NCBI RefSeq assembly: GCF_900128975.1
Contig: NZ_FQVC01000011.1
Coordinates: 62,001 to 126,000, forward strand
Reading direction: 5' to 3'
DNA length: 64,000 nt
DNA from: Devosia limi DSM 17137
Lineage (GTDB): Bacteria; Pseudomonadota; Alphaproteobacteria; Rhizobiales; Devosiaceae
Part shown: positions 1 to 64,000 of the stretch, piece after piece
How positions within the stretch are numbered: the first letter of the stretch is position 1
Layout: the number at the start of each line of letters is the position of its first letter
The notes under the pieces: generated by a model
Seen by the model: the letters and a program-made list of their open reading frames with translations, nothing else
What the model was told of the DNA's origin: nothing
Databases searched by the model: none
Translations under genes and position numbers: made by a program

Positions 1-76
1 GCACGCCATCGGCCACGCCAGCCGCTTCATTCATCAGGCGGCCGAGATCGTCGAAGATCCTGTTGTTCTGGCTCAT
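1..76 (-). CDS. ubiK: UbiK-family accessory factor (5' fragment)
   Basis: Only the first 25 codons are in the window; the gene runs off the left edge. The reading begins MSQNNRIFDDLGRLMNEAAG, which fits the start of the BMFP/UbiK (YqiC) family, small coiled-coil proteins that assist the ubiquinone-biosynthesis hydroxylase complex. It is divergent from lgt, an arrangement common in Hyphomicrobiales. The call rests on a short N-terminus plus synteny. Confidence 0.7.
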   Translation of the reverse strand, partial: MSQNNRIFDDLGRLMNEAAGVADGV

Positions 77-275
77 GGCAAACCTCAAATATCGTGTTGG
101 CCGGCAAAGCGGCGTCTTGCTCTGATATGTAATGCATCGGGTGCAAAAGTGGAAACCGGTTTTCCGCCGCGACCATGCGGCATACAAGACCGCGCGAGCC
201 CGGCTTGACCGCAGACCGCCGAACCGGCGATGGTCCGCGCCGACCGGTTGCCATCGACAGCCCGGCTCACCACCT

Positions 276-1121
276 ATGTCAGCACCCAGTGCGGAGCACG
301 CCTTGCCCTTTCCCGATATCGACCCCATCGCCTTTGCAATCGGCCCGTTTGCTGTCCGCTGGTATGCCTTGGCCTATCTGGTCGGCGTGGGCCTGGGGGC
401 GCTGTACGCCATGCGCCTGTTGTCGCGCAAATCGCTCTGGGCCAATAATGCTCCGCCGTTCCAGCCGGCCGAAGCCTGGGATTTCGCCTTCTGGGCCATG
501 CTGTCCATCGTGATCGGCGGCCGCATTGGCTATGTGCTGTTTTACAACCTGCCCTTCTACGCCGCCAATCCCATGCAGGTGTTCAACACCCTCGATGGCG
601 GCATGTCCTATCACGGCGGCATGATCGGGCTGATGGTCGCCGGCATCATCTTCACCCGCCACAAGGGCGGCAATCCGCTGTCGACGCTTGACCTCCTGGG
701 CGCGGTCGCCCCCATCGGCATCATGCTGGGTCGCCTCGCCAATTTCGTGAATGCCGAGCTATATGGTGCGCCCACCACCCTGCCCTGGGGCGTTGTCTTC
801 CCCACCGATCCGCTGCAGGTCGCCCGCCATCCCAGCCAGCTCTATGAAGCCGCGCTTGAGGGCCTGCTGCTGTTCCTCGTCATTCGCTTCGTCACCCACA
901 TCGCCTATGGCCTGCGCCGCCCCGGCCTCGTCGCCGGCATCTTCGCCATTGGCTATGCCCTGTCGCGCATCGCCGTTGAATTCGTGCGCCTGCCCGATGA
1001 GCAACTCGGCTATCTCTATGGCGGCTGGCTCACCATGGGCCAGGTGCTCAGCCTCCCCATCCTGCTCGGCGGTGTCGGACTTGTCGTTTTCGCCATGACC
1101 CGCAAGCCGGCTATTCGCTAG
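276..1121 (+). CDS. lgt: Prolipoprotein diacylglyceryl transferase
   Basis: Inner-membrane enzyme that moves a diacylglyceryl group from phosphatidylglycerol to the lipobox cysteine of prolipoproteins, the first step of lipoprotein maturation. The 281-residue product is strongly hydrophobic with several membrane segments. It contains GRLANFVNAELYG at about residues 152-164, an exact fit to the Lgt signature, and an earlier SYHGGMIG segment carrying the essential histidine region. The frame is open upstream to 132, but those residues are arginine-rich and unlike Lgt, so I start at the ATG at 276. A methyltransferase gene follows about 100 bp later on the same strand. Confidence 0.96.
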   Translation: MSAPSAEHALPFPDIDPIAFAIGPFAVRWYALAYLVGVGLGALYAMRLLSRKSLWANNAPPFQPAEAWDFAFWAMLSIVIGGRIGYVLFYNLPFYAANPMQVFNTLDGGMSYHGGMIGLMVAGIIFTRHKGGNPLSTLDLLGAVAPIGIMLGRLANFVNAELYGAPTTLPWGVVFPTDPLQVARHPSQLYEAALEGLLLFLVIRFVTHIAYGLRRPGLVAGIFAIGYALSRIAVEFVRLPDEQLGYLYGGWLTMGQVLSLPILLGGVGLVVFAMTRKPAIR

Positions 1122-1218
1122 GCTCTGGGGAACCAGGCCAGCTTCCATCAGGGCATGCCCGCGCCGGCGGGTATCGCCTTCTCCTGACTGCCGCCACACC
1201 CGTTCGTGGAGACCACCG

Positions 1219-2298
1219 ATGACCGAGAACCCCAGCCTCCCCGAGCTTATCGACATGCAGATCCGCACCACGGGTCCCATGTCGGTGGCCACCTATATGG
1301 GTCTGTGCCTCACCCACCCGTCCAAGGGCTATTACAAGGGCGCCGACCCCCTCGGCGCCAAGGGCGACTTCATCACCGCCCCCGAGATCAGCCAGATGTT
1401 CGGCGAGCTGGTCGGCTTCTTCTTCGTCAATCTCTGGCAGCAGATGGGCAGCCCCAGGGAATTCACCCTGCTCGAGCTGGGCCCCGGCCGCGGCACGCTG
1501 ATGGCCGATATGCTGCGCGTCGCCTGCCGCGCCGAGGGCTTCCGCGACGCGCTCGACCTGCGCCTGTTCGAGACCAATCCCACCCTGATTGCCGAGCAGC
1601 ATGCGCGCCTTGAAGCCTATGATCCCAAATGGATCGACAGCTTTGAAAAAGTCGGCCGCGGCCCGCTGCTGGTGGTCGCCAATGAATTTTTCGATGCCCT
1701 GCCCATCCGCCAGTTCGTCCGCAGCGATCAGGGCTGGCACGAGCGCATGATCGGGCTGATCGAGGGCAAACGCGCCTTTGGTCTCTCGCCAACCCCGATC
1801 CCGCCAACCTCGATGCCCGAAGCCGTCGCCGATGCGCCGCTGACCGCCGTGCTGGAGGTCGCCCTGGCCGGCACCGAGGTGATGACGCGCCTCGCCAACA
1901 CCATCTCGACCCAGGGCGGAGCTATTCTCGCCATCGATTACGGTTATGCGCGCACCCAGCCCGGCGACACCCTGCAGGGCGTGCGCCGCCATCAATATGC
2001 CGACGTGCTGGACAGCCCCGGCGAAGTCGATCTCTCCGCCCAGGTGGATTTCCAGGCCCTCGGCAATGTCGCCGCCCGCGCCGGTCTGGCCGTGCCGCCC
2101 CTGCTCACCCAGGGCGAGTTCCTGACCAATATGGGCATCAATGACCGCGCCAGGGCGCTGTCATCGGCCAATCCCGGCGCCGCCGCCGATGTCGCCTCCG
2201 CCAGGGCCCGCCTTGTCGACGCCGACCAGATGGGCACGCTGTTCAAGGTCTTATGCGCCCATAGTCCGGGCCTGCAGGCGCCCGGTTTCACGGCATGA
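1219..2298 (+). CDS. Class I SAM-dependent methyltransferase, MidA/NDUFAF7 family
   Basis: 359-residue cytosolic protein of the DUF185 family. The SAM-binding loop is ELGPGRGTLMADMLR at about residues 84-98, and the family segment VANEFFDALPIRQFV follows in the middle. Mitochondrial NDUFAF7/MidA methylates an arginine of a complex I subunit; the bacterial substrate is not established, so the role here is inferred from family only. The stop codon overlaps the start of pgeF (ATGA at 2295-2298), so the two are probably translated together. Confidence 0.88.
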   Translation: MTENPSLPELIDMQIRTTGPMSVATYMGLCLTHPSKGYYKGADPLGAKGDFITAPEISQMFGELVGFFFVNLWQQMGSPREFTLLELGPGRGTLMADMLRVACRAEGFRDALDLRLFETNPTLIAEQHARLEAYDPKWIDSFEKVGRGPLLVVANEFFDALPIRQFVRSDQGWHERMIGLIEGKRAFGLSPTPIPPTSMPEAVADAPLTAVLEVALAGTEVMTRLANTISTQGGAILAIDYGYARTQPGDTLQGVRRHQYADVLDSPGEVDLSAQVDFQALGNVAARAGLAVPPLLTQGEFLTNMGINDRARALSSANPGAAADVASARARLVDADQMGTLFKVLCAHSPGLQAPGFTA

Positions 2299-3056
2299 TC
2301 GCCCCCTTCGAGCAAAGCCCGGCGCTCGCCGCCATCCCAACCATTCGCCACGGCTTCTTCGGCCGTCGGGGCGGCATTTCTACCGGCGTCTATACCGGGC
2401 TCAACGTCTCTGATTCAGGCGGCGATGACCCCGAGGCTGCCGCCGCCAATCGCGCCATCGTCTCCGCCAGCCTCGGCCTCGGCGAACCCGTCATCCTGCG
2501 GCAGGTCCATTCCAATCGCGTCGTGACCCTGGATGCCCCGCCCACCGGCCCGCGTGTCGAAGCCGATGCCCTCGTCACCAACCGGCCCGGCATTGCCCTC
2601 GGCATCCTCACCGCCGACTGCACGCCGATTCTCTTTGCCGATTCTGCCGCCGGCATAGTCGGCGGCGCCCATGCCGGCTGGCGCGGTGCCGTCGATGGCA
2701 TTGTCGGCAATACCATCGCCGCCATGGTCGCCCTCGGTGCCGATCCCGCCCGCATCGTCGCTGCCATCGGCCCCACCATCAGCGCCCCCAATTACGAAGT
2801 CGGTCCGCAATTCCTGGCCGATTTCCTGGCTCTGCACCCCAATGGCGGCAAGCATTTCTTCGTGCCGGAAGGGCGGCGCGAGCACTTTGACCTGCCCGGC
2901 TTTATCCGCGAGCAGCTCGCGACGGCGGGAATTACCCGCATCGAACAGGTCGGCGCCTGCACCTATGGCGCCCCCGAACGCTACTTCTCCCACCGCTATG
3001 CCACCCATCAGGGCACCACGACCGGCCGCCAGATCGCTGTCATCGGATTGCCATGA
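2295..3056 (+). CDS. pgeF: Peptidoglycan editing factor, laccase-domain protein
   Basis: 253 residues, YfiH/PgeF family (once annotated as polyphenol oxidase or multicopper laccase). The three conserved metal-site residues are visible as His72 (QVHSNRVV), Cys109 (LTADCTPI) and His126 (GGAHAGWRG). In E. coli the protein removes wrongly incorporated L-Ser from UDP-MurNAc peptides, so it is a cell-wall proofreading enzyme. It overlaps the methyltransferase gene by 4 bp. This is of interest because the window also carries a murL/murD2-like pair that handles the next residue of the same peptide. Confidence 0.93.
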   Translation: MIAPFEQSPALAAIPTIRHGFFGRRGGISTGVYTGLNVSDSGGDDPEAAAANRAIVSASLGLGEPVILRQVHSNRVVTLDAPPTGPRVEADALVTNRPGIALGILTADCTPILFADSAAGIVGGAHAGWRGAVDGIVGNTIAAMVALGADPARIVAAIGPTISAPNYEVGPQFLADFLALHPNGGKHFFVPEGRREHFDLPGFIREQLATAGITRIEQVGACTYGAPERYFSHRYATHQGTTTGRQIAVIGLP

Positions 3057-3085
3057 GGCAAATTAGCTATCATCCATTTGTTGCG

Positions 3086-3114
3086 TTGCGAGTCTGACGC
3101 GCAGCGGCTACATG
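3086..3114 (+). promoter_or_regulatory. Possible sigma70-type promoter of prs
   Basis: TTGCGA at 3086-3091 and TACATG at 3109-3114 are separated by 17 bp, about 60 bp before the prs start. The match is only moderate and rests on pattern and position alone. Confidence 0.3.
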
Positions 3115-3171
3115 TGCGCCGAAACTGGATGCGCCCCTCTCCCGGGGCCATATTGAGCACAGGATCGCGTC

Positions 3172-4104
3172 ATGAAGCTGGTCACCGGCAACTCCAACCG
3201 TGCCCTCGCCCAATCCGTCGCCAGCTATCTCGAACTCCCCCTGACCGATTGTACGGTGAAGCGCTTCGCCGACAAGGAAGTCTATGTGGAAGTCCACGAG
3301 AACGTCCGCGGCGAGGATGTCTTCATCCTGCAGTCGACGAGCTTCCCGGCCAACGACAATCTGATGGAACTGCTGATCCTGACCGACGCGCTGCGCCGCT
3401 CCTCGGCCCGCCGGATCACCGCTGTCCTCCCCTATTTCGGCTATGCCCGCCAGGACCGTAAATCGGCCCCGCGCACGCCCATTTCGGCCAAGCTCGTATC
3501 CAACCTCATCACCGAAGCCGGCGCCAACCGCGTCCTGACGCTCGATCTGCACGCTTCCCAGATCCAGGGCTTTTTCGACATCCCCACCGACAACCTCAGC
3601 GCTGCGCCAGTCATGGTGCGCGACATCCAGGACAATTATGACGTCAAGAACGTCATGATCGTTTCGCCCGACGTTGGCGGCGTGATCCGCGCCCGCAATG
3701 TCGCCGGCCGCATCGGCGCCAACCTCGCCATCGTCGACAAGCGCCGTCCGCGCGCCGGCGTTTCCGAGGTGATGAACATCATCGGCGACGTCTCCGGCCA
3801 GGCCTGCATCCTGATCGACGATATCGTCGATTCCGGCGGCACCCTGGTCAACGCCGCCGAGGCCCTGCTCAAGGCCGGCGCCAAGGAAGTATCGGCCTAT
3901 ATCACCCACGGCGTTCTGTCCGACGGCGCTTCCGAGCGCATTGCCGGCTCCATGCTCAAGGAACTGGTGGTCACCGACTCGATCGAGGAGACCGAGGTGC
4001 AGCGCGCCGCCGGCAATATCCGCCGCCTCTCCATCGCGCCGCTGATCGGCGAAGCCATCGCCCGTACCGCCAGCGAACAATCGGTCTCGAGCCTGTTCGA
4101 TTAA
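3172..4104 (+). CDS. prs: Ribose-phosphate pyrophosphokinase
   Basis: Makes PRPP from ribose 5-phosphate and ATP, feeding purine, pyrimidine, histidine and NAD synthesis. The 310-residue length is standard. Visible hallmarks are the N-terminal [13 protein letters not shown], the flexible-loop region [15 protein letters not shown], the [12 protein letters not shown] segment and the PRPP-binding loop [17 protein letters not shown] near residue 220. The start is the ATG at 3172. A long open frame on the opposite strand (3070-4143) is a codon shadow. Confidence 0.97.
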
Positions 4105-4380
4105 TTCGGCTGGGCTCCGGCCCAGGCGCATCCACGATGCCATCCCGGCACAGGCCGGGATCCGTGTACCGCCACCACGCTAGAATCGCGCCCTTGGCGA
4201 AGTGCGCCCTATGCGCCTGCATCCTGATTCTTTCGCGTAGGGGCTCGCCCGGCGCGAGACTCCGCTTGTTCCTCGACGAAATCTGGCTTATAGCCCGCGC
4301 CATGAAGCGCTCGTCACCCCTGGAGGACGGGCGCGTATGCTGTTGTTGTGACGCATACACCAACCAGAATGGATATTTCC
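4105..4380. other. Intergenic region prs-rplY with one REP-like palindrome
   Basis: No coding sequence supported. At 4141-4163 there is a small palindrome (CATCCCGGCACAGGCCGGGAT) of the kind recurring at 6680-7330. The downstream half carries the rplY promoter candidate. Confidence 0.5.
4266..4294 (+). promoter_or_regulatory. Likely sigma70 promoter of rplY
   Basis: TTGTTC at 4266-4271 and TATAGC at 4289-4294 with a 17-bp spacer, about 87 bp upstream of the rplY start. The spacing is ideal and both boxes are fair matches. Confidence 0.4.
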
Positions 4381-4998
4381 ATGGCTGAAGTTAAGGTGCT
4401 CAGTGCACAGGCGCGCGAAGGAGTGGGCAAGGGGGCCGCTCGTGAGCTGCGTCGTCAGGGACTCGTTCCTGCTGTTATCTACGGTGACAAGAAGCCCCCC
4501 GTCACCATCTCGATCTCCTATAAGGACGCGATGAAGAACATCTATGCGGGCGGCTTCCTGTCGCACGTCATCGAGCTCGACGTCGACGGCACCAAGCACC
4601 GCGTGATCCCGCGCGACTACCAGCTCGATCCCGTCAGGGATTTCGCGCTGCATGTCGACTTCCTGCGCGTCGGCGCCAACTCCACTCTCACTGTTGAAGT
4701 CCATGTGAATTTCATCAATGAAGAGAAGAGCCCGGGCCTGAAGCGCGGCGGCACGCTGAACGTCGTGCGTCACACTGTGGAAGTTTCGGCTCCCGCCAAC
4801 GCGATCCCGGAAGAGATCACCGTTGACCTGACCGGCACCGAAATCGGCGATTCGATCCACATCTCGGCCGTGACCCTGCCCAAGGGCGTGACCCCGGTGA
4901 TCACCGACCGCGATTTCACCATCGCGACCCTGGTGGCACCGTCGGCGCTCAAGTCGTCCGAAGGTGGCGAAACCGAAGCCGAGACGACCGCCGAGTAA
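4381..4998 (+). CDS. rplY: 50S ribosomal protein L25 / general stress protein Ctc
   Basis: 205-residue long form of L25 (CTC type), which binds 5S rRNA. The N-terminal part [25 protein letters not shown] is the typical L25 segment and the C-terminal half is the TL5-like beta domain, ending in an acidic tail rich in Glu and Thr. The start [13 protein letters not shown] at 4381 matches family habit; an in-frame ATG at 4369 would add four residues. A strong terminator follows, then pth, the usual neighbour. Confidence 0.95.
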
Positions 4999-5029
4999 TC
5001 GCGCGATCGCCAGACTTCTGCTACTGATC

Positions 5030-5059
5030 GAGGCGGCCTTCGGGCCGCCTCTGTTTTTT
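5030..5059 (+). terminator. Rho-independent terminator after rplY
   Basis: A perfect 9-bp GC-rich stem (5030-5038 with 5043-5051) closes a TTCG tetraloop and is followed by TG and six T residues. It lies 14 bp before the pth start, so pth probably depends on readthrough or its own promoter. Confidence 0.85.
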
Positions 5060-5072
5060 GGAGCCAGCCTTG

Positions 5073-5804
5073 ATGAAACTGCTCGTTGGCCTCGGCAATC
5101 CCGGGGACCAGTATCGTGGCAATCGCCACAATATCGGCTTCATGGCCATCGATGCCATTGCCCGCCAGCACAGCTTCCCCGCCTGGAAGAGCAAGCATGC
5201 TGGATTGCTGGCCGAAGGCCAGATCGGCGGCGAGCGCGTCATCCTGCTCAAGCCGCAGACTTTCATGAACCGCTCGGGCGACAGCGTCCAGCAGGTGGCA
5301 AAATTCTACAAAATTCCGCCCGAAGACATTGTCGTGCTCTATGACGAGCTCGACCTCGCCCCCGGCAAGGTCCGCGTCAAGATTGGCGGCGGCAATGGCG
5401 GCCACAATGGGCTGCGCTCCATCGATCCCCAGATCGGGCTCAACTACAAGCGCGTCCGCCTCGGTATCGGCCATCCCGGCTCGAGGGAGATGGTGACCCA
5501 TCACGTCCTCGGCGATTTCGCCAAGGCCGACCAGGTCTGGCTCACCCCCCTGCTCGATGCCATTGCCAGGCATGCCGACATGCTGCTGGCCGGCGACGAC
5601 AATGGCTTCATGAACAAGCTGGCGATTGCCATCAAGGGCGAAGACGAGCCAGCGCCGGCCAAGCCCGCCAAACCCGCCCCGGCGTCCACCGACGCGCCCA
5701 AGGCCCAGAGCCACATCCGCGCCGCCCGCCCGGCCCAGCCGCAAGCGGCCGTCCCCAGCAGCGGCCCGATGGCCGACATGCTCAAGAAGCTGTTCAAGGG
5801 CTAG
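5073..5804 (+). CDS. pth: Peptidyl-tRNA hydrolase
   Basis: Releases peptides from prematurely dropped peptidyl-tRNA. The N-terminus MKLLVGLGNPGDQYRGNRHN contains the family GLGNPGxxY...RHN motif with the catalytic histidine, and LKPQTFMNRSG follows. The first ~190 residues make the normal enzyme; the last ~55 are an Ala/Pro-rich tail ending MADMLKKLFKG, seen in other alphaproteobacterial Pth proteins. The start at 5073 is set by GGAG at 5059-5062; the TTG at 5058 lies inside the terminator region. Confidence 0.96.
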   Translation: MKLLVGLGNPGDQYRGNRHNIGFMAIDAIARQHSFPAWKSKHAGLLAEGQIGGERVILLKPQTFMNRSGDSVQQVAKFYKIPPEDIVVLYDELDLAPGKVRVKIGGGNGGHNGLRSIDPQIGLNYKRVRLGIGHPGSREMVTHHVLGDFAKADQVWLTPLLDAIARHADMLLAGDDNGFMNKLAIAIKGEDEPAPAKPAKPAPASTDAPKAQSHIRAARPAQPQAAVPSSGPMADMLKKLFKG

Positions 5805-5940
5805 CACCGGCCGCGCGAGCGCCCATGCCATTGCTCGAGGATCGCGATAGGCATCGCCCGCGCACTGGGCTAGAACAGGAGCGCGGCGCGCTGGCCGCAT
5901 GACCACCACCAGACTGCGAATACTCTTTGGGGAGAGGGCG

Positions 5941-6468
5941 ATGGCAGGCAATGAGGTTGTGTTCTACCAGGCCGTCAGCAATGATGGTTTCATCACCGAC
6001 AAAAGCGGCGCCAGCACCTGGCAGGGGCCCTATTTCATTGCCGAGCTGGGCTTTCACGAATTCATCGCCGGCGTGGCCAGCGTCATCCTTGCCCGCCCCA
6101 TCTATGACCGCATCGTCGCCAACGGCAGCTGGCCCTATGGCGACATTCCAGGCATCGTCGCCACCGACCAGCCGCTCACCGATTTCGCCGCCCCCATCAT
6201 CGCCGCGCCCGACGATCCCGCCGCCCTGGTCGCTGCCGCGCAGGAAGCCCGCCCCGGCCTCGCCTGGATCGTCGGCGACACCGCATTGGCCACCCGCATG
6301 ATCCTTGCCGGCCTCGTCACCCGCGCCGAGCTCTTCGTACTCCCCCTTGCCCTCGGCTCCGGCACCGAATACCTCGCCCCCGACACCCTCGCCCACCTCG
6401 ACCTGGTCGACCAACACACCTTCACCAACGGCGTGGTGCGCCTGACCTACACCCGCAGAGCGACCTGA
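5941..6468 (+). CDS. Dihydrofolate reductase-like (RibD C-terminal domain) protein
   Basis: 175 residues resembling the RibD C-terminal/DHFR-fold family, NADPH-dependent reductases of pterin- or flavin-precursor type. Supporting segments are VFYQAVSNDGFITDKSGAS near the start and a C-terminal half with ELFVLPLALGSGTEYLAP. The physiological substrate cannot be told. The start at 5941 is preferred because GGGGAGAGG precedes it closely; the frame is open from 5899. Confidence 0.75.
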   Translation: MAGNEVVFYQAVSNDGFITDKSGASTWQGPYFIAELGFHEFIAGVASVILARPIYDRIVANGSWPYGDIPGIVATDQPLTDFAAPIIAAPDDPAALVAAAQEARPGLAWIVGDTALATRMILAGLVTRAELFVLPLALGSGTEYLAPDTLAHLDLVDQHTFTNGVVRLTYTRRAT

Positions 6469-6543
6469 GCCCCCCTCCCGCATGCTCACGCTAATCGCCG
6501 CCCTGTCCACCATCGTGAGGGGCTTCCAAACGACCCGGAGGGA

Positions 6544-6606
6544 CAAATCGCTCCAGTGGAGCGCTTTTGAGAGCGGAAGGCCATGAGAGCTATGCTCGAA
6601 TGGCTG
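6544..6606. repeat. Dispersed ~60-bp repeat, copy A
   Basis: Begins AAATCGCTCCAGTGGAGCG and ends CATGAGAGCTATGCTCGAA plus TGGC. A close copy lies at 9021-9080 just after ychF. The first part is itself a small palindrome around CTCCAGTGGAG. Confidence 0.7.
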
Positions 6607-6679
6607 GCCACGGTGGGGCTGCTGCGGTTCCATCTGCCCAATGTTCGCCTTTCAACCAATCCACCTCACCCACCGGCCG

Positions 6680-6705
6680 TCATCCCGGCGAAAGCCGGGA
6701 TCCAG
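6680..6705. repeat. REP-like palindrome
   Basis: TCATCCCGGCGAAAGCCGGG followed by ATCC forms a short stem with a GAAA loop. It is the mirror of the CCCCGGCTTTCGCCGGGG palindrome inside the tandem units, so the element family occurs in both orientations. Confidence 0.6.
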
Positions 6706-7425
6706 TTTCCTTGCCGCATACCAAACTGGACCCCGGCTTTCGCCGGGGTGACGCTGAGTGTGTGGATGCGCCGACCCAACAGCCGTCGTCCCCTCCCCCT
6801 CGAGGGGGAGGGTCAGGGTGGGGGGGCTGCGGTTGTCGCGAGGCGGGAGCGTGGGGAGCGCGCAGAACCCCCACCCTTGATCCCTCCCCTCAAGGGGGAG
6901 GGAGACGACTGCAAATTCGTCGTCAATCCGTCGGCCGGCCTCTCCCCCCTTGTGAGGTGGGTCACCAAACCAGGCCCTCAACGCCTCAAGTTTCCTTGCC
7001 GCATACCAAACTGGACCCCGGCTTTCGCCGGGGTGACGCCGAGTGTGTGGATGCGCCGACCCAACAGCCGTCGTCCCCTCCCCCTCGAGGGGGAGGGTCA
7101 GGGTGGGGGTGCTGCGGTTGCCGCGAGGCGGGAGCGTGTTGAAGCCCCAGAACCCCCACCCTTGATCCCTCCCCTCAAGGGGGAGGGAGACGACTGCAAA
7201 TTCGTCGTCAATCCGTCGGCCGGCCTCACACCCCATTGTGGGGGTGGGTCACCAAACCAGGCCCTCAACGCCTCAAGTTTCATTCCGCATCCCCAAACTG
7301 GACCCCAGCTTTCGCCGGGGTGACGCGGTGTGTGTTGCGGCACCGCGCCGGCCTCCCCAAAACCGCCCCCTCAGTCTGCGTCCCCTCCCCCTCGAGGGGG
7401 AGGGTTAGGGTGGGGGTGCTGCAGG
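6706..7425. repeat. Tandem array of a ~285-bp palindrome-rich unit, about 2.5 copies
   Basis: Unit 1 is 6706-6990, unit 2 is 6991-7277, and a third incomplete unit covers 7278-7425. Each full unit has, in order, a palindrome around CCCCGGCTTTCGCCGGGG, a palindrome CCTCCCCCTCGAGGGGGAGG, an inverted CTCCCCTCAAGGGGGAGGG element, and a spacer ending ACCAGGCCCTCAACGCCTCA. Units 1 and 2 differ at only scattered positions; unit 3 has lost its middle. It looks like duplicated REP/BIME-type mosaics rather than a CRISPR, since there are no short regular repeats with unique spacers. Confidence 0.8.
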
Positions 7426-7654
7426 CAGCCAGGCAAGGACTGATGGCCAAGTACCAAAAACAAAACTTATCCCCCTCCCCTTCCACCTCCTCCATACTCA
7501 CCCCCATTCCCGCACTTCTACTGCGCGGTCGCGACGAACGGTCGGTGCGGGGAATGCCGGTGGGGTGGGAGTCGTCCTGCCCCGGTGGGCGACACCGTCA
7601 GTATCGGCTGAAAAACCGCCGCCCCTGGTTCGGTCCCGCAGAAAATACCGGCGC

Positions 7655-7837
7655 GATGGCGAGGCTCTTGCCTCATTTAATTGCGGACTACCCGCTCGGG
7701 GCAAAAGCCTCGCCATCCCCGCACTTCCGTTTGGAAGTTGCCGAGCATTTCCCGCTGAAGCGCTGTGCGCTTCGGCTGAAATGCCAAGCACTTCGGCTAC
7801 GAAGTGCCCCTCAAAAACCGCGCAACGCGGCGTTTCC
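7655..7837. repeat. Run of consecutive hairpins upstream of ychF
   Basis: Hairpin A at 7655-7717 has an 11-bp perfect outer stem (GATGGCGAGGC with GCCTCGCCATC) that extends inward with one mismatch. B at 7721-7741 is imperfect. C at 7745-7784 pairs GCATTTC with GAAATGC and an inner GAAGCGC with GCGCTTC. D at 7788-7807 has a perfect 8-bp stem with a GCTA loop. A smaller CCGCG/CGCGG hairpin follows near 7815-7837. No coding potential. Confidence 0.6.
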
Positions 7838-7903
7838 GCACGCGTGCATTGACTTATGGCCCGATCCGAACCAAGTGGAGGGCAACACAATCCGGAGTTT
7901 CCC

Positions 7904-9001
7904 ATGGGTTTCAAGATGGGCATTGTCGGCCTGCCGAATGTTGGCAAGTCGACCCTTTTTAACGCGCTGACCCGCACTGCCGCCGCCGCTGCCGCCAATT
8001 TCCCGTTCTGCACCATCGAGCCCAATGTCGGCGACGTGCCGGTGCCCGATGCCCGGCTGCAGAAACTGGCCGAAATCGGCAAATCGGTGAACGTGCTGCC
8101 GGCGCGCATGAGCTTTGTCGATATTGCGGGCCTGGTGAAAGGCGCGTCCCAGGGCGAAGGCCTGGGCAACCAGTTTCTCGCCAATATCCGCGAATGCGAT
8201 GCCATCGCCTATGTGCTGCGCTGCTTTGAAGACGGCAACATCATCCATGTTGCCAACAAGGTGGACCCGCTGGCCGACGCCGAAGTGGTCGAGACCGAGC
8301 TGATGCTCGCCGACCTCGAAAGCCTCGAGAAGCGCCGCACCGGCGTGGAAAAGAAGGCCAAGGGCAATGACAAGGACGCCAAGGTTACGCTCGAGCTGAT
8401 CGATCGGGCCCTGGTGCTGCTGCGCGAAGGCAAGTCGGCCCGCTTTGTCGAGCGCTCGGCCGAAGAAGAGAAAGCCTTTCAGGAACTCCAGCTCCTCACC
8501 TCCAAGCCGGTGCTCTATGTCTGCAATGTCGACGAGGCTTCGGCCGAGAACGGCAATGCCATGACCAAGGCCGTCGAAGCATATGCCCATGCCAATGGTG
8601 CCGGTGTCGTGGTCATTTCGGCTGAGATCGAAAGCCAGCTGGCCCAGCTTCCCGATGCAGAACAGGCCGAATACCTGGAATCGCTTGGCCTGCATGAGCC
8701 CGGCCTCAACCGCCTGATCCGTGAGGCCTATGACCTTTTGGGGCTGCAGACCTATTTCACCGTCGGCCCCAAGGAAACCCGCGCCTGGACCATCCACAAG
8801 GGCGACAAGGCCCCGGCCGCTGCCGGCGTCATCCACTCCGATTTCGAGCGCGGCTTCATCCGCGCCCAGACCATCGGCTATGACGACTATGTCAATCTGG
8901 GCGGCGAAGTCCCCGCCAAGGAAGCTGGCAAGGCCCGCGACGAAGGCAAGGAATATGTCGTTAAGGATGGCGACGTCATGCTGTTCAAGTTCAACACTTA
9001 G
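7904..9001 (+). CDS. ychF: Redox-regulated ribosome-associated ATPase YchF (Obg family)
   Basis: 365 residues. The P-loop GLPNVGKST is at residues 9-17, the G3 region [10 protein letters not shown] near 69, and the G4 motif is the YchF-type NVDE rather than NKxD, which explains its preference for ATP. The C-terminal TGS domain includes [16 protein letters not shown] and [11 protein letters not shown]. The start at 7904 has GGAG at 7894-7897; the frame is open back to 7856 but those residues are not YchF-like. It is implicated in ribosome function and oxidative-stress response. Confidence 0.96.
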
Positions 9002-9020
9002 GACCGGTCGCTACGCGGCA

Positions 9021-9080
9021 AAATCGCTCCAGTGCAGCGATTTTAGGTCCCAAGGCCATGAGAGCTACGCTCGAATGGCC
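9021..9080. repeat. Dispersed ~60-bp repeat, copy B
   Basis: Shares AAATCGCTCCAGTG and AAGGCCATGAGAGCTA plus GCTCGAATGGC with 6544-6606, in the same orientation. The middle (about ten bases) differs. Confidence 0.7.
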
Positions 9081-9171
9081 AGACCTCCCGCCGTCCCGAT
9101 CCCGCCGGCGCCCTGCCCGCCAGGCCCTGCCAATCTGGGGTGACCCACCGGGTCACCCCTCCCACAAATCG

Positions 9172-9242
9172 CCACCCTCGGGCTTAACCCGAGGGCTCTG
9201 TGGGCCAAAGCAAGACCCCTCGGGTTAAGCCCGAGGGTGACG
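9172..9242. repeat. Inverted repeat with 22-bp arms
   Basis: ACCCTCGGGCTTAACCCGAGGG-type arm at 9172-9195 is answered by its reverse complement at 9216-9239, with a 20-bp spacer. Each arm is also nearly self-complementary. It may serve as a bidirectional terminator or be a BIME-like element. Confidence 0.6.
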
Positions 9243-9394
9243 ACCCAGGAGGACGGACGCCAGACACGCCCGTTCCGCTCTGCCAGCTGCCCATCGCGTT
9301 CTATCCTTCTGCCCGCCTGCGCCTACCTACGCCCGCCTACCTGCACCCTGCCGCAGTTGCCTCCTCAGTCTTCTTTGACGTATAGGTAAAGCAA

Positions 9395-9868
9395 ATGCCC
9401 AATCCGATAACGCAAGACCGCCGTCATTTCGAAGACCTCGCCGTGGGTGAAGTGATCGACCTTGGCCACACCACTGTGACCAGGGACATGATCCTGACCT
9501 TCGCGCGCGAATTCGATCCACTGCCCTTCCATCTCGACGAGAAAGCCGCCAAGGCCTCCCTGCTCGGCGGTCTCGCCTCGAGCGGCTGGCAGACCGGCGC
9601 GCTCAGCCTGCGCATGCTGGTCGACAGCTTCCTCGGCACGGTCGCCTCGGCCGGCGGGCTCGGCTTCTCCAACCTCAAGTGGAAGAATCCGGTCATGGTC
9701 GGCGACACCATTGGCGGCACCGTCACCATTGCCGAATTGCGCCGCTCCAGCAGCCACCCGCAATGGGGCATCATGACCCTCGATTTCGATGTGCGTAACC
9801 AGAAGGGCCAGCCGGTGCTGACCATGCGCCTGGCCAATCTGATCGAAACCCGGAGTGCAGCCGCATGA
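9395..9868 (+). CDS. MaoC-family dehydratase (first of a pair)
   Basis: 157 residues, single hot-dog fold of the (R)-specific enoyl-CoA hydratase/MaoC type. The catalytic Asp/His region is visible as REFDPLPFHLDEKAA near residue 40, followed by GGLASSGWQTGAL. Such enzymes hydrate 2-enoyl-CoA or related acyl-CoAs; substrate unknown. It overlaps the next MaoC gene by 4 bp, and because many MaoC enzymes work as dimers or as double domains, the two may form a heteromer. Confidence 0.88.
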   Translation: MPNPITQDRRHFEDLAVGEVIDLGHTTVTRDMILTFAREFDPLPFHLDEKAAKASLLGGLASSGWQTGALSLRMLVDSFLGTVASAGGLGFSNLKWKNPVMVGDTIGGTVTIAELRRSSSHPQWGIMTLDFDVRNQKGQPVLTMRLANLIETRSAAA

Positions 9869-10422
9869 CCCGCTGGTACGAGGATATCGCCATTGACGAG
9901 CCCTTCCCGCTCGGCAGCCACACCTTTTCCCAAGACGAGATCATCCGCTTCGCCACGCTGTATGACCCGCAATATTTCCACATCGATCCCCAGGCGGCCC
10001 GGCACAGCCATTTTGGCGGCCTGATCGCCAGCGGCTGGCACACGGTCAGCGTTGGCCACCGCAAGATGGTCGATGCGCTGTTTGCCGAGGAAAATCGCCT
10101 GCGCGAAGAGGGCCTGGAGCCCGGCGTTTCCGGCCCCTCCCCCGGCGTCAACTCCATGGAGTTCAAGGTGCCGGTCCGCCCCGGCGATACCGTGACCTAC
10201 GAGCTGGTGGTAACCGACAAGCGTGCCTCCAATTCCATTCCCGGCTGGGGCCTGCTGTTCAACCGTCTGACCGCGCTCAATCAGCGGGGCGAACTGGTCT
10301 ACCGCGCCGAGATTGTCGGCTTCTCCAAGCGGCGCGATTATCGCATGCCCACCAAGCTGCGTCTGTTGCAGGCACTCACCAAAGTGCCTGTCATCGGCGC
10401 CCTGCTGCAGCGCGGCACTTGA
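9865..10422 (+). CDS. MaoC-family dehydratase (second of a pair)
   Basis: 185 residues with the same arrangement as its upstream neighbour: TLYDPQYFHIDPQAARHSHFGG carries the Asp and His, then IASGWHTVSVG. It is slightly longer, ending in a basic tail KRRDYRMPTKLRLLQALTK. Its start ATG overlaps the previous stop (ATGA). Likely co-translated with the first MaoC gene; role in acyl-CoA metabolism inferred from family only. Confidence 0.88.
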   Translation: MTRWYEDIAIDEPFPLGSHTFSQDEIIRFATLYDPQYFHIDPQAARHSHFGGLIASGWHTVSVGHRKMVDALFAEENRLREEGLEPGVSGPSPGVNSMEFKVPVRPGDTVTYELVVTDKRASNSIPGWGLLFNRLTALNQRGELVYRAEIVGFSKRRDYRMPTKLRLLQALTKVPVIGALLQRGT

Positions 10423-10454
10423 AAGCGCGACGCGGTGCCTGCACTCTGCCAGCC

Positions 10455-10799
10455 ATGCTCCGAATCGCCCCCCTCGCTATCGCCGTCGCCTTGATCGCCA
10501 CCCCGGCCATGTCCCAGGAATATCGGGGCAATTGGGCCTGTCGGGACGGCACTGCCATGCGCGCCGGTATCCTGACCATCTATGGCTCGGCCTATGGCTT
10601 TGCCTCCACCATCTTTGGTGACAAATCCTCCGGCACGGGGGCCCTCACGCCCTACCAGGACGGCGTTGGCTTCAACGATGGCCCGCTGCGCGCCGCCCGC
10701 GGTATCGAAGCCGGGCGCATGGTCAATGACCCGGTTAATGGCCCTGCTGTGCAGCTGGAAACCGGCGACGCGATCGTCATGCTCTGCACCCCGCGCTGA
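10455..10799 (+). CDS. Small secreted hypothetical protein
   Basis: 114 residues beginning MLRIAPLAIAVALIATPAMS, a clear signal peptide with likely cleavage after the AMS. The mature part is about 95 residues with two cysteines (WACRDG near the start and MLCTPR at the very end) that could form a disulfide. I do not recognise a family. The start at 10455 puts the signal peptide at the N-terminus; an upstream TTG at 10419 would bury it. Confidence 0.7.
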   Translation: MLRIAPLAIAVALIATPAMSQEYRGNWACRDGTAMRAGILTIYGSAYGFASTIFGDKSSGTGALTPYQDGVGFNDGPLRAARGIEAGRMVNDPVNGPAVQLETGDAIVMLCTPR

Positions 10800-10863
10800 G
10801 TAAATTGATCGCCCTCGCGCAAGAACGGGGTTGATTTTCCCGTAAACTTAGCCAATTTGGACC

Positions 10864-10947
10864 GGTAGCGCCGGGCCCCTCTGGCGAAAGCAATCTGCTT
10901 TCGTGATGTCGGAGCTACTCCAAAACTCTCATGGAGAAGGTCCGGCG
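10864..10947 (+). promoter_or_regulatory. Structured leader before the TerC gene
   Basis: A perfect 8-bp hairpin CGAAAGCA/TGCTTTCG with an ATC loop lies at 10885-10903, enclosed by GGTAGC (10864-10869) and GCTACT (10914-10919), which can pair with one wobble. TerC/Alx genes are often controlled by manganese- or pH-responsive leaders, but I cannot match the yybP-ykoY core here. Confidence 0.35.
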
Positions 10948-11967
10948 ATGGAATCGCTACTTGGCGCCCTAACGGGCGATTTTCTGGGCACCCCCGTCTA
11001 CTTCTGGGTCGCCTTCATCACTGTCGTTATCGCACTACTGGTTTTCGACCTTGGCATTCTGCACAAGGACGAAAAGGAAATCTCTGCGCGTGAAAGCCTG
11101 ACGCTCTATGGCTTCTACGTCACCATTGCCCTCGCCTTCGGCGGCTGGGTCTGGTGGGCCCGCGGCTCGCAGGCTGGTCTGGAATTCTTCACCGGCTATC
11201 TGATCGAGCAAAGCCTGGCGATGGACAATATGTTCGTCATCGCCACCATTTTCGGCTTCCTCGCCATTCCCCGCATCTACCAGCATCGCGTGCTGTTCTG
11301 GGGCATTATCGGCGTGATCGCCTTCCGCGCCATCCTGATTGGCCTCGGCGCGGCATTGGTCCATTCGTTCGACTGGATCCTGTTCTTCTTCGGCGCCTTC
11401 CTGGTGTTCACCGGCTTCCGGATGTTCAAGCATCAGGATGAAGCGCCCGATATCGAGCAGAACCCGATCTTCAAGTTCCTGCGCAAACGCTTCCGCATCA
11501 CCAAGCAGTTGCATGGGCGTCAGTTCACGGTCCGCCAGCCCGATCCCAAGACCGGCAAGGTCGTGCTGTTCCTGACCCCGCTGGCCGTGGCGCTGATCAT
11601 GGTCGAAGCCGTTGACCTGATCTTTGCTGTCGACTCGGTGCCTGCGGTTTTCGCCGTCACCCAGGACACCTTCATCGTCTACACCTCCAATATCTTCGCC
11701 ATTCTCGGGCTGCGCGCGCTCTACTTCGCCCTGGCCGCGGCGATGAACCGCTTCCGCTACCTGCAGACCTCGCTGGCCATCGTGCTGGTGCTGGTGGGCA
11801 TCAAGATCTTCCTCGTGCCCATGGGCATCAAGATCGACACCCTGCTCTCGCTGGTGGCCACGCTGGGCATTCTCGGCGGCGGCGTTGCCTTCTCGCTGTG
11901 GAAGACCCGCAACGAACCCGAGATCAGTGCCGAGCAGGCGCCGGAAACCGGCAAGCTCGAGCCCTAG
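10948..11967 (+). CDS. TerC/Alx-family integral membrane protein
   Basis: 339 residues with about eight hydrophobic segments. TerC-type features are VFDLGILHKDEKEIS after the first helix, the acidic membrane motif EQSLAMDNMFVIATIF, and AVDLIFAVDSVPAVFAVTQD in the second half. The family handles metal-ion export (manganese, in Alx and related proteins) or tellurite resistance. The start at 10948 is chosen because GGAGAAGG sits 7 bases ahead; the frame is open to 10903. A strong terminator follows. Confidence 0.9.
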   Translation: MESLLGALTGDFLGTPVYFWVAFITVVIALLVFDLGILHKDEKEISARESLTLYGFYVTIALAFGGWVWWARGSQAGLEFFTGYLIEQSLAMDNMFVIATIFGFLAIPRIYQHRVLFWGIIGVIAFRAILIGLGAALVHSFDWILFFFGAFLVFTGFRMFKHQDEAPDIEQNPIFKFLRKRFRITKQLHGRQFTVRQPDPKTGKVVLFLTPLAVALIMVEAVDLIFAVDSVPAVFAVTQDTFIVYTSNIFAILGLRALYFALAAAMNRFRYLQTSLAIVLVLVGIKIFLVPMGIKIDTLLSLVATLGILGGGVAFSLWKTRNEPEISAEQAPETGKLEP

Positions 11968-11975
11968 TCAAATCT

Positions 11976-12011
11976 GTGGCCCGGCGGTTGACGCCGGGCC
12001 ACGCCTCTTTT
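11976..12011 (+). terminator. Terminator after the TerC gene
   Basis: An 11-bp perfect stem (GTGGCCCGGCG with CGCCGGGCCAC) and a GTTGA loop, followed by GCCTCTTTT. Good Rho-independent form. Confidence 0.8.
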
Positions 12012-12295
12012 AGCCTTCCTCATCCAACATGAGGTCTGCGCAGAAATGATCTGAATATCGCCCCGGACGCCCGACTGTCTCCCGTTCCGTGCTTGCGCGC
12101 GACCGGATTGGCATGGTTGCCCGCGATAGTCAGATTAAGTGCGCTGCTGCCGCTCTGACGGCCATTTGCCTCTTTCCATCCCGGCATCCCTGACGTCCCG
12201 ACAAACCCGCTTCATCGCACGGCGCGCCGCGCTGCGCATCGTTTTGACCCCCGCACCGCGTAAACGCGCCGGGTGGGGATTGAGAGAGGCTTGTC
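12012..12295. other. Intergenic region, nothing recognised
   Basis: No gene, repeat or strong structure that I can support. It probably contains the promoter of the small gene at 12296. Confidence 0.4.
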
Positions 12296-12472
12296 ATGCC
12301 AAAAAACACCTTCCAGCGGCCCCGACCAGTTGCCCGCACCAACAACGTGCCGCGCCACGGCGCGCCACTGCCGATCAAGAAGACCGAGGCCCGCAAGGTG
12401 CCGCAGCCAAAGCAGAGCCCTGCGCCGCTGCCCTCCCTGGAAGCCCTGCTGGCCAAGTCGCCTGGCCACTAG
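12296..12472 (+). CDS. Small basic Pro-rich hypothetical protein
   Basis: 58 residues beginning MPKNTFQRPRPVARTNNVPR and ending LEALLAKSPGH. It is rich in Pro, Arg and Lys in its first 40 residues, with a short C-terminal amphipathic stretch. A Shine-Dalgarno-like GAGAGG lies 8 bases before the ATG, and a 14-bp hairpin follows the stop closely. These two signals together support a real gene; no family recognised. Confidence 0.55.
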   Translation: MPKNTFQRPRPVARTNNVPRHGAPLPIKKTEARKVPQPKQSPAPLPSLEALLAKSPGH

Positions 12473-12481
12473 GGCGCAATG

Positions 12482-12514
12482 CCACCCTGCTGACACAACT
12501 TGTCAGCAGGGTGG
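12482..12514 (+). terminator. Perfect 14-bp hairpin after the small gene
   Basis: CCACCCTGCTGACA pairs fully with TGTCAGCAGGGTGG around a CAACT loop. There is no clear T-run, so it may act as a 3' stabiliser or a non-canonical terminator. Confidence 0.55.
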
Positions 12515-12552
12515 ACCTATCCTGAGTGCGACACCAAAAACGGAGACCTGCC

Positions 12553-12951
12553 ATGCCCCTGTTCGCCAGCTGCCATTGCGGCGCTACCAAGCTCGAAGTG
12601 CAGCAGCCGCCCACCCACGCGGCTGAGTGCAATTGCACCTTCTGCAGCCGCACCGGAGCGGTCTGGGGCTATTATCAACCGGGCGAGGTGAAAATTCTCT
12701 CGGACACTGCCGGCACAATCTATTCCGCCAGTGGCAGCGGCGAGCACCACTTCTGCACCACGTGCGGCATGCACACCTACGGCGTCTCGCCGGATTGGAG
12801 CTCGATGTATAATAGCGACGGCACAGCCAAGAATGGGGACCCAACCGCCGTCCCGACGACGCAGATCTATGCCCTCAACCTGCGGCTGATCGACGATTTC
12901 GATTGGTCAAGCGTTACCATCGAGAAGATGGACGGCCGCAATAACTGGTAG
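12553..12951 (+). CDS. GFA-family (glutathione-dependent formaldehyde-activating-like) zinc protein
   Basis: 132 residues of the GFA/CENP-V fold. Zinc ligands are seen in the order SCHCG (near residue 6), CNCTFC (near 25) and CTTCGMH (near 73), the usual arrangement of two zinc sites. Family members bind glutathione adducts or small electrophiles; true formaldehyde activation is shown for only a few, so the function is left general. The start at 12553 follows GGAG at 12542-12545. Confidence 0.85.
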   Translation: MPLFASCHCGATKLEVQQPPTHAAECNCTFCSRTGAVWGYYQPGEVKILSDTAGTIYSASGSGEHHFCTTCGMHTYGVSPDWSSMYNSDGTAKNGDPTAVPTTQIYALNLRLIDDFDWSSVTIEKMDGRNNW

Positions 12952-12981
12952 GCACATTCAGCTGGGACTTGCCTCAGTGCC

Positions 12982-13530
12982 TTAGTGCCCGTCGAAAGCG
13001 ATCAGGGCAGTGACCTCTACCCCTTCGGCTGCCAGCTTGGCCGCACCACCCAGATCGGGCAGATCGATCACGAATGCAGCATGCGTGATCGTGGCGCCGG
13101 TCCGGCGCAACAGCCCCACAGCGGCAATCGCGGTGCCACCAGTGGCAATCAGATCGTCGACCAGCAGCACCACATCGCCATCATCGAGCACATCGGCATG
13201 GATCTCGATGGTGTCGACCCCATATTCCAGCGCGTAATTCTGCCCGATGGTCTCGCCGGGCAGCTTGCCCTTCTTGCGGATCGGGATGAAGCCTACGCCC
13301 ATGGCGATGGCCACGCCGGCACCAAAGATAAAGCCGCGCGCCTCGATCCCGGCGACATGGGTCACCCCCTGCCCCCGATGGGCGTTGGCGATGCGTTCAA
13401 CGCTCTCCTTGAACCCTTCGGGATGCTCGATCAGGGTCGTGATATCCCGGAACAGGATACCCTTCTTGGGATAGTCCGGAATCGTGCGCACAAGGGACTT
13501 GAGGTCGAGCTTGGCAAGGTCGAGCGACAT
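12982..13530 (-). CDS. apt: Adenine phosphoribosyltransferase
   Basis: Salvages adenine with PRPP to AMP. The 182-residue product starts MSLDLAKLDLKSLVRTIPDY, has the APT segment GIEARGFIFGAGVA, and the PRPP loop VVLLVDDLIATGGTA. It offers the cell an alternative fate for adenine to the deamination by the adenine deaminase at 40712. It lies downstream of petABC and a small gene on the same strand, about 30 bp after that small gene. Confidence 0.96.
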   Translation of the reverse strand: MSLDLAKLDLKSLVRTIPDYPKKGILFRDITTLIEHPEGFKESVERIANAHRGQGVTHVAGIEARGFIFGAGVAIAMGVGFIPIRKKGKLPGETIGQNYALEYGVDTIEIHADVLDDGDVVLLVDDLIATGGTAIAAVGLLRRTGATITHAAFVIDLPDLGGAAKLAAEGVEVTALIAFDGH

Positions 13531-13559
13531 AAGGAACCTGTCTGGAACGGAAGTGTGGA

Positions 13560-13742
13560 TTAGGGACGGCCGCGACCGACAATATGCCGGGCAATGACGC
13601 CGGCATTATAGGCCGCACCGATGGCAGCCTCACGGGTCTTCGGATTGCTGGCAAGGGCCAGCACACCTGCGCGCACGACGGGGTGGCGGCTCATGGTGAC
13701 TGCAGCGCCAACCACGGTGACGGCAATGCGAATGGCTGACAT
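13560..13742 (-). CDS. Small hydrophobic hypothetical protein
   Basis: 60 residues: MSAIRIAVTVVGAAVTMSRH, then an Ala-rich centre and an end IARHIVGRGRP. One hydrophobic segment lies at residues 3-17. GGGAG precedes the ATG at 13742 by 5 bases, which favours this start over the longer frame from 13775. It lies between petC and apt on the same strand. No family recognised. Confidence 0.6.
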   Translation of the reverse strand: MSAIRIAVTVVGAAVTMSRHPVVRAGVLALASNPKTREAAIGAAYNAGVIARHIVGRGRP

Positions 13743-13870
13743 GGCTGCTCCCGGCGGTGCTGATCTGCGTGCCATTTATATTGCGGTCTTGGCCGGCATT
13801 GGCAAGGGGAACTTGGCAAGTGTGATTGGCACCGGACGTCTCGTATCGCCCTCGCGCTGCCCAGAAGCGA

Positions 13871-13895
13871 CAAAGGGCCCCATTGGGGCCCTTTG
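13871..13895 (-). terminator. Hairpin after petC
   Basis: An 11-bp perfect stem CAAAGGGCCCC/GGGGCCCTTTG with a 3-base loop lies 35 bp beyond the petC stop. No T-run follows on the minus strand, so termination may be partial, allowing some readthrough to 13742 and apt. Confidence 0.55.
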
Positions 13896-13930
13896 CAAAT
13901 CTTAAACAGCGACCGCTGCCGGCCGTCAGA

Positions 13931-14779
13931 TCAGTGCTCGATACCCTTCCAGATACGGCGCTTGGTTGCCCACATCAGGCCAGCGAAGAGGAACAGGAAC
14001 AGCAGGACACGGAAACCGGTTTCCTTGCGGGCCACCAGACCCGGTTCGGCCATCCACATCATGTAGGCGGAAACGTCCTTGGAATACTGATCAACCGTCA
14101 TTGGCACTTCGACGCCATCTTCACCCGGAGTATAGGCGATCATTTCGTCCATCAGCGGCGGGGCCATGCCGATCGCGTGGCCTGGGAACACGTCGTTATA
14201 CGACTTGCCTTCAGGCAGATCGAAGCCTTCGGGTGCTTCGTCGTGATAGCCAGTCAGCAGCGCGTGGATATAGTCCGGGCCGCCTTCCGAATAGCCGGTG
14301 AAGTAATTGGTCAGCCACCATGGGAACGCGTCGGTAACGCCGCGAGCCTTGGCCAGCACCGAGAAGTCCGGGGGCAGCGCGCCGCCATTGGCATCACGAG
14401 CATCCTGCTCGGTCGCGAACGGGGAAGGCCAGCGGTCAGCCGGAACACCGGGGCGTACGCCGCCTTCAGCTGTCGAATCGGCGATCTCGTACTCGGCGGC
14501 AAGCGCCTTGATCTGGGCTTCCGAGAACCCCGGACCACCTGGCTCAGCCAGATTGCGGAATGCGATCAACCGGGCGCCATGGCAGCTCGAGCAGACTTCG
14601 CGAAAGATCTGGAAGCCACGCTGCAGCTGATTTTCGTCATAAGTGCCGAAAATCCCCGCAAAGCTCCAGTCCTGCTTCTCGATATGGGGTGCCTCACCTG
14701 CGGCCTGCGCGGCAGGAGCCGCGAGTGCCGATGCGGCGACCATGGCCAGAGCGGCGATGATAGTCTTGGTATTGAACAT
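13931..14779 (-). CDS. petC: Cytochrome c1 of the bc1 complex
   Basis: Covalent haem subunit of ubiquinol:cytochrome c oxidoreductase. From the ATG at 14779 the product is 282 residues with a signal peptide (MFNTKTIIAALAMVAASALA) to about residue 27, the haem c motif CSSCH at 63-67, a large periplasmic domain and a C-terminal anchor LLFLFLFAGLMWATKRRIW. A GTG at 14800 overlapping the petB stop (GTGA) is an alternative start, adding seven residues; the ATG gives a cleaner signal peptide. Confidence 0.94.
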   Translation of the reverse strand: MFNTKTIIAALAMVAASALAAPAAQAAGEAPHIEKQDWSFAGIFGTYDENQLQRGFQIFREVCSSCHGARLIAFRNLAEPGGPGFSEAQIKALAAEYEIADSTAEGGVRPGVPADRWPSPFATEQDARDANGGALPPDFSVLAKARGVTDAFPWWLTNYFTGYSEGGPDYIHALLTGYHDEAPEGFDLPEGKSYNDVFPGHAIGMAPPLMDEMIAYTPGEDGVEVPMTVDQYSKDVSAYMMWMAEPGLVARKETGFRVLLFLFLFAGLMWATKRRIWKGIEH

Positions 14780-14796
14780 TGAACCAGCCCCGCCCG

Positions 14797-16047
14797 TCAC
14801 GAATGCGCTTTGCCGAGGACACTCTCGGAGATGCTGGTCGGCAGCGGCCGAGGCGTCTCAAGGCGAGAGAGAAGCGGCAGAATGATGAGGAAATGCGCGA
14901 AGTAGTAGAACGTGGTGATCTTGGCCAGCACCACATAGATGCCTTCTGCAGGAGCTGCACCCAGATAGGTCAGCGCCACGAAGTTGACCACAAACAGCCA
15001 GTAGAACCACTTGAACATCGGGCGGAAGGTACCCGAGCGAACCTTGGACGTATCCAGCCAGGGCAGGAAGAACAGGATCAGGATCGAGCCGCCGAAGAAG
15101 ATCACGCCGCCGAGCTTGGAGTCGATGAACAGGATGTTGAAGTCGATGGCACGCAGGATCGCGTAGAACGGCAGGAAGTACCATTCAGGAACGATATGGG
15201 CCGGCGTCACCTGCGGATTGAACGGAATGTAATTGTCCGGGTGGCCCAGGATATCGGGGGCAAAGAACACGAACCAGGCGAAGGGGATCAGGAACAGCAC
15301 AATGCCGAACAGATCCTTCATCGTGTAATACGGGTGGAACGGCACCGTATCGCGGCTCGACTTCACATCGACACCAGTCGGGTTGTTATTGCCCGGCACG
15401 TGCAGCGCCCAGATGTGCAGCACGACGACGGCGGCAATCACGAACGGCAGCAGGTAATGCAGCGAGAAGAAGCGGTTCAGGGTCGGATTGCCCACCGAAA
15501 AACCACCGCGCAGCAGTTCCAGCAGCGGCGTACCGACAACCGGGATCGCGGCAAAGATGTTGGTGATCACGGTAGCAGCCCAACCAGACATCTGGCCCCA
15601 GGGCAGCACGTAGCCCATGAAGGCAGTCGCCATCATCAGCACGAAAATCAGCACGCCCAGGATCCACAGGATCTCGCGGGGCGCCTTGTAGGAGCCGAAA
15701 TACATGCCACGGAAGATGTGGATATAGACGGCAGCAAAGAACATCGACGCGCCCACGGCGTGGGTTGCCTGGATGATGCGGCCACCATTGACGTCACGGC
15801 GGATGTGCTCGACCGAGTCGAACGCCAGCGCGACATTGGGGGTGTAATGCATGGCCAGAACCACGCCGGTGATGATCTGCACCACCAGCATGAAGGCCAG
15901 GATGGCGCCAAAGGTCCACCAGTAATTGAGGTTCTTCGGCGTGGGGAAGTCCATCAGGTGTTCTTTGGAAAACCGGATGATCGGCAGGCGTTCGTCGAGC
16001 CACTTCTCGACGCCGCTACCTGGTGTATATGTCGAATGTTCGGACAT
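14797..16047 (-). CDS. petB: Cytochrome b of the bc1 complex
   Basis: 416-residue membrane subunit carrying both b haems and the quinone sites. Visible are the haem-ligand helices ([20 protein letters not shown] and [20 protein letters not shown]), the Qo-site PEWY sequence in [14 protein letters not shown], and [12 protein letters not shown]. It starts 13 bp after the petA stop and overlaps or abuts petC. An antisense frame over most of the gene (14779-16089) is a shadow of strong third-position GC bias. Confidence 0.97.
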
Positions 16048-16060
16048 CGGATAAGCCCCA

Positions 16061-16609
16061 CTAACCGATCTGGATCAGCGTATCGCTGAGGAATTCATAA
16101 GGCGGCAGCACCAGATTGGTCGGTGCGGGGCCTCGGCGGATACGGCCGGCAGAGTCATAGTGCGAACCGTGGCAGGGGCAGAACCAGCCATCGAAATCGC
16201 CCGAGTCGCCAACTGGAACGCAACCCAGATGGGTGCAGTTGGCGATCATGACGAGCCACTGCTCGTGGCCGGGCTTGGTACGTTCCTGGTCGGTTGCAGG
16301 ATCCTTGAGCTCGCTGAGCGGAACCGCCTGCGCCTCTGCGATCTCTGCCGGGGTGCGATGCCGCACGAAAACCGGCAGGCCACGCCACATGATGGTGACC
16401 GACTGGCCTTCTTCGATGCCGGCCAGATTGAACTCGATGCTGGCCAGGGCCAGCGTCGATGCGTCCGGATTGAGCTGATTGATCAGCGGCCAGACCACTG
16501 CTGCGGCGCCAACGGCCCCGACTGCGCCGGTCGCGACAAAGAGGAAATCCCGCCGTGTCGAATGATGTTCTGCTTGCGTAGCCAAGGTTACGATCCCCGT
16601 ACAATGCAC
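16061..16609 (-). CDS. petA: Rieske iron-sulfur subunit of the bc1 complex
   Basis: Holds the [2Fe-2S] cluster oxidising ubiquinol. Box I CTHLGC (125-130) and box II CPCHGSH (144-150) supply two Cys and two His ligands plus the disulfide pair. The N-terminus has a twin-arginine pattern ([19 protein letters not shown]), fitting Tat export as an uncleaved anchor. The ATG at 16609 gives 182 residues; a TTG at 16585 with a GGGGA sequence 7 bases before it would start LATQAEHH, closer to family habit. The start is therefore uncertain by 8 residues. Confidence 0.95.
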
Positions 16610-16853
16610 ATAAGACGAGCCGGCATCGGCAGCCCAATTTACGCAGATACGCGGAATCGGTCGCCGCCGCCCTCAAGCGGCCCGTCAGTTGCGGTCTTTT
16701 TGCACTGTCACAGGCTCTTGTCCAGAGCGCCCGGCAGTGACACGAGACAAGTGCGACACTATACCCATGTTCCTGTGGCGCCAGCTGCAATATGGCTCAT
16801 GAACACCGTTGTGCCGCCCATTTTGGCACACCGCCCCCCGCAAAGCCCGGTCC

Positions 16854-17324
16854 ATGCCCGTCGAACTCGCCCTTTACCAGCCCGACATTGCCCAGAATAC
16901 CGGCACTTTAATGCGGCTGGGTGCCTGTATTGGCGTGCCGATTCATATCATTCATCCCACCGGCTTCACCTTCTCTGCGAAAAACCTGGCCCGGGCAGGC
17001 CTCGATTATCTCGACCACGCCAATGTGCGCGAGCATGTCAGCTTCGCCCAGTTCGACACCTGGCGGCGTGTACAGGGACGGCGCCTCGTGCTCTTGAGCA
17101 CCAAGGCCACCGACTCGGCCTATACGCAACGCTACGATGGCGACGACATTCTGATGGTTGGCCGGGAAAGCGCCGGCGTTCCCGACGCCGTCGCCGCAGC
17201 TTGCGACCTGTGCGTCCGCATTCCGATGCGCGACGGTTTGCGCTCGATCAATGTGGCTCTCGCCGCAACCCTTATTGTAGGCGAAGCCAAACGCCAGACA
17301 GACGGATTTTCGGACCTCACATGA
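16854..17324 (+). CDS. trmL: tRNA (cytidine(34)-2'-O)-methyltransferase
   Basis: 156-residue SPOUT (trefoil-knot) enzyme that methylates the wobble ribose of some leucine tRNAs. The N-terminus [20 protein letters not shown] and the C-terminal knot motifs [11 protein letters not shown] and [19 protein letters not shown] are characteristic. The frame is open upstream to 16809 but family members begin at MPxxLALYxPxIxxN, so 16854 is chosen. Its stop overlaps the hemF start (ATGA at 17321). Confidence 0.94.
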
Positions 17325-18193
17325 CCCTTCCAGCCGATATCGACACCAAAAAGACCACTGCTGAAGCCTGGTTTCGCGCCTTGCGCGACCGGATTTGCAC
17401 AGCCTTTGAGCGGATCGAGGACGATGTGCAGGGCCCGCATGCCGATCGGGCGCCGGGACGCTTCGAGCGCACCCCATGGGATCGCGCCGCCGGCGGCGGT
17501 GGGGAAATGTCGATGCTGCATGGTCGCGTTTTCGAAAAGGCGGGCGTGCATATCTCGACCGTCCACGGCGAGTTCTCCGCAGACTTCGCCAAGCAGATGC
17601 CGGGCACCGAAGAAGGCGCCGAGTTCTGGAGCTCGGGCATCTCGCTGATCGTCCACCCCTGGAACCCGCACGTCCCCGCCGTTCATATGAATACGCGCAT
17701 GATCGTCACCGGCAAGCAATGGTTCGGCGGCGGTGCCGACCTGACCCCGGTGCTGGATCGCCGCCGGCTTCAGGACGACGTCGACACTGTCGACTTCCAC
17801 GCCGCGATGCGGGCCGCATGCGACGACCGCCCGGGCGTCGATTACGCACACTTCAAGCAATGGTGCGACGACTATTTCTACCTGCCGCACCGCAAGGAAC
17901 ATCGCGGCACTGGCGGCATTTTCTACGACCAGCACAATACCGGCGACTGGGATGCCGATTTCGATTTCACCAAGGCCGTCGGCGAGGCGTTTCTCGGCAT
18001 CTATCCCGATCTGGTCCGGCGCAATTTCGAGACGACCTGGACCGAAGCCGACCGCAACGAGCAATTGGTGCGCCGCGGCCGCTATGTCGAATTCAACCTG
18101 CTCTATGATCGCGGCACCACATTCGGCCTCAAAACCGGTGGTAACGTGAATTCGATTCTCTCCTCGATGCCGCCGGAAGTCCGCTGGCCCTGA
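17321..18193 (+). CDS. hemF: Oxygen-dependent coproporphyrinogen III oxidase
   Basis: Converts coproporphyrinogen III to protoporphyrinogen IX in haem synthesis with O2. The 290-residue product has [60 protein letters not shown] and the usual end [12 protein letters not shown]. Being next to the cytochrome bc1 operon is a loose functional link. Overlaps trmL by 4 bp. Confidence 0.97.
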
Positions 18194-18207
18194 AACACTG
18201 AGGCGCC

Positions 18208-19350
18208 ATGGGCCTGACCGACATCCACATTGCCGGCTATCGCTCGGTGCGCTCGATCCGGTTTCCGGTGCGGCAATTGTCGGTGCTGGTCGGGGCCAAT
18301 GGCGTCGGCAAGACCAATCTTTACCGGGCCTTAGAACTGGTCCGGGCCGCCGCTACTGGCGACCTGGCAGAAGCCGTGGCGCGCCAGGGCGGGCTGGCGT
18401 CGCTCCTCTGGGCAGGCGAGCGCAAGGTCAACGATCAGCCGCGTCTGGTGCTCGAAGTGCGGCTGGACAATGTGCTGGCCGGCTCCGAGGGCAACGATAC
18501 GTTCGCGCCGACCTACCGGATCGAAACCGGGTTTCCCAACAAGATTTCCGACGCAGCATTCGATAGCGAAGCCCAGATCAAGCTCGAGTCCCTGACGCTG
18601 CGGCAGGGCAGCCGCAATACCGATCTCCTGGAGCGCAAGGGTGCGGCGGCCTGGTTCCGCGATGACGCCGGCAAGCGTCGGCAGCTCGAGGAGCCGCTGC
18701 TCGCCAGCGAGACGGCACTCGCGGCGGTGCGCGGCAGCTTTCCCGAGGTTGATGCGGTCCGCCACACCATAGCCAGTTGGCGCTTCTACCACGGCTTTCG
18801 AACAGATCCCGCCTCACCGCTGCGCCGGCCGGCTCTCGCCATCACCGCGCCGATGCTCAACGCCGATGGGTCCAACCTCGCTGCAGTCTTCGCCACGCTC
18901 CGCCACATCCGGCAGGAGAGTATCGATCTGGACGCGGCCATCGAGGACGCCTTTCCCGGCGCATTTCTCGATGTTCCCATGCCGGACACGAATGCCAGTT
19001 TCAGCATGACCTTTCCAGACATGCCGAGTCGGGCTTTTGGCGCCGCCGAACTCTCCGACGGCACGCTGCAATTCCTGGCGCTTATGGGCGCCCTGCTCTC
19101 CTACCGCCTGCCGCCGCTGATCGCGCTCAACGAGCCGGAGGCAAGCCTGCACCCCGATTTACTGCCGGCTCTGGCCCGCATTATCGCCAAGGCGGCGGAG
19201 CGCAGCCAGATTTGGGTGGTCACCCATTCGCGCATTCTGGCCGATGCGCTGGCGGCCGAAACCGGCGTCCTGCCGCGCGATGTCATCCGCAAGGATGGCG
19301 CCACCTGGCTCGATGGGCTCAACCAGTTGGGCCTCTTCACTGACGATTGA
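18208..19350 (+). CDS. RecF/OLD-like AAA ATPase of unknown role
   Basis: 380 residues. Walker A GANGVGKTN is at residues 29-37, the signature-like ELSDGTLQFLALMGALL near 277, Walker B with LIALNEPEASLHPDLLP near 305, and a switch-type VVTHSR follows. This is the layout of chromosomal SMC/RecF-type predicted ATPases (COG4637-like) with no second domain visible. No TOPRIM or nuclease gene is adjacent, so it does not look like an OLD/Gabija-type defence pair. It lies 14 bp after hemF, possibly in the same transcript. Confidence 0.75.
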   Translation: MGLTDIHIAGYRSVRSIRFPVRQLSVLVGANGVGKTNLYRALELVRAAATGDLAEAVARQGGLASLLWAGERKVNDQPRLVLEVRLDNVLAGSEGNDTFAPTYRIETGFPNKISDAAFDSEAQIKLESLTLRQGSRNTDLLERKGAAAWFRDDAGKRRQLEEPLLASETALAAVRGSFPEVDAVRHTIASWRFYHGFRTDPASPLRRPALAITAPMLNADGSNLAAVFATLRHIRQESIDLDAAIEDAFPGAFLDVPMPDTNASFSMTFPDMPSRAFGAAELSDGTLQFLALMGALLSYRLPPLIALNEPEASLHPDLLPALARIIAKAAERSQIWVVTHSRILADALAAETGVLPRDVIRKDGATWLDGLNQLGLFTDD

Positions 19351-19422
19351 GGGAACCTGCCTCCCCCTGACCACGTTCGGCTGCTAAGGTTCCGTCCGTC
19401 ACCACGAATAGGAGGATGCACG

Positions 19423-19617
19423 ATGAAACGCTTTGATTCCGGCTCCCTTATCCCCGGATCCACCTGGCATGCCGAGGCTGACAGTGAGGCAGAGGTTATT
19501 CGTCGCGCGGTCGAAAATCTGCGTAACCTGCACGGCGAAACCGAAATCCGACCCGACATGATCGAGCGGATCAAGGAGCGCATCGTCGATACCGGCGACA
19601 AGCCCGCCAAGCACTAG
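19423..19617 (+). CDS. DUF1059-like small protein
   Basis: 64 residues: MKRFDSGSLIPGSTWHAEAD, then SEAEVIRRAVENLRNLHG and a charged C-terminus. The pattern (short strand, PGxxW, helix with RRAxEHxxxxHG) matches the DUF1059 family, though the usual cysteine in the PGC position is Ser here. A very strong ribosome-binding site AGGAGG lies 7 bases upstream. Function unknown. Confidence 0.75.
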   Translation: MKRFDSGSLIPGSTWHAEADSEAEVIRRAVENLRNLHGETEIRPDMIERIKERIVDTGDKPAKH

Positions 19618-19624
19618 ACCGGAA

Positions 19625-20827
19625 TTACCGTTCCCGCAGGCGCAACAGCAGCGCCTGCCGATCCAGTGCGAAGCCGCTATCGATCCAGTCGCGTTCGAGG
19701 CGCGCCAATGTCTGACCCAGGAGCGGACCGGCCGCAATGCCGGCCGCCAGAAGGTCATGCCCACTCACGGGGAATGCCGGCAAGTCATGCGCGATGCTGA
19801 GCTGCTCGGCCATTGCGACCTTGCCCGCTTCTCCCCAGCCTGCCTGCACCGCAGCCACGTCTAGCCCATCCCCCAGATAGTCGCGATAGCGATACATCGC
19901 CTCATTGGTCTGCAGGTCGCTTAAAAGCGCCGCAGCGGCGCGCACAGCGATAGCGGTCTTGACCAGTTCATTGGACAGCCGCCAACCCGACTGCAAAGCT
20001 TGAACTGGCTGATCGCAGAGCAGCAGGGCAAGCCGCCCCGCCACTGTTGGCGAGCCGACCTGCCGCTCGTAATTGCGAAGGGCCTGTAGCGTTTCCTCGG
20101 CAATTACCAGCAGGCCGATGCGAACCATTGCCCGCAGGGTTGCGGCGACTTTAGGCAGCGCCAGCATGCGCAGCATTTCGGCGCCGACGCGCTCGGCCGA
20201 CAAATGCCCCAGATGTCCGACAGCCTCGGCACAGGCAGATGCGCCCGTCACATCGAAATGCTCACCGCCATGGCTCGCAGAGAAACGGAAGAACCGGTAG
20301 ACGCGCAAACCATCCTCGGCGATCCGCGCCGCCGCCTCGCCAATGAACCGCACGCGCCCTTCGAGACAGTCAGCCAACCCACCCAGCGGGTCGAACAGCG
20401 TACCATTGGCATGGACATACAGCGCGTTGATCGTGAAATCGCGCCGCGCCGCATCCTCCGCCCAGTCTGCACCAAAGCTGACCACGGCGTGGCGGCCATT
20501 GGTTTCCACGTCATGACGCAGCGTCGTGACCTCAGCCAGGGTATCGCCCAGCTTGAGGGTAACGGTTCCGTGCTCGATCCCTGTCGGATAAACCGCGATC
20601 CCCGCGCGCCTGGCCCGTTCCGTGACCTCTTCGGGGGTCAGTTCGGTCGCCAGATCGATATCGGGATTGTCGCGATGACGCCCCATAATGGTGTCGCGCA
20701 CCACCCCGCCCACGGCCCGCGTTCGGCCCTCTGCGCCGTCCAGAACAGCCAGAATCGTCTGCGTCTCGGCGCGCCCGCGCCATTCGGCTTCGCGCAGCCG
20801 CGCCTCGGCGATACCGACCCCGGTCAA
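19625..20827 (-). CDS. cca: CCA tRNA nucleotidyltransferase
   Basis: 400-residue class II CCA-adding/poly(A) polymerase-like enzyme that completes or repairs tRNA 3' ends. The catalytic head has GGVVRD at 40-45 and the metal-binding DIDLAT at 56-61, followed by VSFGADWAEDAARRDFTINAL and the LDPLGGLADCLEGRVRFIG-like segment. The start is a TTG at 20827 overlapping the upstream stop (TTGA); no ATG or GTG lies near enough to replace it. Confidence 0.93.
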   Translation of the reverse strand: MTGVGIAEARLREAEWRGRAETQTILAVLDGAEGRTRAVGGVVRDTIMGRHRDNPDIDLATELTPEEVTERARRAGIAVYPTGIEHGTVTLKLGDTLAEVTTLRHDVETNGRHAVVSFGADWAEDAARRDFTINALYVHANGTLFDPLGGLADCLEGRVRFIGEAAARIAEDGLRVYRFFRFSASHGGEHFDVTGASACAEAVGHLGHLSAERVGAEMLRMLALPKVAATLRAMVRIGLLVIAEETLQALRNYERQVGSPTVAGRLALLLCDQPVQALQSGWRLSNELVKTAIAVRAAAALLSDLQTNEAMYRYRDYLGDGLDVAAVQAGWGEAGKVAMAEQLSIAHDLPAFPVSGHDLLAAGIAAGPLLGQTLARLERDWIDSGFALDRQALLLRLRER

Positions 20828-21450
20828 GCGTCCGCCTCATCGAGTGCAATGTCCCGGAACATCCGGGTCAGATTGGCGGTTATGCCCCAGATGGTGTGAC
20901 CATCGTGATCGATCTGCCAGGTCTGGTGCTCCTTGCCATCGCGCTTGATGCGGAACCGGCCATAGCTCTCGTGCCGCAAGATCCGCGCCAGCGGCACCTC
21001 GAACACCGAGTGCACTTCGCCGGGATTGGGCACGAAAGGTCCGCTGGGCTCGACCGTCGCCACCACCGGCGTAATCAGATAGTTGGTGCCGGTAAAATAG
21101 GGGGCCATGAAGCCGAGCACATAGACATCGCTGCGCTCCAGACCAACTTCCTCCCAGGCCTCACGTAGCGCTGCATCGGCCGCGTCCGTATCGCCTTTGT
21201 CGATCTTGCCACCGGGAAAAGCCACCTGCCCCGAATGGGCCCGCAAATCGGGCGACCGCTCTGTATAAAGCACGGTGTGGCCCTCCGGACGGCGAATGAG
21301 CGCAATAAGCACTGCGGCCGGGACCGGCGGGCGGTCGAACGGCCGTGACGGCGCCCAGTCGGGCACCATGTCCTCGCGCGCCAATGGCGCGGGCGGAGCC
21401 GGCAGCAGCCGGGTTGCAAGGCGATCAATAACAGCGTCGTCCAAGGACAC
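20824..21450 (-). CDS. NUDIX CoA pyrophosphatase (NudL-like)
   Basis: About 208 residues if translation begins at the GTG at 21450. The Nudix box runs GGKIDKGDTDAADAALREAW plus EEVGL; the D for E and the one-residue-longer spacing match the NudL/CoAse variety, which cleaves CoA to phosphopantetheine and 3',5'-ADP. The frame is open to 21876, but that part overlaps the GNAT gene and is not Nudix-like. The start is therefore the weakest part of the call. Overlaps cca by 4 bp. Confidence 0.85.
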   Translation of the reverse strand: MSLDDAVIDRLATRLLPAPPAPLAREDMVPDWAPSRPFDRPPVPAAVLIALIRRPEGHTVLYTERSPDLRAHSGQVAFPGGKIDKGDTDAADAALREAWEEVGLERSDVYVLGFMAPYFTGTNYLITPVVATVEPSGPFVPNPGEVHSVFEVPLARILRHESYGRFRIKRDGKEHQTWQIDHDGHTIWGITANLTRMFRDIALDEADA

Positions 21451-21554
21451 GGCGCACCCAAACGGATTCTCAAGCGCCCAGTCTAGGGGACGAAAGGCAA
21501 CCCCGCACCCTCTTTTGCAGGGGTGCAGGGATGTTCCACTCGCAGGGCGCCCAA

Positions 21555-22106
21555 TCAGCCCTGCTTGAAGGCCGCGATGGGGCCGGCCAGCGCAGCCGCC
21601 AGACTCGGGTCGGCGGCGGCGAGCAGGACGCGGGCGGGATCGACCGGGCCGGGGAACTGGACCGCACCCGGCGTGGTGGGCTCCCAGCCGAGTGGGCAAT
21701 AGTAATCGCGATCGCCGACCAGCAGTACGAACTTGCCCTCGCCGCGTTCCAGGGCCAGCCGGGTCACTTCCCGCGCCAGCAGCTTGCCGGCGCCGCGTTT
21801 GCGGAAATTGGGATGGGTCGCCAGCGGCCCCAGCAGATAGCCATTGATGCCACCAACGCTGATCGGGGTCATCCACACCGACCCACAGGGCACGCCATCC
21901 ACCTCGGCAACCAGGCTCAGGCTGGGATCGATCGGGAACCGCTCACGCACCCGGAACGCGGTCCGCGCAAAGCGGCCGGGGCCGAAGGCGATCGCCTGCA
22001 ATTCCTCGATGAATGCGTCATCGCCGGCATTGGCCGGACGCACCACAGGAACACCATTCAGGGAGGCAGGAACGGCCGCAGCCGAAGGCGCAGTGACAAG
22101 GGTCAT
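21555..22106 (-). CDS. GNAT-family N-acetyltransferase
   Basis: 183 residues from the ATG at 22106. The acetyl-CoA-binding core is visible as LGPLATHPNFRKRGAGKLLA, followed by LVGDRDYYCPLGWEP, a pattern common in the YhbS-like branch. Substrate unknown. A longer start (GTG at 22145) has no better support. It reads away from the glutathionyl-hydroquinone reductase gene across a 355-bp gap. Confidence 0.82.
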   Translation of the reverse strand: MTLVTAPSAAAVPASLNGVPVVRPANAGDDAFIEELQAIAFGPGRFARTAFRVRERFPIDPSLSLVAEVDGVPCGSVWMTPISVGGINGYLLGPLATHPNFRKRGAGKLLAREVTRLALERGEGKFVLLVGDRDYYCPLGWEPTTPGAVQFPGPVDPARVLLAAADPSLAAALAGPIAAFKQG

Positions 22107-22461
22107 GGGAGAACGTCCAGAAAAAAAGGGATGCAAAGCAAACACCGGCCGCTCGAAGCGTACCGTTCAAGGACCCGTCAGGGTCGTCGTGTCACCAGCA
22201 AAACCTTTACCATCCTGGGCGCCTCCACGCCTGATTTCCGCATTAGCACCATGCTGGCCTCACGTAAATACAAAGTCATTCCCGCGACCAAGTTTTTCCA
22301 TCGCCGCTATGGTCGAAATCGGCAACGCTTCGTTATCCGGAACCGGCCTTATCCTGAGCCGTTCCGAGGTCTATCTATCCAGCAGAATTCTTCAACGCAG
22401 TCCGATTGGGCACAGATTGCCCCAGCAATGGGACGACAACACGACAAAAAGGAGTCCGATC
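22107..22461. other. Divergent intergenic region, no gene seen
   Basis: Lies between divergent GNAT and glutathionyl-hydroquinone reductase genes, so it should hold both promoters. A small GACCC/GGGTC hairpin occurs near 22173-22187. No ORF on either strand has a start and ribosome-binding site I would accept. Confidence 0.4.
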
Positions 22462-23418
22462 ATGGGACAATTGATCGACGGAAAGTGGTCCACCCAATGG
22501 TACGACACCAAAAAGACCGGCGGTAAGTTCGAGCGCAGCCAGGCAGGCTACCGCAACTGGATCACTCCCGACGGCAGCCCCGGTCCATCGGGCGAAGGCG
22601 GCTTTCCCGCTGAAGCGGACCGCTATCACCTCTATGTTTCGCTGGCCTGCCCCTGGGCGCACCGCACCCTGATCTTCCGCAAGCTCAAGAATCTGGAACC
22701 GCTGATCTCGGTCTCGGTTGTCGCGCCCAAAATGCCTGACGAAACCGGCTGGACCTTTACCGGCGAAGGCTCGACCGGCGATGCCCTGCTCGGCAAGGAC
22801 AACCTCTGGCAGGTCTATACCCAGGCCGACCCGCACTATACCGGCCGCGTCACCGTGCCGGTGCTTTGGGACAAGCAGCGCGGCACCATCGTCTCCAACG
22901 AGAGCTCCGAAATCATCCGCATGTTCAACTCGGCCTTCAACGAATTGACCGGCAATACCGACGATTTCTATCCAGAGGAGTTGCGCGGCGAGATCGATGC
23001 AATCAATGCCCGCGTTTACGACGACATCAATAACGGCGTCTACAAGGCGGGCTTTGCCACCAGCCAGAACGCCTATGACGAGGCTGTCCGCAAGCTGTTC
23101 GACGCGCTCGACTGGGTTGAGGGCAAGCTCGGCGAGACCGCCTATCTGACCGGCGACACCATCACCGAGGCCGATTGGCGCCTGTTCACCACCCTGGTGC
23201 GGTTCGACGCGGTCTATGTCGGCCACTTCAAGTGCAATCGCCAGCGCATCGCCGACTACGCCAATATCTCGCATTACCTGAAGGCGCTCTACGAACAGCC
23301 TGGGGTCAAGGAAACGGTCGATCTCGACCATATCCGCACCCATTACTACTGGAGCCACACCACCATCAACCCGACCCGCATCATCCCGATCGGTCCGGAC
23401 CTGCCGTTTTTGAAATAG
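22462..23418 (+). CDS. Glutathionyl-hydroquinone reductase (YqjG/ECM4-type GST)
   Basis: 318-residue xi-class glutathione transferase. The catalytic cysteine is Cys63 in SLACPWAHR, with GYRNWITPDGSPGPSGEGGF ahead and SNESSEIIRMFNSAF in the thioredoxin-like domain; the helical domain ends with YYWSHTTINPTRIIPIGP, the usual C-terminus. It reduces glutathionyl-hydroquinones. The start at 22462 has AAGGAG 8-13 bases upstream. Confidence 0.93.
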   Translation: MGQLIDGKWSTQWYDTKKTGGKFERSQAGYRNWITPDGSPGPSGEGGFPAEADRYHLYVSLACPWAHRTLIFRKLKNLEPLISVSVVAPKMPDETGWTFTGEGSTGDALLGKDNLWQVYTQADPHYTGRVTVPVLWDKQRGTIVSNESSEIIRMFNSAFNELTGNTDDFYPEELRGEIDAINARVYDDINNGVYKAGFATSQNAYDEAVRKLFDALDWVEGKLGETAYLTGDTITEADWRLFTTLVRFDAVYVGHFKCNRQRIADYANISHYLKALYEQPGVKETVDLDHIRTHYYWSHTTINPTRIIPIGPDLPFLK

Positions 23419-23508
23419 GTGCGGCTGAGTAACTCGGCGCGCAATCTCTGCCGCCCAAGCGGGTTGCCCCGTGGGTTGGCCCGCGGGCCGCTCGCCTTAC
23501 AAGCCGCG

Positions 23509-23543
23509 CTGATGCTGCCCCCCGGATCCGGGGGCAGCATCAG
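23509..23543. terminator. Large hairpin between convergent genes
   Basis: CTGATGCTGCCCCC pairs with GGGGGCAGCATCAG around a CGGATCCG-type centre with one extra C. It sits between the convergent reductase and Nudix genes and could terminate both, although no long T-run flanks it. Confidence 0.6.
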
Positions 23544-23608
23544 TGTGTGCGTTGAGCATGGGGATAGACAATGGCAGGCGGAGAATAGAGCTGCGCGCTC
23601 AGCCCGCC

Positions 23609-24085
23609 CTAATACCCCCAGACGTCCCGCTTCGGCGCGTCGTCGAAATATTCGTCGATCCGCTGGCTGGTCGCTGGTGTCACCTTTTGCGGCAGCGCTG
23701 ATCTGTCGAACCAGCCAATCTCGGCGATCTCGAGGTTCGGCTTGAATTCGAATGCCTGCTCGAATGCCCTGGCCACGAAGAACGCCACGTGGTCGCGGTC
23801 AGTGATGGGGCTGTTATTGTGATACATGCCGAACAGCTGCATCGGTGCGGTTACCCGATAGCCGCTTTCCTCCAGCAATTCGCGCTGCGCCGCCAGTTCC
23901 AGCGTTTCGCCCGGCTCAACGCCCCCGCCGGGAAACTGCCAGCCGGGAATATAGCTGTGGCGGATGAGGAAGACTTTTTCGCCGTCGACCAGCATCACCC
24001 TGGTGCCCAGCGTCATGCGGCGCTTCAGCCCCATCAGGTTAAGATAGACCTTGGCGCGCAGCCTCTGCCAGCGATTCATCTGCAT
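23609..24085 (-). CDS. NUDIX hydrolase
   Basis: 158 residues. The Nudix box GGGVEPGETLELAAQRELLE plus ESGY is complete with all catalytic glutamates. Flanking sequence (SYIPGWQFPGGG, FVARAFEQ) suggests a nucleoside-diphosphate-linked substrate, but none can be named. The start at 24085 is fixed by GGGAG six bases upstream; the longer frame to 24829 is antisense to the phosphoesterase gene and spurious. Divergent from that gene. Confidence 0.87.
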   Translation of the reverse strand: MQMNRWQRLRAKVYLNLMGLKRRMTLGTRVMLVDGEKVFLIRHSYIPGWQFPGGGVEPGETLELAAQRELLEESGYRVTAPMQLFGMYHNNSPITDRDHVAFFVARAFEQAFEFKPNLEIAEIGWFDRSALPQKVTPATSQRIDEYFDDAPKRDVWGY

Positions 24086-24193
24086 GTTTGGCTCCCGATC
24101 CCCCATCGGTAACAGAGGTTTGCACGCGACAAAATCGGGGAACCGGGCGTTTGCCCATTTTCTTGAGCGCAACGGCATGCCATTACGCCCACG

Positions 24194-25084
24194 ATGATCA
24201 CTCTGGCCCATATCTCGGACGTTCACCTGTCGCCCATGCCTGACGTCGCCCTGCGCGACCTGATGGGCAAGCGCTTCACTGGTTTTCTGAACTGGAAGCT
24301 CAAGCGCCACGACGAACTCAACAGCGAGACACTGTCCAGCCTCGTTGAACACCTCAAACAACAGCATGCCGATTTCACCGCCGTCACCGGCGACATGACC
24401 AATCTGGCGCTGCCGACCGAGATTGCCCGCGCCGGAGCCTGGCTGGAAGCCCTTGGCGATAGCGAGCGCGTCTGTGTCGCCCCCGGCAACCACGATGCCT
24501 ATGTGCCCGGAGCGCTGGAAGAGGCCCAGCGCCTCTGGGGCCCGTATATGACCGGCGAAACGCTGGATCATACCGCCTTCCCCTTCGTGCGCCGCGTCGG
24601 CGAACTGGCAATCGTGTCTTGCTCCAGCGCCGTGCCGACCCGCCCATTCCTGGCCATTGGCCGCTTCGATGAAGCCCAGGCCGAGCGACTGGCCAAGGTC
24701 CTCAAGCTGCTGGGCGATGCTGACTATTTCCGCACGGTGCTGATTCATCACCCGCCCAATCCCGAATTGCAGCACCCCTCGTTTGGCCTCAAGGGCCACA
24801 AGCTGTTTCGCCAGGTCATTGCCGAACATGGCGCTGAGCTAATCCTGCACGGCCATACCCACCGCTCCTCGATCCATTCGATCGGTGGCCCCAAGCACGA
24901 AGTCCCGGTGATTGGCGTTGCCGCCGCCAGCGCCGCCCAGGGCGGCACCCTGGACGATCCGGCGCGCTACAATCTGTTCCGCATCGAAAAGACCGGCACC
25001 GGCTGGGCCTGCACGATGCGTGAATACGGCTATCAGCGGCTGGGCAGCGAAATCGTCATGCGCCTGCAGATGCGGATTTACTAA
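24194..25084 (+). CDS. Calcineurin-like metallophosphoesterase
   Basis: 296 residues with the full set of metal motifs: ISDVHLS (Asp9, His11), TGDMTN, GNHD (98-101), IHHPP and GHTH (about 220-223). This is the class III phosphodiesterase/CpdA-like subfamily by motif order, though cAMP cannot be assigned as substrate from sequence alone. About 110 bp upstream of the murL-like gene, same strand. Confidence 0.88.
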   Translation: MITLAHISDVHLSPMPDVALRDLMGKRFTGFLNWKLKRHDELNSETLSSLVEHLKQQHADFTAVTGDMTNLALPTEIARAGAWLEALGDSERVCVAPGNHDAYVPGALEEAQRLWGPYMTGETLDHTAFPFVRRVGELAIVSCSSAVPTRPFLAIGRFDEAQAERLAKVLKLLGDADYFRTVLIHHPPNPELQHPSFGLKGHKLFRQVIAEHGAELILHGHTHRSSIHSIGGPKHEVPVIGVAAASAAQGGTLDDPARYNLFRIEKTGTGWACTMREYGYQRLGSEIVMRLQMRIY

Positions 25085-25112
25085 GCCAGGTTGCTGCCGC
25101 CGCACTCCCGCC

Positions 25113-25196
25113 ATGGCGAGAAAGCATCTATATATCGGCGAGACCAGCGGAAGCGCCGGCCGCTCCGTGATTCGTTCTAGAGTGATCCCAGTTTGA
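25113..25196 (+). CDS. Possible 27-codon leader ORF overlapping the murL start
   Basis: MARKHLYIGETSGSAGRSVI then RSRVIPV and stop. Its TGA overlaps the TTG start of murL as TTGA, the geometry of translational coupling. No good ribosome-binding site precedes its ATG, so it may be chance. Confidence 0.25.
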   Translation: MARKHLYIGETSGSAGRSVIRSRVIPV

Positions 25197-26521
25197 GCGC
25201 ACAATTTCTTATCGAACGCCCCGAGTTCGACCCCGCCACCGGCGTCGCCCGCTTCGCCTATGCCCTCGCCGGCAAGCGCTTTGTCGAAGTGCTCACCCTG
25301 CCCACCGGCGCTCCGGCCGAGGCGGCGGCAGGACCATCCTTCCGCAAGCTGCTGGATCTGACGGCGCTGGTCCTTGGGGTCAGCTATTTCAAGCTGACCG
25401 CGCCGCTGGAACTCAGCGCACCCGACCTGCCGCTGACCGAGGGCGAACGCGCCTTCGTCATCGATGTCTACGAGAACGGCCTCGGCGAATTCTACGCCCG
25501 CAACAATCTGATGCGTTTCGGCAAGCTCAGCATTACCGGGCCCGACGACAAGACGGTCATCCCGACCATCGCCCTGCCCGACCGCGCGCTGCTACCGATT
25601 GGCGGCGGCAAGGACTCGCTGGTCAGCGTTGAATTGCTGCAAGCTGCTGGCGTCGCCTTTACCCCGTTTGCGGTCAATCCCAGGGGGCCCATCCTGACCT
25701 CGATCGACAAGATCGGCACCGAGCCGGTTTATGTCACCCGCACGCTCGACGCCGAGATGATCCGCCTCTCCAGCGAGCCGGGCTATTACAATGGCCACGT
25801 CCCCTCCACAGCCATCAATTCGATGATCGCGGCGCTCTGCGCCGTGCTGTTCGGCTATAACCGCATCGTCTTGTCTAACGAGCGCTCCGCCAGCGAGGGC
25901 AATGTTGTGTTCGATGGCCGCGAGACCAATCACCAATATTCCAAGTCGCTCGGCTTCGAGCTGCTGATTTCCGACGTTCTGGGCAATGCCACCGGCGGGG
26001 CGCTGCAATATTTCTCGCTGCTGCGGCCCTATTCGGAAGCGCGGATCGCCTCCTTCTTCAGCCGCGAAACCAAGTTCGACAATGTCTTTTCCAGCTGCAA
26101 CCGCAATTTCCGACTAACCGGCAATGACGGCCCGCTCTGGTGTAGCGAATGCCCGAAATGCCATTTTGTCTTCCTGATCTTTGCGCCCTTCATGGCCAAG
26201 GAACGACTGCTATCGATCTTCGGCAAGAACCTGCTCGATGTGCCAGCCAACGAAGGCTCGTTCCGTGAGCTCGCGGGCCTTGCCGGGCAAAAGCCGTGGG
26301 AATGCGTCGGCGAAATCCTTGAGGCGGCCGCGTGCCTTTACTCGCTGACCCGCCACGCCGATTGGCACGAGGATGCGGTAGTCCGCGCGATCAAGGCCGA
26401 CCTCTTCAGCCAATATGGCGAGCCGGCGCTTCAGGCTGCATTGGCCGAATGCCTGACCGATAGCCACGATCACCACATTCCGCCGGCCCTCGCCGCCAAG
26501 GTGGCAGCCTATGCGCTTTGA
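25193..26521 (+). CDS. murL: UDP-MurNAc-L-Ala-L-Glu epimerase (MurL-like)
   Basis: 442 residues. I read it as MurL, which epimerises the terminal L-Glu of UDP-MurNAc-L-Ala-L-Glu to D-Glu with ATP. Visible features are a PP-loop-like IGGGKDS at about 136-142, FAVNPRGPILTSIDKIG after it, ERSASEGNVVFDGRETNHQY in the middle, and a Cys cluster WCSECPKC at 316-323. Such a P-loop of pyrophosphatase type fits the AMP-forming chemistry reported for MurL. The start is TTG at 25193. It overlaps the ligase gene by 11 bp, the expected partner, which is the strongest support. Confidence 0.82.
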   Translation: MSAQFLIERPEFDPATGVARFAYALAGKRFVEVLTLPTGAPAEAAAGPSFRKLLDLTALVLGVSYFKLTAPLELSAPDLPLTEGERAFVIDVYENGLGEFYARNNLMRFGKLSITGPDDKTVIPTIALPDRALLPIGGGKDSLVSVELLQAAGVAFTPFAVNPRGPILTSIDKIGTEPVYVTRTLDAEMIRLSSEPGYYNGHVPSTAINSMIAALCAVLFGYNRIVLSNERSASEGNVVFDGRETNHQYSKSLGFELLISDVLGNATGGALQYFSLLRPYSEARIASFFSRETKFDNVFSSCNRNFRLTGNDGPLWCSECPKCHFVFLIFAPFMAKERLLSIFGKNLLDVPANEGSFRELAGLAGQKPWECVGEILEAAACLYSLTRHADWHEDAVVRAIKADLFSQYGEPALQAALAECLTDSHDHHIPPALAAKVAAYAL

Positions 26522-27800
26522 AGAGCCCGTCCTGCTATACGGCGCCGGCCGTGAAGCGCAGTCGACCCGCGCCTTCCTCAAGGCCCGCCAGCCTGACCTC
26601 AAGGTCTTCGTCACTGTCGATAGCGGCGATGCCGGACTGGACGATGTGGAAGTCATTGCCCCCGATGACCTGAAGGCGGCGGTGCTGGCCCATCGCTTTG
26701 GCCTGATCATCAAGAGCCCCGGGGTTTCGCGCTACAAGCCGATCTTCGACATTGCGCGCGATACCGGCATTCCGGTCAGCTCCAATCTCAATCTCTGGGG
26801 CGCCGCCTATGGGTCGGGGCGCACCATCATCGCCATCACCGGCACCAAGGGCAAATCCACCACCGCGACGCTGGTCCACCTGATGCTGACCCATTCGGGC
26901 GTCGATGCCGGGTTGGCCGGCAATGTCGGGCTGGCGCCGCTCGAGATCGCCGACCGGCACGCCGTCGTGGTGCTGGAATTATCCAGCTACCAGACAGCAG
27001 ACATGAGCTTCCTGCCCGACATCGCGGCGGTGACCAATCTCTATCCCGAGCATGTCGACTGGCATGGCAATGTGCAGCGCTACTACAAGGACAAGCTGCA
27101 CCTGATCGATCGTGAAGGTGACTTCCGCATCGCACTCGGCACTGCGGCGCAGGGCAATAGCCTGGTACAGGCCGCCGTGCGCGACCCCAGCCAATTGCTG
27201 CCAGAGCTGGACGACCACGCCCTTGCGGCTATCGACGCAGCGGTGGGCAAGTCGCGCCTCAAAGGCGGGCATAATCTCGACAACGCCCAGCTCGCCGCGC
27301 GCATCGCGCTGGCCGCTGGCGGTACGCTCGATGGTATTGTCACAGGGATCGCCGCCTTCATGCCCCTGCCGCACCGGCTGGAAGAACACCAGTTCGGCGG
27401 TACAATCTTTGTCAACGACTCCATCTCCACCACGCCCGAGGCGACCAAGGCGGCATTGGCAGCCTATCGCGGCTACCGCATTGCCTTGATCGCTGGCGGT
27501 CACGAGCGCCAGCAGGATTACACAGAACTGGCATCGCTCCTGCCCGGCTACGGCGTCACCACCCTGGCTTGCCTGCCCGTCACCGGCGCAAGGCTGGCGC
27601 AGGCGGTGCGCACCGACGCGCCGCATATCAAGGTGCTGGCCGAGCCTGACCTGGAAACAGCCATGAACACATTGAGCGCGCACCGGCGCGACTTCGACGC
27701 CGTTATCCTGTCGCCTGGCGCGCCGTCCTACAATCAGTTCAAGAATTTCGAGGAGCGTGGCGCACGATTTGTCGGACTGGCACAAGCCATTTTCGGCTAG
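26511..27800 (+). CDS. murD2: UDP-MurNAc-L-alanine--L-glutamate ligase (MurD2-like)
   Basis: 429 residues of the Mur ligase family. The ATP loop ITGTKGKSTTATLVH starts near residue 109, followed by GNVGLAPLEI, LELSSYQTADM, TNLYPEHVDWHG and the C-terminal INDSIS/LIAGGHER region (FVNDSISTTPEATKAA; ALIAGGHERQQDY). It is MurD-like but overlaps a MurL-like epimerase gene, the arrangement of the MurD2/MurL route in Xanthomonas, where the ligase adds L-Glu instead of D-Glu. Substrate chirality is inferred from the neighbour, not visible in the sequence. A canonical murD would be expected in a dcw cluster elsewhere if this were extra. Confidence 0.82.
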   Translation: MRFEEPVLLYGAGREAQSTRAFLKARQPDLKVFVTVDSGDAGLDDVEVIAPDDLKAAVLAHRFGLIIKSPGVSRYKPIFDIARDTGIPVSSNLNLWGAAYGSGRTIIAITGTKGKSTTATLVHLMLTHSGVDAGLAGNVGLAPLEIADRHAVVVLELSSYQTADMSFLPDIAAVTNLYPEHVDWHGNVQRYYKDKLHLIDREGDFRIALGTAAQGNSLVQAAVRDPSQLLPELDDHALAAIDAAVGKSRLKGGHNLDNAQLAARIALAAGGTLDGIVTGIAAFMPLPHRLEEHQFGGTIFVNDSISTTPEATKAALAAYRGYRIALIAGGHERQQDYTELASLLPGYGVTTLACLPVTGARLAQAVRTDAPHIKVLAEPDLETAMNTLSAHRRDFDAVILSPGAPSYNQFKNFEERGARFVGLAQAIFG

Positions 27801-27881
27801 CGGGCCCCAAAGAAACCCGGTTTCGGGTCGCTCGGCCACACCGTAAATTGACGGCAATTTCTCTCAGCGTCCGGAGCGACC

Positions 27882-28214
27882 ATGAACGGCTTGATCTATC
27901 TCGCCATCGCCATTGTGGGCGAGGTGATCGCAACCTCCTTCCTGCGCGCCTCCGCCGGTTTCACTCAGCTTGTCCCCACCATCGTAGTGGTGGTTGGCTA
28001 TGGCGTGACCTTCTATTTTTTCTCGCTGGCTCTGCAGACGATTCCCGTCGGCATTGGCTACGCAATCTGGTCAGGCGTCGGCATCGTAATGGTCTCGATC
28101 ATTGCCTATTTTGTCTATGGGCAAACCCTGGACCTGCCGGCCCTGATCGGCATCGGCCTGATCCTGGCTGGCGTGTTGATCATCAACCTGTTCTCACAGT
28201 CGTCGACCCACTAG
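27882..28214 (+). CDS. SMR-family multidrug efflux protein
   Basis: 110 residues, four membrane helices. The essential membrane glutamate is Glu14 in LAIAIVGEVIATSFL; GYGVTFYFFSLALQTIPVGI and YAIWSGVGIVMVSII follow, all typical of EmrE/QacE proteins that exchange protons for quaternary cations. Members of the family also export guanidinium; the branch cannot be decided here. Start ATG at 27882. Confidence 0.92.
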   Translation: MNGLIYLAIAIVGEVIATSFLRASAGFTQLVPTIVVVVGYGVTFYFFSLALQTIPVGIGYAIWSGVGIVMVSIIAYFVYGQTLDLPALIGIGLILAGVLIINLFSQSSTH

Positions 28215-28234
28215 CAGTCCTGGACCGCGCAAGC

Positions 28235-29959
28235 CTAGAAGGCCTGCGTCAACGCTTGGACCGGCACCCCGGCCTCGACAAGCGCGGTGCTGATGTCCCG
28301 TAACAGGGCCTCGTCACTGATCCGGCGCCGCAATTCGGGGAGAATGCCGTGCGTTCGAAACGTCGCGACCTCGAGCACCTGCGGCAAGTAGCGGTTGACG
28401 ACCCCGCCATCCCCGGAGCGCAATCCTGCCATCACCGCCACGATCGGGCCGATCTCGCGATCGACCTGCGCGTAGATGGCGGCATGGCCTATGGCGGCGA
28501 GAAAATCCCCATCGCGCAAGGAAATCAAGGCCGGCGCCCCATGATACCAGCTGGGGGGCAGCGGCGAGACCTCGATGGTCGTCCGCGCCATCGGTCGCGC
28601 TTCATCGACGCTACCGCGCAAGACCAGCAGCCGCGAGAACGCGGCGAGCGCATCCGAATTGGCCGGATTAAGCTGCACCGCCGAGCCATAGGCCGAGCGC
28701 GCCGCTTCGCGCTGCCCCAGATATTCCAGCAACCGCGCCCGCTGCTCCCACACAAAGCCGCTCACGGGCGTCATATCGATAGCCTGCCTCAGTTCCGCAT
28801 CGGCTGCGGCAATCAGCTCGTCCGAAGCTGATGGCTGGCTGAGTTCGACCGAAAGGCTCGCGCTGGCGGCGCGCGCCTCGGCCGTCTGTCGTTGCGTTTC
28901 CGGCAACACGGCAAAGCAGGCGCTGGACCGCTCCCCATCCGCCAGGGCACCGGTCTCCCGATAAATATCGAACAGCAGATGGCAGATATAGAGGCTCTCC
29001 GCCCCCGCAAGCGAGGTTTGCGCCGCCAACCACTGCCGGGCGGGACTATGCAACGGCCCGCGCGGGCTGGCCAAAACGAGCGTCAGCGATCGCGAAATGC
29101 TGTCCAGCGAGCGTGCCGGCACGCTGTCGCTCACCTCGACAGCCAGTGCCTGGCTCCAGACCACGGTGCTCGATGCCACTTCCGTGAGGATGGCGCTATA
29201 CTGCGCGACGCCTTCGCTGAGCCGCATGATCCCGGTGAGCACGAAATCGCTGCCATTGGCCGCCAGGGCCGTTTCCCCGCCCCCACCGCCATAGCGAACG
29301 TCGATCTCTTCGAACTGCTCAAGGTCCGTCACCAGTTCGATGGCGAGGCCCGCGACCAATGGCAACTGGTTCTCATCGCCGGTCAGGTTCTGAAACTCAA
29401 CGACCGTAACGCTTGGGCGTTCATTGCGGATCTCGTCCAACTGTAAGGACGGCGCCGGCGGCCCAAAACTCGAAAATGAATAGGCCAGAGCGCCAAGCCC
29501 AAGGGTCAGCGCCAGCAGCACAAGCCAGGAGACGATGCCCCCGTTTAGAGACAGGCCCGGCCTGGGCGGCTCCGGGACCAGGGCAAACGGCGCCGGCGCA
29601 ATCACCGGTTCCTCGATACCCCGGCTTTGAAACTCCGGCACATAGCGCCCGATCGGCAGCAGAATGCGCACCGATTCTGCGCTTCCCTCGCCGGAATAAT
29701 ACAGATCGAGCAGGCCCCGAAGGCGACGGGCTTGGACGCGTACAATCGGATCGGTCTGCGGATCGAAATCAGCGGGGCGGCCAAACACATCGACGGCAAT
29801 CGAATAGGCCTTGATGGTGTGCCCCTCGCCGGCCAGGGTCCGCTCCACGATATAGGCGAGGAACCGGCCAAGCTGAGGCGAACGCGCCATCTCGGCCCAG
29901 CCAAGTACGCGACCAAGGGCAGCCAGAACGTCCTCGCGTTGTGGCATGGCTTTGTCCAA
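28235..29959 (-). CDS. Membrane-anchored regulator-like protein with TPR-type C-terminus
   Basis: 574 residues. The N-terminal ~75 (FLAYIVERTLAGEGHTIKAY, then DPQTDPIVRVQARRLRGLL) match a conserved cytoplasmic module found ahead of TPR and adenylate-cyclase-associated regions in many alphaproteobacteria. One membrane helix lies near 137-160 (WLVLLALTLGLGALAYSF). The part after it has a FlgO/TolB-like SVTVVEFQNLTGDENQLPLVAGL segment and then TPR-like helices (QREAARSAYGSAVQLNPANS). The layout resembles CadC/ToxR-like one-component sensors. A TTG at 29959 preceded by GGAGA is taken as start; ATG at 29947 is possible. Divergent from a receiver-like gene. Confidence 0.65.
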   Translation of the reverse strand: MDKAMPQREDVLAALGRVLGWAEMARSPQLGRFLAYIVERTLAGEGHTIKAYSIAVDVFGRPADFDPQTDPIVRVQARRLRGLLDLYYSGEGSAESVRILLPIGRYVPEFQSRGIEEPVIAPAPFALVPEPPRPGLSLNGGIVSWLVLLALTLGLGALAYSFSSFGPPAPSLQLDEIRNERPSVTVVEFQNLTGDENQLPLVAGLAIELVTDLEQFEEIDVRYGGGGGETALAANGSDFVLTGIMRLSEGVAQYSAILTEVASSTVVWSQALAVEVSDSVPARSLDSISRSLTLVLASPRGPLHSPARQWLAAQTSLAGAESLYICHLLFDIYRETGALADGERSSACFAVLPETQRQTAEARAASASLSVELSQPSASDELIAAADAELRQAIDMTPVSGFVWEQRARLLEYLGQREAARSAYGSAVQLNPANSDALAAFSRLLVLRGSVDEARPMARTTIEVSPLPPSWYHGAPALISLRDGDFLAAIGHAAIYAQVDREIGPIVAVMAGLRSGDGGVVNRYLPQVLEVATFRTHGILPELRRRISDEALLRDISTALVEAGVPVQALTQAF

Positions 29960-29989
29960 GCATATCTCCAGTCTCTGCGGGATTGTGAC

Positions 29990-30007
29990 GCGTTACATGT
30001 AAAACGC
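29990..30007. promoter_or_regulatory. Palindrome upstream of the regulator-like gene
   Basis: A perfect 10-bp palindrome TTACATGTAA (29993-30002) is enclosed by GCGTT and AACGC. It lies about 30 bp from the start of the gene at 29959 in a divergent promoter region, an obvious place for autoregulation. The half-site GTTACATG recurs in the hairpin at 30677-30710. Confidence 0.4.
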
Positions 30008-30238
30008 AAGCGCGTCTTACCCTCGATTTACCCTAGCTTGCCTGTCACGCGCGGAAGAACTGCATCATAGCCCGCTCGTCGCCGTCATAAAGGTGACATT
30101 TAGATCGGCTGGCCACGGCCTCCGCACCACTCGACCATCCAGTTTTCCGGCAACTGCTCCGCCACGCTCCCGTGCGCGCCGGGGTTTGTCAGTTCTGTTC
30201 TCAGCTTGGCCCGCCCGCTACGGACCCGAAGGTATTTC

Positions 30239-30685
30239 ATGAACACTGTTGTGGATAACGCGCCCTACATGGCGCTGGTGGACAATGATCCGCATTCGGC
30301 GCGTCTGCTGACCCGCATGCTGCTGGCCCATGGCTCCCCCGCCATCGAATGCTTTGGCGATGCCGCGGACGGCCGCGCCCGGCTCGAGGCCGTGCTGGCC
30401 GATCCCGAGGGCAATTGGCCAAGCCTGCTGATCGTCGACCTGAAAGCCCATAGCGGCGCCAATGTCGAATTCGTGCGGTCGATCCATGCCTTGATGCGCC
30501 AGAAGGGCGTTCCGGTTGTGGTCATGGCCCATACGCTGGATCAGGCAAGCCGAGAGACCCTGCATGAAGCAGGTGCGGCGGCCGTGTTCTTTCGCCAGGC
30601 TGAACTGGACGCCTATCGGCGCGAAGCAGCTGGCATTGTCAGTTTCTGGGCGCGCAATCAGCGCCTGGATGCAGTTGGCATGTAA
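30239..30685 (+). CDS. Degenerate receiver-domain (CheY-like) protein
   Basis: 148 residues, single domain. Receiver features are YMALVDNDPHSARLL (acid pocket), LLIVDLKAHSG with a candidate phospho-Asp in VDLK, and VPVVVMAHTLDQ with the Thr position. The conserved lysine after the fifth strand appears to be lost (VFFRQAELD). It has no output domain, so it would act by protein contacts or be a non-phosphorylated relative. Start at 30239, with GAAGG seven bases ahead. Divergent from the regulator-like gene. Confidence 0.7.
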   Translation: MNTVVDNAPYMALVDNDPHSARLLTRMLLAHGSPAIECFGDAADGRARLEAVLADPEGNWPSLLIVDLKAHSGANVEFVRSIHALMRQKGVPVVVMAHTLDQASRETLHEAGAAAVFFRQAELDAYRREAAGIVSFWARNQRLDAVGM

Positions 30686-30710
30686 CTCCTGCGTCCACAG
30701 GTTACATGCC
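30677..30710 (+). terminator. Hairpin containing the receiver gene stop codon
   Basis: GGCATGTAAC pairs perfectly with GTTACATGCC; the inner CTG/CAG can extend the stem. The TAA stop of the receiver gene is inside the left arm. No T-run follows. Confidence 0.5.
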
Positions 30711-30973
30711 TCGGCGGGGAGAGATGCTGCAAGATCGGTGCAAGCCGGACCTGCATTCCCAAGCGATCTCTCCGCCACCCCATTCCCTGCAACCGGCGAT
30801 CACGCCGATAGCGGGGACGCGGCGGCTCCTCCAAGTGGGCCGTCGCCTGCGCGCGGTCACGACACCTCCCGGTCGTGTCCGCACGGGGGGAGAAGCATTT
30901 TCGGGCAGCGCGCCTTGTCCCTCGGCGCTGATGACTGGATCCATTGCTTCTCCCCGCGGCCCAAAGCGCCGGT
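30711..30973. other. Structured intergenic region before mgtC (3' side)
   Basis: Four strong inverted repeats follow each other: GGCGGGGAGAGAT/ATCTCTCCGCC near 30713-30775, GCGGCGGC/GCCGTCGC near 30810-30847, CACGAC/GTCGTG near 30859-30879, and an 11-bp perfect GGGGAGAAGCA (30887-30897)/TGCTTCTCCCC (30945-30955) enclosing a smaller AGCGC/GCGCT hairpin. Open frames cross it on both strands but none with a convincing start. It could be a structured RNA; I do not recognise the class. Confidence 0.45.
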
Positions 30974-31480
30974 TCAGGTTTTTTCCGTCTCGACCAGTTC
31001 CCGGTCCTTGCCGACAGTCTTGTGGGCAAAGGCGCGCAGCGCAGCCAGCACCATGACGGCCAATAGCGCCACGCCGACGGCAATGATGTAATAGCCCAGC
31101 GCGCAGGCAATCCCGACCGCACCCGCCAGCCACATGCCCGCGCCCGTCGTCAGTCCCTGCACCCCTGCCCCACTGCGAAAGATTGCACCGGCACCCAGAA
31201 ACGCGATGCCGGCCGTTACCGCTTCGACGGCGCGGATCGGATCGGCGCGCGAGTCGCCGATATCGGGCGTGATGGTGTGGAAGATTTCGAAGGCAAGAAT
31301 GGTGAACAGCGCCGCAGCCAGCGCCACCAGGATATGGGTGCGCAATCCGGCACCCGCGGTGTGAACCTCGCGCTCAAACCCGATCATGGCGCCCAGAATG
31401 GCGGCGATCAGCAGACGAATGGCAATGATATGCTGGGGCAGATAGGTCTGCACGAAACCGAATTCGTTGCCGACATCCAT
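30974..31480 (-). CDS. MgtC/SapB-family membrane protein
   Basis: 168 residues with about five membrane helices. MgtC-type sequences are IRLLIAAILGAMIGFERE near the N-terminus, GLRTHILVALAAALFT, and TAGIAFLGAGAIFRSG, then VQGLTTGAGMWLAGAVGIAC. The family is tied to growth at low magnesium and to control of ATP or potassium homeostasis; exact role here unknown. The start at 31480 has GAGG eight bases upstream; the longer frame to 31528 is not MgtC-like. Nothing resembling an M-box leader is visible upstream. Confidence 0.88.
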   Translation of the reverse strand: MDVGNEFGFVQTYLPQHIIAIRLLIAAILGAMIGFEREVHTAGAGLRTHILVALAAALFTILAFEIFHTITPDIGDSRADPIRAVEAVTAGIAFLGAGAIFRSGAGVQGLTTGAGMWLAGAVGIACALGYYIIAVGVALLAVMVLAALRAFAHKTVGKDRELVETEKT

Positions 31481-31541
31481 TGTGAAAACCTCGTGTTGAC
31501 GCTGGGCAGACAACCCGGCAGCCGCCACGAGGTTCCGTGAT

Positions 31542-32324
31542 CTAGACCGTCTTCAACCAGCCGCCATCGACGAAATAGGTGCTGCCTGTCGAGTAGCTCG
31601 CCTTGTCCGAGCACATAAAAACGAAGAAATGCGCCAGCTCTTCCGGGGTCGCGAAGCGCTTCATCCCACCCGCCTCATCGGCCACGCCCTGCAGGTGCGC
31701 TTCCCATTGGTCGCCCTTGAGCTGCTTGGCGGTCTTGATCCAGTCGCCGGTGAGCACCAGGCCGGGATTGATTGTGTTGACGCGAATATTGTCGCCCGCC
31801 ACCTCGGTCGAGAGCGTCTTGGAAAACATCATCAAGGCGGCCTTGGTGGTGTTGTAGATCGGCTCATACCAGAGCGGCTGCACGGCGCATATCGAGGCAT
31901 TGTGCAAGACGACCCCACCGCCGCGCTGCTTCATCATGGGCACCACGCCCCGTGCCAGTCGCACCGCAGCCATCACATGCAGGTCCCAGTAATATTGCCA
32001 TTTGGCATCATCGGCCTGCTGGATGGTCTCGTTAGAGCCCGTGCCCGCATTGTTGATCAGGATATCGGCCCCGCCAAAGGCCTTGCGTGTACCGGCAATG
32101 ATGGCATTGCACCCCTCTGCCGTCGCCACATCGGCGGCGATGGCCGTCGCGATGACGCCATGCTTGTCGGCCACCCAGGCGGCGGTGTCATCGGCCTTGG
32201 CCGCGTCGCGGCCCACCAGCACCAGATTGGCGCCTTCTGCCGCCAGTCCCTCGGCGACCGCCAACCCGATACCTGCCGTGCCGCCCGTGACGATCGCCAC
32301 CTTGTCGCGCAACCCGAGATCCAT
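31542..32324 (-). CDS. SDR-family oxidoreductase
   Basis: 260 residues, classical short-chain dehydrogenase. The cofactor loop VTGGTAGIG is at 12-20, INNAG near 90, and the catalytic Ser/Tyr/Lys set in HNASICAVQ and YNTTK. It starts 11 bp after the stop of the polyol dehydrogenase gene and is downstream of the sugar ABC genes on the same strand, so a sugar, polyol or sugar-acid substrate is likely but cannot be named. Confidence 0.88.
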   Translation of the reverse strand: MDLGLRDKVAIVTGGTAGIGLAVAEGLAAEGANLVLVGRDAAKADDTAAWVADKHGVIATAIAADVATAEGCNAIIAGTRKAFGGADILINNAGTGSNETIQQADDAKWQYYWDLHVMAAVRLARGVVPMMKQRGGGVVLHNASICAVQPLWYEPIYNTTKAALMMFSKTLSTEVAGDNIRVNTINPGLVLTGDWIKTAKQLKGDQWEAHLQGVADEAGGMKRFATPEELAHFFVFMCSDKASYSTGSTYFVDGGWLKTV

Positions 32325-32335
32325 ATTCCGCTTCC

Positions 32336-33382
32336 TTATCTGGCTACTTTGATCTGCAGCTTCACATCGCTTGGCCGCGCTTCGACAGCCCGGTCGAACG
32401 CCTTGACCGAGTCCTCGAAATCGAAGGTCGCCGAAATCAGCGGGTTGAGATCGACCCGGCCCGATGCAAACAGCGCGATGGCGCGATCATATTGATGGGC
32501 ATAGCGGAAGACGTTCTCGATCCGCAATTCCTTGGTCGACGCCGCCGCAATGTCGACCGGTACCGGATCGACCGGCAATCCGACGACGACGATGGTTCCG
32601 CCGGGCCGTGGCAGGTCCATGATCGCCTCCCAGGCTCGCGGCGAACCTGAACATTCGAACACCACGTCAGCGCCCCAATCCTCGGTCAGGCGCTTGACCT
32701 CCGCCACGAGGTTCTTCTCGCGGATATTGACCGGGATCACCCCCTGATACCGCGCCGCGATATCCAGCTTGGGCTGTGCCAGGTCCGCGACGATCACCCG
32801 CGCACAGCCACCGGCCAGCGCCGCAATGGCGACCATAGTGCCAATGGGCCCCGCCCCCAGCACCACTGCCGTATCGCCGGGCTTGATGCTGGCCTTGTAG
32901 GCCGCCTGCATGCCCACCGCGAAGGGTTCGACCATCGCGCCTTCGGCAAAGCTGACATTGTCGGGCAACTTGAAGGTGTAATTGGCCGGATGCACAACCT
33001 CGGGCGTCAGCACCCCATGGATCGGCGGCGTCGCCCAGAAGCGCACCGCGGGGTCGATATTGTAGAAACCAAGCCGGCTGGCGCGTGAATTGGGGTCGGG
33101 TATCCCCGGCTCCATGCAGACCCGGTCGCCGATCTTGAGATGGGTCACGCCTGCACCGACCTCGGTCACCGTTCCCGCCGCTTCGTGGCCCAGCACCATC
33201 GGCGCGTTGACCACGAAGGGGCCGATCCTGCCATGGGTGTAGTAATGCACATCCGAGCCGCAGACGCCCACGGTATGAATGGCGATCTTGACCATGCCCG
33301 GCCCCACCTCGAGCGGCAGGTCGATCTCCCGGATTGCCAGTTCATGCTGGCGTTCGAGAACAAGCGCGCGGACTTTGGTCAT
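32336..33382 (-). CDS. Zinc-dependent polyol dehydrogenase (xylitol dehydrogenase-like)
   Basis: 348-residue medium-chain dehydrogenase. Catalytic zinc residues sit in [14 protein letters not shown] and LGHEAAG; the Rossmann loop is [17 protein letters not shown]-terminal style and the [17 protein letters not shown] segment resemble D-xylulose reductase/sorbitol dehydrogenase, NAD-dependent enzymes oxidising xylitol or sorbitol to ketoses. A polyol substrate agrees with the ABC transporter upstream on the same strand. Structural zinc cysteines are not the usual four, as in some polyol enzymes. Confidence 0.85.
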
Positions 33383-33476
33383 CGGATATCCCAGTTCATT
33401 GGATGGTATCGCATGCGTCGAGCGAGCCTAGCCATCGTGCCAGGGCAACGAAAGTGGCAAACTGCCGATCGAAGCC

Positions 33477-34307
33477 TTACGCAGGGGTCGGCGGCTGCAT
33501 TGCCCCAGTCATGATCGCGACCGCATCGGACATGGTAAAGTCCTTGGGATTGATCACCGCGATCCGCCGGCCCAGCCGATGAATATGAATGCGGTCGGCC
33601 ACCTCGAACACATGCGGCATGTTGTGGCTGATCAGCACGATCGGCAGCCCCCGTCGCTTGACGTCCAGCATCAGTTCCAGCACCCGCCGGCTTTCCTTGA
33701 CGCCCAGCGCCGCAGTCGGCTCGTCCATGATCACCACCTTGGAGCCGAACGCCGCCGCCCGCGCCACGGCCACGCCCTGGCGCTGCCCGCCCGACAGTGT
33801 CTCCACCGATTGATTGATATTCTGGATGGTCAGCAGCCCCAATTCGCTGAGCTTTTCGCGGGCGAGCCGGTTCATGGTGGAACGATCCAACAGGCGAAAC
33901 AGGCTGCCCATTGGCCCAGGCTTGCGCATCTCGCGGCCCAGAAAGAGGTTGTCGGCAATCGACAGCGCTGGCGACAGGGCCAGGTTCTGGTAGACGGTCT
34001 CGATTCCCGCCATCCGCGCCTCCATTGGCGACTTGAAATGCACCGGCGACCCATCGAGCCTGATGTCCCCGGCGTCGGGAATCATGGCCCCGCACAGCGC
34101 CTTGATCAGGCTGGTCTTGCCCGCCCCGTTGTCACCGATAACCGCCAGAATCTCACCCGGCATCAGGTCGAAATCGGCATTGTCGAGCGCCACCACGCGG
34201 CCATAGCGCTTCTGCAATCCCCGCGCCGACAGGATCGGCTGGGGGCCGGCGATGGGCGTCGCGGTGAGGCCCGCAACAGGCTGGGACAGACTGGATTCCT
34301 GGCTCAT
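33477..34307 (-). CDS. Sugar ABC transporter ATP-binding protein (FrcA-like)
   Basis: 276 residues with a single ATPase domain, unlike the double RbsA type. Walker A GDNGAGKTS, signature LSGGQRQGVAVARA, Walker B VVIMDEPTAAL, H-loop VLISHNM. This one-domain form is typical of the fructose/mannose/ribose FrcA group of rhizobia. The start at 34307 follows GGAAGA and overlaps the permease stop (ATGA). Confidence 0.92.
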   Translation of the reverse strand: MSQESSLSQPVAGLTATPIAGPQPILSARGLQKRYGRVVALDNADFDLMPGEILAVIGDNGAGKTSLIKALCGAMIPDAGDIRLDGSPVHFKSPMEARMAGIETVYQNLALSPALSIADNLFLGREMRKPGPMGSLFRLLDRSTMNRLAREKLSELGLLTIQNINQSVETLSGGQRQGVAVARAAAFGSKVVIMDEPTAALGVKESRRVLELMLDVKRRGLPIVLISHNMPHVFEVADRIHIHRLGRRIAVINPKDFTMSDAVAIMTGAMQPPTPA

Positions 34308-35380
34308 GCTGAAATCTTCCGGATCCACTGGTCAATGGTAACGGCGAGGATGATGAGGGCGCCCACGGCAAATTCCTGCCACAGCGCATCCACGCCTGCG
34401 AGCGCCAGGCCATTGCGGAACATGCCCACGATCAGCGCCCCAAGCAGCGTACCGACTATGGAACCCCGCCCGCCAAACAGCGACGTACCACCAATAACCA
34501 CCGCAGTGATGGAATCGAGATTGGCAGTCTGACTGCCCAGAGGCGACACTGCCCCGACCCGTCCGATCAGCACCCAGCTGGCAATGGCGCAGATGAAACC
34601 GGCCAATGTATAAACGCCGATCAGCGTCATCTTGGTATTGATACCGGCCAGCCGCGCTGCTTCCGGATCATCGCCAGTGGCATAAATATGGCGGCCAAAG
34701 GCCGTTCGATTGAGAATATACCAGACCACCGCCGCGATCAGGATCATCATGATCGAGCCAGCGGTCAGGATTGCCCCGCCTCCCAGGGCGACACGCGCAC
34801 CCATCCATTGCAGCATCGGCGCTATGGCCGCGATGTCCTGGCTGCGGATGGTCTCCGATTGGGAGATAAAGATGACCATGGCGCCGTAAATCGACCAAGT
34901 GCCCAAGGTCACGATGAAGGGGGGCAGCTTGACCACCGCCACCAGGACGCCGTTGATCAGCCCGCACAGGATGCCGGTCATGATCCCCAGCACGAAACTG
35001 ATCTCGACCGGCACCCCGGCAACCACAGAGAGGCGGCCCATGACGATCGATGACAGGATCATGATGGCACCGACCGAAAGATCGATGCCGGCCGTCAGGA
35101 TCACCAGTGTCTGGGCAATGCCGAGAATGCCGATAATGGTCACCTGCTGCAGCACCAGCGACAGGTTGAACGGCGCGAAGAACTTGCTGCCGGCCGCCAG
35201 CGAGAACACGGCAATGCCGACGATCAGCACGATGAAGGGTATCGCTGTCGGATAGGCATGCAGGAACGCCTGTAGCCGCCGCATCGGGCTGGGCGCATCT
35301 TCCTCAAAGCTCGCCACCGACTGGGCCGCGCCCGCCAATCCCTTTTCCGCTGAGGCCGAACCGGCCGCGTCTTCACTCAT
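34304..35380 (-). CDS. Sugar ABC transporter permease (FrcC-like)
   Basis: 358 residues, about ten membrane helices. TLVILTAGIDLSVGAIMILSS and GTSLFGGRGSIVGTLLGALI are signature segments of RbsC/FrcC permeases. A soluble N-terminal extension of about 45 residues precedes the first helix. Lies between the binding-protein gene and the ATPase gene; overlaps the latter by 4 bp. Confidence 0.93.
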   Translation of the reverse strand: MSEDAAGSASAEKGLAGAAQSVASFEEDAPSPMRRLQAFLHAYPTAIPFIVLIVGIAVFSLAAGSKFFAPFNLSLVLQQVTIIGILGIAQTLVILTAGIDLSVGAIMILSSIVMGRLSVVAGVPVEISFVLGIMTGILCGLINGVLVAVVKLPPFIVTLGTWSIYGAMVIFISQSETIRSQDIAAIAPMLQWMGARVALGGGAILTAGSIMMILIAAVVWYILNRTAFGRHIYATGDDPEAARLAGINTKMTLIGVYTLAGFICAIASWVLIGRVGAVSPLGSQTANLDSITAVVIGGTSLFGGRGSIVGTLLGALIVGMFRNGLALAGVDALWQEFAVGALIILAVTIDQWIRKISA

Positions 35381-35435
35381 GCAGATGTCCTCCCGACATT
35401 CTCAATGCTCCAACCTGCCGCCCGCCTGTTCGGCC

Positions 35436-35462
35436 CTGCCCGCGGATCAAGTCCGCGGGCAG
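35436..35462 (-). other. Hairpin between binding-protein and permease genes
   Basis: An 11-bp perfect stem CTGCCCGCGGA/TCCGCGGGCAG with a 5-base loop and no T-run. Such hairpins often protect the binding-protein mRNA and lower permease expression. Confidence 0.55.
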
Positions 35463-35484
35463 TTGCTGTCATTCAATGGGACCA

Positions 35485-36513
35485 CTAGCCCCAGCAGAGT
35501 TCGGCGCCCTTGGTCGTGTCGATGGACTCAACGCCGGCCACAGGTTTGTCGGTCACCAGCGTCGCGCCGGTGTCAAAGAAGTCGAGGCCTTCAGTCACGG
35601 CCGGCTTTTCACCGGTGTCAGCGAACTTCTTGATCGCTTCCATCGCCATCGAGGCCATCAGCAGCGGATATTGCTGGCTGGTCGCGCCGATCACGCCATC
35701 CTTGACGTTGGCAACGCCGGGGCAGCCGCCATCGACGGCCACGATCAACACGGAGCCATCGTCGCGACCGGCAGCCTTGAGCGCCTCATAGCCACCGGCA
35801 GCGGCCGGCTCATTGATCGCATAGACGACGTTGATGTCCGGGCATTTCTGCAGCAGCGTTTCCATGGCGGTGCGGCCACCGTCCTCGGCGCCACCGGTCA
35901 TTTCGTGCCCGCAGATACGCGCATCGTCTTCGTCCCCATACTTGTTGGGGTCTTTCACATCGATCCCGAAGCCGGCCATGAAGCCCTGATCGCGCAGATA
36001 GTCGACGGTCGGTTGGTTCACTGCCAGATCCAGGAAGGCAATCTTGGCATTGGCAGCTGCATCGCCAAGCGTCCCCTTGGCCCAGGAGCCAATCAGTTCG
36101 CCGGCCTTGCGGTTATCGGTGGCAAAGGTGGCATCGGCCGCATCGATCGGGTCCAGCGGCGTATCCAGCACAATCACCAGCAATCCAGCATCCCGGGCCT
36201 GCTGAATAGTCGGCACGATGGCACTTGAGTCAGATGGAACGATTGCGAAGCCCTTGGCGCCAGAAGCGATAAGGTTTTCGATAGCGGCGATCTGACTATC
36301 ATTGTCCCCATCGAACTTGCCGGCAAAGGTACGCAGCTCAATCCCCAGTTCGTCCGCCTTGGCCTGGGCCCCCTCGCGCATCTTGACGAAGAACGGATTA
36401 CCCTCGGTCTTGGTGATGAGGCCGACAATGGCCTCCTGTGCATAGGCCGCGGTGCCGGACATCAGACCCAGCATCACGGCCCCGGCGGCCGCGACCTTCA
36501 AGAACTTACCCAT
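35485..36513 (-). CDS. Sugar ABC transporter substrate-binding protein (FrcB-like)
   Basis: 342 residues with a signal peptide ([20 protein letters not shown], cleavage likely after AYA). The mature part has periplasmic-binding-protein type I features: [40 protein letters not shown] and [18 protein letters not shown], closest in style to FrcB. The ligand is probably a monosaccharide or polyol. First gene of a five-gene minus-strand set ending at 31542. Confidence 0.92.
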
Positions 36514-36814
36514 GGTTTCTCCTCCCGAGAATGTTTGTCATCGAGCCCACGCCGCCTGTTGGCGGTCATTGCCCTGTCCGGACCGTCATCCTTTTTCCTC
36601 TGCCGACCTCGGACTGCGCGGCCATGATCAACAAATCACCTCAGGCCTGTCAATAAATTAATCCACATGATTTATTAATTGACAGCCAATAGCCAATCCT
36701 CTTTGCTGGCCATGGGAAGGAGGCGGCAAAGCAATGAAATTGATTGCATTTTTTCGCGCGCTATCGCCAATGGCGGTGTCAAAGGGTAGTGCAAACCCTT
36801 AACGGAGGGGCCCG
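36514..36814. promoter_or_regulatory. Divergent control region of the sugar operon and ROK regulator
   Basis: An AT-rich island in GC-rich DNA with the palindrome at 36647-36685 and a second smaller one at 36731-36747 (GCAAT..ATTGC). No gene fits. Confidence 0.55.
36647..36685. promoter_or_regulatory. Probable ROK-family operator
   Basis: CTGTCAATAAATTAAT and ATTTATTAATTGACAG form an inverted repeat with 14 of 16 positions matching around a 7-bp centre. Its AT-rich core and position between a ROK regulator and a sugar operon are typical of NagC/Mlc/XylR-like sites. Confidence 0.6.
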
Positions 36815-38041
36815 GTGACGATGGCGGATGCGAGCAGAAATCGGTCAGGTGACCTGAATCGCGGAACCAACCAGATTGGCGTGCGGCTCTATAATGAGCG
36901 GCTGGTTCTGTCGCTGATCCGCCAGCATGGCACCCTGCCCAAGGCAGATATTGCGCGCATGACCGGTCTGTCGCCGCAGACCATCTCGATAATTATCAAT
37001 CAACTGGAAGCAGACGGCCTGCTTCGGCGTGGCAATGTGGTACGCGGCCGGGTTGGCCAACCATCCGTTCCCTATTCCCTCAATCCAGAGGGTGCCTTTG
37101 CCTTCGGCCTCAAGATCGGCCGCCGGAGTGTCGATCTCTACCTCATCAATTTTGTTGGCGAGGTTCAGTGCCTGCTGCACCAGACCTATGCCTATCCGAC
37201 CCCGCAAGGTGTTCAGGACTTCGCCGTGGCCGGGCTGTCGCAATTGCAGGCCGACCTGTCCGCCACCACGGTCGCCCGGATCGCAGGCCTGGGCATTGCC
37301 GCCCCCTATGAAATGTGGACCTGGGCTGAAGAAATCGGCGCCCCTGTTGCCGACATTGCGGCCTGGCGCAATGTGGACATCCGCGCCAGACTTGCCCAGC
37401 TCTGCGACTGGCCGGTATATTACTCCAACGACATTACAGCGGCATGCGCCGCCGAGCTGATGTTTGGCCGCGGTGCCGACTATGTGGACTATCTCTATGT
37501 CTATATCGGCTCGTTCATCGGGGGCGGCCTGGTGCTTGACGGCCACCTGTTCCCGGGCAGAACCCGCAATGCCGCAGCCCTCGGCTCGATGCCGGCCCAC
37601 AATCGACTGCCGGGTCACCGACCCGGCCAGTTAATGGGTGTTGCCTCGATCTATGTGCTGGAGCGCAAGCTGATCGAGCAGGGACGCCGCGCCGAAATCC
37701 TCTGGCAATCGCCCGATGACTGGGGCGACAATCTGGGGCCTGCGCTCGACAACTGGATCGAGGAAGTGGCCGAGAGCCTCGCCTATGCCATCGTCGCCGC
37801 CATTGCGGTGATCGACGTCGAAACCGTGGTGATCGATGGAGCTTTTCCCGTCAGCGTGCGCAAGCGGATCATCGAGCGCACGCGGCTTGCCATTGACAGC
37901 GTCAATCAACAGGGGCTGTCGCCCTTCGCCTTGGTCGAGGGCAGCCTCGGCAATGGCGCCCGCGCCATGGGTGGCGCAGCAATCCCGCTGCTTGCCAACT
38001 TCACCCAGGACCGCGAGGTTTTGTTCAAGGAAAACAACTGA
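36815..38041 (+). CDS. ROK-family transcriptional regulator
   Basis: 408 residues: winged helix-turn-helix at about 25-85 (GTLPKADIARMTGLSPQTIS) then a sugar-kinase-like ROK domain with YVYIGSFIGGGLVLDGHLFP. The common zinc motif CxCGxxGC of ROK proteins is not seen in the expected place (SMPAHNRLPGHRPGQLM), as in FrcR-like relatives. It probably represses the divergent transporter and dehydrogenase genes until sugar binds. A GTG at 36815 with GGAGG 6 bases ahead is taken as start; ATG at 36821 is possible. Confidence 0.9.
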   Translation: MTMADASRNRSGDLNRGTNQIGVRLYNERLVLSLIRQHGTLPKADIARMTGLSPQTISIIINQLEADGLLRRGNVVRGRVGQPSVPYSLNPEGAFAFGLKIGRRSVDLYLINFVGEVQCLLHQTYAYPTPQGVQDFAVAGLSQLQADLSATTVARIAGLGIAAPYEMWTWAEEIGAPVADIAAWRNVDIRARLAQLCDWPVYYSNDITAACAAELMFGRGADYVDYLYVYIGSFIGGGLVLDGHLFPGRTRNAAALGSMPAHNRLPGHRPGQLMGVASIYVLERKLIEQGRRAEILWQSPDDWGDNLGPALDNWIEEVAESLAYAIVAAIAVIDVETVVIDGAFPVSVRKRIIERTRLAIDSVNQQGLSPFALVEGSLGNGARAMGGAAIPLLANFTQDREVLFKENN

Positions 38042-38129
38042 GCCCGTCATATTTGGCCGGCATTGGTAACCAGACCGCAAGTCTACTCGGCTTAGAATCA
38101 AACCCTCTAGGGCTTAGTTCGGCTAGTTA

Positions 38130-40367
38130 ATGCGTATAAAATCAACGACGCCCGAGCACTGGCGCTTCACCACCGGTGTATTGCTGCCGGTTGTTCTGGC
38201 CCTTCTTGTAACCGCCGCCGCCGTGCTTGGCTTTGTGTTCTGGTCCACGGCCAGCGTGGACGCACGCGCCTTTGAGCGCCAGGTAACTATGGTCGAACAG
38301 GTGCTGTCGGCGAAACGCGACGAGATTCGCCACGACCAGGAAAGCGTGGCCATCTGGGACGACGCCTTGATCAATGCCAAGTTCGCCTTCGACCGGCAAT
38401 GGGTGCACATCAATCTGGGCAAGTGGATGTACGACTTCTTCGGCCACGACCGTGTGGCTGTCCTTGATGCCGACAACCGCCCCAAATACATGATGATCGA
38501 CGGCGGCGCCGCCGACCCATCCGCCTTTTCCGATGTCGCCGCTGCAACCATGCCACTGGTGGATCAATTGCGCAGCACGATCGCCGATGGCGGGATGAAA
38601 CCCTACAATGACGGCGAGACCGATGTCCCAGTCTCGATTGCCGAGTTCGTGGTGATCGACAACACGCCCGCGATCATCAGCGTCATGCCTGTCGTTTCCG
38701 ACAGCCGCAACCTGCGCCAGATCGACGGCTCCGAAACGGTTCTTGTTGGAATCGTGTTGCTCGACGCTGCGTTTTCGACACGCCTTCGCGGCGAATATCT
38801 GTTCCAGGACGCCAGCTTTTCGCTGCTGCAAAGCGGCCTGCCCAACGTGGCCTCCTATCCCCTGCTGAACAGCAATTGGCGCATCATCGGCTTCTTCGAG
38901 TGGCTGCCAGACAGCCCTGGCCAGACCATGCTGCTCCACACCGCACCGGCCCTCATCGTCGCCTTCATCATCGCCGGCATCCTGGTGTTTCTCTTGATCC
39001 GGCAATTATGGCGGTCCTCCAAGGCACTGGACGCCGGCCGTATCCGTGCCGAGCATCAGGCGGCCCATGACAAGCTGACGGGCCTGCCCAACCGCATGAC
39101 CTTTGATGGCCAATTGGCCCAGACCCTGACCCAAGGCCACGCCGCTGGTGCGCATGTCACCCTGCTGATGCTCGACCTGGACCGGTTCAAGCAGGTCAAC
39201 GACACACTGGGGCATCAGGCCGGGGATGAACTGATCTGTGCAGTCGGCGCGCGCCTGCGTCAGATTGTCGGCGACGACATGCTGATTGCCCGCCTCGGTG
39301 GCGATGAATTCGCCATCCTCTCCGTCGCCCGGGATGCTCCGCTTGACACAATAGGCTTGTCCAGCCGCATCATCGAAGCCATCGGCCGTCCCTTCGAGCT
39401 CAGTCATTTCAGCGCGTTTGTCGGCGTCAGCATCGGCATTGTCAGCACCACAGGTGGCATAGCCGAACCGCGCGAGCTGATCCGCAAGGCCGACATTGCG
39501 CTCTATGAGGCCAAAGCCAGTGGTCGCAATCGCGCTGCGGTGTACGAAGAACGTATGAACGAGCTGTTGCAGCTGCAGCACACCATCGAGGCAGAGCTGC
39601 GGATCGCCCTGCGCCGCGGCGACCAGCTCTCGGTAGTGTTTCAGCCGCTGGTTGACCAACAAAGTAGGATGGTCGTCGGCGCGGAAGCCCTGGCGCGCTG
39701 GAACCATCCCAAATACGGACAGATTTCTCCGGCGCGTTTCGTCCCCGTCGCCGAAAGCACTGGGATGATCGACATCTTGGGCGAGTTCGTGTTGCAGCGG
39801 GCGTGCGAACTGGGCGCCCAAACCCCCGGACGCACCATCGCGGTCAATATCTCACCGACCCAGTTGCGCAGCCCCCGTTTTGCGGCACAGGTCTTCAACA
39901 TTCTACACTGCACCGGCATGCGGCCATCCGACCTCGAACTGGAAATCACCGAGTCGATCCTGCTCGATGACGAGCACACCTCTGCACAGAACCTGCGTAC
40001 GTTCCGCGCGTCGGGCATCCACATTGCGCTGGACGATTTCGGGACCGGCTATTCGTCGCTGAGCTATCTCAAGCGCTACCCCGTCGACCGGATCAAGATT
40101 GACCGCTCCTTCGTAATGCAGCTCACCGAAGGCCACGTGTCGGTGGCGATTACCCGCGCCATAGTTCAGCTCGCCCATGCCATGGACATCGAGGTGACAG
40201 CCGAAGGCGTCGAGACCGAGGAACAGGCAACCATCCTCGGACAAATGGGCTGCAATACCTTACAAGGGTTCCTGTTCTCGCCGGGCGTCTCGCCCGATCG
40301 CATCGCCGAGATCTTCGAGCAAGCCGGAAATTGCGCACCGCAGCGCCGAAAGGCCCGCAGCAACTAG
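38130..40367 (+). CDS. CHASE4-GGDEF-EAL membrane protein (cyclic-di-GMP turnover)
   Basis: 745 residues. Membrane helix 17-40, periplasmic CHASE4 domain with HDQESVAIWDDALINAKF and FFGHDRVAVLD, second helix about 268-293, then GGDEF (RLGGDEF at 388-394) and EAL (GAEALARW at about 517-524; later ELEITES, ALDDFGTGYSSLSYL, TAEGVETEEQ). Both catalytic motifs are intact. The inhibitory RxxD site before GGDEF is absent (GDDM instead). It likely senses an extracytoplasmic cue and makes or breaks c-di-GMP; which activity dominates cannot be told. Confidence 0.92.
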   Translation: MRIKSTTPEHWRFTTGVLLPVVLALLVTAAAVLGFVFWSTASVDARAFERQVTMVEQVLSAKRDEIRHDQESVAIWDDALINAKFAFDRQWVHINLGKWMYDFFGHDRVAVLDADNRPKYMMIDGGAADPSAFSDVAAATMPLVDQLRSTIADGGMKPYNDGETDVPVSIAEFVVIDNTPAIISVMPVVSDSRNLRQIDGSETVLVGIVLLDAAFSTRLRGEYLFQDASFSLLQSGLPNVASYPLLNSNWRIIGFFEWLPDSPGQTMLLHTAPALIVAFIIAGILVFLLIRQLWRSSKALDAGRIRAEHQAAHDKLTGLPNRMTFDGQLAQTLTQGHAAGAHVTLLMLDLDRFKQVNDTLGHQAGDELICAVGARLRQIVGDDMLIARLGGDEFAILSVARDAPLDTIGLSSRIIEAIGRPFELSHFSAFVGVSIGIVSTTGGIAEPRELIRKADIALYEAKASGRNRAAVYEERMNELLQLQHTIEAELRIALRRGDQLSVVFQPLVDQQSRMVVGAEALARWNHPKYGQISPARFVPVAESTGMIDILGEFVLQRACELGAQTPGRTIAVNISPTQLRSPRFAAQVFNILHCTGMRPSDLELEITESILLDDEHTSAQNLRTFRASGIHIALDDFGTGYSSLSYLKRYPVDRIKIDRSFVMQLTEGHVSVAITRAIVQLAHAMDIEVTAEGVETEEQATILGQMGCNTLQGFLFSPGVSPDRIAEIFEQAGNCAPQRRKARSN

Positions 40368-40383
40368 GGTCTGCCACGAGATC

Positions 40384-40414
40384 GGCCCGCGTTTACCGCC
40401 GCAGTGAACGGGCC
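40384..40414. terminator. Hairpin between convergent genes
   Basis: GGCCCG (40384-40389) pairs with CGGGCC (40409-40414), extended by GTT/AAC inside with a 2-base bulge. Placed between the GGDEF-EAL gene and the small gene on the other strand. Confidence 0.45.
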
Positions 40415-40419
40415 ATCGC

Positions 40420-40578
40420 TCAAGCCGCCGTGGTTTGCGTCAGGGCAAACACGACGTAGAGGATGACAAACAGCGCAACAATGCCGACCAGCGAAATGAT
40501 CAGCACGCGCAGGTTCATCTTGCGCGAACTGGCCTGTCGTACATCCGTCGTGCTCTTGTGTGGATCATAGGTTTCCAT
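40420..40578 (-). CDS. Small single-pass membrane protein
   Basis: 52 residues: [20 protein letters not shown], then one hydrophobic helix ([20 protein letters not shown]) and a short tail. GGGAGAG lies six bases before the ATG at 40578. Fits the many small alphaproteobacterial membrane proteins with no assigned role. Divergent from the adenine deaminase gene. Confidence 0.7.
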
Positions 40579-40711
40579 ATTTCTCTCCCATTGCGGTGTC
40601 GGGCTTCCAACGGGTGCAGCGGCCAGCGGTTCCCAAGGAGCGCCACAAGGGCTTGACGCCAAACGCGCCCCAGCCGAGTTTCGACCAGACCGAAACCGCG
40701 CTGGAGCTTTC

Positions 40712-42421
40712 ATGACCACTTCGTCCGCCCTCACCCGCATGATCATGGCCGGCCAGGGAAAGGTGCCCGCCGATATCGTGATCAAGGATGTTCGGCTGCT
40801 GGATGTGATCACCGGTGCCGTGACCCAAACCGACATCGCCATTGTCGGTGACCGGATCGTCGGCACCCACGCCAGCTATGAGGGCGAAACCATCATCGAT
40901 GGTGCCGGCCGCTTCGCTGTTCCGGGCTTTATCGATACTCATCTCCATATCGAATCCTCGCTGGTGACCCCATTCGAGTTCGACCGCTGCGTGCTGCCGC
41001 ATGGCGTCACCACCGCGATCTGCGATCCCCACGAGATCGCCAATGTGCTGGGCGCCGAGGGCATCGAATATTTCCTCGCCTGCGCCGAGCGGACCATCAT
41101 GGATGTGCGGATCAATCTTTCGTCCTGCGTCCCCGCCACGGCTTTTGAAACCTCGGGCGCGGCGCTGGAAATTGCCGATCTCGAGCCCTATCGCAGCCAT
41201 CCCAAGGTCATTGGCCTGGCCGAGATGATGAATTTCCCCGGGGTGCTGCACGCTGACCCCGGCATCATCGCCAAGCTTGTCGCCTTCCAGGGCGGCCATA
41301 TCGATGGTCACGCGCCACTGCTGCTGGGACAGGCCCTCAATGGCTATCTGGCCGCCGCCATCCGCACTGACCATGAGGCAACCTCAGCCGCCGAAGCCCG
41401 CGAAAAGCTGGCCAAGGGCATGGCCATCCTGATCCGCGAGGGATCGGTTTCCAAGGATTTGAAGGCTTTGGCCGAGATTCTGGACGAAAATACCTCCAGC
41501 TTCGTCGCCCTCTGCACCGATGACCGCAATCCGCTGGATATTGCCGAAGAAGGCCATCTCGATAGCTCCATTCGCCGTCTGATCGCCATGGGGCGCCCGC
41601 TCCACCATGTCTATCGCGCCGCGTCGCACTCGGCCGCCCGGATATTCGGCCTCACTGACCGAGGCCTGCTCGCATCCGGTTGGCGTGCCGATATTGCGCT
41701 GCTCGATAGCCTTGAGGATTGTCGTGTCTCGGACGTCATTTCGGCCGGTCGCCTGATCGGGCCGGAAGCGTTTGCTGCCCGCTCCCTGGTACCCCCGGTT
41801 GGACTGACCTCGATGAAGGCCAAGCCGGTGTCGCCGGAGGCTTTTATCGTCCCGGCGCGCGCCGATCGCAACCAGACGCCGGTGATCGGCGTCAAGCCCG
41901 GCCTCATCCTGACCTTCCGCGAATCGGCGACCCTGCCCGTCAGCGAGAAGGGCACTCTGCCCGATCTCGACGCCGACGTGCTCAAGGTTGCAGTCATCGA
42001 ACGTCATGGCAAGAACGGCAATATCGGGCGTGGCTTCGTCAAGGGCTTTGGGCTCAAGCGCGGTGCCATCGCATCATCGGTCGGCCATGACAGCCACAAC
42101 ATCACCGTCATCGGCGCCACCGATGAGGACATGACCGTGGCGGTCAATCGCCTGATCGAACTGGGCGGCGGCTTTACCGTATCGGATGGCGGCAAGATCA
42201 CCGCCGAACTGGCGCTGCCGATTGCCGGCTTGATGAGCCCCAAGCCGTTTGAGGAAGTCACCCACGATCTGCACGCCCTGCGCGAGGCGGCCTACGCACT
42301 TGATTGCGTGCTGCCCGAGCCGTTCCTGCAGGTCGCCTTCCTCGCCCTGCCGGTTATCCCGCATCTCAAGATGACAGACCGCGGGCTGTTCGACGTCGAC
42401 AAGTTCGACTTCGTTGACTAG
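40712..42421 (+). CDS. ade: Adenine deaminase
   Basis: Deaminates adenine to hypoxanthine, feeding xanthine dehydrogenase. The 569-residue amidohydrolase has the metal motifs [11 protein letters not shown] and [24 protein letters not shown] later, and the Ade-specific C-terminal domain with [21 protein letters not shown] precedes the ATG by 7 bases. It is near, but on the other strand from, the rest of the purine genes. Confidence 0.95.
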
Positions 42422-42462
42422 CGCCAACCTCTAATCAGCGTCACCTGCAACGGACCCCAATC

Positions 42463-42825
42463 ATGAGCATCGATCACTCGCCTGCCGGCGGCCGCCCGGT
42501 TCGCCTCAAATGCGACTTCGGCATTACCGAAACCATCGGCCAGGTGATCATCTGGTTCCTGTTGACCATCGTGACGCTCGGCATCGCGCTGATCGTCTTC
42601 CCCTATTATTTCAACCGGGTCGTGCTCAACCGTACCGAAGTCCTCGATGACCGTGGCGTCGCCATCGGCCGGCTCAATTGCCGCTTCGACCTCGGCTCAT
42701 CGCTGGGTCACGTGATCATCTGGATCCTGCTGATCATCGTCACGCTCGGCATCGCCGCGTTCTTTTACGCCTACCGCGTTATCCGCGTGCTGCTGAACGA
42801 TACGCGGATCGAGTACTACCGGTAG
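42463..42825 (+). CDS. DUF6693-like membrane protein with two internal repeats
   Basis: 120 residues made of two similar halves: 17-60 (CDFGITETIGQVIIWFLLTI, then VTLGIAL...) and 73-116 (CRFDLGSSLGHVIIWILLII, then VTLGIAA...). Each half has one membrane helix with the shared IIWxLLxIVTLGIA core. The pattern suggests an ancient duplication. No function known. 41 bp downstream of ade. Confidence 0.7.
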   Translation: MSIDHSPAGGRPVRLKCDFGITETIGQVIIWFLLTIVTLGIALIVFPYYFNRVVLNRTEVLDDRGVAIGRLNCRFDLGSSLGHVIIWILLIIVTLGIAAFFYAYRVIRVLLNDTRIEYYR

Positions 42826-42998
42826 GGACGGGCGACACTGCCCGCTTCGAGTGCTTGCCGCTTCCTCACCCCACGGGGTTAATCGCGCGCAGGCGGGAAT
42901 CGCCTTCATCTTGGCAAGAACCAGGGTCATTCCCGCCTGCGCGGGAATGACCCTGTGTATGTCTATGGGCGTGACTAGCCCATACAGCGTGACCGGCG
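42826..42998. other. Convergent intergenic region with a REP-like element
   Basis: A CGGGC/GCCCG hairpin follows the stop at 42825, and a stronger palindrome lies at 42922-42955; no gene. Confidence 0.5.
42922..42955. repeat. Perfect 15-bp palindrome
   Basis: CAGGGTCATTCCCGC and its exact complement enclose CTGC. The TCATTCCCGC core is the widespread REP-like motif also related to the elements near 6680. May act as terminator for both converging genes. Confidence 0.65.
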
Positions 42999-45170
42999 CT
43001 ATGCGCGCTTGGCTGCTTCGCGTGCCTTCACCTGGCGGCGACGGGCATGCAGCACCGGCTCGGTATAGCCGGACGGCTGCTCGGCGCCATGCAGCGCCAG
43101 GTCCAATGCGGCCTGGAACGCGATCGAAGAGAAGTTCTCCGCCATCGGCCGATACAGTGGATCGCCGGCGTTCTGCTCGTCCACCACGGCGGCCATGCGC
43201 TCGAAGGTGGCGATCACGTCGTCCTTGCTGACCAGCCCGTGGCGAAGCCAATTGGCCACGGCCTGACTTGAAATGCGGCAGGTGGCGCGGTCTTCCATCA
43301 GCCCGACATTGTTGATGTCAGGCACCTTGGAACAGCCGACGCCCTGCTGCACCCAGCGCACGACATAGCCGAGAATGCCCTGGGCATTGTTCTCGAGCTC
43401 GCGGTTGATTTCTTCGCGGCTGAGCGAGAACGGCACCTGGATCGGCATCGAGAACAAATCGGTCAGCGCCGGGATCGACTGGTTGTGGCGGCGCTTCTGT
43501 GCCTCGAACACGTCGACCTGATGATAGTGCAATGCATGCAGCGTCGCGGCCGTTGGCGATGGCACCCAGGCGGTATTGGCACCGGAATTCGGGTGTCCGA
43601 TCTTGGCCTCCATCATGGCCGCCATATCGTCCGGACGTGCCCACATGCCCTTGCCGATCTGCGCCCGGCCCGACAGACCACAGCTGAGCCCGATCAGAAC
43701 GTTGCGGTCTTCATAGGCACTCAGCCAGCGCTCGGACTTGATCTCGTCCTTGCGCAGCACCGGGCCGGCCTCCATCGAGGTGTGGATTTCATCGCCCGTG
43801 CGATCAAGGAACCCGGTATTGATGAAGAACACCCGCTCGCGCGCTTCGTAGATCGCCGCCTTGAGGTTGGCCGAGGTGCGGCGCTCTTCGTCCATGATGC
43901 CGATCTTGATGCTGAGCGGCTTCAGCCCCAACATCTTTTCGACCGAGGCGAAAATCGCGCAGGAGAATGCCACTTCCTCGGGACCGTGCATCTTCGGCTT
44001 GACGATATAGATTGCGCCGGTGCGGCTGTTGACGACGTCCTGCATGGCGCACAGCACGGTAATGGCGGCGTCCATCAGACCCTCGCCAATCGGCTTGCCA
44101 TCGGCGGTCTTGATTGCATCAGTGGTCATCAGGTGGCCGACATTGCGCACCAGCAGCAGCGAGCGGCCCTTGAGCTCCAGCGTGCCGCCCTTGGTGTCCT
44201 TGTACTGGCGGTCGGCATTGAGCTTGCGGGTAACGCTGCGGCCGCCTTTTTCGAACGTATCCTGCAGCGTGCCATTCATCAGGCCGAGCCAGTTGCGATA
44301 AACGCCAACCTTGTCCTCGGCATCGACAGCCGCAACCGAGTCTTCGCAATCCTGGATGGTGGTCATTGCGGCTTCAACGACCACGTCGCTGAGGCCAGCC
44401 TTGTGTGACGCGCCGATAACGCTGGCCGGCTCGATCACCAGGATGGCATGCAGGCCATTGTGGTGCAGCACCAGCTCACCCTTGGCCTCAGTCCCGCCGA
44501 AGCCGACAAAGGCGCTGGCATCCTTGAGCCCGAAGCGGCCAGCTGGCGTATCGACAACAAGGCGGCGTTCGTCGCCCTCCTTGATGACGTGATAGCCGGT
44601 GACGTCGCGATGGCTGCCCGATTCGAGCGGGAACGTCGCGTCGAGGAACTCTGCCGCCCGCTCGACCACGGCCTGACCACGGACTGCATTAAAGCCCTTG
44701 CCGGGCGCCAGCTCGCCGTCGCGAGAGATGACGTCGGTGCCGTAAAGCGCATCGTAGAGACTGCCCCAGCGCGCATTGGCAGCGTTGAGCGCATAGCGGG
44801 CATTGGAAACCGGCACCACCAATTGCGGCCCGCAAAGCGTCGTGATTTCGGGATCAAGGCCGGTGGTTTCGATGGTGAAGTCGGCCGGCTCGGGCACGAG
44901 ATAGCCGATATCCTTCAGGAACAGCTCATAGCCCAGCGGATTATTGGCGACTGGACCATAGCGGTGATGCCACTCGTCGATCTCGCTCTGCAGCTCGTCG
45001 CGGCGCGCCAGCAAGCGTGCATTGGTCGGCCCATGTTCGGCAACCAGCGCCGCAAGCCCGGACCAGAACTGGTCGGCGGTGACCGCTAGGCCCGCCAGTG
45101 CTTCCTTCTCTACGAAATCCACCAGCAATGGATGAACCGATAACCCGGACTTCGCGAGATAGTCTGACAT
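42999..45170 (-). CDS. glcB: Malate synthase G
   Basis: Condenses glyoxylate and acetyl-CoA to malate. The 723-residue length and sequences [56 protein letters not shown] and [20 protein letters not shown] are the single-chain G isoform. It follows guaD by 38 bp on the same strand, at the end of the purine-degradation series, where it would consume the glyoxylate that ureidoglycolate lyase releases. Confidence 0.97.
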
Positions 45171-45208
45171 AGCTGCTTCCTTTTCGTGTCGGCGCAGAGA
45201 GCTTTAGG

Positions 45209-46522
45209 TCAAGCCGTCGTGCCTGCCAAGCCGCCTAAAGTAGTCTTCGCCCTTGCACCAGACACATAGACTTCTGCGACGGAGCGGTCATCCCCCAATG
45301 TCTGCAGCAGGAACAGTTCCTCGGCAAGGCTGGTGACCGTCGCCATGCGCAGGGCCATGGCTGGTGTCGCCCCGGCATCAAGCACCACCAGATCGGCGGC
45401 ACGGCCCGGCGCGATGGTGCCGATCGTGCCTTCCAGAGACAGCGCACGGGCATTGCCCAGCGTCATCATGTAAAATGAGGCAAAGGGATTGAGCCGCTGG
45501 CCACGCAATTGCAGCACCTTGTAGCCCTCGTCCATGGTGCGCAGCATCGAATAGCTGGTGCCGCCGCCGATATCGGTCGCAACGCCAATCCGAACGCCGG
45601 ACTTGCTCAGCCGTTCGCGATCAAACAGTCCGCTACCGAGGAACAGGTTTGACGTCGGGCAGAACACCGCCACCGAGCCGGTTTCCGCCAGCACATGCGT
45701 CTCGCGGTGGTTGAGATGGATACAATGGCCCAACAGCGTCTTGGGGCCCAGCAGGCCATAATCCTCATAGATGCCGGTATAGTCGGGCGCGCTCGGATAA
45801 AGCTCCATCGAAAAGGTGATCTCGGCATCGTTTTCGCTGAGATGGGTCTGCACATAGCAATCTGGGAATTCCTCGACCAGCGCCCGGCTCGCCTCAAGCT
45901 GCGCCGGGGTCGAGGTGATGGCGAAGCGCGGGGTGATCGCATAGAGCGCCCGGCCCTTGCCATGCCAGCGGGCAATCAGGGCCTTGCTGTCGTCATAACC
46001 GGACTGGGCGGTATCGCAAAGAGCTTCGGGCGCGTTGCGATCCATCATCACCTTGCCCCCCACCATCAGCATGTTGCGCCTGGCGGCCTCGGCGAAATAG
46101 GCATCGACCGAGCGCGGATGGCTGGAGCAATAGGCGACGGCGCTGGTGGTGCCATTGCGGATCAGCTCGTCATAGAACGCTGCGGCGACAGCGTTGGCGT
46201 GTCCCTGCTGGCTGAATTTCTGCTCTTCCACAAAGGTGTAGGTATTGAGCCATTCCAGCAGCGAGCCGGCATAGGAGGCGATCATCTGGCTCTGCACATA
46301 ATGCAGGTGCGTATCGATGAAGCCCGGCAGGATCAGGTTGGGCCGGTGATCCACCACCTCGGCGCCACTGGCATCAGCTGCGGCGTAGTCCCCCACCGCA
46401 ATGACCTTGCCATCGGCAATGGTAACGGCGCCGTCCTCGAAATAGCGATAGCTCTCCGCGTCATCGAGCCCTTGCGGCTCCGACACGAAGGTCAGCACGC
46501 GGCCGCGCAGGATTGTGGTCAT
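45209..46522 (-). CDS. guaD: Guanine deaminase
   Basis: 437-residue amidohydrolase converting guanine to xanthine. Features: [18 protein letters not shown], then YCSSHPRSVDAYF, QTHLSENDAEI, LLGHCIHLNHRE and ATDIGGGTSYSML, the zinc ligands in family order. The ATG at 46522 overlaps the puuD stop (ATGA). The frame extends to 46546, but those codons lie inside puuD. Confidence 0.94.
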   Translation of the reverse strand: MTTILRGRVLTFVSEPQGLDDAESYRYFEDGAVTIADGKVIAVGDYAAADASGAEVVDHRPNLILPGFIDTHLHYVQSQMIASYAGSLLEWLNTYTFVEEQKFSQQGHANAVAAAFYDELIRNGTTSAVAYCSSHPRSVDAYFAEAARRNMLMVGGKVMMDRNAPEALCDTAQSGYDDSKALIARWHGKGRALYAITPRFAITSTPAQLEASRALVEEFPDCYVQTHLSENDAEITFSMELYPSAPDYTGIYEDYGLLGPKTLLGHCIHLNHRETHVLAETGSVAVFCPTSNLFLGSGLFDRERLSKSGVRIGVATDIGGGTSYSMLRTMDEGYKVLQLRGQRLNPFASFYMMTLGNARALSLEGTIGTIAPGRAADLVVLDAGATPAMALRMATVTSLAEELFLLQTLGDDRSVAEVYVSGARAKTTLGGLAGTTA

Positions 46523-47745
46523 TGGCCCGATCCCTCGCGGAACCACTCGACCAGCAGCACCCGCTCCTGTGGCGTCATTTCCGTCACATTGCCCGGCGGC
46601 ATGGCATGGGAATAGCCGGCCTGGATAGCGACATCCCTGGCGTGATTGGCGACGGCAATGTCATTGTCCAGAATGACGTTCTTGGGTGCTTCATAGATCC
46701 CCGGCCAGACCGGCTCGGCGGTGTGGCACATGGCGCAGCGGGTTTGCACCGCTAGGCTGGCCGCGGCGAAATGAGTTGCACTGAGAAAGGGTTCGGCCGC
46801 ACGAGACGCCACCTCCTCTCCGCCGGAACCCGGCAGTTTGGGAGCCGTCGACAGCCAGGCGATCACCAGGAACAGGATCACCGCCGCCGCCCAGGTCCAG
46901 TGCGGATTGCCCTTGCGGGCATGGCGGGTGTTGAAATAGTGCCGGATGACCACGCCGACCAGGAAGATCAGGCTGGCAATGATCCAGTTCCATTGCGTGG
47001 CAAAGGCCAGCGGGTAGTGGGACGACAGCATGAAGAAGATCACCGGCAGCGTCAGGTAGTTATTGTGCAGGCTGCGCTGCTTGGCGATCTTGCCGTATTT
47101 CGCATCGGGCACGCGCCCGGCCTTGAGATCGGCGACCACGATCTTCTGGTTGGGAATGATGATCATCGCCACATTGGCGGTCATGATCGTAGCGGTGAAC
47201 ACCCCCATATGCAGCATCGCCGCGCGGCCGGTGAACAGCTGGGTATAGCCCCAGGCCATCGCGGTGAGGATGGCGAACAACACCAGCATCAGCCCGTTCT
47301 GGCTCTCCCCGATCGGGGATTTGCACAGCCGGTTATAGACGATCCAGCCCAGCAGGATCGATGCCATCGAAATGCCGATTGCGCCCCATTGCGGCACATC
47401 CAGCACATTGCGGTCGATCAGGTAGATGTCGGCGCCGACATAGTAGATGATGGCCAGGAGGCAGAACCCACTGAGCCAGGTGGCATAGCTTTCCCATTTG
47501 AACCAGGTCAGGTGCTCGGGCAAGAACTCCGGCGCCACCAGGTATTTCTGGATGTGATAGAAGCCGCCCCCATGCACCTGCCATTCCTCGCCATGGGCCA
47601 GCGGCGGCAGGCTCGGGGTCTTGCGCAGGCCGAGGTCCAGCGCGATGAAATAGAAGGACGAGCCGATCCAGGCGATGGCGGTGATCACATGGGTCCACCG
47701 TGCCGCAAAGCTCAGCCATTCGTAAAAGATCGCGAAATCGCCCAT
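46519..47745 (-). CDS. puuD: Membrane-bound urate hydroxylase with cytochrome c domain
   Basis: Oxidises urate to 5-hydroxyisourate and passes electrons to the respiratory chain, in place of soluble uricase. 408 residues: eight or so membrane helices beginning WLSFAARWTHVITAIAWIGS, then a C-terminal cytochrome c domain with CAMCH at 337-341 and a Met-containing GYSHAMPPGN as probable axial-ligand region. Starts about 85 bp after the binding-protein gene and a terminator. Confidence 0.95.
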   Translation of the reverse strand: MGDFAIFYEWLSFAARWTHVITAIAWIGSSFYFIALDLGLRKTPSLPPLAHGEEWQVHGGGFYHIQKYLVAPEFLPEHLTWFKWESYATWLSGFCLLAIIYYVGADIYLIDRNVLDVPQWGAIGISMASILLGWIVYNRLCKSPIGESQNGLMLVLFAILTAMAWGYTQLFTGRAAMLHMGVFTATIMTANVAMIIIPNQKIVVADLKAGRVPDAKYGKIAKQRSLHNNYLTLPVIFFMLSSHYPLAFATQWNWIIASLIFLVGVVIRHYFNTRHARKGNPHWTWAAAVILFLVIAWLSTAPKLPGSGGEEVASRAAEPFLSATHFAAASLAVQTRCAMCHTAEPVWPGIYEAPKNVILDNDIAVANHARDVAIQAGYSHAMPPGNVTEMTPQERVLLVEWFREGSGQ

Positions 47746-47776
47746 CGCCCCACTCCTCGCAACGCTCGTCTCTCAG

Positions 47777-47807
47777 AAAAAGAGGCGGGACTGTGCCCGC
47801 CCCTTTT
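47777..47807 (-). terminator. Terminator between the nucleoside transporter and puuD
   Basis: An 8-bp stem (GAGGCGGG 47782-47789 with CCCGCCCC 47796-47803, one wobble on the minus strand) has A5 on one side and T4 on the other, so it reads as a terminator in both directions. It separates the transporter operon from puuD-guaD-glcB. Confidence 0.7.
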
Positions 47808-47830
47808 CAGATTGCTTGCCGGAACGCGGC

Positions 47831-48916
47831 CTAGGCCGGCTGTTCCACGCCTTCGACATACCAATCCATGCTGAGCAGTTCGCCATCGGTCATCACGACC
47901 CCAGCGGCAACGCGCTCGACACCGGTATTGTCCTTGATCGGGCCGGTGAAGATGTGGAACGAGCCATCGATCTGGCCGGTACGGACCTTTTCGGCGTCAG
48001 CCACGACATCGGCCGGGACCTTGGCATTGTAGGGGCCCATCTCGACGACTTCTTCTTTGAGGCCTTCCCAGGTATTGCCCGGAACCCAGGTGCCATCGAT
48101 GACGGCCTTGGCCGAGGCGAGGTAGTGCGGGCCCCAATTGTCGATGATGGCGGTCAACTGGGTATCGGGAGCGAAGGCGCTCATGTCGGCGCCCTGGCCG
48201 AAGCCACCAATGATGCCGCGCTCGGCGGCAACCTGCAGCGCAGCAGGACCGTCGGTGTGCTGGGCAACGATGTCGATACCCTGATCGATCATGGCGCGGG
48301 CAGCGTCAGCTTCCTTGGCCGGATCGTTCCAGGTGGAGATGTAGACTGGCTTGACGGTGAAGTTCGGGTTCACGCGGCGGCCGGACAGGGCCAGGGCGTT
48401 GATGCCCATCACGACTTCCGGGATTGGGAACGAGCCAATATAGCCGGCCTTGCCCGTCTTGGACATGTGTCCGGCAATGGTGCCGCAGACCGCGCGGCCT
48501 TCGTAGAAGCGCGCATTGTAGAGACCGACATTGGCGGCGGGCATGTAGCCGGTAGCGTGCTCGAACGCCACATCGGGGAACTGCGCGGCAACCTTGATCA
48601 CCGAGTCGCCGAAGCCGAAGCTGGTGGCGAAGATCAGCTTGCAGCCCTGCTGGGCCAGCTCGCGCAACACGCGTTCGCAGTCCGGGCCTTCCGGCACGTT
48701 CTCGACATAGACGGTCTCAACCGCATCACCCAGCTGGTCCTGGACGAAGATACGGCCCTGATTGTGGGCGTAGTTGTAGCCATTGTCGTTGATCGAGCCG
48801 ACATAGATGAAGCCGATCTTGAGCTTCTCGGCCTGGCCGAAAGCGGTGCTGCCGAGCAGCGGAAGAGCGACGGCAGCGCCACCGATCTTGATCATAGTCC
48901 GACGCGAAAGTGTCAT
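47831..48916 (-). CDS. BMP-family nucleoside-type substrate-binding protein
   Basis: 361 residues. The N-terminus MTLSRRTMIKIGGAAVALPL looks like a Tat or Sec signal with the SRR pattern. The mature part has IGFIYVGSINDNGYNYAHNQ and IVAQHTDGPAALQVAAERG, as in the BMP/Med family that binds purine nucleosides or bases. AGGAGAG is five bases before the ATG; the longer frame to 49027 overlaps the permease. It is the last gene of its transporter operon. Confidence 0.9.
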   Translation of the reverse strand: MTLSRRTMIKIGGAAVALPLLGSTAFGQAEKLKIGFIYVGSINDNGYNYAHNQGRIFVQDQLGDAVETVYVENVPEGPDCERVLRELAQQGCKLIFATSFGFGDSVIKVAAQFPDVAFEHATGYMPAANVGLYNARFYEGRAVCGTIAGHMSKTGKAGYIGSFPIPEVVMGINALALSGRRVNPNFTVKPVYISTWNDPAKEADAARAMIDQGIDIVAQHTDGPAALQVAAERGIIGGFGQGADMSAFAPDTQLTAIIDNWGPHYLASAKAVIDGTWVPGNTWEGLKEEVVEMGPYNAKVPADVVADAEKVRTGQIDGSFHIFTGPIKDNTGVERVAAGVVMTDGELLSMDWYVEGVEQPA

Positions 48917-48971
48917 TTGTCTCTCCTGAAATGACGGTCTTCGTGGATCGAGCCAAGCCCCCAGGGTTGGA

Positions 48972-49895
48972 TCAATTGCTGGGCAGGAACGGCTTGCCAA
49001 GGCAGGCCGGTGCATTGGTGGAAGCATCGCGCCGGAGCGAAATCAGGACCAGCACGACAATGGTGGCGATATAGGGCAGAGCGGCCCACAGCTCGGACGG
49101 AATGATCGACAGCACTCCGCCGCCAGCTTTGGCGTAGAGTTCCATGGTCATCACGAGGCCGAAGAGATAGGCGCCGGCCAATAGGCGGAACGGTTTCCAG
49201 GAGGCGAAAACCACCAGTGCCACGGCGATCCAGCCACGGCCAGCGGTCATGCGTTCGGCCCATTGCGGGGTCAGCAGCAGCGGGAAGCAGGCGCCGGCGA
49301 GGCCGGCCATGGCACCACCGAACATCACCGCCATGTAACGCACGCCAATGACCGAATAACCGATGGAATGGGCCGACTGATCATTCTCGCCGACAGCCCG
49401 CAGGATCAGTCCGGCACGAGTTTTGTGCAGGAAATACCAGATGACCACGACCATTATGAACGAGAAATAAACGGGAAATGAATAGGAGAACAGCACTTTC
49501 CAAACGGGATGCGCCGCCAGCTCGGCTGGAAACAGCGGCTCCATCAGCGAGACCGGCCGCGCCGAATAGGACGAGCCGGCCAAAGCCGAAAACCCGGTGC
49601 CGAAAATAGTCAGCGCCAGCCCGGTCGCGGTCTGGTTGGCCGATAGCGACAGGGTGAGAAAACCGAAGATCAGCGACGACGCCATCCCGGCTGCGGCGCC
49701 GCAGAGCAACGCCAGATAAGGGTTGCCAGTGTGGAACTGCACCACGAAGCCGGCAATGGCCCCGATCAGCATCATGCCTTCGACGCCGAGATTGAGCACG
49801 CCTGAGCGTTCAACCACCAGTTCACCCAGCGCCGCGATCAGGATAGGCGTCGATGCACCCACGACTGTGACGATGATTGCAAGCGTCAGATCCAT
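48972..49895 (-). CDS. Nucleoside-type ABC transporter permease 2
   Basis: 307 residues, about eight to nine membrane helices. GASTPILIAALGELVVERSG and LNLGVEGMMLIGAIAGF are the family-defining N-terminus of NupQ/YufQ-like permeases paired with BMP binding proteins. Its ATG directly follows the stop of the other permease with no gap. Confidence 0.93.
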   Translation of the reverse strand: MDLTLAIIVTVVGASTPILIAALGELVVERSGVLNLGVEGMMLIGAIAGFVVQFHTGNPYLALLCGAAAGMASSLIFGFLTLSLSANQTATGLALTIFGTGFSALAGSSYSARPVSLMEPLFPAELAAHPVWKVLFSYSFPVYFSFIMVVVIWYFLHKTRAGLILRAVGENDQSAHSIGYSVIGVRYMAVMFGGAMAGLAGACFPLLLTPQWAERMTAGRGWIAVALVVFASWKPFRLLAGAYLFGLVMTMELYAKAGGGVLSIIPSELWAALPYIATIVVLVLISLRRDASTNAPACLGKPFLPSN

Positions 49896-50978
49896 CTACG
49901 CTACCTCTGTCGACGTTTGCGGCATCACGCGGCGGACCCGGTATTTTATGAGAATGTCCCCGGCGAGCAGGAAGAACAGCATCATCGCCTGGAAGATGCC
50001 GGTGGCCGCATTCGGCAGGCCGATAGTGGTCTGGGCCACTTCGCCACCGACAAAGGTGATGGCCAGAACGACACCGGCGACGATCACGCCCAAGGGATTG
50101 AGGCGACCAAGAAAAGCCACGATGATCGCGGTGAAACCGTAATTGGTCGGAAAGCCCGGCACCATGCGCTGGAACGGCCCGGCAATTTCGAGCATCCCTG
50201 CAAGCCCCGCGAGGCCGCCGCTGACCAGCATGGCCAGCCAGATAGTCTTGTTCTCGGAAAACCCGCCATAACGCGCCGCATGGGGCGCCGCACCCACCAC
50301 CCGCATGCGGTAGCCGAACACCGACTTGCTCATGATGAACCAGGCAATGATCGCTACAAGCACCGCGATTGGCACGCCCAGATGCACGATCGTACCTGGG
50401 ATGATGGTGGGCAGACGTGCGGCCTCGGAGAATAGCCGCGTCTGCGGAAAGCCGATGCCCATCGGATCCTTCCAGGGTCCGCGGATGAGAAAGTAGATCA
50501 GCTGCACCGAGGCATAGGTCAGCATCAGGCTGGTCAGGATTTCATTGACCTTGAGCTTGGTTCGCAGCAGCGCCGGAATGGAAGCATAGGCCATGCCGCC
50601 GGCCATGCCCGCCAGCATCATCAGCGGCAGGATCCACCAGCCGGTCATGCCCCAGGTCAGCAGCGCGATGCCGGTCGCACACAGTCCACCGACAATGTAC
50701 TGCCCTTCGGCCCCGATATTCCAGACATTGGCGCGATAGGCGATGGAAAGACCGACGCCGATGATGATCAACGGCGCGGCTTTGACGCCGAGGTCCTGCC
50801 ATTTGTAGGAATTGGTCAGCGGCGTCAGGAAGATTTCCCGCACCGCCCCCACGCCGTCATAGCCGATCAACGAAAAGATGATCGCGCCAATGATCATGGT
50901 CAGCGCCACTGCCGCAACGGGCGTGGCATAAGCCATGAACTTGCTGGGCTCCTGGCGTTTCTCAAGCCGGAATTGCAT
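49896..50978 (-). CDS. Nucleoside-type ABC transporter permease 1
   Basis: 360 residues, NupP/YufP-like. IGVGLSIAYRANVWNIGAEG and QYIVGGLCATG are characteristic; GGFSENKTIWLAMLVSGGLA lies later. A GGAGG seven bases ahead of ATG 50978 fixes the start, which lies inside the end of the ATPase gene (17-bp overlap). Confidence 0.93.
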   Translation of the reverse strand: MQFRLEKRQEPSKFMAYATPVAAVALTMIIGAIIFSLIGYDGVGAVREIFLTPLTNSYKWQDLGVKAAPLIIIGVGLSIAYRANVWNIGAEGQYIVGGLCATGIALLTWGMTGWWILPLMMLAGMAGGMAYASIPALLRTKLKVNEILTSLMLTYASVQLIYFLIRGPWKDPMGIGFPQTRLFSEAARLPTIIPGTIVHLGVPIAVLVAIIAWFIMSKSVFGYRMRVVGAAPHAARYGGFSENKTIWLAMLVSGGLAGLAGMLEIAGPFQRMVPGFPTNYGFTAIIVAFLGRLNPLGVIVAGVVLAITFVGGEVAQTTIGLPNAATGIFQAMMLFFLLAGDILIKYRVRRVMPQTSTEVA

Positions 50979-52491
50979 CTGGCGCCTCCGTATTGCCGTG
51001 AACGCCACCCATCAACAGGCCGATCTCTTCGATCGAGGCATCGCCAACCTGCATTTTTGGGCTCAGCTGGCCGCCATTGATCACCGCCAGCGTATCGCTG
51101 AGCGAGAGCAGTTCGTCGAGATCCTGACTGATCACCACGATGGCCGAGCCGGCTTCCGCCAGATCGAGAATGGCCTGGTGGATCGCGGCGGCTGCGCCGG
51201 CATCGACACCCCAGGTAGGCTGGCTGACCACCAGCACCGAAGGGCGCTGCAGGATTTCGCGGCCCATAATGTATTTCTGCAGATTGCCGCCCGACAGCGA
51301 ACCGGCAGTGGAGCCTGCCCCCAGTGCCTTGACCGAAAAATCGGCAATGACCTTGCGGGTATAGGTTTTGGCAGCCCCGAAATTGATAAAGCCCATATTG
51401 ACCATGCCGGGACGCTCGCGCGCCGTCAGCACCGAATTGTCGGAGAGGCTGAACACCCCAACCGCACCATGGCCGTTGCGCTCTTCCGGCACCGAACTCA
51501 GGCCGTGACGGCGGCGGGCACTGGGGCTCATGGCGCCAGCGGGCAGGTCACCAAGCTTGATCGCGGAGGGATCCGTCGGCAATTCACCGTCCATGGCCAG
51601 CAGCAATTCGTTCTGGCCATTGCCGGCTACCCCAGCAATGCCAAAGATTTCCCCGGCGCGCACAGTGAAGCAGACATTCTTGAGAGCAGTCCCGAAATGA
51701 TCGGGGGCCGGCATCGACAATCCATTGACGTGCAGCCGGGGCTCGCCGAACACTCGATCGCGCGCCTTGACCAGGTCCTTGAGCCCGCCGCCGATCATCT
51801 TTTCGGCCATCGAGCGCGACGTCTCCTGACGGGGATCACAGGTATCAACCAGCTTGCCGCCGCGCAGGATCGTCGCCGTATCACACAAGGCTTTGATTTC
51901 ATGCAACTTGTGGGAAATATAGAGGATCGAGCAGCCTTGCGCTGCCAGCTTGCGCAGCACGTCGAACAATTGCTCGACTTCCTGCGGCGTCAGAACCGAA
52001 GTCGGCTCGTCCATGATCAGCAGCTTTGGATCGAGCAGCAGCGCGCGGACGATTTCAATGCGCTGGCGTTCACCGACCGAGAGCGTCGCCACGGTGCGGT
52101 GCGGATCGAGCAGCAGCCCATATCGCGTCATCACCTCGCGGATACGGCCTTCCAGTTCCCGTGCCGGGATCTTGGCGTCCATGCCCAGCGCGATGTTTTC
52201 CAGGACGGTCAGCGCTTCGAACAGCGAAAAGTGCTGGAACACCATACCGATGCCGAGCGCGCGAGCCGCCTTGGGATTGGCGATGGTCACGCGTTCGCCA
52301 TTCCAGCGGATTTCGCCGGCATCAGGCTGCATGATCCCATAGATCATTTTGACCAGCGTCGACTTGCCGGCGCCATTCTCACCCAGCAAGGCGTGGATTT
52401 CTCCGGGCCTGACCGAAAAGCTGATGTTGTCGTTGGCAAGGACGCCGGGGAACTGTTTGGTGATACCGATGAGTTCGAGCCGATGCGGCAT
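50962..52491 (-). CDS. Nucleoside-type ABC transporter ATP-binding protein (two domains)
   Basis: 509 residues with two ATPase domains. Domain 1: GENGAGKST, signature LSVGERQRIEIVRAL, LLIMDEPTSVLTP. Domain 2: Walker A replaced by GVAGNGQNEL, signature LSGGNLQKYIMGRE, Walker B VLVVSQPTWGVD, where the usual E is Q, as is common in the second half of this family. The ATG at 52491 begins right after the xdhC stop; ATG 52503 overlapping xdhC is an alternative. Confidence 0.93.
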   Translation of the reverse strand: MPHRLELIGITKQFPGVLANDNISFSVRPGEIHALLGENGAGKSTLVKMIYGIMQPDAGEIRWNGERVTIANPKAARALGIGMVFQHFSLFEALTVLENIALGMDAKIPARELEGRIREVMTRYGLLLDPHRTVATLSVGERQRIEIVRALLLDPKLLIMDEPTSVLTPQEVEQLFDVLRKLAAQGCSILYISHKLHEIKALCDTATILRGGKLVDTCDPRQETSRSMAEKMIGGGLKDLVKARDRVFGEPRLHVNGLSMPAPDHFGTALKNVCFTVRAGEIFGIAGVAGNGQNELLLAMDGELPTDPSAIKLGDLPAGAMSPSARRRHGLSSVPEERNGHGAVGVFSLSDNSVLTARERPGMVNMGFINFGAAKTYTRKVIADFSVKALGAGSTAGSLSGGNLQKYIMGREILQRPSVLVVSQPTWGVDAGAAAAIHQAILDLAEAGSAIVVISQDLDELLSLSDTLAVINGGQLSPKMQVGDASIEEIGLLMGGVHGNTEAPDAIPA

Positions 52492-52492
52492 A

Positions 52493-53356
52493 CTAGCGTC
52501 CATCCATGGCTCCCAGTGTCCTGGTGGCCTGCGCGTGCCCGATATCAGCTTCCCGGCGACCAATGTGGACCATTATTTCCGCTGCCGCCAGTGCTGCAAT
52601 GACCTCGGGGCGTTTATCCCCAATCCCCTGATCCCCAATGGGTAAAATCAGGCGTTCCAAAGCCTTAGCAGGTCCACCTTCGGCAAGATACCAACTGGTG
52701 AAGCGGGCCCGCTTGGTCCTGGACCCCACCATGCCGACATAGGGACTGTCTTCGCGCTTGAGCGCTTCTAACGCGATCATGAAGTCGAGCGCATGGTCAT
52801 GAGTGAGCACGACATAGGCGCTGCCAAGTGGCGCCGCGCGCACCACCGCCTCGGGCATGGCCACCAGCCGAGCGTCGATCCCTTCGGGGATGGCAGCCAG
52901 TTCGGAGCGGCGCGTATCGATGACATGCGGCTTGACCGGCAGCAGCGCCAGCATCCTGGCGAGCGCGGTGCCGACATTGCCGGCGCCGAATACAAAAACA
53001 TGTGGCTGGGCAGCATCGTCTGCGGCAACGCGGCCGGCGAGTTCCTGCCGCAGCGCCGCATCGGCATAACGCAAGCTCACGCCAACGCGCCCGCCGCAGC
53101 ACTGCCCAATCTCGGGCCCCAGCGGCACATCCATCGCGTCTTCCGCCTGGCCGGAACCAATCAGCCGCCGCGCATGGTCGATGACCATATATTCCAGCGC
53201 GCCACCGCCTATGGTGCCGAAAATCTCACCATTGCCCACCAGCATGAAGGTGCCCTGCTCCCGCGGGCTGGAGCCACGCACCGAGGTCAACTCGGCTGCT
53301 ATCGCCGTAGGATTGCGCTCAAGGAAGGCGGCGAAGCTGGCGGGGCGGGAGGTCAT
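52493..53356 (-). CDS. xdhC: Xanthine dehydrogenase accessory protein XdhC
   Basis: 287 residues. It protects and sulfurates the molybdenum cofactor and inserts it into xanthine dehydrogenase. Visible: AAELTSVRGSSPREQGTFML, GTIGGGALEY, the Rossmann-like VFVFGAGNVGTALARML, and VVLTHDHALDFMIALEAL, then YVGMVGSRTKRARF. Placed between xdhB and the transporter genes on the same strand. Confidence 0.94.
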   Translation of the reverse strand: MTSRPASFAAFLERNPTAIAAELTSVRGSSPREQGTFMLVGNGEIFGTIGGGALEYMVIDHARRLIGSGQAEDAMDVPLGPEIGQCCGGRVGVSLRYADAALRQELAGRVAADDAAQPHVFVFGAGNVGTALARMLALLPVKPHVIDTRRSELAAIPEGIDARLVAMPEAVVRAAPLGSAYVVLTHDHALDFMIALEALKREDSPYVGMVGSRTKRARFTSWYLAEGGPAKALERLILPIGDQGIGDKRPEVIAALAAAEIMVHIGRREADIGHAQATRTLGAMDGR

Positions 53357-53525
53357 GGGATGCGCCCCCCATCGAGCTCACCGGACGCGGAGCTCCCCCA
53401 CCTTTGATCCCTCCCCGCAAGGGGGCGGGACCCGACTGATGCTGCAGCAGTCTCGATGAGGTTTCGCTCGCCCCTGAGGGGAGGGATCAAGGATGGGGGT
53501 ATTGCGGTCAGAACCACCACCATCT
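53357..53525. repeat. BIME-like inverted repeat inside the xdh operon
   Basis: The 169-bp gap between xdhB and xdhC contains GATCCCTCCCCGCAAGGGGG (from about 53406) and CCCCTGAGGGGAGGGATCAA (from about 53473) in inverted order. The sequence family is that of the CTCCCCTCAAGGGGGAGGG part of the 285-bp units at 6706-7425. It may reduce expression of downstream genes. Confidence 0.65.
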
Positions 53526-55856
53526 TTACCCCCGAGCCTCGCGCTTGAGCCGTTCGCAACCCATCAGGACGCGTTCGGGCGTTACCGGCGTATCCAGCCG
53601 CGGCGCGATGGCATAATCGGCCACGCTGGCCACCGCCATCGACAGCGCTTCCACGACGCTCATCGCCAGCATCAATGGCGGCTCGCCGACCGCTTTGGAG
53701 CGGCCGATAGTGGGCTCGGCATTGACCGACCATTCCGCCAGCTTGACGTTGAACACCGGCGGCACATCGGACGCGACCGGAATCTTGTAGGTCGAGGGCG
53801 CCTTGGTGCGCAGTTGGCCCTTATCGTCCCAGACCAGTTCTTCGGTGGTCAGCCAACCCATGCCCTGGATGAAACCGCCTTCGACCTGGCCGATATCGAT
53901 GGCCGGATTGAGCGAGCGGCCCACGTCATGCAGGATATCGACACGGTCGACGATATATTCGCCGGTCAACGTATCGATGGTGACTTCGCTGACCGAAGCG
54001 CCATAGGCGAAATAGTAGAAAGGATGGCCCTGCCCGGTTGCGCGGTCCCAATGGATTTTCGGCGTCTTGTAGAACCCGGCCGCCGAGAGCTGCACGCGGT
54101 TCAGATAGGCAGAGGCCACCAGCTCGGCAAACGGCACGAACTGATCGCCCGCCTGCACGCCCCCGGGCACCCACAGCACTGCGGCTTCGTCGCATTGGTA
54201 GAGCTTGGCGGCATGGACCACCAGGCGTTCCTTGATCTGCCGCGCGGCGTCCCAGGCCGCCATGCCGTTGAGATCGGAACCGGACGAAGCGGCCGTTGCC
54301 GAAGTGTTAGGCACCTTACCAGTGGTCGTCGCCATGATCTTGATGTCATCAAGCCCGACGCAGAACGCATCGGCCAGGACCTGCGCCACCTTGATATAGA
54401 GCCCCTGCCCCATTTCGGTGCCGCCATGGCTGAGATGGATCGAGCCATCCTTATAGACATGCACCAGTGCCCCGGCCTGGTTGTACCAGGTGGCGGTGAA
54501 GGAGATGCCGAACTTGACCGGCGTCAGCGCAATGCCCTTTTTGAGAATGGCATTTTTGGCATTGAACGCGAGGATAGCGGCGCGGCGCGCCTGATAGTCC
54601 GACGACGCTTCCAGCTCCTCGACGACGCGATGGACGATATTGTCCTCCACCGTCTGGTGATAGGGCGTCACGTTATCCGTATCGGTGCCGTAGAAATTGG
54701 CCTTGCGGATCTCCAACGGATCCTTGCCCAGGCTATAGGCGATGTCTTCGATCCAGCGCTCGGCCGCCATCATGCCCTGCGGGCCACCAAAGCCACGGAA
54801 CGCGGTATTGGACACGGTATTGGTGTAGAGTGGCTCACTGCGGGCGCGCACGGCGGGATACCAATAGGCATTGTCGCAGTGGAACAGCGCCCGGTCGGTC
54901 ACCGGGCCGGAGAGGTCGGACGAAAAGCCGGCGCGGGCGGCATAGACGGCGTCTACGGCAGCGATCTTGCCATTATCATCATAGCCGACATCGTAATCGA
55001 CAACGAAGTCGTGCCGCTTGCCGGTTGCGGTCATGTCGTCGTCGCGGTCCGGCCGGATCTTGCAGGCGCGGCGCCACTTTTTGGCGGCCATTGCAGCCAC
55101 CGCAGCGAACAGATTGCCCTGCGTTTCCTTGCCGCCAAAGCCGCCGCCCATGCGGCGCACATTGACCGTCACCGAATGCAACGGAATGCCCAGCACATGC
55201 GCCACCATCAGCTGCACTTCGCTGGGATGCTGGGTGGAGGCGAAAACCGTGACGTCCTCATCCTCGCCGGGGATCGCCATGGCGATCTGGCCCTCGAGAT
55301 AGAAATGATCCTGCCCGCCAATGGCAATGCTGCCCCTGACCCGGCGCGGCGCGCTGGCCATTGCGGCCGCCACGTCGCCGCGCTCCAGCTTGAGCGGCTC
55401 GGTCACCAGTTTGCCGCCGGCCGCCTGCGCGGCGCGCACATTTGTAGCGAAGGGCAGATCCGTGTAGTCGACCTTGGCGAGATGGGCAGCACGACGGGCT
55501 TGGTCACGCGTCTCGGCGACAACCGCGAACAGCGGCTGCCCCCAAAACTGCACCCTGCCCTCGGCAAAAATCGGCTCGTCATGCTTGTGCGACGGACTGA
55601 CATCGTTCTCGCCGGGGACATCGGCGGCGGTCAGCACCCCGATAACGCCGGGGGCGGCCTTGACCGCAGCGAAATCGATGGAACCGATCTCGGCATGCGC
55701 CCGGCTCGAAAGCGCCAGATAGGCATGCATGGTGCCGACCGGCTCAACGATATCGTCGATGTACTCGGCCGCTCCCGCCACATGCTTGGGGCCGCTGTCA
55801 TGCTTGCTCGATTCATGCAGCGTGGAACGGACGATGCTCGGATGCTTGTTCATCAC
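53526..55856 (-). CDS. xdhB: Xanthine dehydrogenase molybdopterin-binding subunit
   Basis: 776 residues, the Mo subunit that oxidises hypoxanthine and xanthine to urate. Seen in order: AEYIDDIVEPVGTMHAYLAL (domain a/b hammerhead), GGQDHFYLEGQIAMAIPGED, VRRMGGGFGGKE, TAFRGFGGPQGM, LSHGGTEMGQGLYIKVAQVL, and GEPPLMLAMSVVEAL with the catalytic glutamate. The last motif matches xanthine dehydrogenase rather than CO dehydrogenase. ATG overlaps the xdhA stop by 4 bp. Confidence 0.97.
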   Translation of the reverse strand: MMNKHPSIVRSTLHESSKHDSGPKHVAGAAEYIDDIVEPVGTMHAYLALSSRAHAEIGSIDFAAVKAAPGVIGVLTAADVPGENDVSPSHKHDEPIFAEGRVQFWGQPLFAVVAETRDQARRAAHLAKVDYTDLPFATNVRAAQAAGGKLVTEPLKLERGDVAAAMASAPRRVRGSIAIGGQDHFYLEGQIAMAIPGEDEDVTVFASTQHPSEVQLMVAHVLGIPLHSVTVNVRRMGGGFGGKETQGNLFAAVAAMAAKKWRRACKIRPDRDDDMTATGKRHDFVVDYDVGYDDNGKIAAVDAVYAARAGFSSDLSGPVTDRALFHCDNAYWYPAVRARSEPLYTNTVSNTAFRGFGGPQGMMAAERWIEDIAYSLGKDPLEIRKANFYGTDTDNVTPYHQTVEDNIVHRVVEELEASSDYQARRAAILAFNAKNAILKKGIALTPVKFGISFTATWYNQAGALVHVYKDGSIHLSHGGTEMGQGLYIKVAQVLADAFCVGLDDIKIMATTTGKVPNTSATAASSGSDLNGMAAWDAARQIKERLVVHAAKLYQCDEAAVLWVPGGVQAGDQFVPFAELVASAYLNRVQLSAAGFYKTPKIHWDRATGQGHPFYYFAYGASVSEVTIDTLTGEYIVDRVDILHDVGRSLNPAIDIGQVEGGFIQGMGWLTTEELVWDDKGQLRTKAPSTYKIPVASDVPPVFNVKLAEWSVNAEPTIGRSKAVGEPPLMLAMSVVEALSMAVASVADYAIAPRLDTPVTPERVLMGCERLKREARG

Positions 55857-57319
55857 GCCACCTCGCGCTTGAGCCGCTGGCCTTCGCCGGTGGTTTCGAG
55901 GAAGAACCGGCGCAGGAGATTTTGCGCGGTGAGCAACCGGTACTCGGCGCTGGCGCGCATGTCCGAAATTGGCTGATAGTCTTCGGTAAAGGCCGCGATG
56001 GCCGCGTCAATGCTGTCCGGCGTCCACGGCTTGCCAATCAGCGCCGCCTCCACGGCCTCGGCACGCTTGGGTGTCGCCGCCATGCCACCGAAGGCGATGC
56101 GCGCCATCTCGACCAGTCCGGCATCGCCGAGGCGGATGCAAAACGCACCGCACAGCGCCGAAATATCCTCGTCGCGGCGTTTGGAAATCTTGTAGACCGC
56201 GAACCGCTCGCCATCCGGCAGATAAGGCAGTGTTACGCTTTCGACGAACTCGCCGGGCTGACGGTCCTGTTTGCCATAGGCGAGGAAATAATCCTGCAGC
56301 GCGATCTCGCGGCGTTGATTGCCGCGCCGCAACTGCAGCTTGGCGCCAAGCGCGATGAATGGCGGCGGCGTATCACCGATCGGCGAACCATTGGCGATAT
56401 TGCCGCCAATCGTGCCCATATTGCGGATCTGCTCGCCGGCAATCCGATCCCAAAGCTCGCCCAATTGTGGGAAATGCGCGTTGAGCTTGGGCAATGCTTC
56501 CGAATAGGACACACCGGCGTAGAACTGCAGCTCGCCATCGGTCTCGACGATGCGCTTGAGCTCCTGCAAATGGCCGATGAAAATAACCGGGCCGACATTG
56601 CGCATGAATTTGGTGACCCAGAGCCCCACATCGGTGGAGCCGGCAACTATCGTCGCCTCGGGATTGGCCGCGTAGACCTCGGCAAAGTCATCGAGGCTGG
56701 CCGGGACGATGACGCGAGCCTTGCCCGTGCCGATCTCGACGCGGCTGCCATCATTGAGCGCCTGGATGCGCGCCTTGAGTGCGATACGCTCGGCCCGCAG
56801 CGGATCAGCCTCAGGTGCGCCATAACTCGAGATCGCCTTTCCGGCGCGGATGATCGGCGCATAGCCGGTGCAGCGGCAGAGATTGCCCTGCAACGCCTTT
56901 TCGACGGCGCCCTGGCTGGGATTGGCATCGCGCATCCACAGGCCGTAAAGGCTCATGACGAAGCCCGGGGTGCAGAAGCCGCACTGGCTGCCATGCTCGT
57001 CCACCATTGCCTGCTGCACCGGGTGCAGCGTGCCATTCTTGCCAGCAAGGTGCTCGACAGTCACAACATGGGTGCCATGCAGGCTCGCCACGAAGCGAAT
57101 GCAGGCGGTGACCGAGTCATAGATGATCTCGTCATTCATCACCCGGCCGACCAGCACCGTGCAGGCCCCGCAATCGCCCTCGGCACAGCCCTCCTTGGAG
57201 CCACGCAGGCGTTTTTCCAGCCGCAGAAAGTCCAGCAGCGTCTGGTCGGGCGCGACGTCGGTAAGGGTGATTTCCTCGTCATTGAGGATGAAGCGGATGG
57301 CGTGGCTGACGGCGCTCAT
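55853..57319 (-). CDS. xdhA: Xanthine dehydrogenase FAD and iron-sulfur subunit
   Basis: 488 residues. [2Fe-2S] ligands are Cys45, Cys50, Cys53 and Cys73 (plant ferredoxin type) and Cys113, Cys116, Cys148, Cys150 (helical domain), all present. An FAD-binding domain follows from about 195 (ATIVAGSTDVGLWVTKFMR; NIANGSPIGDTPPPFIALGA) and a C-terminal CO-dehydrogenase flavoprotein domain ends it. The XdhA-B split with FAD on the small subunit is the usual bacterial form. 4 bp downstream of uraH. Confidence 0.96.
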   Translation of the reverse strand: MSAVSHAIRFILNDEEITLTDVAPDQTLLDFLRLEKRLRGSKEGCAEGDCGACTVLVGRVMNDEIIYDSVTACIRFVASLHGTHVVTVEHLAGKNGTLHPVQQAMVDEHGSQCGFCTPGFVMSLYGLWMRDANPSQGAVEKALQGNLCRCTGYAPIIRAGKAISSYGAPEADPLRAERIALKARIQALNDGSRVEIGTGKARVIVPASLDDFAEVYAANPEATIVAGSTDVGLWVTKFMRNVGPVIFIGHLQELKRIVETDGELQFYAGVSYSEALPKLNAHFPQLGELWDRIAGEQIRNMGTIGGNIANGSPIGDTPPPFIALGAKLQLRRGNQRREIALQDYFLAYGKQDRQPGEFVESVTLPYLPDGERFAVYKISKRRDEDISALCGAFCIRLGDAGLVEMARIAFGGMAATPKRAEAVEAALIGKPWTPDSIDAAIAAFTEDYQPISDMRASAEYRLLTAQNLLRRFFLETTGEGQRLKREVA

Positions 57320-57323
57320 GGCC

Positions 57324-57680
57324 TCAGCTCCCGCGATAGGTCGAATAGGCGAAGGGGCTCACCAGAAGAGGCACATGATAGTGCTTGTCCTCGCTAATGG
57401 TGAAACGAACCGGCACCACGTCGAGGAACGGGTTTTCCAGCTCGACGCCCAATCGCTCGAAATACTGCCCGACGTGAAAATGGATCTCGAACTCGCCATG
57501 CTGAAACTGGTCTGCATCCAGCAGCGGCTGGTCTACACGACCATCGGCATTGGTATAACCTTCACTGATGTGGTGGGTATGATCGCCATGGACATAGAGC
57601 AAATCGAGTCGCATACCGCGTGCCGGTTTGCCATGCATCGTGTCCAAAACATGAGTCGTCAGGCGTCCAGAACCCGCCAT
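57324..57680 (-). CDS. uraH: 5-hydroxyisourate hydrolase
   Basis: 118-residue transthyretin-like protein opening 5-hydroxyisourate to OHCU. N-terminal LTTHVLDTMHGKPARG with the catalytic His, PVRFTISEDKHYHVPLLVSP and the diagnostic C-terminal YRGS are all present. First gene of the minus-strand series uraH-xdhA-xdhB-xdhC-transporter, divergent from puuE-uraD. Confidence 0.97.
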   Translation of the reverse strand: MAGSGRLTTHVLDTMHGKPARGMRLDLLYVHGDHTHHISEGYTNADGRVDQPLLDADQFQHGEFEIHFHVGQYFERLGVELENPFLDVVPVRFTISEDKHYHVPLLVSPFAYSTYRGS

Positions 57681-57763
57681 ATGCTGCCATCCTCGTTGTC
57701 CCCGGGAATTGAGACTATCGCAAATCTGTCATGTTCCAAGGGGGTATGGCGCGATTTTTTACC

Positions 57764-57776
57764 AAGTGGTCCACTT
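57764..57776. promoter_or_regulatory. Candidate operator in the uraH / puuE-uraD divergent region
   Basis: AAGTGG T CCACTT is a perfect 6-bp inverted repeat around a single base. It lies between two divergent purine genes. The GTGGTCCAC core resembles GntR-type sites, but no regulator gene is in reach to confirm it. Confidence 0.4.
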
Positions 57777-57849
57777 TCACGAGTATTGCCACCTCGCGCT
57801 GCCACGCTAAACTGTTTTCAAACTTGCCACATCAGGAGCCAATAGGCCG

Positions 57850-59265
57850 ATGCGCTACCCTCGCGATATGCACGGCTACGGCCAGACCCCTCCCAATGCC
57901 AACTGGCCTGGCGGCGCCCACGTCGCGGTACAATTTGTGGTCAATTACGAAGAAGGTGGCGAAAACAACATCCTGCATGGCGACGCGGCGTCCGAGGCGT
58001 TTCTGGTCGACGTCGTTGGCGCGGCCCCTTGGCCCGACAAGCGCCACTGGAACGTTGAGTCCATGTACGAATATGGCGCGCGGGCCGGTTTCTGGCGGCT
58101 GCACCGCTTGTTTACCGAAGCCGATCTGCCGGTCACGGTTTATGGCGTCGCCAGCGCCCTCATGCGCGCCCCTGCTCAGCTTGCCGCCATGCAGGACGCC
58201 GGCTGGGAAATCGCCAGCCACGGCTACAAATGGGTCGAGCACAAGGACATGGCGCCCGACACCGAGCGGCAACAGATCGCCGAGGCCATCCGCATCCACA
58301 CCATCGCCACCGGCGAACGCCCACGCGGCTGGTACACTGGGCGCTGCTCGCTCAATACCGTCGATCTCGTCTCCGAAGCCGGTGGCTTCGCTTATGTGTC
58401 CGACACCTACGATGACGACCTGCCCTATTGGCGTGTGCATCAGGGGCGCCCGCAACTGATCATTCCCTATACGCTCAGCGCCAATGACATGCGCTTCGTC
58501 ACCGCCTCGGGCTTTGACAATGGCGAGGAATATTTCCAGTTCCTCAAGGACAGCTTCGACGTCCTCTATGCCGAGGGCCAGGCCGGCTCCCCCAAGATGA
58601 TGTCCATCGGCCTGCACTGCCGCCTTGTCGGCCAGCCCGGTCGCTATCAGGGCCTCAAGAAATTCGTCGACTACATCAGGAGCTTCGACAAGGTCTGGGT
58701 GCCGACGCGCCTGCAGATTGCCGAGCACTGGGCGAAAGAGCACCCTTATGTCGCGCCGGAGGTCATCCCCTCCCAACTCGACAAGCCCGATTTTGTTGCC
58801 CGCTATGGCTCGATTTTCGAGCACTCGCCATGGATCGCCGAGCGCGCCTGGGAGGGTGAACTGGCACCAGCCAACGACACCGCCATCGGGTTGCAATTTG
58901 CGCTGCGCACTCAATTCCGGTTGGCGACACAGGAGGAACGCCTCGCCGTGCTGCGCGCCCACCCGGATCTGGCCGGCAAGCTCGCCGCCGCCAAGCGGCT
59001 GACCGAAGCCTCCTCCCAAGAACAGGCCTCGGCCGGCCTCGATGCGTTGACCGATACGGAACGGGCACGGTTCACCGAGTTGAACACCGCCTATGTGGAG
59101 AAGTTCGGCTTCCCCTTCATCATTGCCGTGCGCGACAACACCAAGGCCTCGATCCTCGCCGCGTTCGAGCAGCGCATCGCTAACTCAGCCGAGGCAGAGT
59201 TTGCGACGGCCTGTGCGCAGGTGGAACGGATCGCTCTGCTGCGGTTGAAGGCAGTGTTGCCTTGA
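57850..59265 (+). CDS. puuE: Bifunctional allantoinase (PuuE) / OHCU decarboxylase (UraD)
   Basis: 471 residues, two enzymes in one chain. Residues 1 to about 300 are a polysaccharide-deacetylase-fold allantoinase: MRYPRDMHGYGQTPPNANWP, QFVVNYEEGGENNILHGD, WEIASHGYKWVEH and LHCRLVGQPGRYQGL. Residues about 305-471 are the UraD fold, with catalytic His371 in RAHPDLAGKLAAA and a KFGFPFIIAVRDNTK end. The chain thus makes S-allantoin from OHCU and opens it to allantoate. The fusion is known from other alphaproteobacteria. Confidence 0.94.
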   Translation: MRYPRDMHGYGQTPPNANWPGGAHVAVQFVVNYEEGGENNILHGDAASEAFLVDVVGAAPWPDKRHWNVESMYEYGARAGFWRLHRLFTEADLPVTVYGVASALMRAPAQLAAMQDAGWEIASHGYKWVEHKDMAPDTERQQIAEAIRIHTIATGERPRGWYTGRCSLNTVDLVSEAGGFAYVSDTYDDDLPYWRVHQGRPQLIIPYTLSANDMRFVTASGFDNGEEYFQFLKDSFDVLYAEGQAGSPKMMSIGLHCRLVGQPGRYQGLKKFVDYIRSFDKVWVPTRLQIAEHWAKEHPYVAPEVIPSQLDKPDFVARYGSIFEHSPWIAERAWEGELAPANDTAIGLQFALRTQFRLATQEERLAVLRAHPDLAGKLAAAKRLTEASSQEQASAGLDALTDTERARFTELNTAYVEKFGFPFIIAVRDNTKASILAAFEQRIANSAEAEFATACAQVERIALLRLKAVLP

Positions 59266-59341
59266 GCAAATTCAGGGCGTCACCCTCGGGCTTGTGTGCA
59301 GGAAGGAACGCAGAGGCGACCGCGTAATAATCCAGCGTCCG

Positions 59342-59518
59342 CTAGCCGTTGTGATCGTCGGGGTCGAAACCGATTTCGTCACTGTCCCGGAACAGGCCGA
59401 GCAGCAGCGCCACAAGGCCCAGCCAGGGCATGTTGTGCTGGAGCCAGGCGTGGGGCGCGACCCCGATATGGGCGGACTGGCGGGACATGAACCCACCATC
59501 CGCCCAAAGCTTGAACAT
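59342..59518 (-). CDS. Small hypothetical protein
   Basis: 58 residues: MFKLWADGGFMSRQSAHIGV, a short hydrophobic WLGLVALLLGLF, and an acidic end RDSDEIGFDPDDHNG. AGGG lies eight bases before the ATG. Amino-acid use is like a real small protein, but without a homologue in hand this stays tentative. Just downstream of the VOC gene on the same strand. Confidence 0.4.
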   Translation of the reverse strand: MFKLWADGGFMSRQSAHIGVAPHAWLQHNMPWLGLVALLLGLFRDSDEIGFDPDDHNG

Positions 59519-59546
59519 TTGGTAACCCTAACAAAATGGGCTGGCC

Positions 59547-59909
59547 TCACCAGGCGTCGGGTTCGCGCACCATGTGGACTATCCCAGCCGGATTGAAGAA
59601 CCAGCCACCGCGGAAACCCTCGCCCAGATCCTCGATGGCGTCATTGCGCAAGACGCCATCCATTGTCAGTTGTTCGGCCGCCCTGGGAAAGTCCGGCGTG
59701 AACAGTTCCAACCAGACTTCAGCCTGCGAATGGCCCTTGGCCTCATCAATCCAGAGCTGATTTGGCCCATGAATGAACCCGACATTGCCGGGCTTGTCGG
59801 TAATGGGCTGGAGCCCCAGCGTATCGCGATAGAAGGCGACGGTGGCTTCGTATTGATGGGTCGGCACCTTCATCGCTATATTGATGCCGCCTTCGATGGT
59901 CTTGGTCAT
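59547..59909 (-). CDS. VOC-family (glyoxalase/bleomycin-resistance fold) protein
   Basis: 120 residues with one VOC domain. AMKVPTHQYEATVAFYRDTLG begins the first beta-alpha-beta-beta module, and LWIDEAKGHSQAEVWLELF and HMVREPDAW carry likely metal positions. Reaction unknown. AAGGAGAG eight bases upstream fixes ATG 59909. Confidence 0.82.
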   Translation of the reverse strand: MTKTIEGGINIAMKVPTHQYEATVAFYRDTLGLQPITDKPGNVGFIHGPNQLWIDEAKGHSQAEVWLELFTPDFPRAAEQLTMDGVLRNDAIEDLGEGFRGGWFFNPAGIVHMVREPDAW

Positions 59910-60055
59910 CTGGTTTCTCTCCTTGGGATTATTGTGGTGATCCCCGGGCCCCGCTGTTCTTTGCACGCGCAGTTCGTCACCTGATCGGTGCGCTCACGAT
60001 CTGCGAGCGCGCGCCGGCGGAGCGGCCGACGGGTACGGGCAGCTCAGCCCCGCCC

Positions 60056-60508
60056 CTACTTGTAAAAGCCCTCGCGCAGGTTGATGCCGTGCTCGATATA
60101 GGCCTTGAGCGCGCACAGCATGCCGGTCCAGCCCTCGCAATTGCCCATCGCGGCCTTGAGGCCCGCAGCGCTTTCGCGCCAGCCTTTTTCCTCGATCGTC
60201 ACCAGGGTACGGCCGTCTTCGAGGCCGGCAAAGCTCATGACCACTGTTGTGTCATAGGCGGGACCACCATCGCCGGCGGCCTCCCAGTGCAGCACGATTT
60301 CCTTGTCCGGCACCACCCGCTCGACCCGCACCGGAAAGGCGCCGGGGAAGTCGGCAAAGTCCCAGGTCACCGTTGCGCCACTCTCGAGCCGTCCGACCGC
60401 GCCGCCGGTGGTGAAATAGCCCGACAGCTTGGCCGGATCGGCCACCGCCTCGAACACGTCATGCACCCGCTTGGCGATGCGGCCACTCACCCTAAAATCA
60501 TATGCCAT
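60056..60508 (-). CDS. SRPBCC (AHSA1-like) protein
   Basis: 150 residues of the START/Bet v1-like fold. DVFEAVADPAKLSGYFTTGG and VTIEEKGWRE with GWTGMLCALKAYIEHG are usual for AHSA1-type SRPBCC proteins paired with an ArsR repressor. Ligand unknown. AGGAGAG five bases ahead of ATG 60508. Divergent from the ArsR gene with an operator-like palindrome between them. Confidence 0.88.
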   Translation of the reverse strand: MAYDFRVSGRIAKRVHDVFEAVADPAKLSGYFTTGGAVGRLESGATVTWDFADFPGAFPVRVERVVPDKEIVLHWEAAGDGGPAYDTTVVMSFAGLEDGRTLVTIEEKGWRESAAGLKAAMGNCEGWTGMLCALKAYIEHGINLREGFYK

Positions 60509-60540
60509 ATCGCTCTCCTGCGCTTGACTGTCCATACGAT

Positions 60541-60560
60541 ATGTTATAAAAATATAACAT
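60541..60560. promoter_or_regulatory. Probable ArsR-family operator
   Basis: ATGTTATA-AAAA-TATAACAT is a perfect 8-bp inverted repeat. It ends on the first bases of the ArsR start codon and lies 32 bp from the SRPBCC start, ideal for repressing both divergent genes. Confidence 0.65.
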
Positions 60561-60882
60561 GTCAACCGAAGACGAAAACGACGCGATTTTCAAGGCATTG
60601 AGCCATCGTGCCCGCCGGCAGATCCTCGATCTGCTGAAAGCTCAACCACGCACGACCGGCATGCTCTGCGACCTGATCCCGGAGCTGGATCGCTGCACGG
60701 TGATGCAGCATCTCAAGGTGCTGGAAGATGCCGGGCTGCTGGTCGCCGAGCGACGGGGCCGCGAGCGCTGGAACCATCTCGACGCCCTGCCCATCCACGC
60801 CATCCATGAGCGCTGGATCGGCCCCTATGCCGCCTATGCCAGCGCCATGCTGAGCCGCCTCAAGCAACAGGTGGAGGCCTGA
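60559..60882 (+). CDS. ArsR-family winged-helix repressor
   Basis: 107 residues: AIFKALSHRARRQILDLLKA, then RTTGMLCDLIPELDRCTVMQHLKVL (recognition helix) and LVAERRGRERWNHLD wing. Metal-binding Cys pairs of ArsR/SmtB are not seen, so it belongs to the branch paired with SRPBCC proteins, and the effector is unknown. The start overlaps the operator, implying autoregulation. Confidence 0.9.
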   Translation: MSTEDENDAIFKALSHRARRQILDLLKAQPRTTGMLCDLIPELDRCTVMQHLKVLEDAGLLVAERRGRERWNHLDALPIHAIHERWIGPYAAYASAMLSRLKQQVEA

Positions 60883-60936
60883 CGGCTTGCGGAGCGCCAT
60901 CGCGACAGGCTAGAGCCAAGGTCGAGGAGGCCCGCC

Positions 60937-61623
60937 ATGTACACCCTGATCGTCGGCAACAAGAATTACTCGTCCTGGTCGCTGCGCCCCTGGCTGCTGC
61001 TGCGCATGCTGAACATTCCGTTCAACGAACGGCTGCAGCCCTTTGTCGACTACGGCAGCCATGACCAGTTCCGCCAATTCTCGCCGACCGGCCGTGTACC
61101 GCTGCTGACAGACGGCGACACCAGCGTCTGGGACTCCCTTGCCATCGCCGAATATGCGGCCGAAGACCATCCGCTGGTATGGCCCGCCGACCGGACTGCC
61201 CGCGCCTTCGCCCGCTCCATAGCTGCCGAAATGCACTCCGGCTTTTCGGCCCTGCGCAATGTTTGCACCATGAATTGCGGCCTGCGGATCGACCTGAACG
61301 AGCGCTCCCCAGCTCTGGAACAGGACCTGGCCCGGATCGACGAAATCTGGTGCGAGGGGCTGTCGCGTTTCGGCGGCCCATTCCTTGCCGGCCAGCAGTT
61401 CACCGCCGCCGATGCCTTCTATGCCCCGGTGGCGATGCGCCTGCAAACCTATGGCATCACCCTCAGCCCGGCAGCAGCTGACTATGGCAAGCGCCTGCTG
61501 TCCCTGCCGCCCATGGTGGAATGGTACGAAGCCGGGTTGGCTGAGATTTGGCGCGAGCCGGTGCATGAGCAGGAAGCCCGGGCAGCTGGAAAAATCACGC
61601 AGGATCTGCGCCGCACGGCCTAG
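60937..61623 (+). CDS. Glutathione S-transferase family protein
   Basis: 228 residues. MYTLIVGNKNYSSWSLRPWL is the thioredoxin-like start with the Ser of the SSWS motif. SPTGRVPLLTDGDTSVWDSLAIAEYA has the cis-Pro and glutathione-binding Asp-Ser; a helical C-domain follows. Substrate unknown. 54 bp after the ArsR gene, so possibly cotranscribed. Confidence 0.88.
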   Translation: MYTLIVGNKNYSSWSLRPWLLLRMLNIPFNERLQPFVDYGSHDQFRQFSPTGRVPLLTDGDTSVWDSLAIAEYAAEDHPLVWPADRTARAFARSIAAEMHSGFSALRNVCTMNCGLRIDLNERSPALEQDLARIDEIWCEGLSRFGGPFLAGQQFTAADAFYAPVAMRLQTYGITLSPAAADYGKRLLSLPPMVEWYEAGLAEIWREPVHEQEARAAGKITQDLRRTA

Positions 61624-61688
61624 CCAGAGCGCGCCGGACCTGCCACGTTTGCACCAACAACCAAGCAAGAACACTAGGCCGTAGACCC

Positions 61689-62510
61689 ATGGCGAACTCC
61701 CCTTACGCATTTCCCGCCGCTGGCTTGCCGCCACAGACGGCCCTGTTGACCGGTCGTGCCGTCTTCACCGAGGCCTATGCGGTGATCCCGCGCGGCGTGA
61801 TGAGCGACATCGTCACCAGCTATCTGCCCCATTGGCACGAAACCCGCGCCTGGGTGATTGCCCGCCCGTTGTCAGGCTTTTCCGAGACCTTCTCGCAATA
61901 CATCATGGAAGTCCTGCCCGGTGGCGGCAGTGACCAGCCGGAGCCGAACCAGCAGGCCGAGGGCGTGCTGTTCGTGGTCGATGGCGAGGCCAACGTCAAC
62001 ATCGATGGCAAGGCGCATCTGCTCTCGCCCGGTGGTTATGCCTTCCTGCCGCCCGGCAGCCATTGGACCCTGCACAATCGTGGTGCGGTGCCGACCCGCT
62101 TTCATTGGGTGCGCAAGTGCTATGAGCCAGTCGAGGGCATTCCCGCGCCGGAAGCCTTCGTCACCAATGAGCAAAACGAACCGATCCGCTGGATGGCCGG
62201 CACCAACGAGACCTGGGGCACCACCCGTTTCGTCGAGCCGACCGACCTGCGCCATGACATGCACGTCAACATTGTCACGCTCGAGGCTGGCGCGGTTATC
62301 CCGTTCGAGGAAACCCATGTGATGGAGCATGGCCTCTACGTGCTCGAGGGCAAGGCGGTCTACAAGCTCAACCAGGACTGGGTCGAGGTGGAAGCCGGCG
62401 ATTTCATGTGGCTGCGTGCCTTCTGCCCGCAATGCTGTTACGCCGGCCCCGGCCGCTTCCGCTACCTGCTCTACAAGGACGTCAATCGCCATATGAAGCT
62501 GGGCTTCTAG
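61689..62510 (+). CDS. allE: (S)-ureidoglycine aminohydrolase, double-cupin
   Basis: 273 residues with two cupin domains. The first has VLFVVDGEANVNIDGKAHLL and GGYAFLPPGSHWTLHN; the second FEETHVMEHGLYVLEGKAVY with the Mn ligands in ETHxxEHGxxxLEG. It converts ureidoglycine to ureidoglycolate and ammonia. Followed 2 bp later by allA. Confidence 0.93.
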   Translation: MANSPYAFPAAGLPPQTALLTGRAVFTEAYAVIPRGVMSDIVTSYLPHWHETRAWVIARPLSGFSETFSQYIMEVLPGGGSDQPEPNQQAEGVLFVVDGEANVNIDGKAHLLSPGGYAFLPPGSHWTLHNRGAVPTRFHWVRKCYEPVEGIPAPEAFVTNEQNEPIRWMAGTNETWGTTRFVEPTDLRHDMHVNIVTLEAGAVIPFEETHVMEHGLYVLEGKAVYKLNQDWVEVEAGDFMWLRAFCPQCCYAGPGRFRYLLYKDVNRHMKLGF

Positions 62511-62512
62511 CC

Positions 62513-63007
62513 ATGGCCGATATCGATATCGAGCCCCTGACCGCCGAGACTTTCGCGCCGTTCGGCCAGGTCATCTGGATTGATGACGCCCACCATTACC
62601 CGATCAATAACGGCATGACCGAGCGCTATCACGATCTGGCGCGGGTCGAGCTGGGTGGGGTGCATCCGCGCCCGCTGATCTCGATCTTTCGCGGCCAACC
62701 CTATGCCTTGCCGCTGGCGCTGACACTGGTGGAGCGCCACCCGCTGGGCAGCCAGGCGTTTTATCCACTATCGCCGCATCCGTTCCTGGTCATCGTCGCG
62801 CTAGATCATGCCGGCATTCCGGGCACACCGCGCGCCTTCATCACTGCGCCCGGCCAGGGCGTCAATATCGCCATGAACACCTGGCACGGGGTGCTGACCC
62901 CACTTGAGGCGGAGGCGGATTTCCTCGTCGTCGATCGGGGCGGCGATGGCAATAATCTGGAAGAGCATCACTTCAAGACGCCCTATCTGGTACGTCTGCC
63001 CGCCTAA
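62513..63007 (+). CDS. allA: Ureidoglycolate lyase
   Basis: 164-residue cupin-like AllA enzyme releasing glyoxylate and urea from ureidoglycolate. Typical parts are MADIDIEPLTAETFAPFGQV, PLISIFRGQPYALPL, VERHPLGSQAFYPLS, then FLVIVALD and GQGVNIAMNTWHGVLTPL. The final glyoxylate can enter malate synthase G at 42999. The ATG at 62513 follows the allE stop by 2 bp. Confidence 0.94.
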   Translation: MADIDIEPLTAETFAPFGQVIWIDDAHHYPINNGMTERYHDLARVELGGVHPRPLISIFRGQPYALPLALTLVERHPLGSQAFYPLSPHPFLVIVALDHAGIPGTPRAFITAPGQGVNIAMNTWHGVLTPLEAEADFLVVDRGGDGNNLEEHHFKTPYLVRLPA

Positions 63008-63120
63008 GCTCTTTACCTTGCGGGGTAAAATAGCGCCCCCTGCACTCGAAACCGGGCGAGCATTGGCCTATTCTGCGCGGTGAAGTCGGCTCTGGCCGGC
63101 GTGACGGCAAGGAGCGATCC

Positions 63121-63912
63121 ATGTTTGCCTCGATCTGCAGGCGCCTCGGCACCGCATTGCTGATGCTGTTGCTGGCGGTTTCCGCCGCCAGCGCCATCGA
63201 CAATGCCATCACCTTCACCGGCGAAGTGACCTATCGTGAGCGCATTGCCTTGCCACCCAACGCAGAACTGCGCGTCACGCTGATGTCGCTCGCCGAAGCC
63301 CGCCCAAAGGAAGTGGTCGGCGCCAGCGCCGTGATCCCCGCCATCGGCCAGGTACCCCTGCAATTCACCCTCAATGTCCGCAGCGACGCCATCAGAGGCA
63401 GCCAATACGGTCTCAAGGCCGAAATCCTGTCGGGGGGTGCCGTCGTTTTCCGCAATCCCGTGCCGGTCCCTGTCGATCCCGCTGCGCCCCTATCGGCGCG
63501 CATCATCGTCAACCTAGTCCCACCCAGCATAAGCAATGAACCGGAGCTCATCGTGCCAGCCGAACTCGAAGTCACCACCGACTTGTTCGATACCATTTGG
63601 CAGGTGCAGTCCATCGCGGGCAAGAGCGTGCTGGGCGCCACCAAGGTTTCGCTTTCCATCGCCCCGGATCGCCGGGCAGGCGGCAATGGCGGCTGCAATA
63701 ACTACTTCACCGAGGCAATGTTCGACGGCCCGATGCTGAGCTTCGGCCCTATTGCAGGCACCCGCATGGCCTGCGGAGGACCAGTTATGGCGCAGGAGGC
63801 GACGTTCTTCGCTGCGCTGCAAGCCACCACCGGGTATGAACTGGCCGATGCTACGCTCCACTTGCTCGATGCCGACGGCAAGCGGTTGGTACGTCTGTCG
63901 CGCGGCCAGTAG
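63121..63912 (+). CDS. YbaY/META-domain exported protein
   Basis: 263 residues. A signal peptide (MFASICRRLGTALLMLLLAV, cleavage near SAASA) is followed by a YbaY-like beta domain (ITFTGEVTYRERIALPPNAE) and a C-terminal META/HslJ domain (WQVQSIAGKS, GGCNNYF, GTRMACGGPVMAQE). No lipobox cysteine follows the signal, so it would be periplasmic. META proteins are linked to stress and envelope functions. Confidence 0.85.
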   Translation: MFASICRRLGTALLMLLLAVSAASAIDNAITFTGEVTYRERIALPPNAELRVTLMSLAEARPKEVVGASAVIPAIGQVPLQFTLNVRSDAIRGSQYGLKAEILSGGAVVFRNPVPVPVDPAAPLSARIIVNLVPPSISNEPELIVPAELEVTTDLFDTIWQVQSIAGKSVLGATKVSLSIAPDRRAGGNGGCNNYFTEAMFDGPMLSFGPIAGTRMACGGPVMAQEATFFAALQATTGYELADATLHLLDADGKRLVRLSRGQ

Positions 63913-63959
63913 CCACGCTGATCGTCTCGCGCTAGCCTTGTGACACTGGACAAGGGGCC

Positions 63960-64000
63960 ATGATGGACACCGCTGCACTGATTTCGCGACTGCTCGACGT
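63960..64000 (+). CDS. 5' fragment of an unidentified gene
   Basis: Begins MMDTAALISRLLDV at ATG 63960 (or MDTAAL at 63963), with AAGGGG upstream, and runs off the right edge. Thirteen residues do not identify it. Some nucleobase/nucleoside deaminases start similarly, which would fit the purine context, but I cannot support that. Confidence 0.5.
   Translation, partial: MMDTAALISRLLD

Follow-up and report, generated by a model that had tools for sequence, protein, structure and literature searches.

Two overlapping genes of Devosia limi DSM 17137, located within a 64,000-nucleotide stretch of its genome (hereafter, the window), almost certainly form a MurD2-MurL route to the D-glutamate of peptidoglycan, standing in for MurI and MurD in this genome. 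The assignment is based on family membership, the type of the specificity residues, a genome with no detectable alternative and a dcw cluster that lacks murD, with the reactions themselves taken from other species. In Xanthomonas, according to the consulted sections of PMC8788868, MurD2 ligates L-Glu, which is then inverted by MurL. By analogy, MurD2 of Devosia would join L-Glu to UDP-MurNAc-L-Ala, and MurL would spend one ATP, yielding AMP, to convert the terminal L-Glu into D-Glu and thus provide the normal substrate of MurE. The pair is probably the sole D-Glu route of the Devosia genome and, as such, presumably essential.

The two genes are linked by an 11-bp overlap at positions 26511-26521, evident from the ORF coordinates as well as the letters of the junction (Table 1). 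An in-frame stop lies five codons 5' of the TTG codon of murL, which is therefore the earliest ATG, GTG or TTG of its frame. The analysis bears out the original prediction of two overlapping ORFs, the first with GGGKDS and CxxCxxC motifs and the second encoding a MurD-type ligase, and its reading of them as a MurL/MurD2 pair is supported by the match of the first ORF to the MurL family NF041275 and by the L-Glu-type specificity residues of the second. The only repeats around the pair are two-copy families of 20-27 nt and two imperfect inverted pairs of a kind that, according to the repeat-search tool, often arises by chance, and a promoter/terminator scan returned no promoter-like site (0.8 expected) and one terminator-like site (2.2 expected). 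Among the neighbouring ORFs, one of TPR type was matched in many Devosiaceae loci, and one of GST type had no match in the loci searched, the frame used as query possibly being wrong.

Table 1. Positions of the genes, motifs and residues discussed (window coordinates unless a locus is given)
Feature	Position	Strand	Remarks
murL	25193..26521	+	442 aa, TTG start; NF041275 E 4.8e-116
murD2, putative UDP-MurNAc-L-Ala--L-glutamate ligase	26511..27800	+	429 aa, ATG start; TIGR01087, residues, tree
Metallophosphoesterase gene	24194-25084		upstream of murL
Small multidrug-resistance transporter gene	27882-28214		downstream of murD2
PP-loop motif GGGKDS, MurL residues 137-142	25601..25618	+	invariant in 64/64
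C302, first Cys of presumed zinc site of MurL	26096..26098	+	invariant in 64/64; aligned with first Cys of the QueC motif
CSECPKC, C317/C320/C323 of presumed zinc site	26141..26161	+	cysteines invariant in 64/64; aligned with QueC CxxCxxC
KPWECVGE, MurL residues 367-374, candidate catalytic segment	26291..26314	+	invariant E370, C371, E374
MurD2 E180 (E. coli MurD D182, X. oryzae MurD2 E197)	27048..27050	+	alignment; specificity role from PMC8788868 (sections consulted)
MurD2 I305 (E. coli MurD K319)	27423..27425	+	alignment
MurD2 R333 (E. coli MurD K348, X. oryzae MurD2 R358)	27507..27509	+	alignment; specificity role from PMC8788868 (sections consulted)
MurD2 P405-S-Y407 (E. coli A414-S-L416, X. 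oryzae P433/F435)	27723..27731	+	alignment
ORF in the dcw cluster between the ECF sigma and MFS genes	L013:12573-13364

The product of murL matches NF041275 over its full length (residues 5-439) at 387.9 bits, below the curated cut-off of 700 bits, which is passed by none of 61 relatives and in none of 385 genomes of the class. Since the model is named for Xanthomonadales, we file the protein as a MurL orthologue rather than as a member of this narrow model. MurL is the single NCBIfam family that the protein matches, the Pfam scan found no family in it, and the PADLOC scan gave nothing useful. Pfam matches across 64 MurLs (alignment A2, comprising the window protein and those of 63 of 80 named loci) amounted to 12 families at E 0.022-0.83, each in one to three members, and look like noise. 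The window MurL is 35-83% identical to 15 other MurLs. Among the best 80 of 568 loci encoding a relative, the closest named MurLs are those of Devosia (62-82% identity), followed by Arsenicitalea, Pelagibacterium and Maritalea (52-65%), in whose named loci the MurL/MurD2 pair is also present, and by further MurLs (36-46%) that are mostly from other alphaproteobacteria, Xanthomonas-type gammaproteobacteria and Micromonospora.

Both GGGKDS and CxxCxxC are invariant in all 64 MurLs and are therefore not chance motifs. In addition, K67, H202, H247, K251, E370, C371 and E374 are invariant in A2 and represent candidate catalytic residues, the last three lying within a KPWECVGE segment that may be catalytic. 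The four cysteines C302, C317, C320 and C323 may bind zinc. A role for MurL as a free glutamate racemase was rejected, the X. oryzae enzyme having shown no such activity in the work covered by the consulted sections of PMC8788868.

The structure of MurL was predicted with high confidence (pLDDT 95.9, pTM 0.94; AlphaFold2 from alignment A2), and the model has the fold of the PP-loop superfamily. Foldseek against the PDB returned six matches at E<=0.001. Three are QueC chains; the others are the B chains of one Cap9-CdnD and two QatB-QatC entries, which we take to be Cap9 and QatC, respectively. TM-scores are 0.30-0.41 when normalised to the query and 0.64-0.68 when normalised to QueC. Ranks 7-14 are occupied by TtuA and MnmA, below which PP-loop and other folds are mixed. 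The QueC-type PP-loop enzymes are an ATP-using family that functions in tRNA modification and phage defence. At the sequence level, comparison of A2 with an alignment of nine QueC-family proteins (A3) spans 174 columns with a probability of 17.8% and E 0.0014, and pairs PP-loop with PP-loop and CxxCxxC with CxxCxxC. The score of this comparison is 32.7, above every one of 200 scores obtained after shuffling the columns of the QueC alignment (mean 15.6, sd 3.0, max 28.4) and above the 19.5 of the reversed alignment. A smaller MurL alignment (A1) aligned with the QueC family at the PP-loop alone, with a probability of 2.7%, which weakens the sequence case for kinship. The MurL profile also matched TtuA among PDB sequences (E 0.0049), with GGGKDS aligned to SGGKDS; a single-sequence search of the PDB gave one match at chance level (E 1.3), and neither search found a solved MurL structure among the PDB sequences. 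The consulted part of PMC13329287 gives SGGxDS and C(x)8CxxCxxC as the motifs of QueC; the window MurL reads GGGKDS and C(x)14CxxCxxC at these places, the letters and cysteines being invariant in 64/64.

Taken together, the fold and the profile evidence suggest that MurL is a distant relative of the QueC-family enzymes, although not a member of Pfam QueC (PF06508), which none of the 64 MurLs matches at E<=1, and on the predicted model MurL probably also works like them. It is improbable that the chemistry of MurL is unrelated to that of the QueC-like PP-loop enzymes and that the likeness reflects a common nucleotide-binding core alone: the modest query-normalised TM-scores, the absence of Pfam QueC matches, the weak profile probability and the restriction of the A1 alignment to the PP-loop are what one might expect in that case, yet every Foldseek match at E<=0.001 is a QueC chain or belongs to a QatB-QatC or Cap9-CdnD entry, the PP-loop and CxxCxxC fall in register over the aligned columns with a score above all shuffles and the reversed alignment, and conversion of ATP to AMP is reported for MurL (PMC8788868, sections consulted). 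No description of the likeness between MurL and QueC was found in the open literature, most subscription papers lying outside the search, and the word MurL is absent from the main texts of the QueC/QatC family literature searched; this absence does not show that there is no prior report.

The sections of PMC8788868 and PMC5808125 consulted report that MurL requires ATP and Mg, makes AMP and acts from L to D only, and describe the protein as being without a known domain, with adenylation of the α-carboxylate proposed by the authors. A QueC-like site fits this ATP-to-AMP chemistry and would offer a structural basis for the adenylation proposal. As a QueC-like PP-loop enzyme, MurL may adenylate the α-carboxylate of the terminal Glu, which would acidify the α-proton and allow re-protonation on the other face before hydrolysis of the adenylate, and release of AMP would render the reaction one-way. 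The inverting residues could be H202, H247, K251 or C371. On a likely though not secure reading, MurL is an epimerase whose scaffold is that of the QueC/QatC PP-loop enzymes and holds a structural zinc; it would adenylate the terminal Glu in the way that QueC activates the carboxylate of its own substrate and then invert it, and divergent relatives that lack MurD2, of the type found in one genome of the class (G146), would be epimerases of other carboxylates.

The ligase encoded by the second ORF scores 260 bits against TIGR01087, the NCBIfam family of canonical murD, whose cut-off is 211.95 bits and whose name specifies D-Glu. According to the consulted sections of PMC8788868, the choice between L- and D-Glu is determined in X. 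oryzae MurD2 by E197 and R358, which correspond to D182 and K348 of E. coli MurD, and the K319T variant of E. coli MurD accepts L-Glu. Although it passes the TIGR01087 cut-off, the window ligase does not have the D182/K319/K348 set of canonical MurD; rather, it carries E180, I305 and R333, with the E and R of MurD2 at the D182 and K348 positions, together with P405 at the position of A414 and the aromatic Y407 at that of L416, where X. oryzae MurD2 has P433 and F435. The canonical MurDs of the order (23 genomes) have D, K and K in 23/23 and A in 22/23; they too have F, Y or W at the L416 position in 23/23, such that an aromatic residue at this site is non-diagnostic.

The E/I/R/P combination is present at all 37 MurL-linked loci from 31 genomes of the genus (own included) and in 12/12 MurL-linked ligases elsewhere in the class, where the ligase fell within the stretch examined at 12 of 16 loci. 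Among 78 named MurL-linked ligases, the D182 position is E in 75 and D in three (L133, L136 and L144), the K319 position is I in 76 and L in two, the K348 position is R in all 78, and the A414 position is P in 77 with one gap. The three ligases with D argue against a strict residue rule. Seventy-five ligases were placed in a quick maximum-likelihood tree, 50 of them MurL-linked (34 of the 78 named, 12 of the class, three of the genus and that of the window) and 25 canonical (23 of the order, one of G146 and that of E. coli). A single branch with SH-aLRT 100 parts the two sets, and within the MurL-linked set the branch leading to the Devosiaceae ligases is long (1.81). By all sequence signs, the second ORF would thus encode the L-Glu ligase MurD2.

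The original prediction had made essentiality of the pair depend on the absence of murI, and had called for searches for murI, a D-amino-acid transaminase and a second murD, all of which came out in its favour. In the draft genome (4.30 Mb, 25 contigs, 99.96% complete), the genome-wide profile search gave no MurI (TIGR00067) match at E<=0.001; it is conceivable that a gene is hidden in an assembly gap. Five members of the Asp/Glu racemase superfamily (PF01177) are present, which NCBIfam separates into one asp_race/PRK10200-like protein, three EutA/arylmalonate-decarboxylase-like proteins and one without a match. The first of these, L002, scores 266 bits against the PRK10200 aspartate/glutamate racemase (cut-off 417) and, when scanned alone, 22.9 bits against TIGR00067 (E 4.8e-5; cut-off 146.65), so that some free D-Glu could be made. 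The two class IV aminotransferases are of the IlvE and PabBC types, with no D-amino-acid transaminase, the best TIGR01121 (D-amino-acid transaminase) score of 107 bits being that of IlvE. The murD profile has five matches in the genome, of which that of the window alone is over the cut-off; the other four are other Mur ligases and map to the dcw cluster (L013, G000:C5:153000-172500). This cluster reads rsmH, ftsI-like, murE, murF, mraY, anti-sigma, ECF sigma, one ORF, MFS, ftsW-like and murG, with the anti-sigma and ECF sigma genes on the opposite strand, the FtsW-like protein at 310.9 bits (cut-off 337.5) and the FtsI match also below its cut-off. In contrast to the mraY-murD-ftsW order of E. 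coli, there is no murD in the mraY-ftsW interval, and other genes occupy its position.

This arrangement extends across the genus. MurL is encoded in 36 of the 37 genomes of the genus (own included; the one without it is 62% complete) and in none of 24 genomes from other families of the order. MurI over the cut-off shows the reverse distribution, with 0/37 in the genus and 15/24 in the other families, where five more have a match that is below the cut-off yet clear (E<=1e-22) and a sixth has a fragment (E 1e-9); weak TIGR00067 matches of 19-33 bits occur in 26/37 genus genomes. A murD over the cut-off is found in 36/37 genus and 23/24 other-family genomes, and in all 36 of the former the coordinates place this single murD next to murL. 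Of the other genomes of the class, 16/384 have a MurL match, in every case without a MurI match; ten of the 16 combine a completeness of 90% or more with contamination of 5% or less, and one (G146) encodes only a divergent MurL-like protein, without MurD2. Three other-family genomes lack both MurL and a convincing MurI (no match in G039, weak ones in G042 and G056), and each encodes a transaminase-like protein with 240-258 bits to TIGR01121, a model whose cut-off of 277 was passed in 0/5 genomes and which, in 14 control genomes, has matches in 12 and passes its cut-off in one. Among the genomes examined, absence of MurI is accompanied by the MurL pair or by a transaminase-like gene. Linkage also holds at greater distance: among the best 80 of 568 loci, a MurD-like ORF accompanies murL at 78, lying just downstream on the same strand in 76 and upstream on the other strand in two from Micromonospora (L129 and L169), and at the two loci where no such ORF was found (L109 and L148) MurL sits at a contig end.

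That the ligase is instead an ordinary D-Glu MurD, supplied with free D-Glu by an enzyme of the Asp/Glu racemase superfamily such as L002 while MurL is otherwise employed, is very unlikely, because the five superfamily members, the PRK10200 score of L002 and the weak racemase-like matches in the genus are set against the lack of any MurI-level match, the MurD2-type identity of the two positions at which stereospecificity is switched in MurD2 of X. oryzae, the genus-wide adjacency of MurL to the sole murD and the absence of a MurI match from the 16 MurL-holding genomes elsewhere in the class. These results strengthen the case that MurD2-MurL is the route of a whole alphaproteobacterial genus, which has neither a recognisable MurI nor a canonical murD. 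Automated names are misleading in this setting, as MurD2s of Devosia pass the cut-off of the D-Glu-specific MurD family and MurLs fail that of the MurL family. The QueC-like placement of MurL indicates where ATP and a metal are likely to bind, narrows the residues worth mutating to a few, and makes the mechanism testable.

The route is rare, and its presence in Devosia is no novelty: in a 2021 review the genus appears, along with Pelagibacterium and Parvularcula, among those that have MurD2/MurL but no D-Glu gene (PMC8788868, sections consulted). Nothing essential distinguishes the listed pairs from that of the window. To this listing we add the gap in the dcw cluster, the residue counts, the tree and the genus-wide distribution. 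The review reports MurL activity for X. oryzae and the function of orthologues from Micromonospora sp. and Salinispora tropica; for a pair from an alphaproteobacterium, the literature searched yielded no biochemistry. Like XOO_1320/XOO_1319 of X. oryzae, the Devosia genes are two adjoining genes of the same families, with the same residues at the positions of E197, R358 and P433, in a genome without MurI or a D-amino-acid transaminase, and murL precedes murD2 as in X. hortorum (L157). In contrast, identity to the X. hortorum proteins is ~40% for MurL and 33% for MurD2, and Y replaces F at the F435 position of X. oryzae MurD2. With QueC, QatC and Cap9, MurL shares the predicted fold, the PP-loop, four cysteines ending in CxxCxxC and an ATP-dependent chemistry on a carboxylate, but it is longer (442 aa), spaces its first two cysteines by C(x)14, has no Pfam QueC match and is reported to catalyse an epimerisation. 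Unlike the canonical pathway of MurI and MurD, the route does not racemise free L-Glu; rather, inversion follows ligation.

An ECF sigma factor and an anti-sigma factor, paired on the opposite strand, occupy the interval of the Devosia limi dcw cluster where murD would stand, together with one further ORF and an MFS transporter. Relatives of the two genes that flank the murL-murD2 pair were detected by tblastn in 30 (phosphoesterase) and 19 (SMR transporter) of the 35 nearest named loci (L093-L127, some of which end early), and for neither was a relative detected in the 45 more distant ones, the named loci being the best 80 of 568 that encode a MurL relative.

Features in the window and in fetched loci (L) of genomes (G) and their contigs (C); G000 is the D. 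limi genome
Feature	Position	Remark
Phosphoesterase	24194-25084	window; flanks the pair
SMR transporter	27882-28214	window; flanks the pair
Place of murD, mraY-ftsW interval	L013:11162-14757	occupied by other genes
Putative aspartate/glutamate-racemase-like gene	L002:1483-2166 (G000:C14)	PRK10200, 266 bits, below cut-off of 417
Divergent MurL-like protein, 479 aa	L204:7113-8552 (G146:C3)	alphaproteobacterium; E 9.5e-30
MurL match over two reading frames	L205:972-4388 (G015:C11)	one Devosia-genus member

Three genomes from other families of the order (G039, G042 and G056) have neither MurL nor a convincing MurI, and each carries a D-amino-acid-transaminase-like gene scoring below the model cut-off. 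A transaminase-like gene is also present in G146, where no MurI match was found. The MurL-like protein of G146 retains the GGGKDS, SCN..WCxxCxxC and PFEC motifs, with no murD adjacent to its gene and a canonical-type murD elsewhere in the genome, and may act on a substrate other than the peptidoglycan precursor. Despite the expected essentiality of the gene, the MurL match in G015 is split, either by an assembly error or by a genuine break.

In every genome searched, MurL falls below the 700-bit cut-off of its own model (NF041275). MurD2 exceeds the cut-off of TIGR01087, the D-Glu MurD model; automated names based on these models may be misleading within the genus Devosia.
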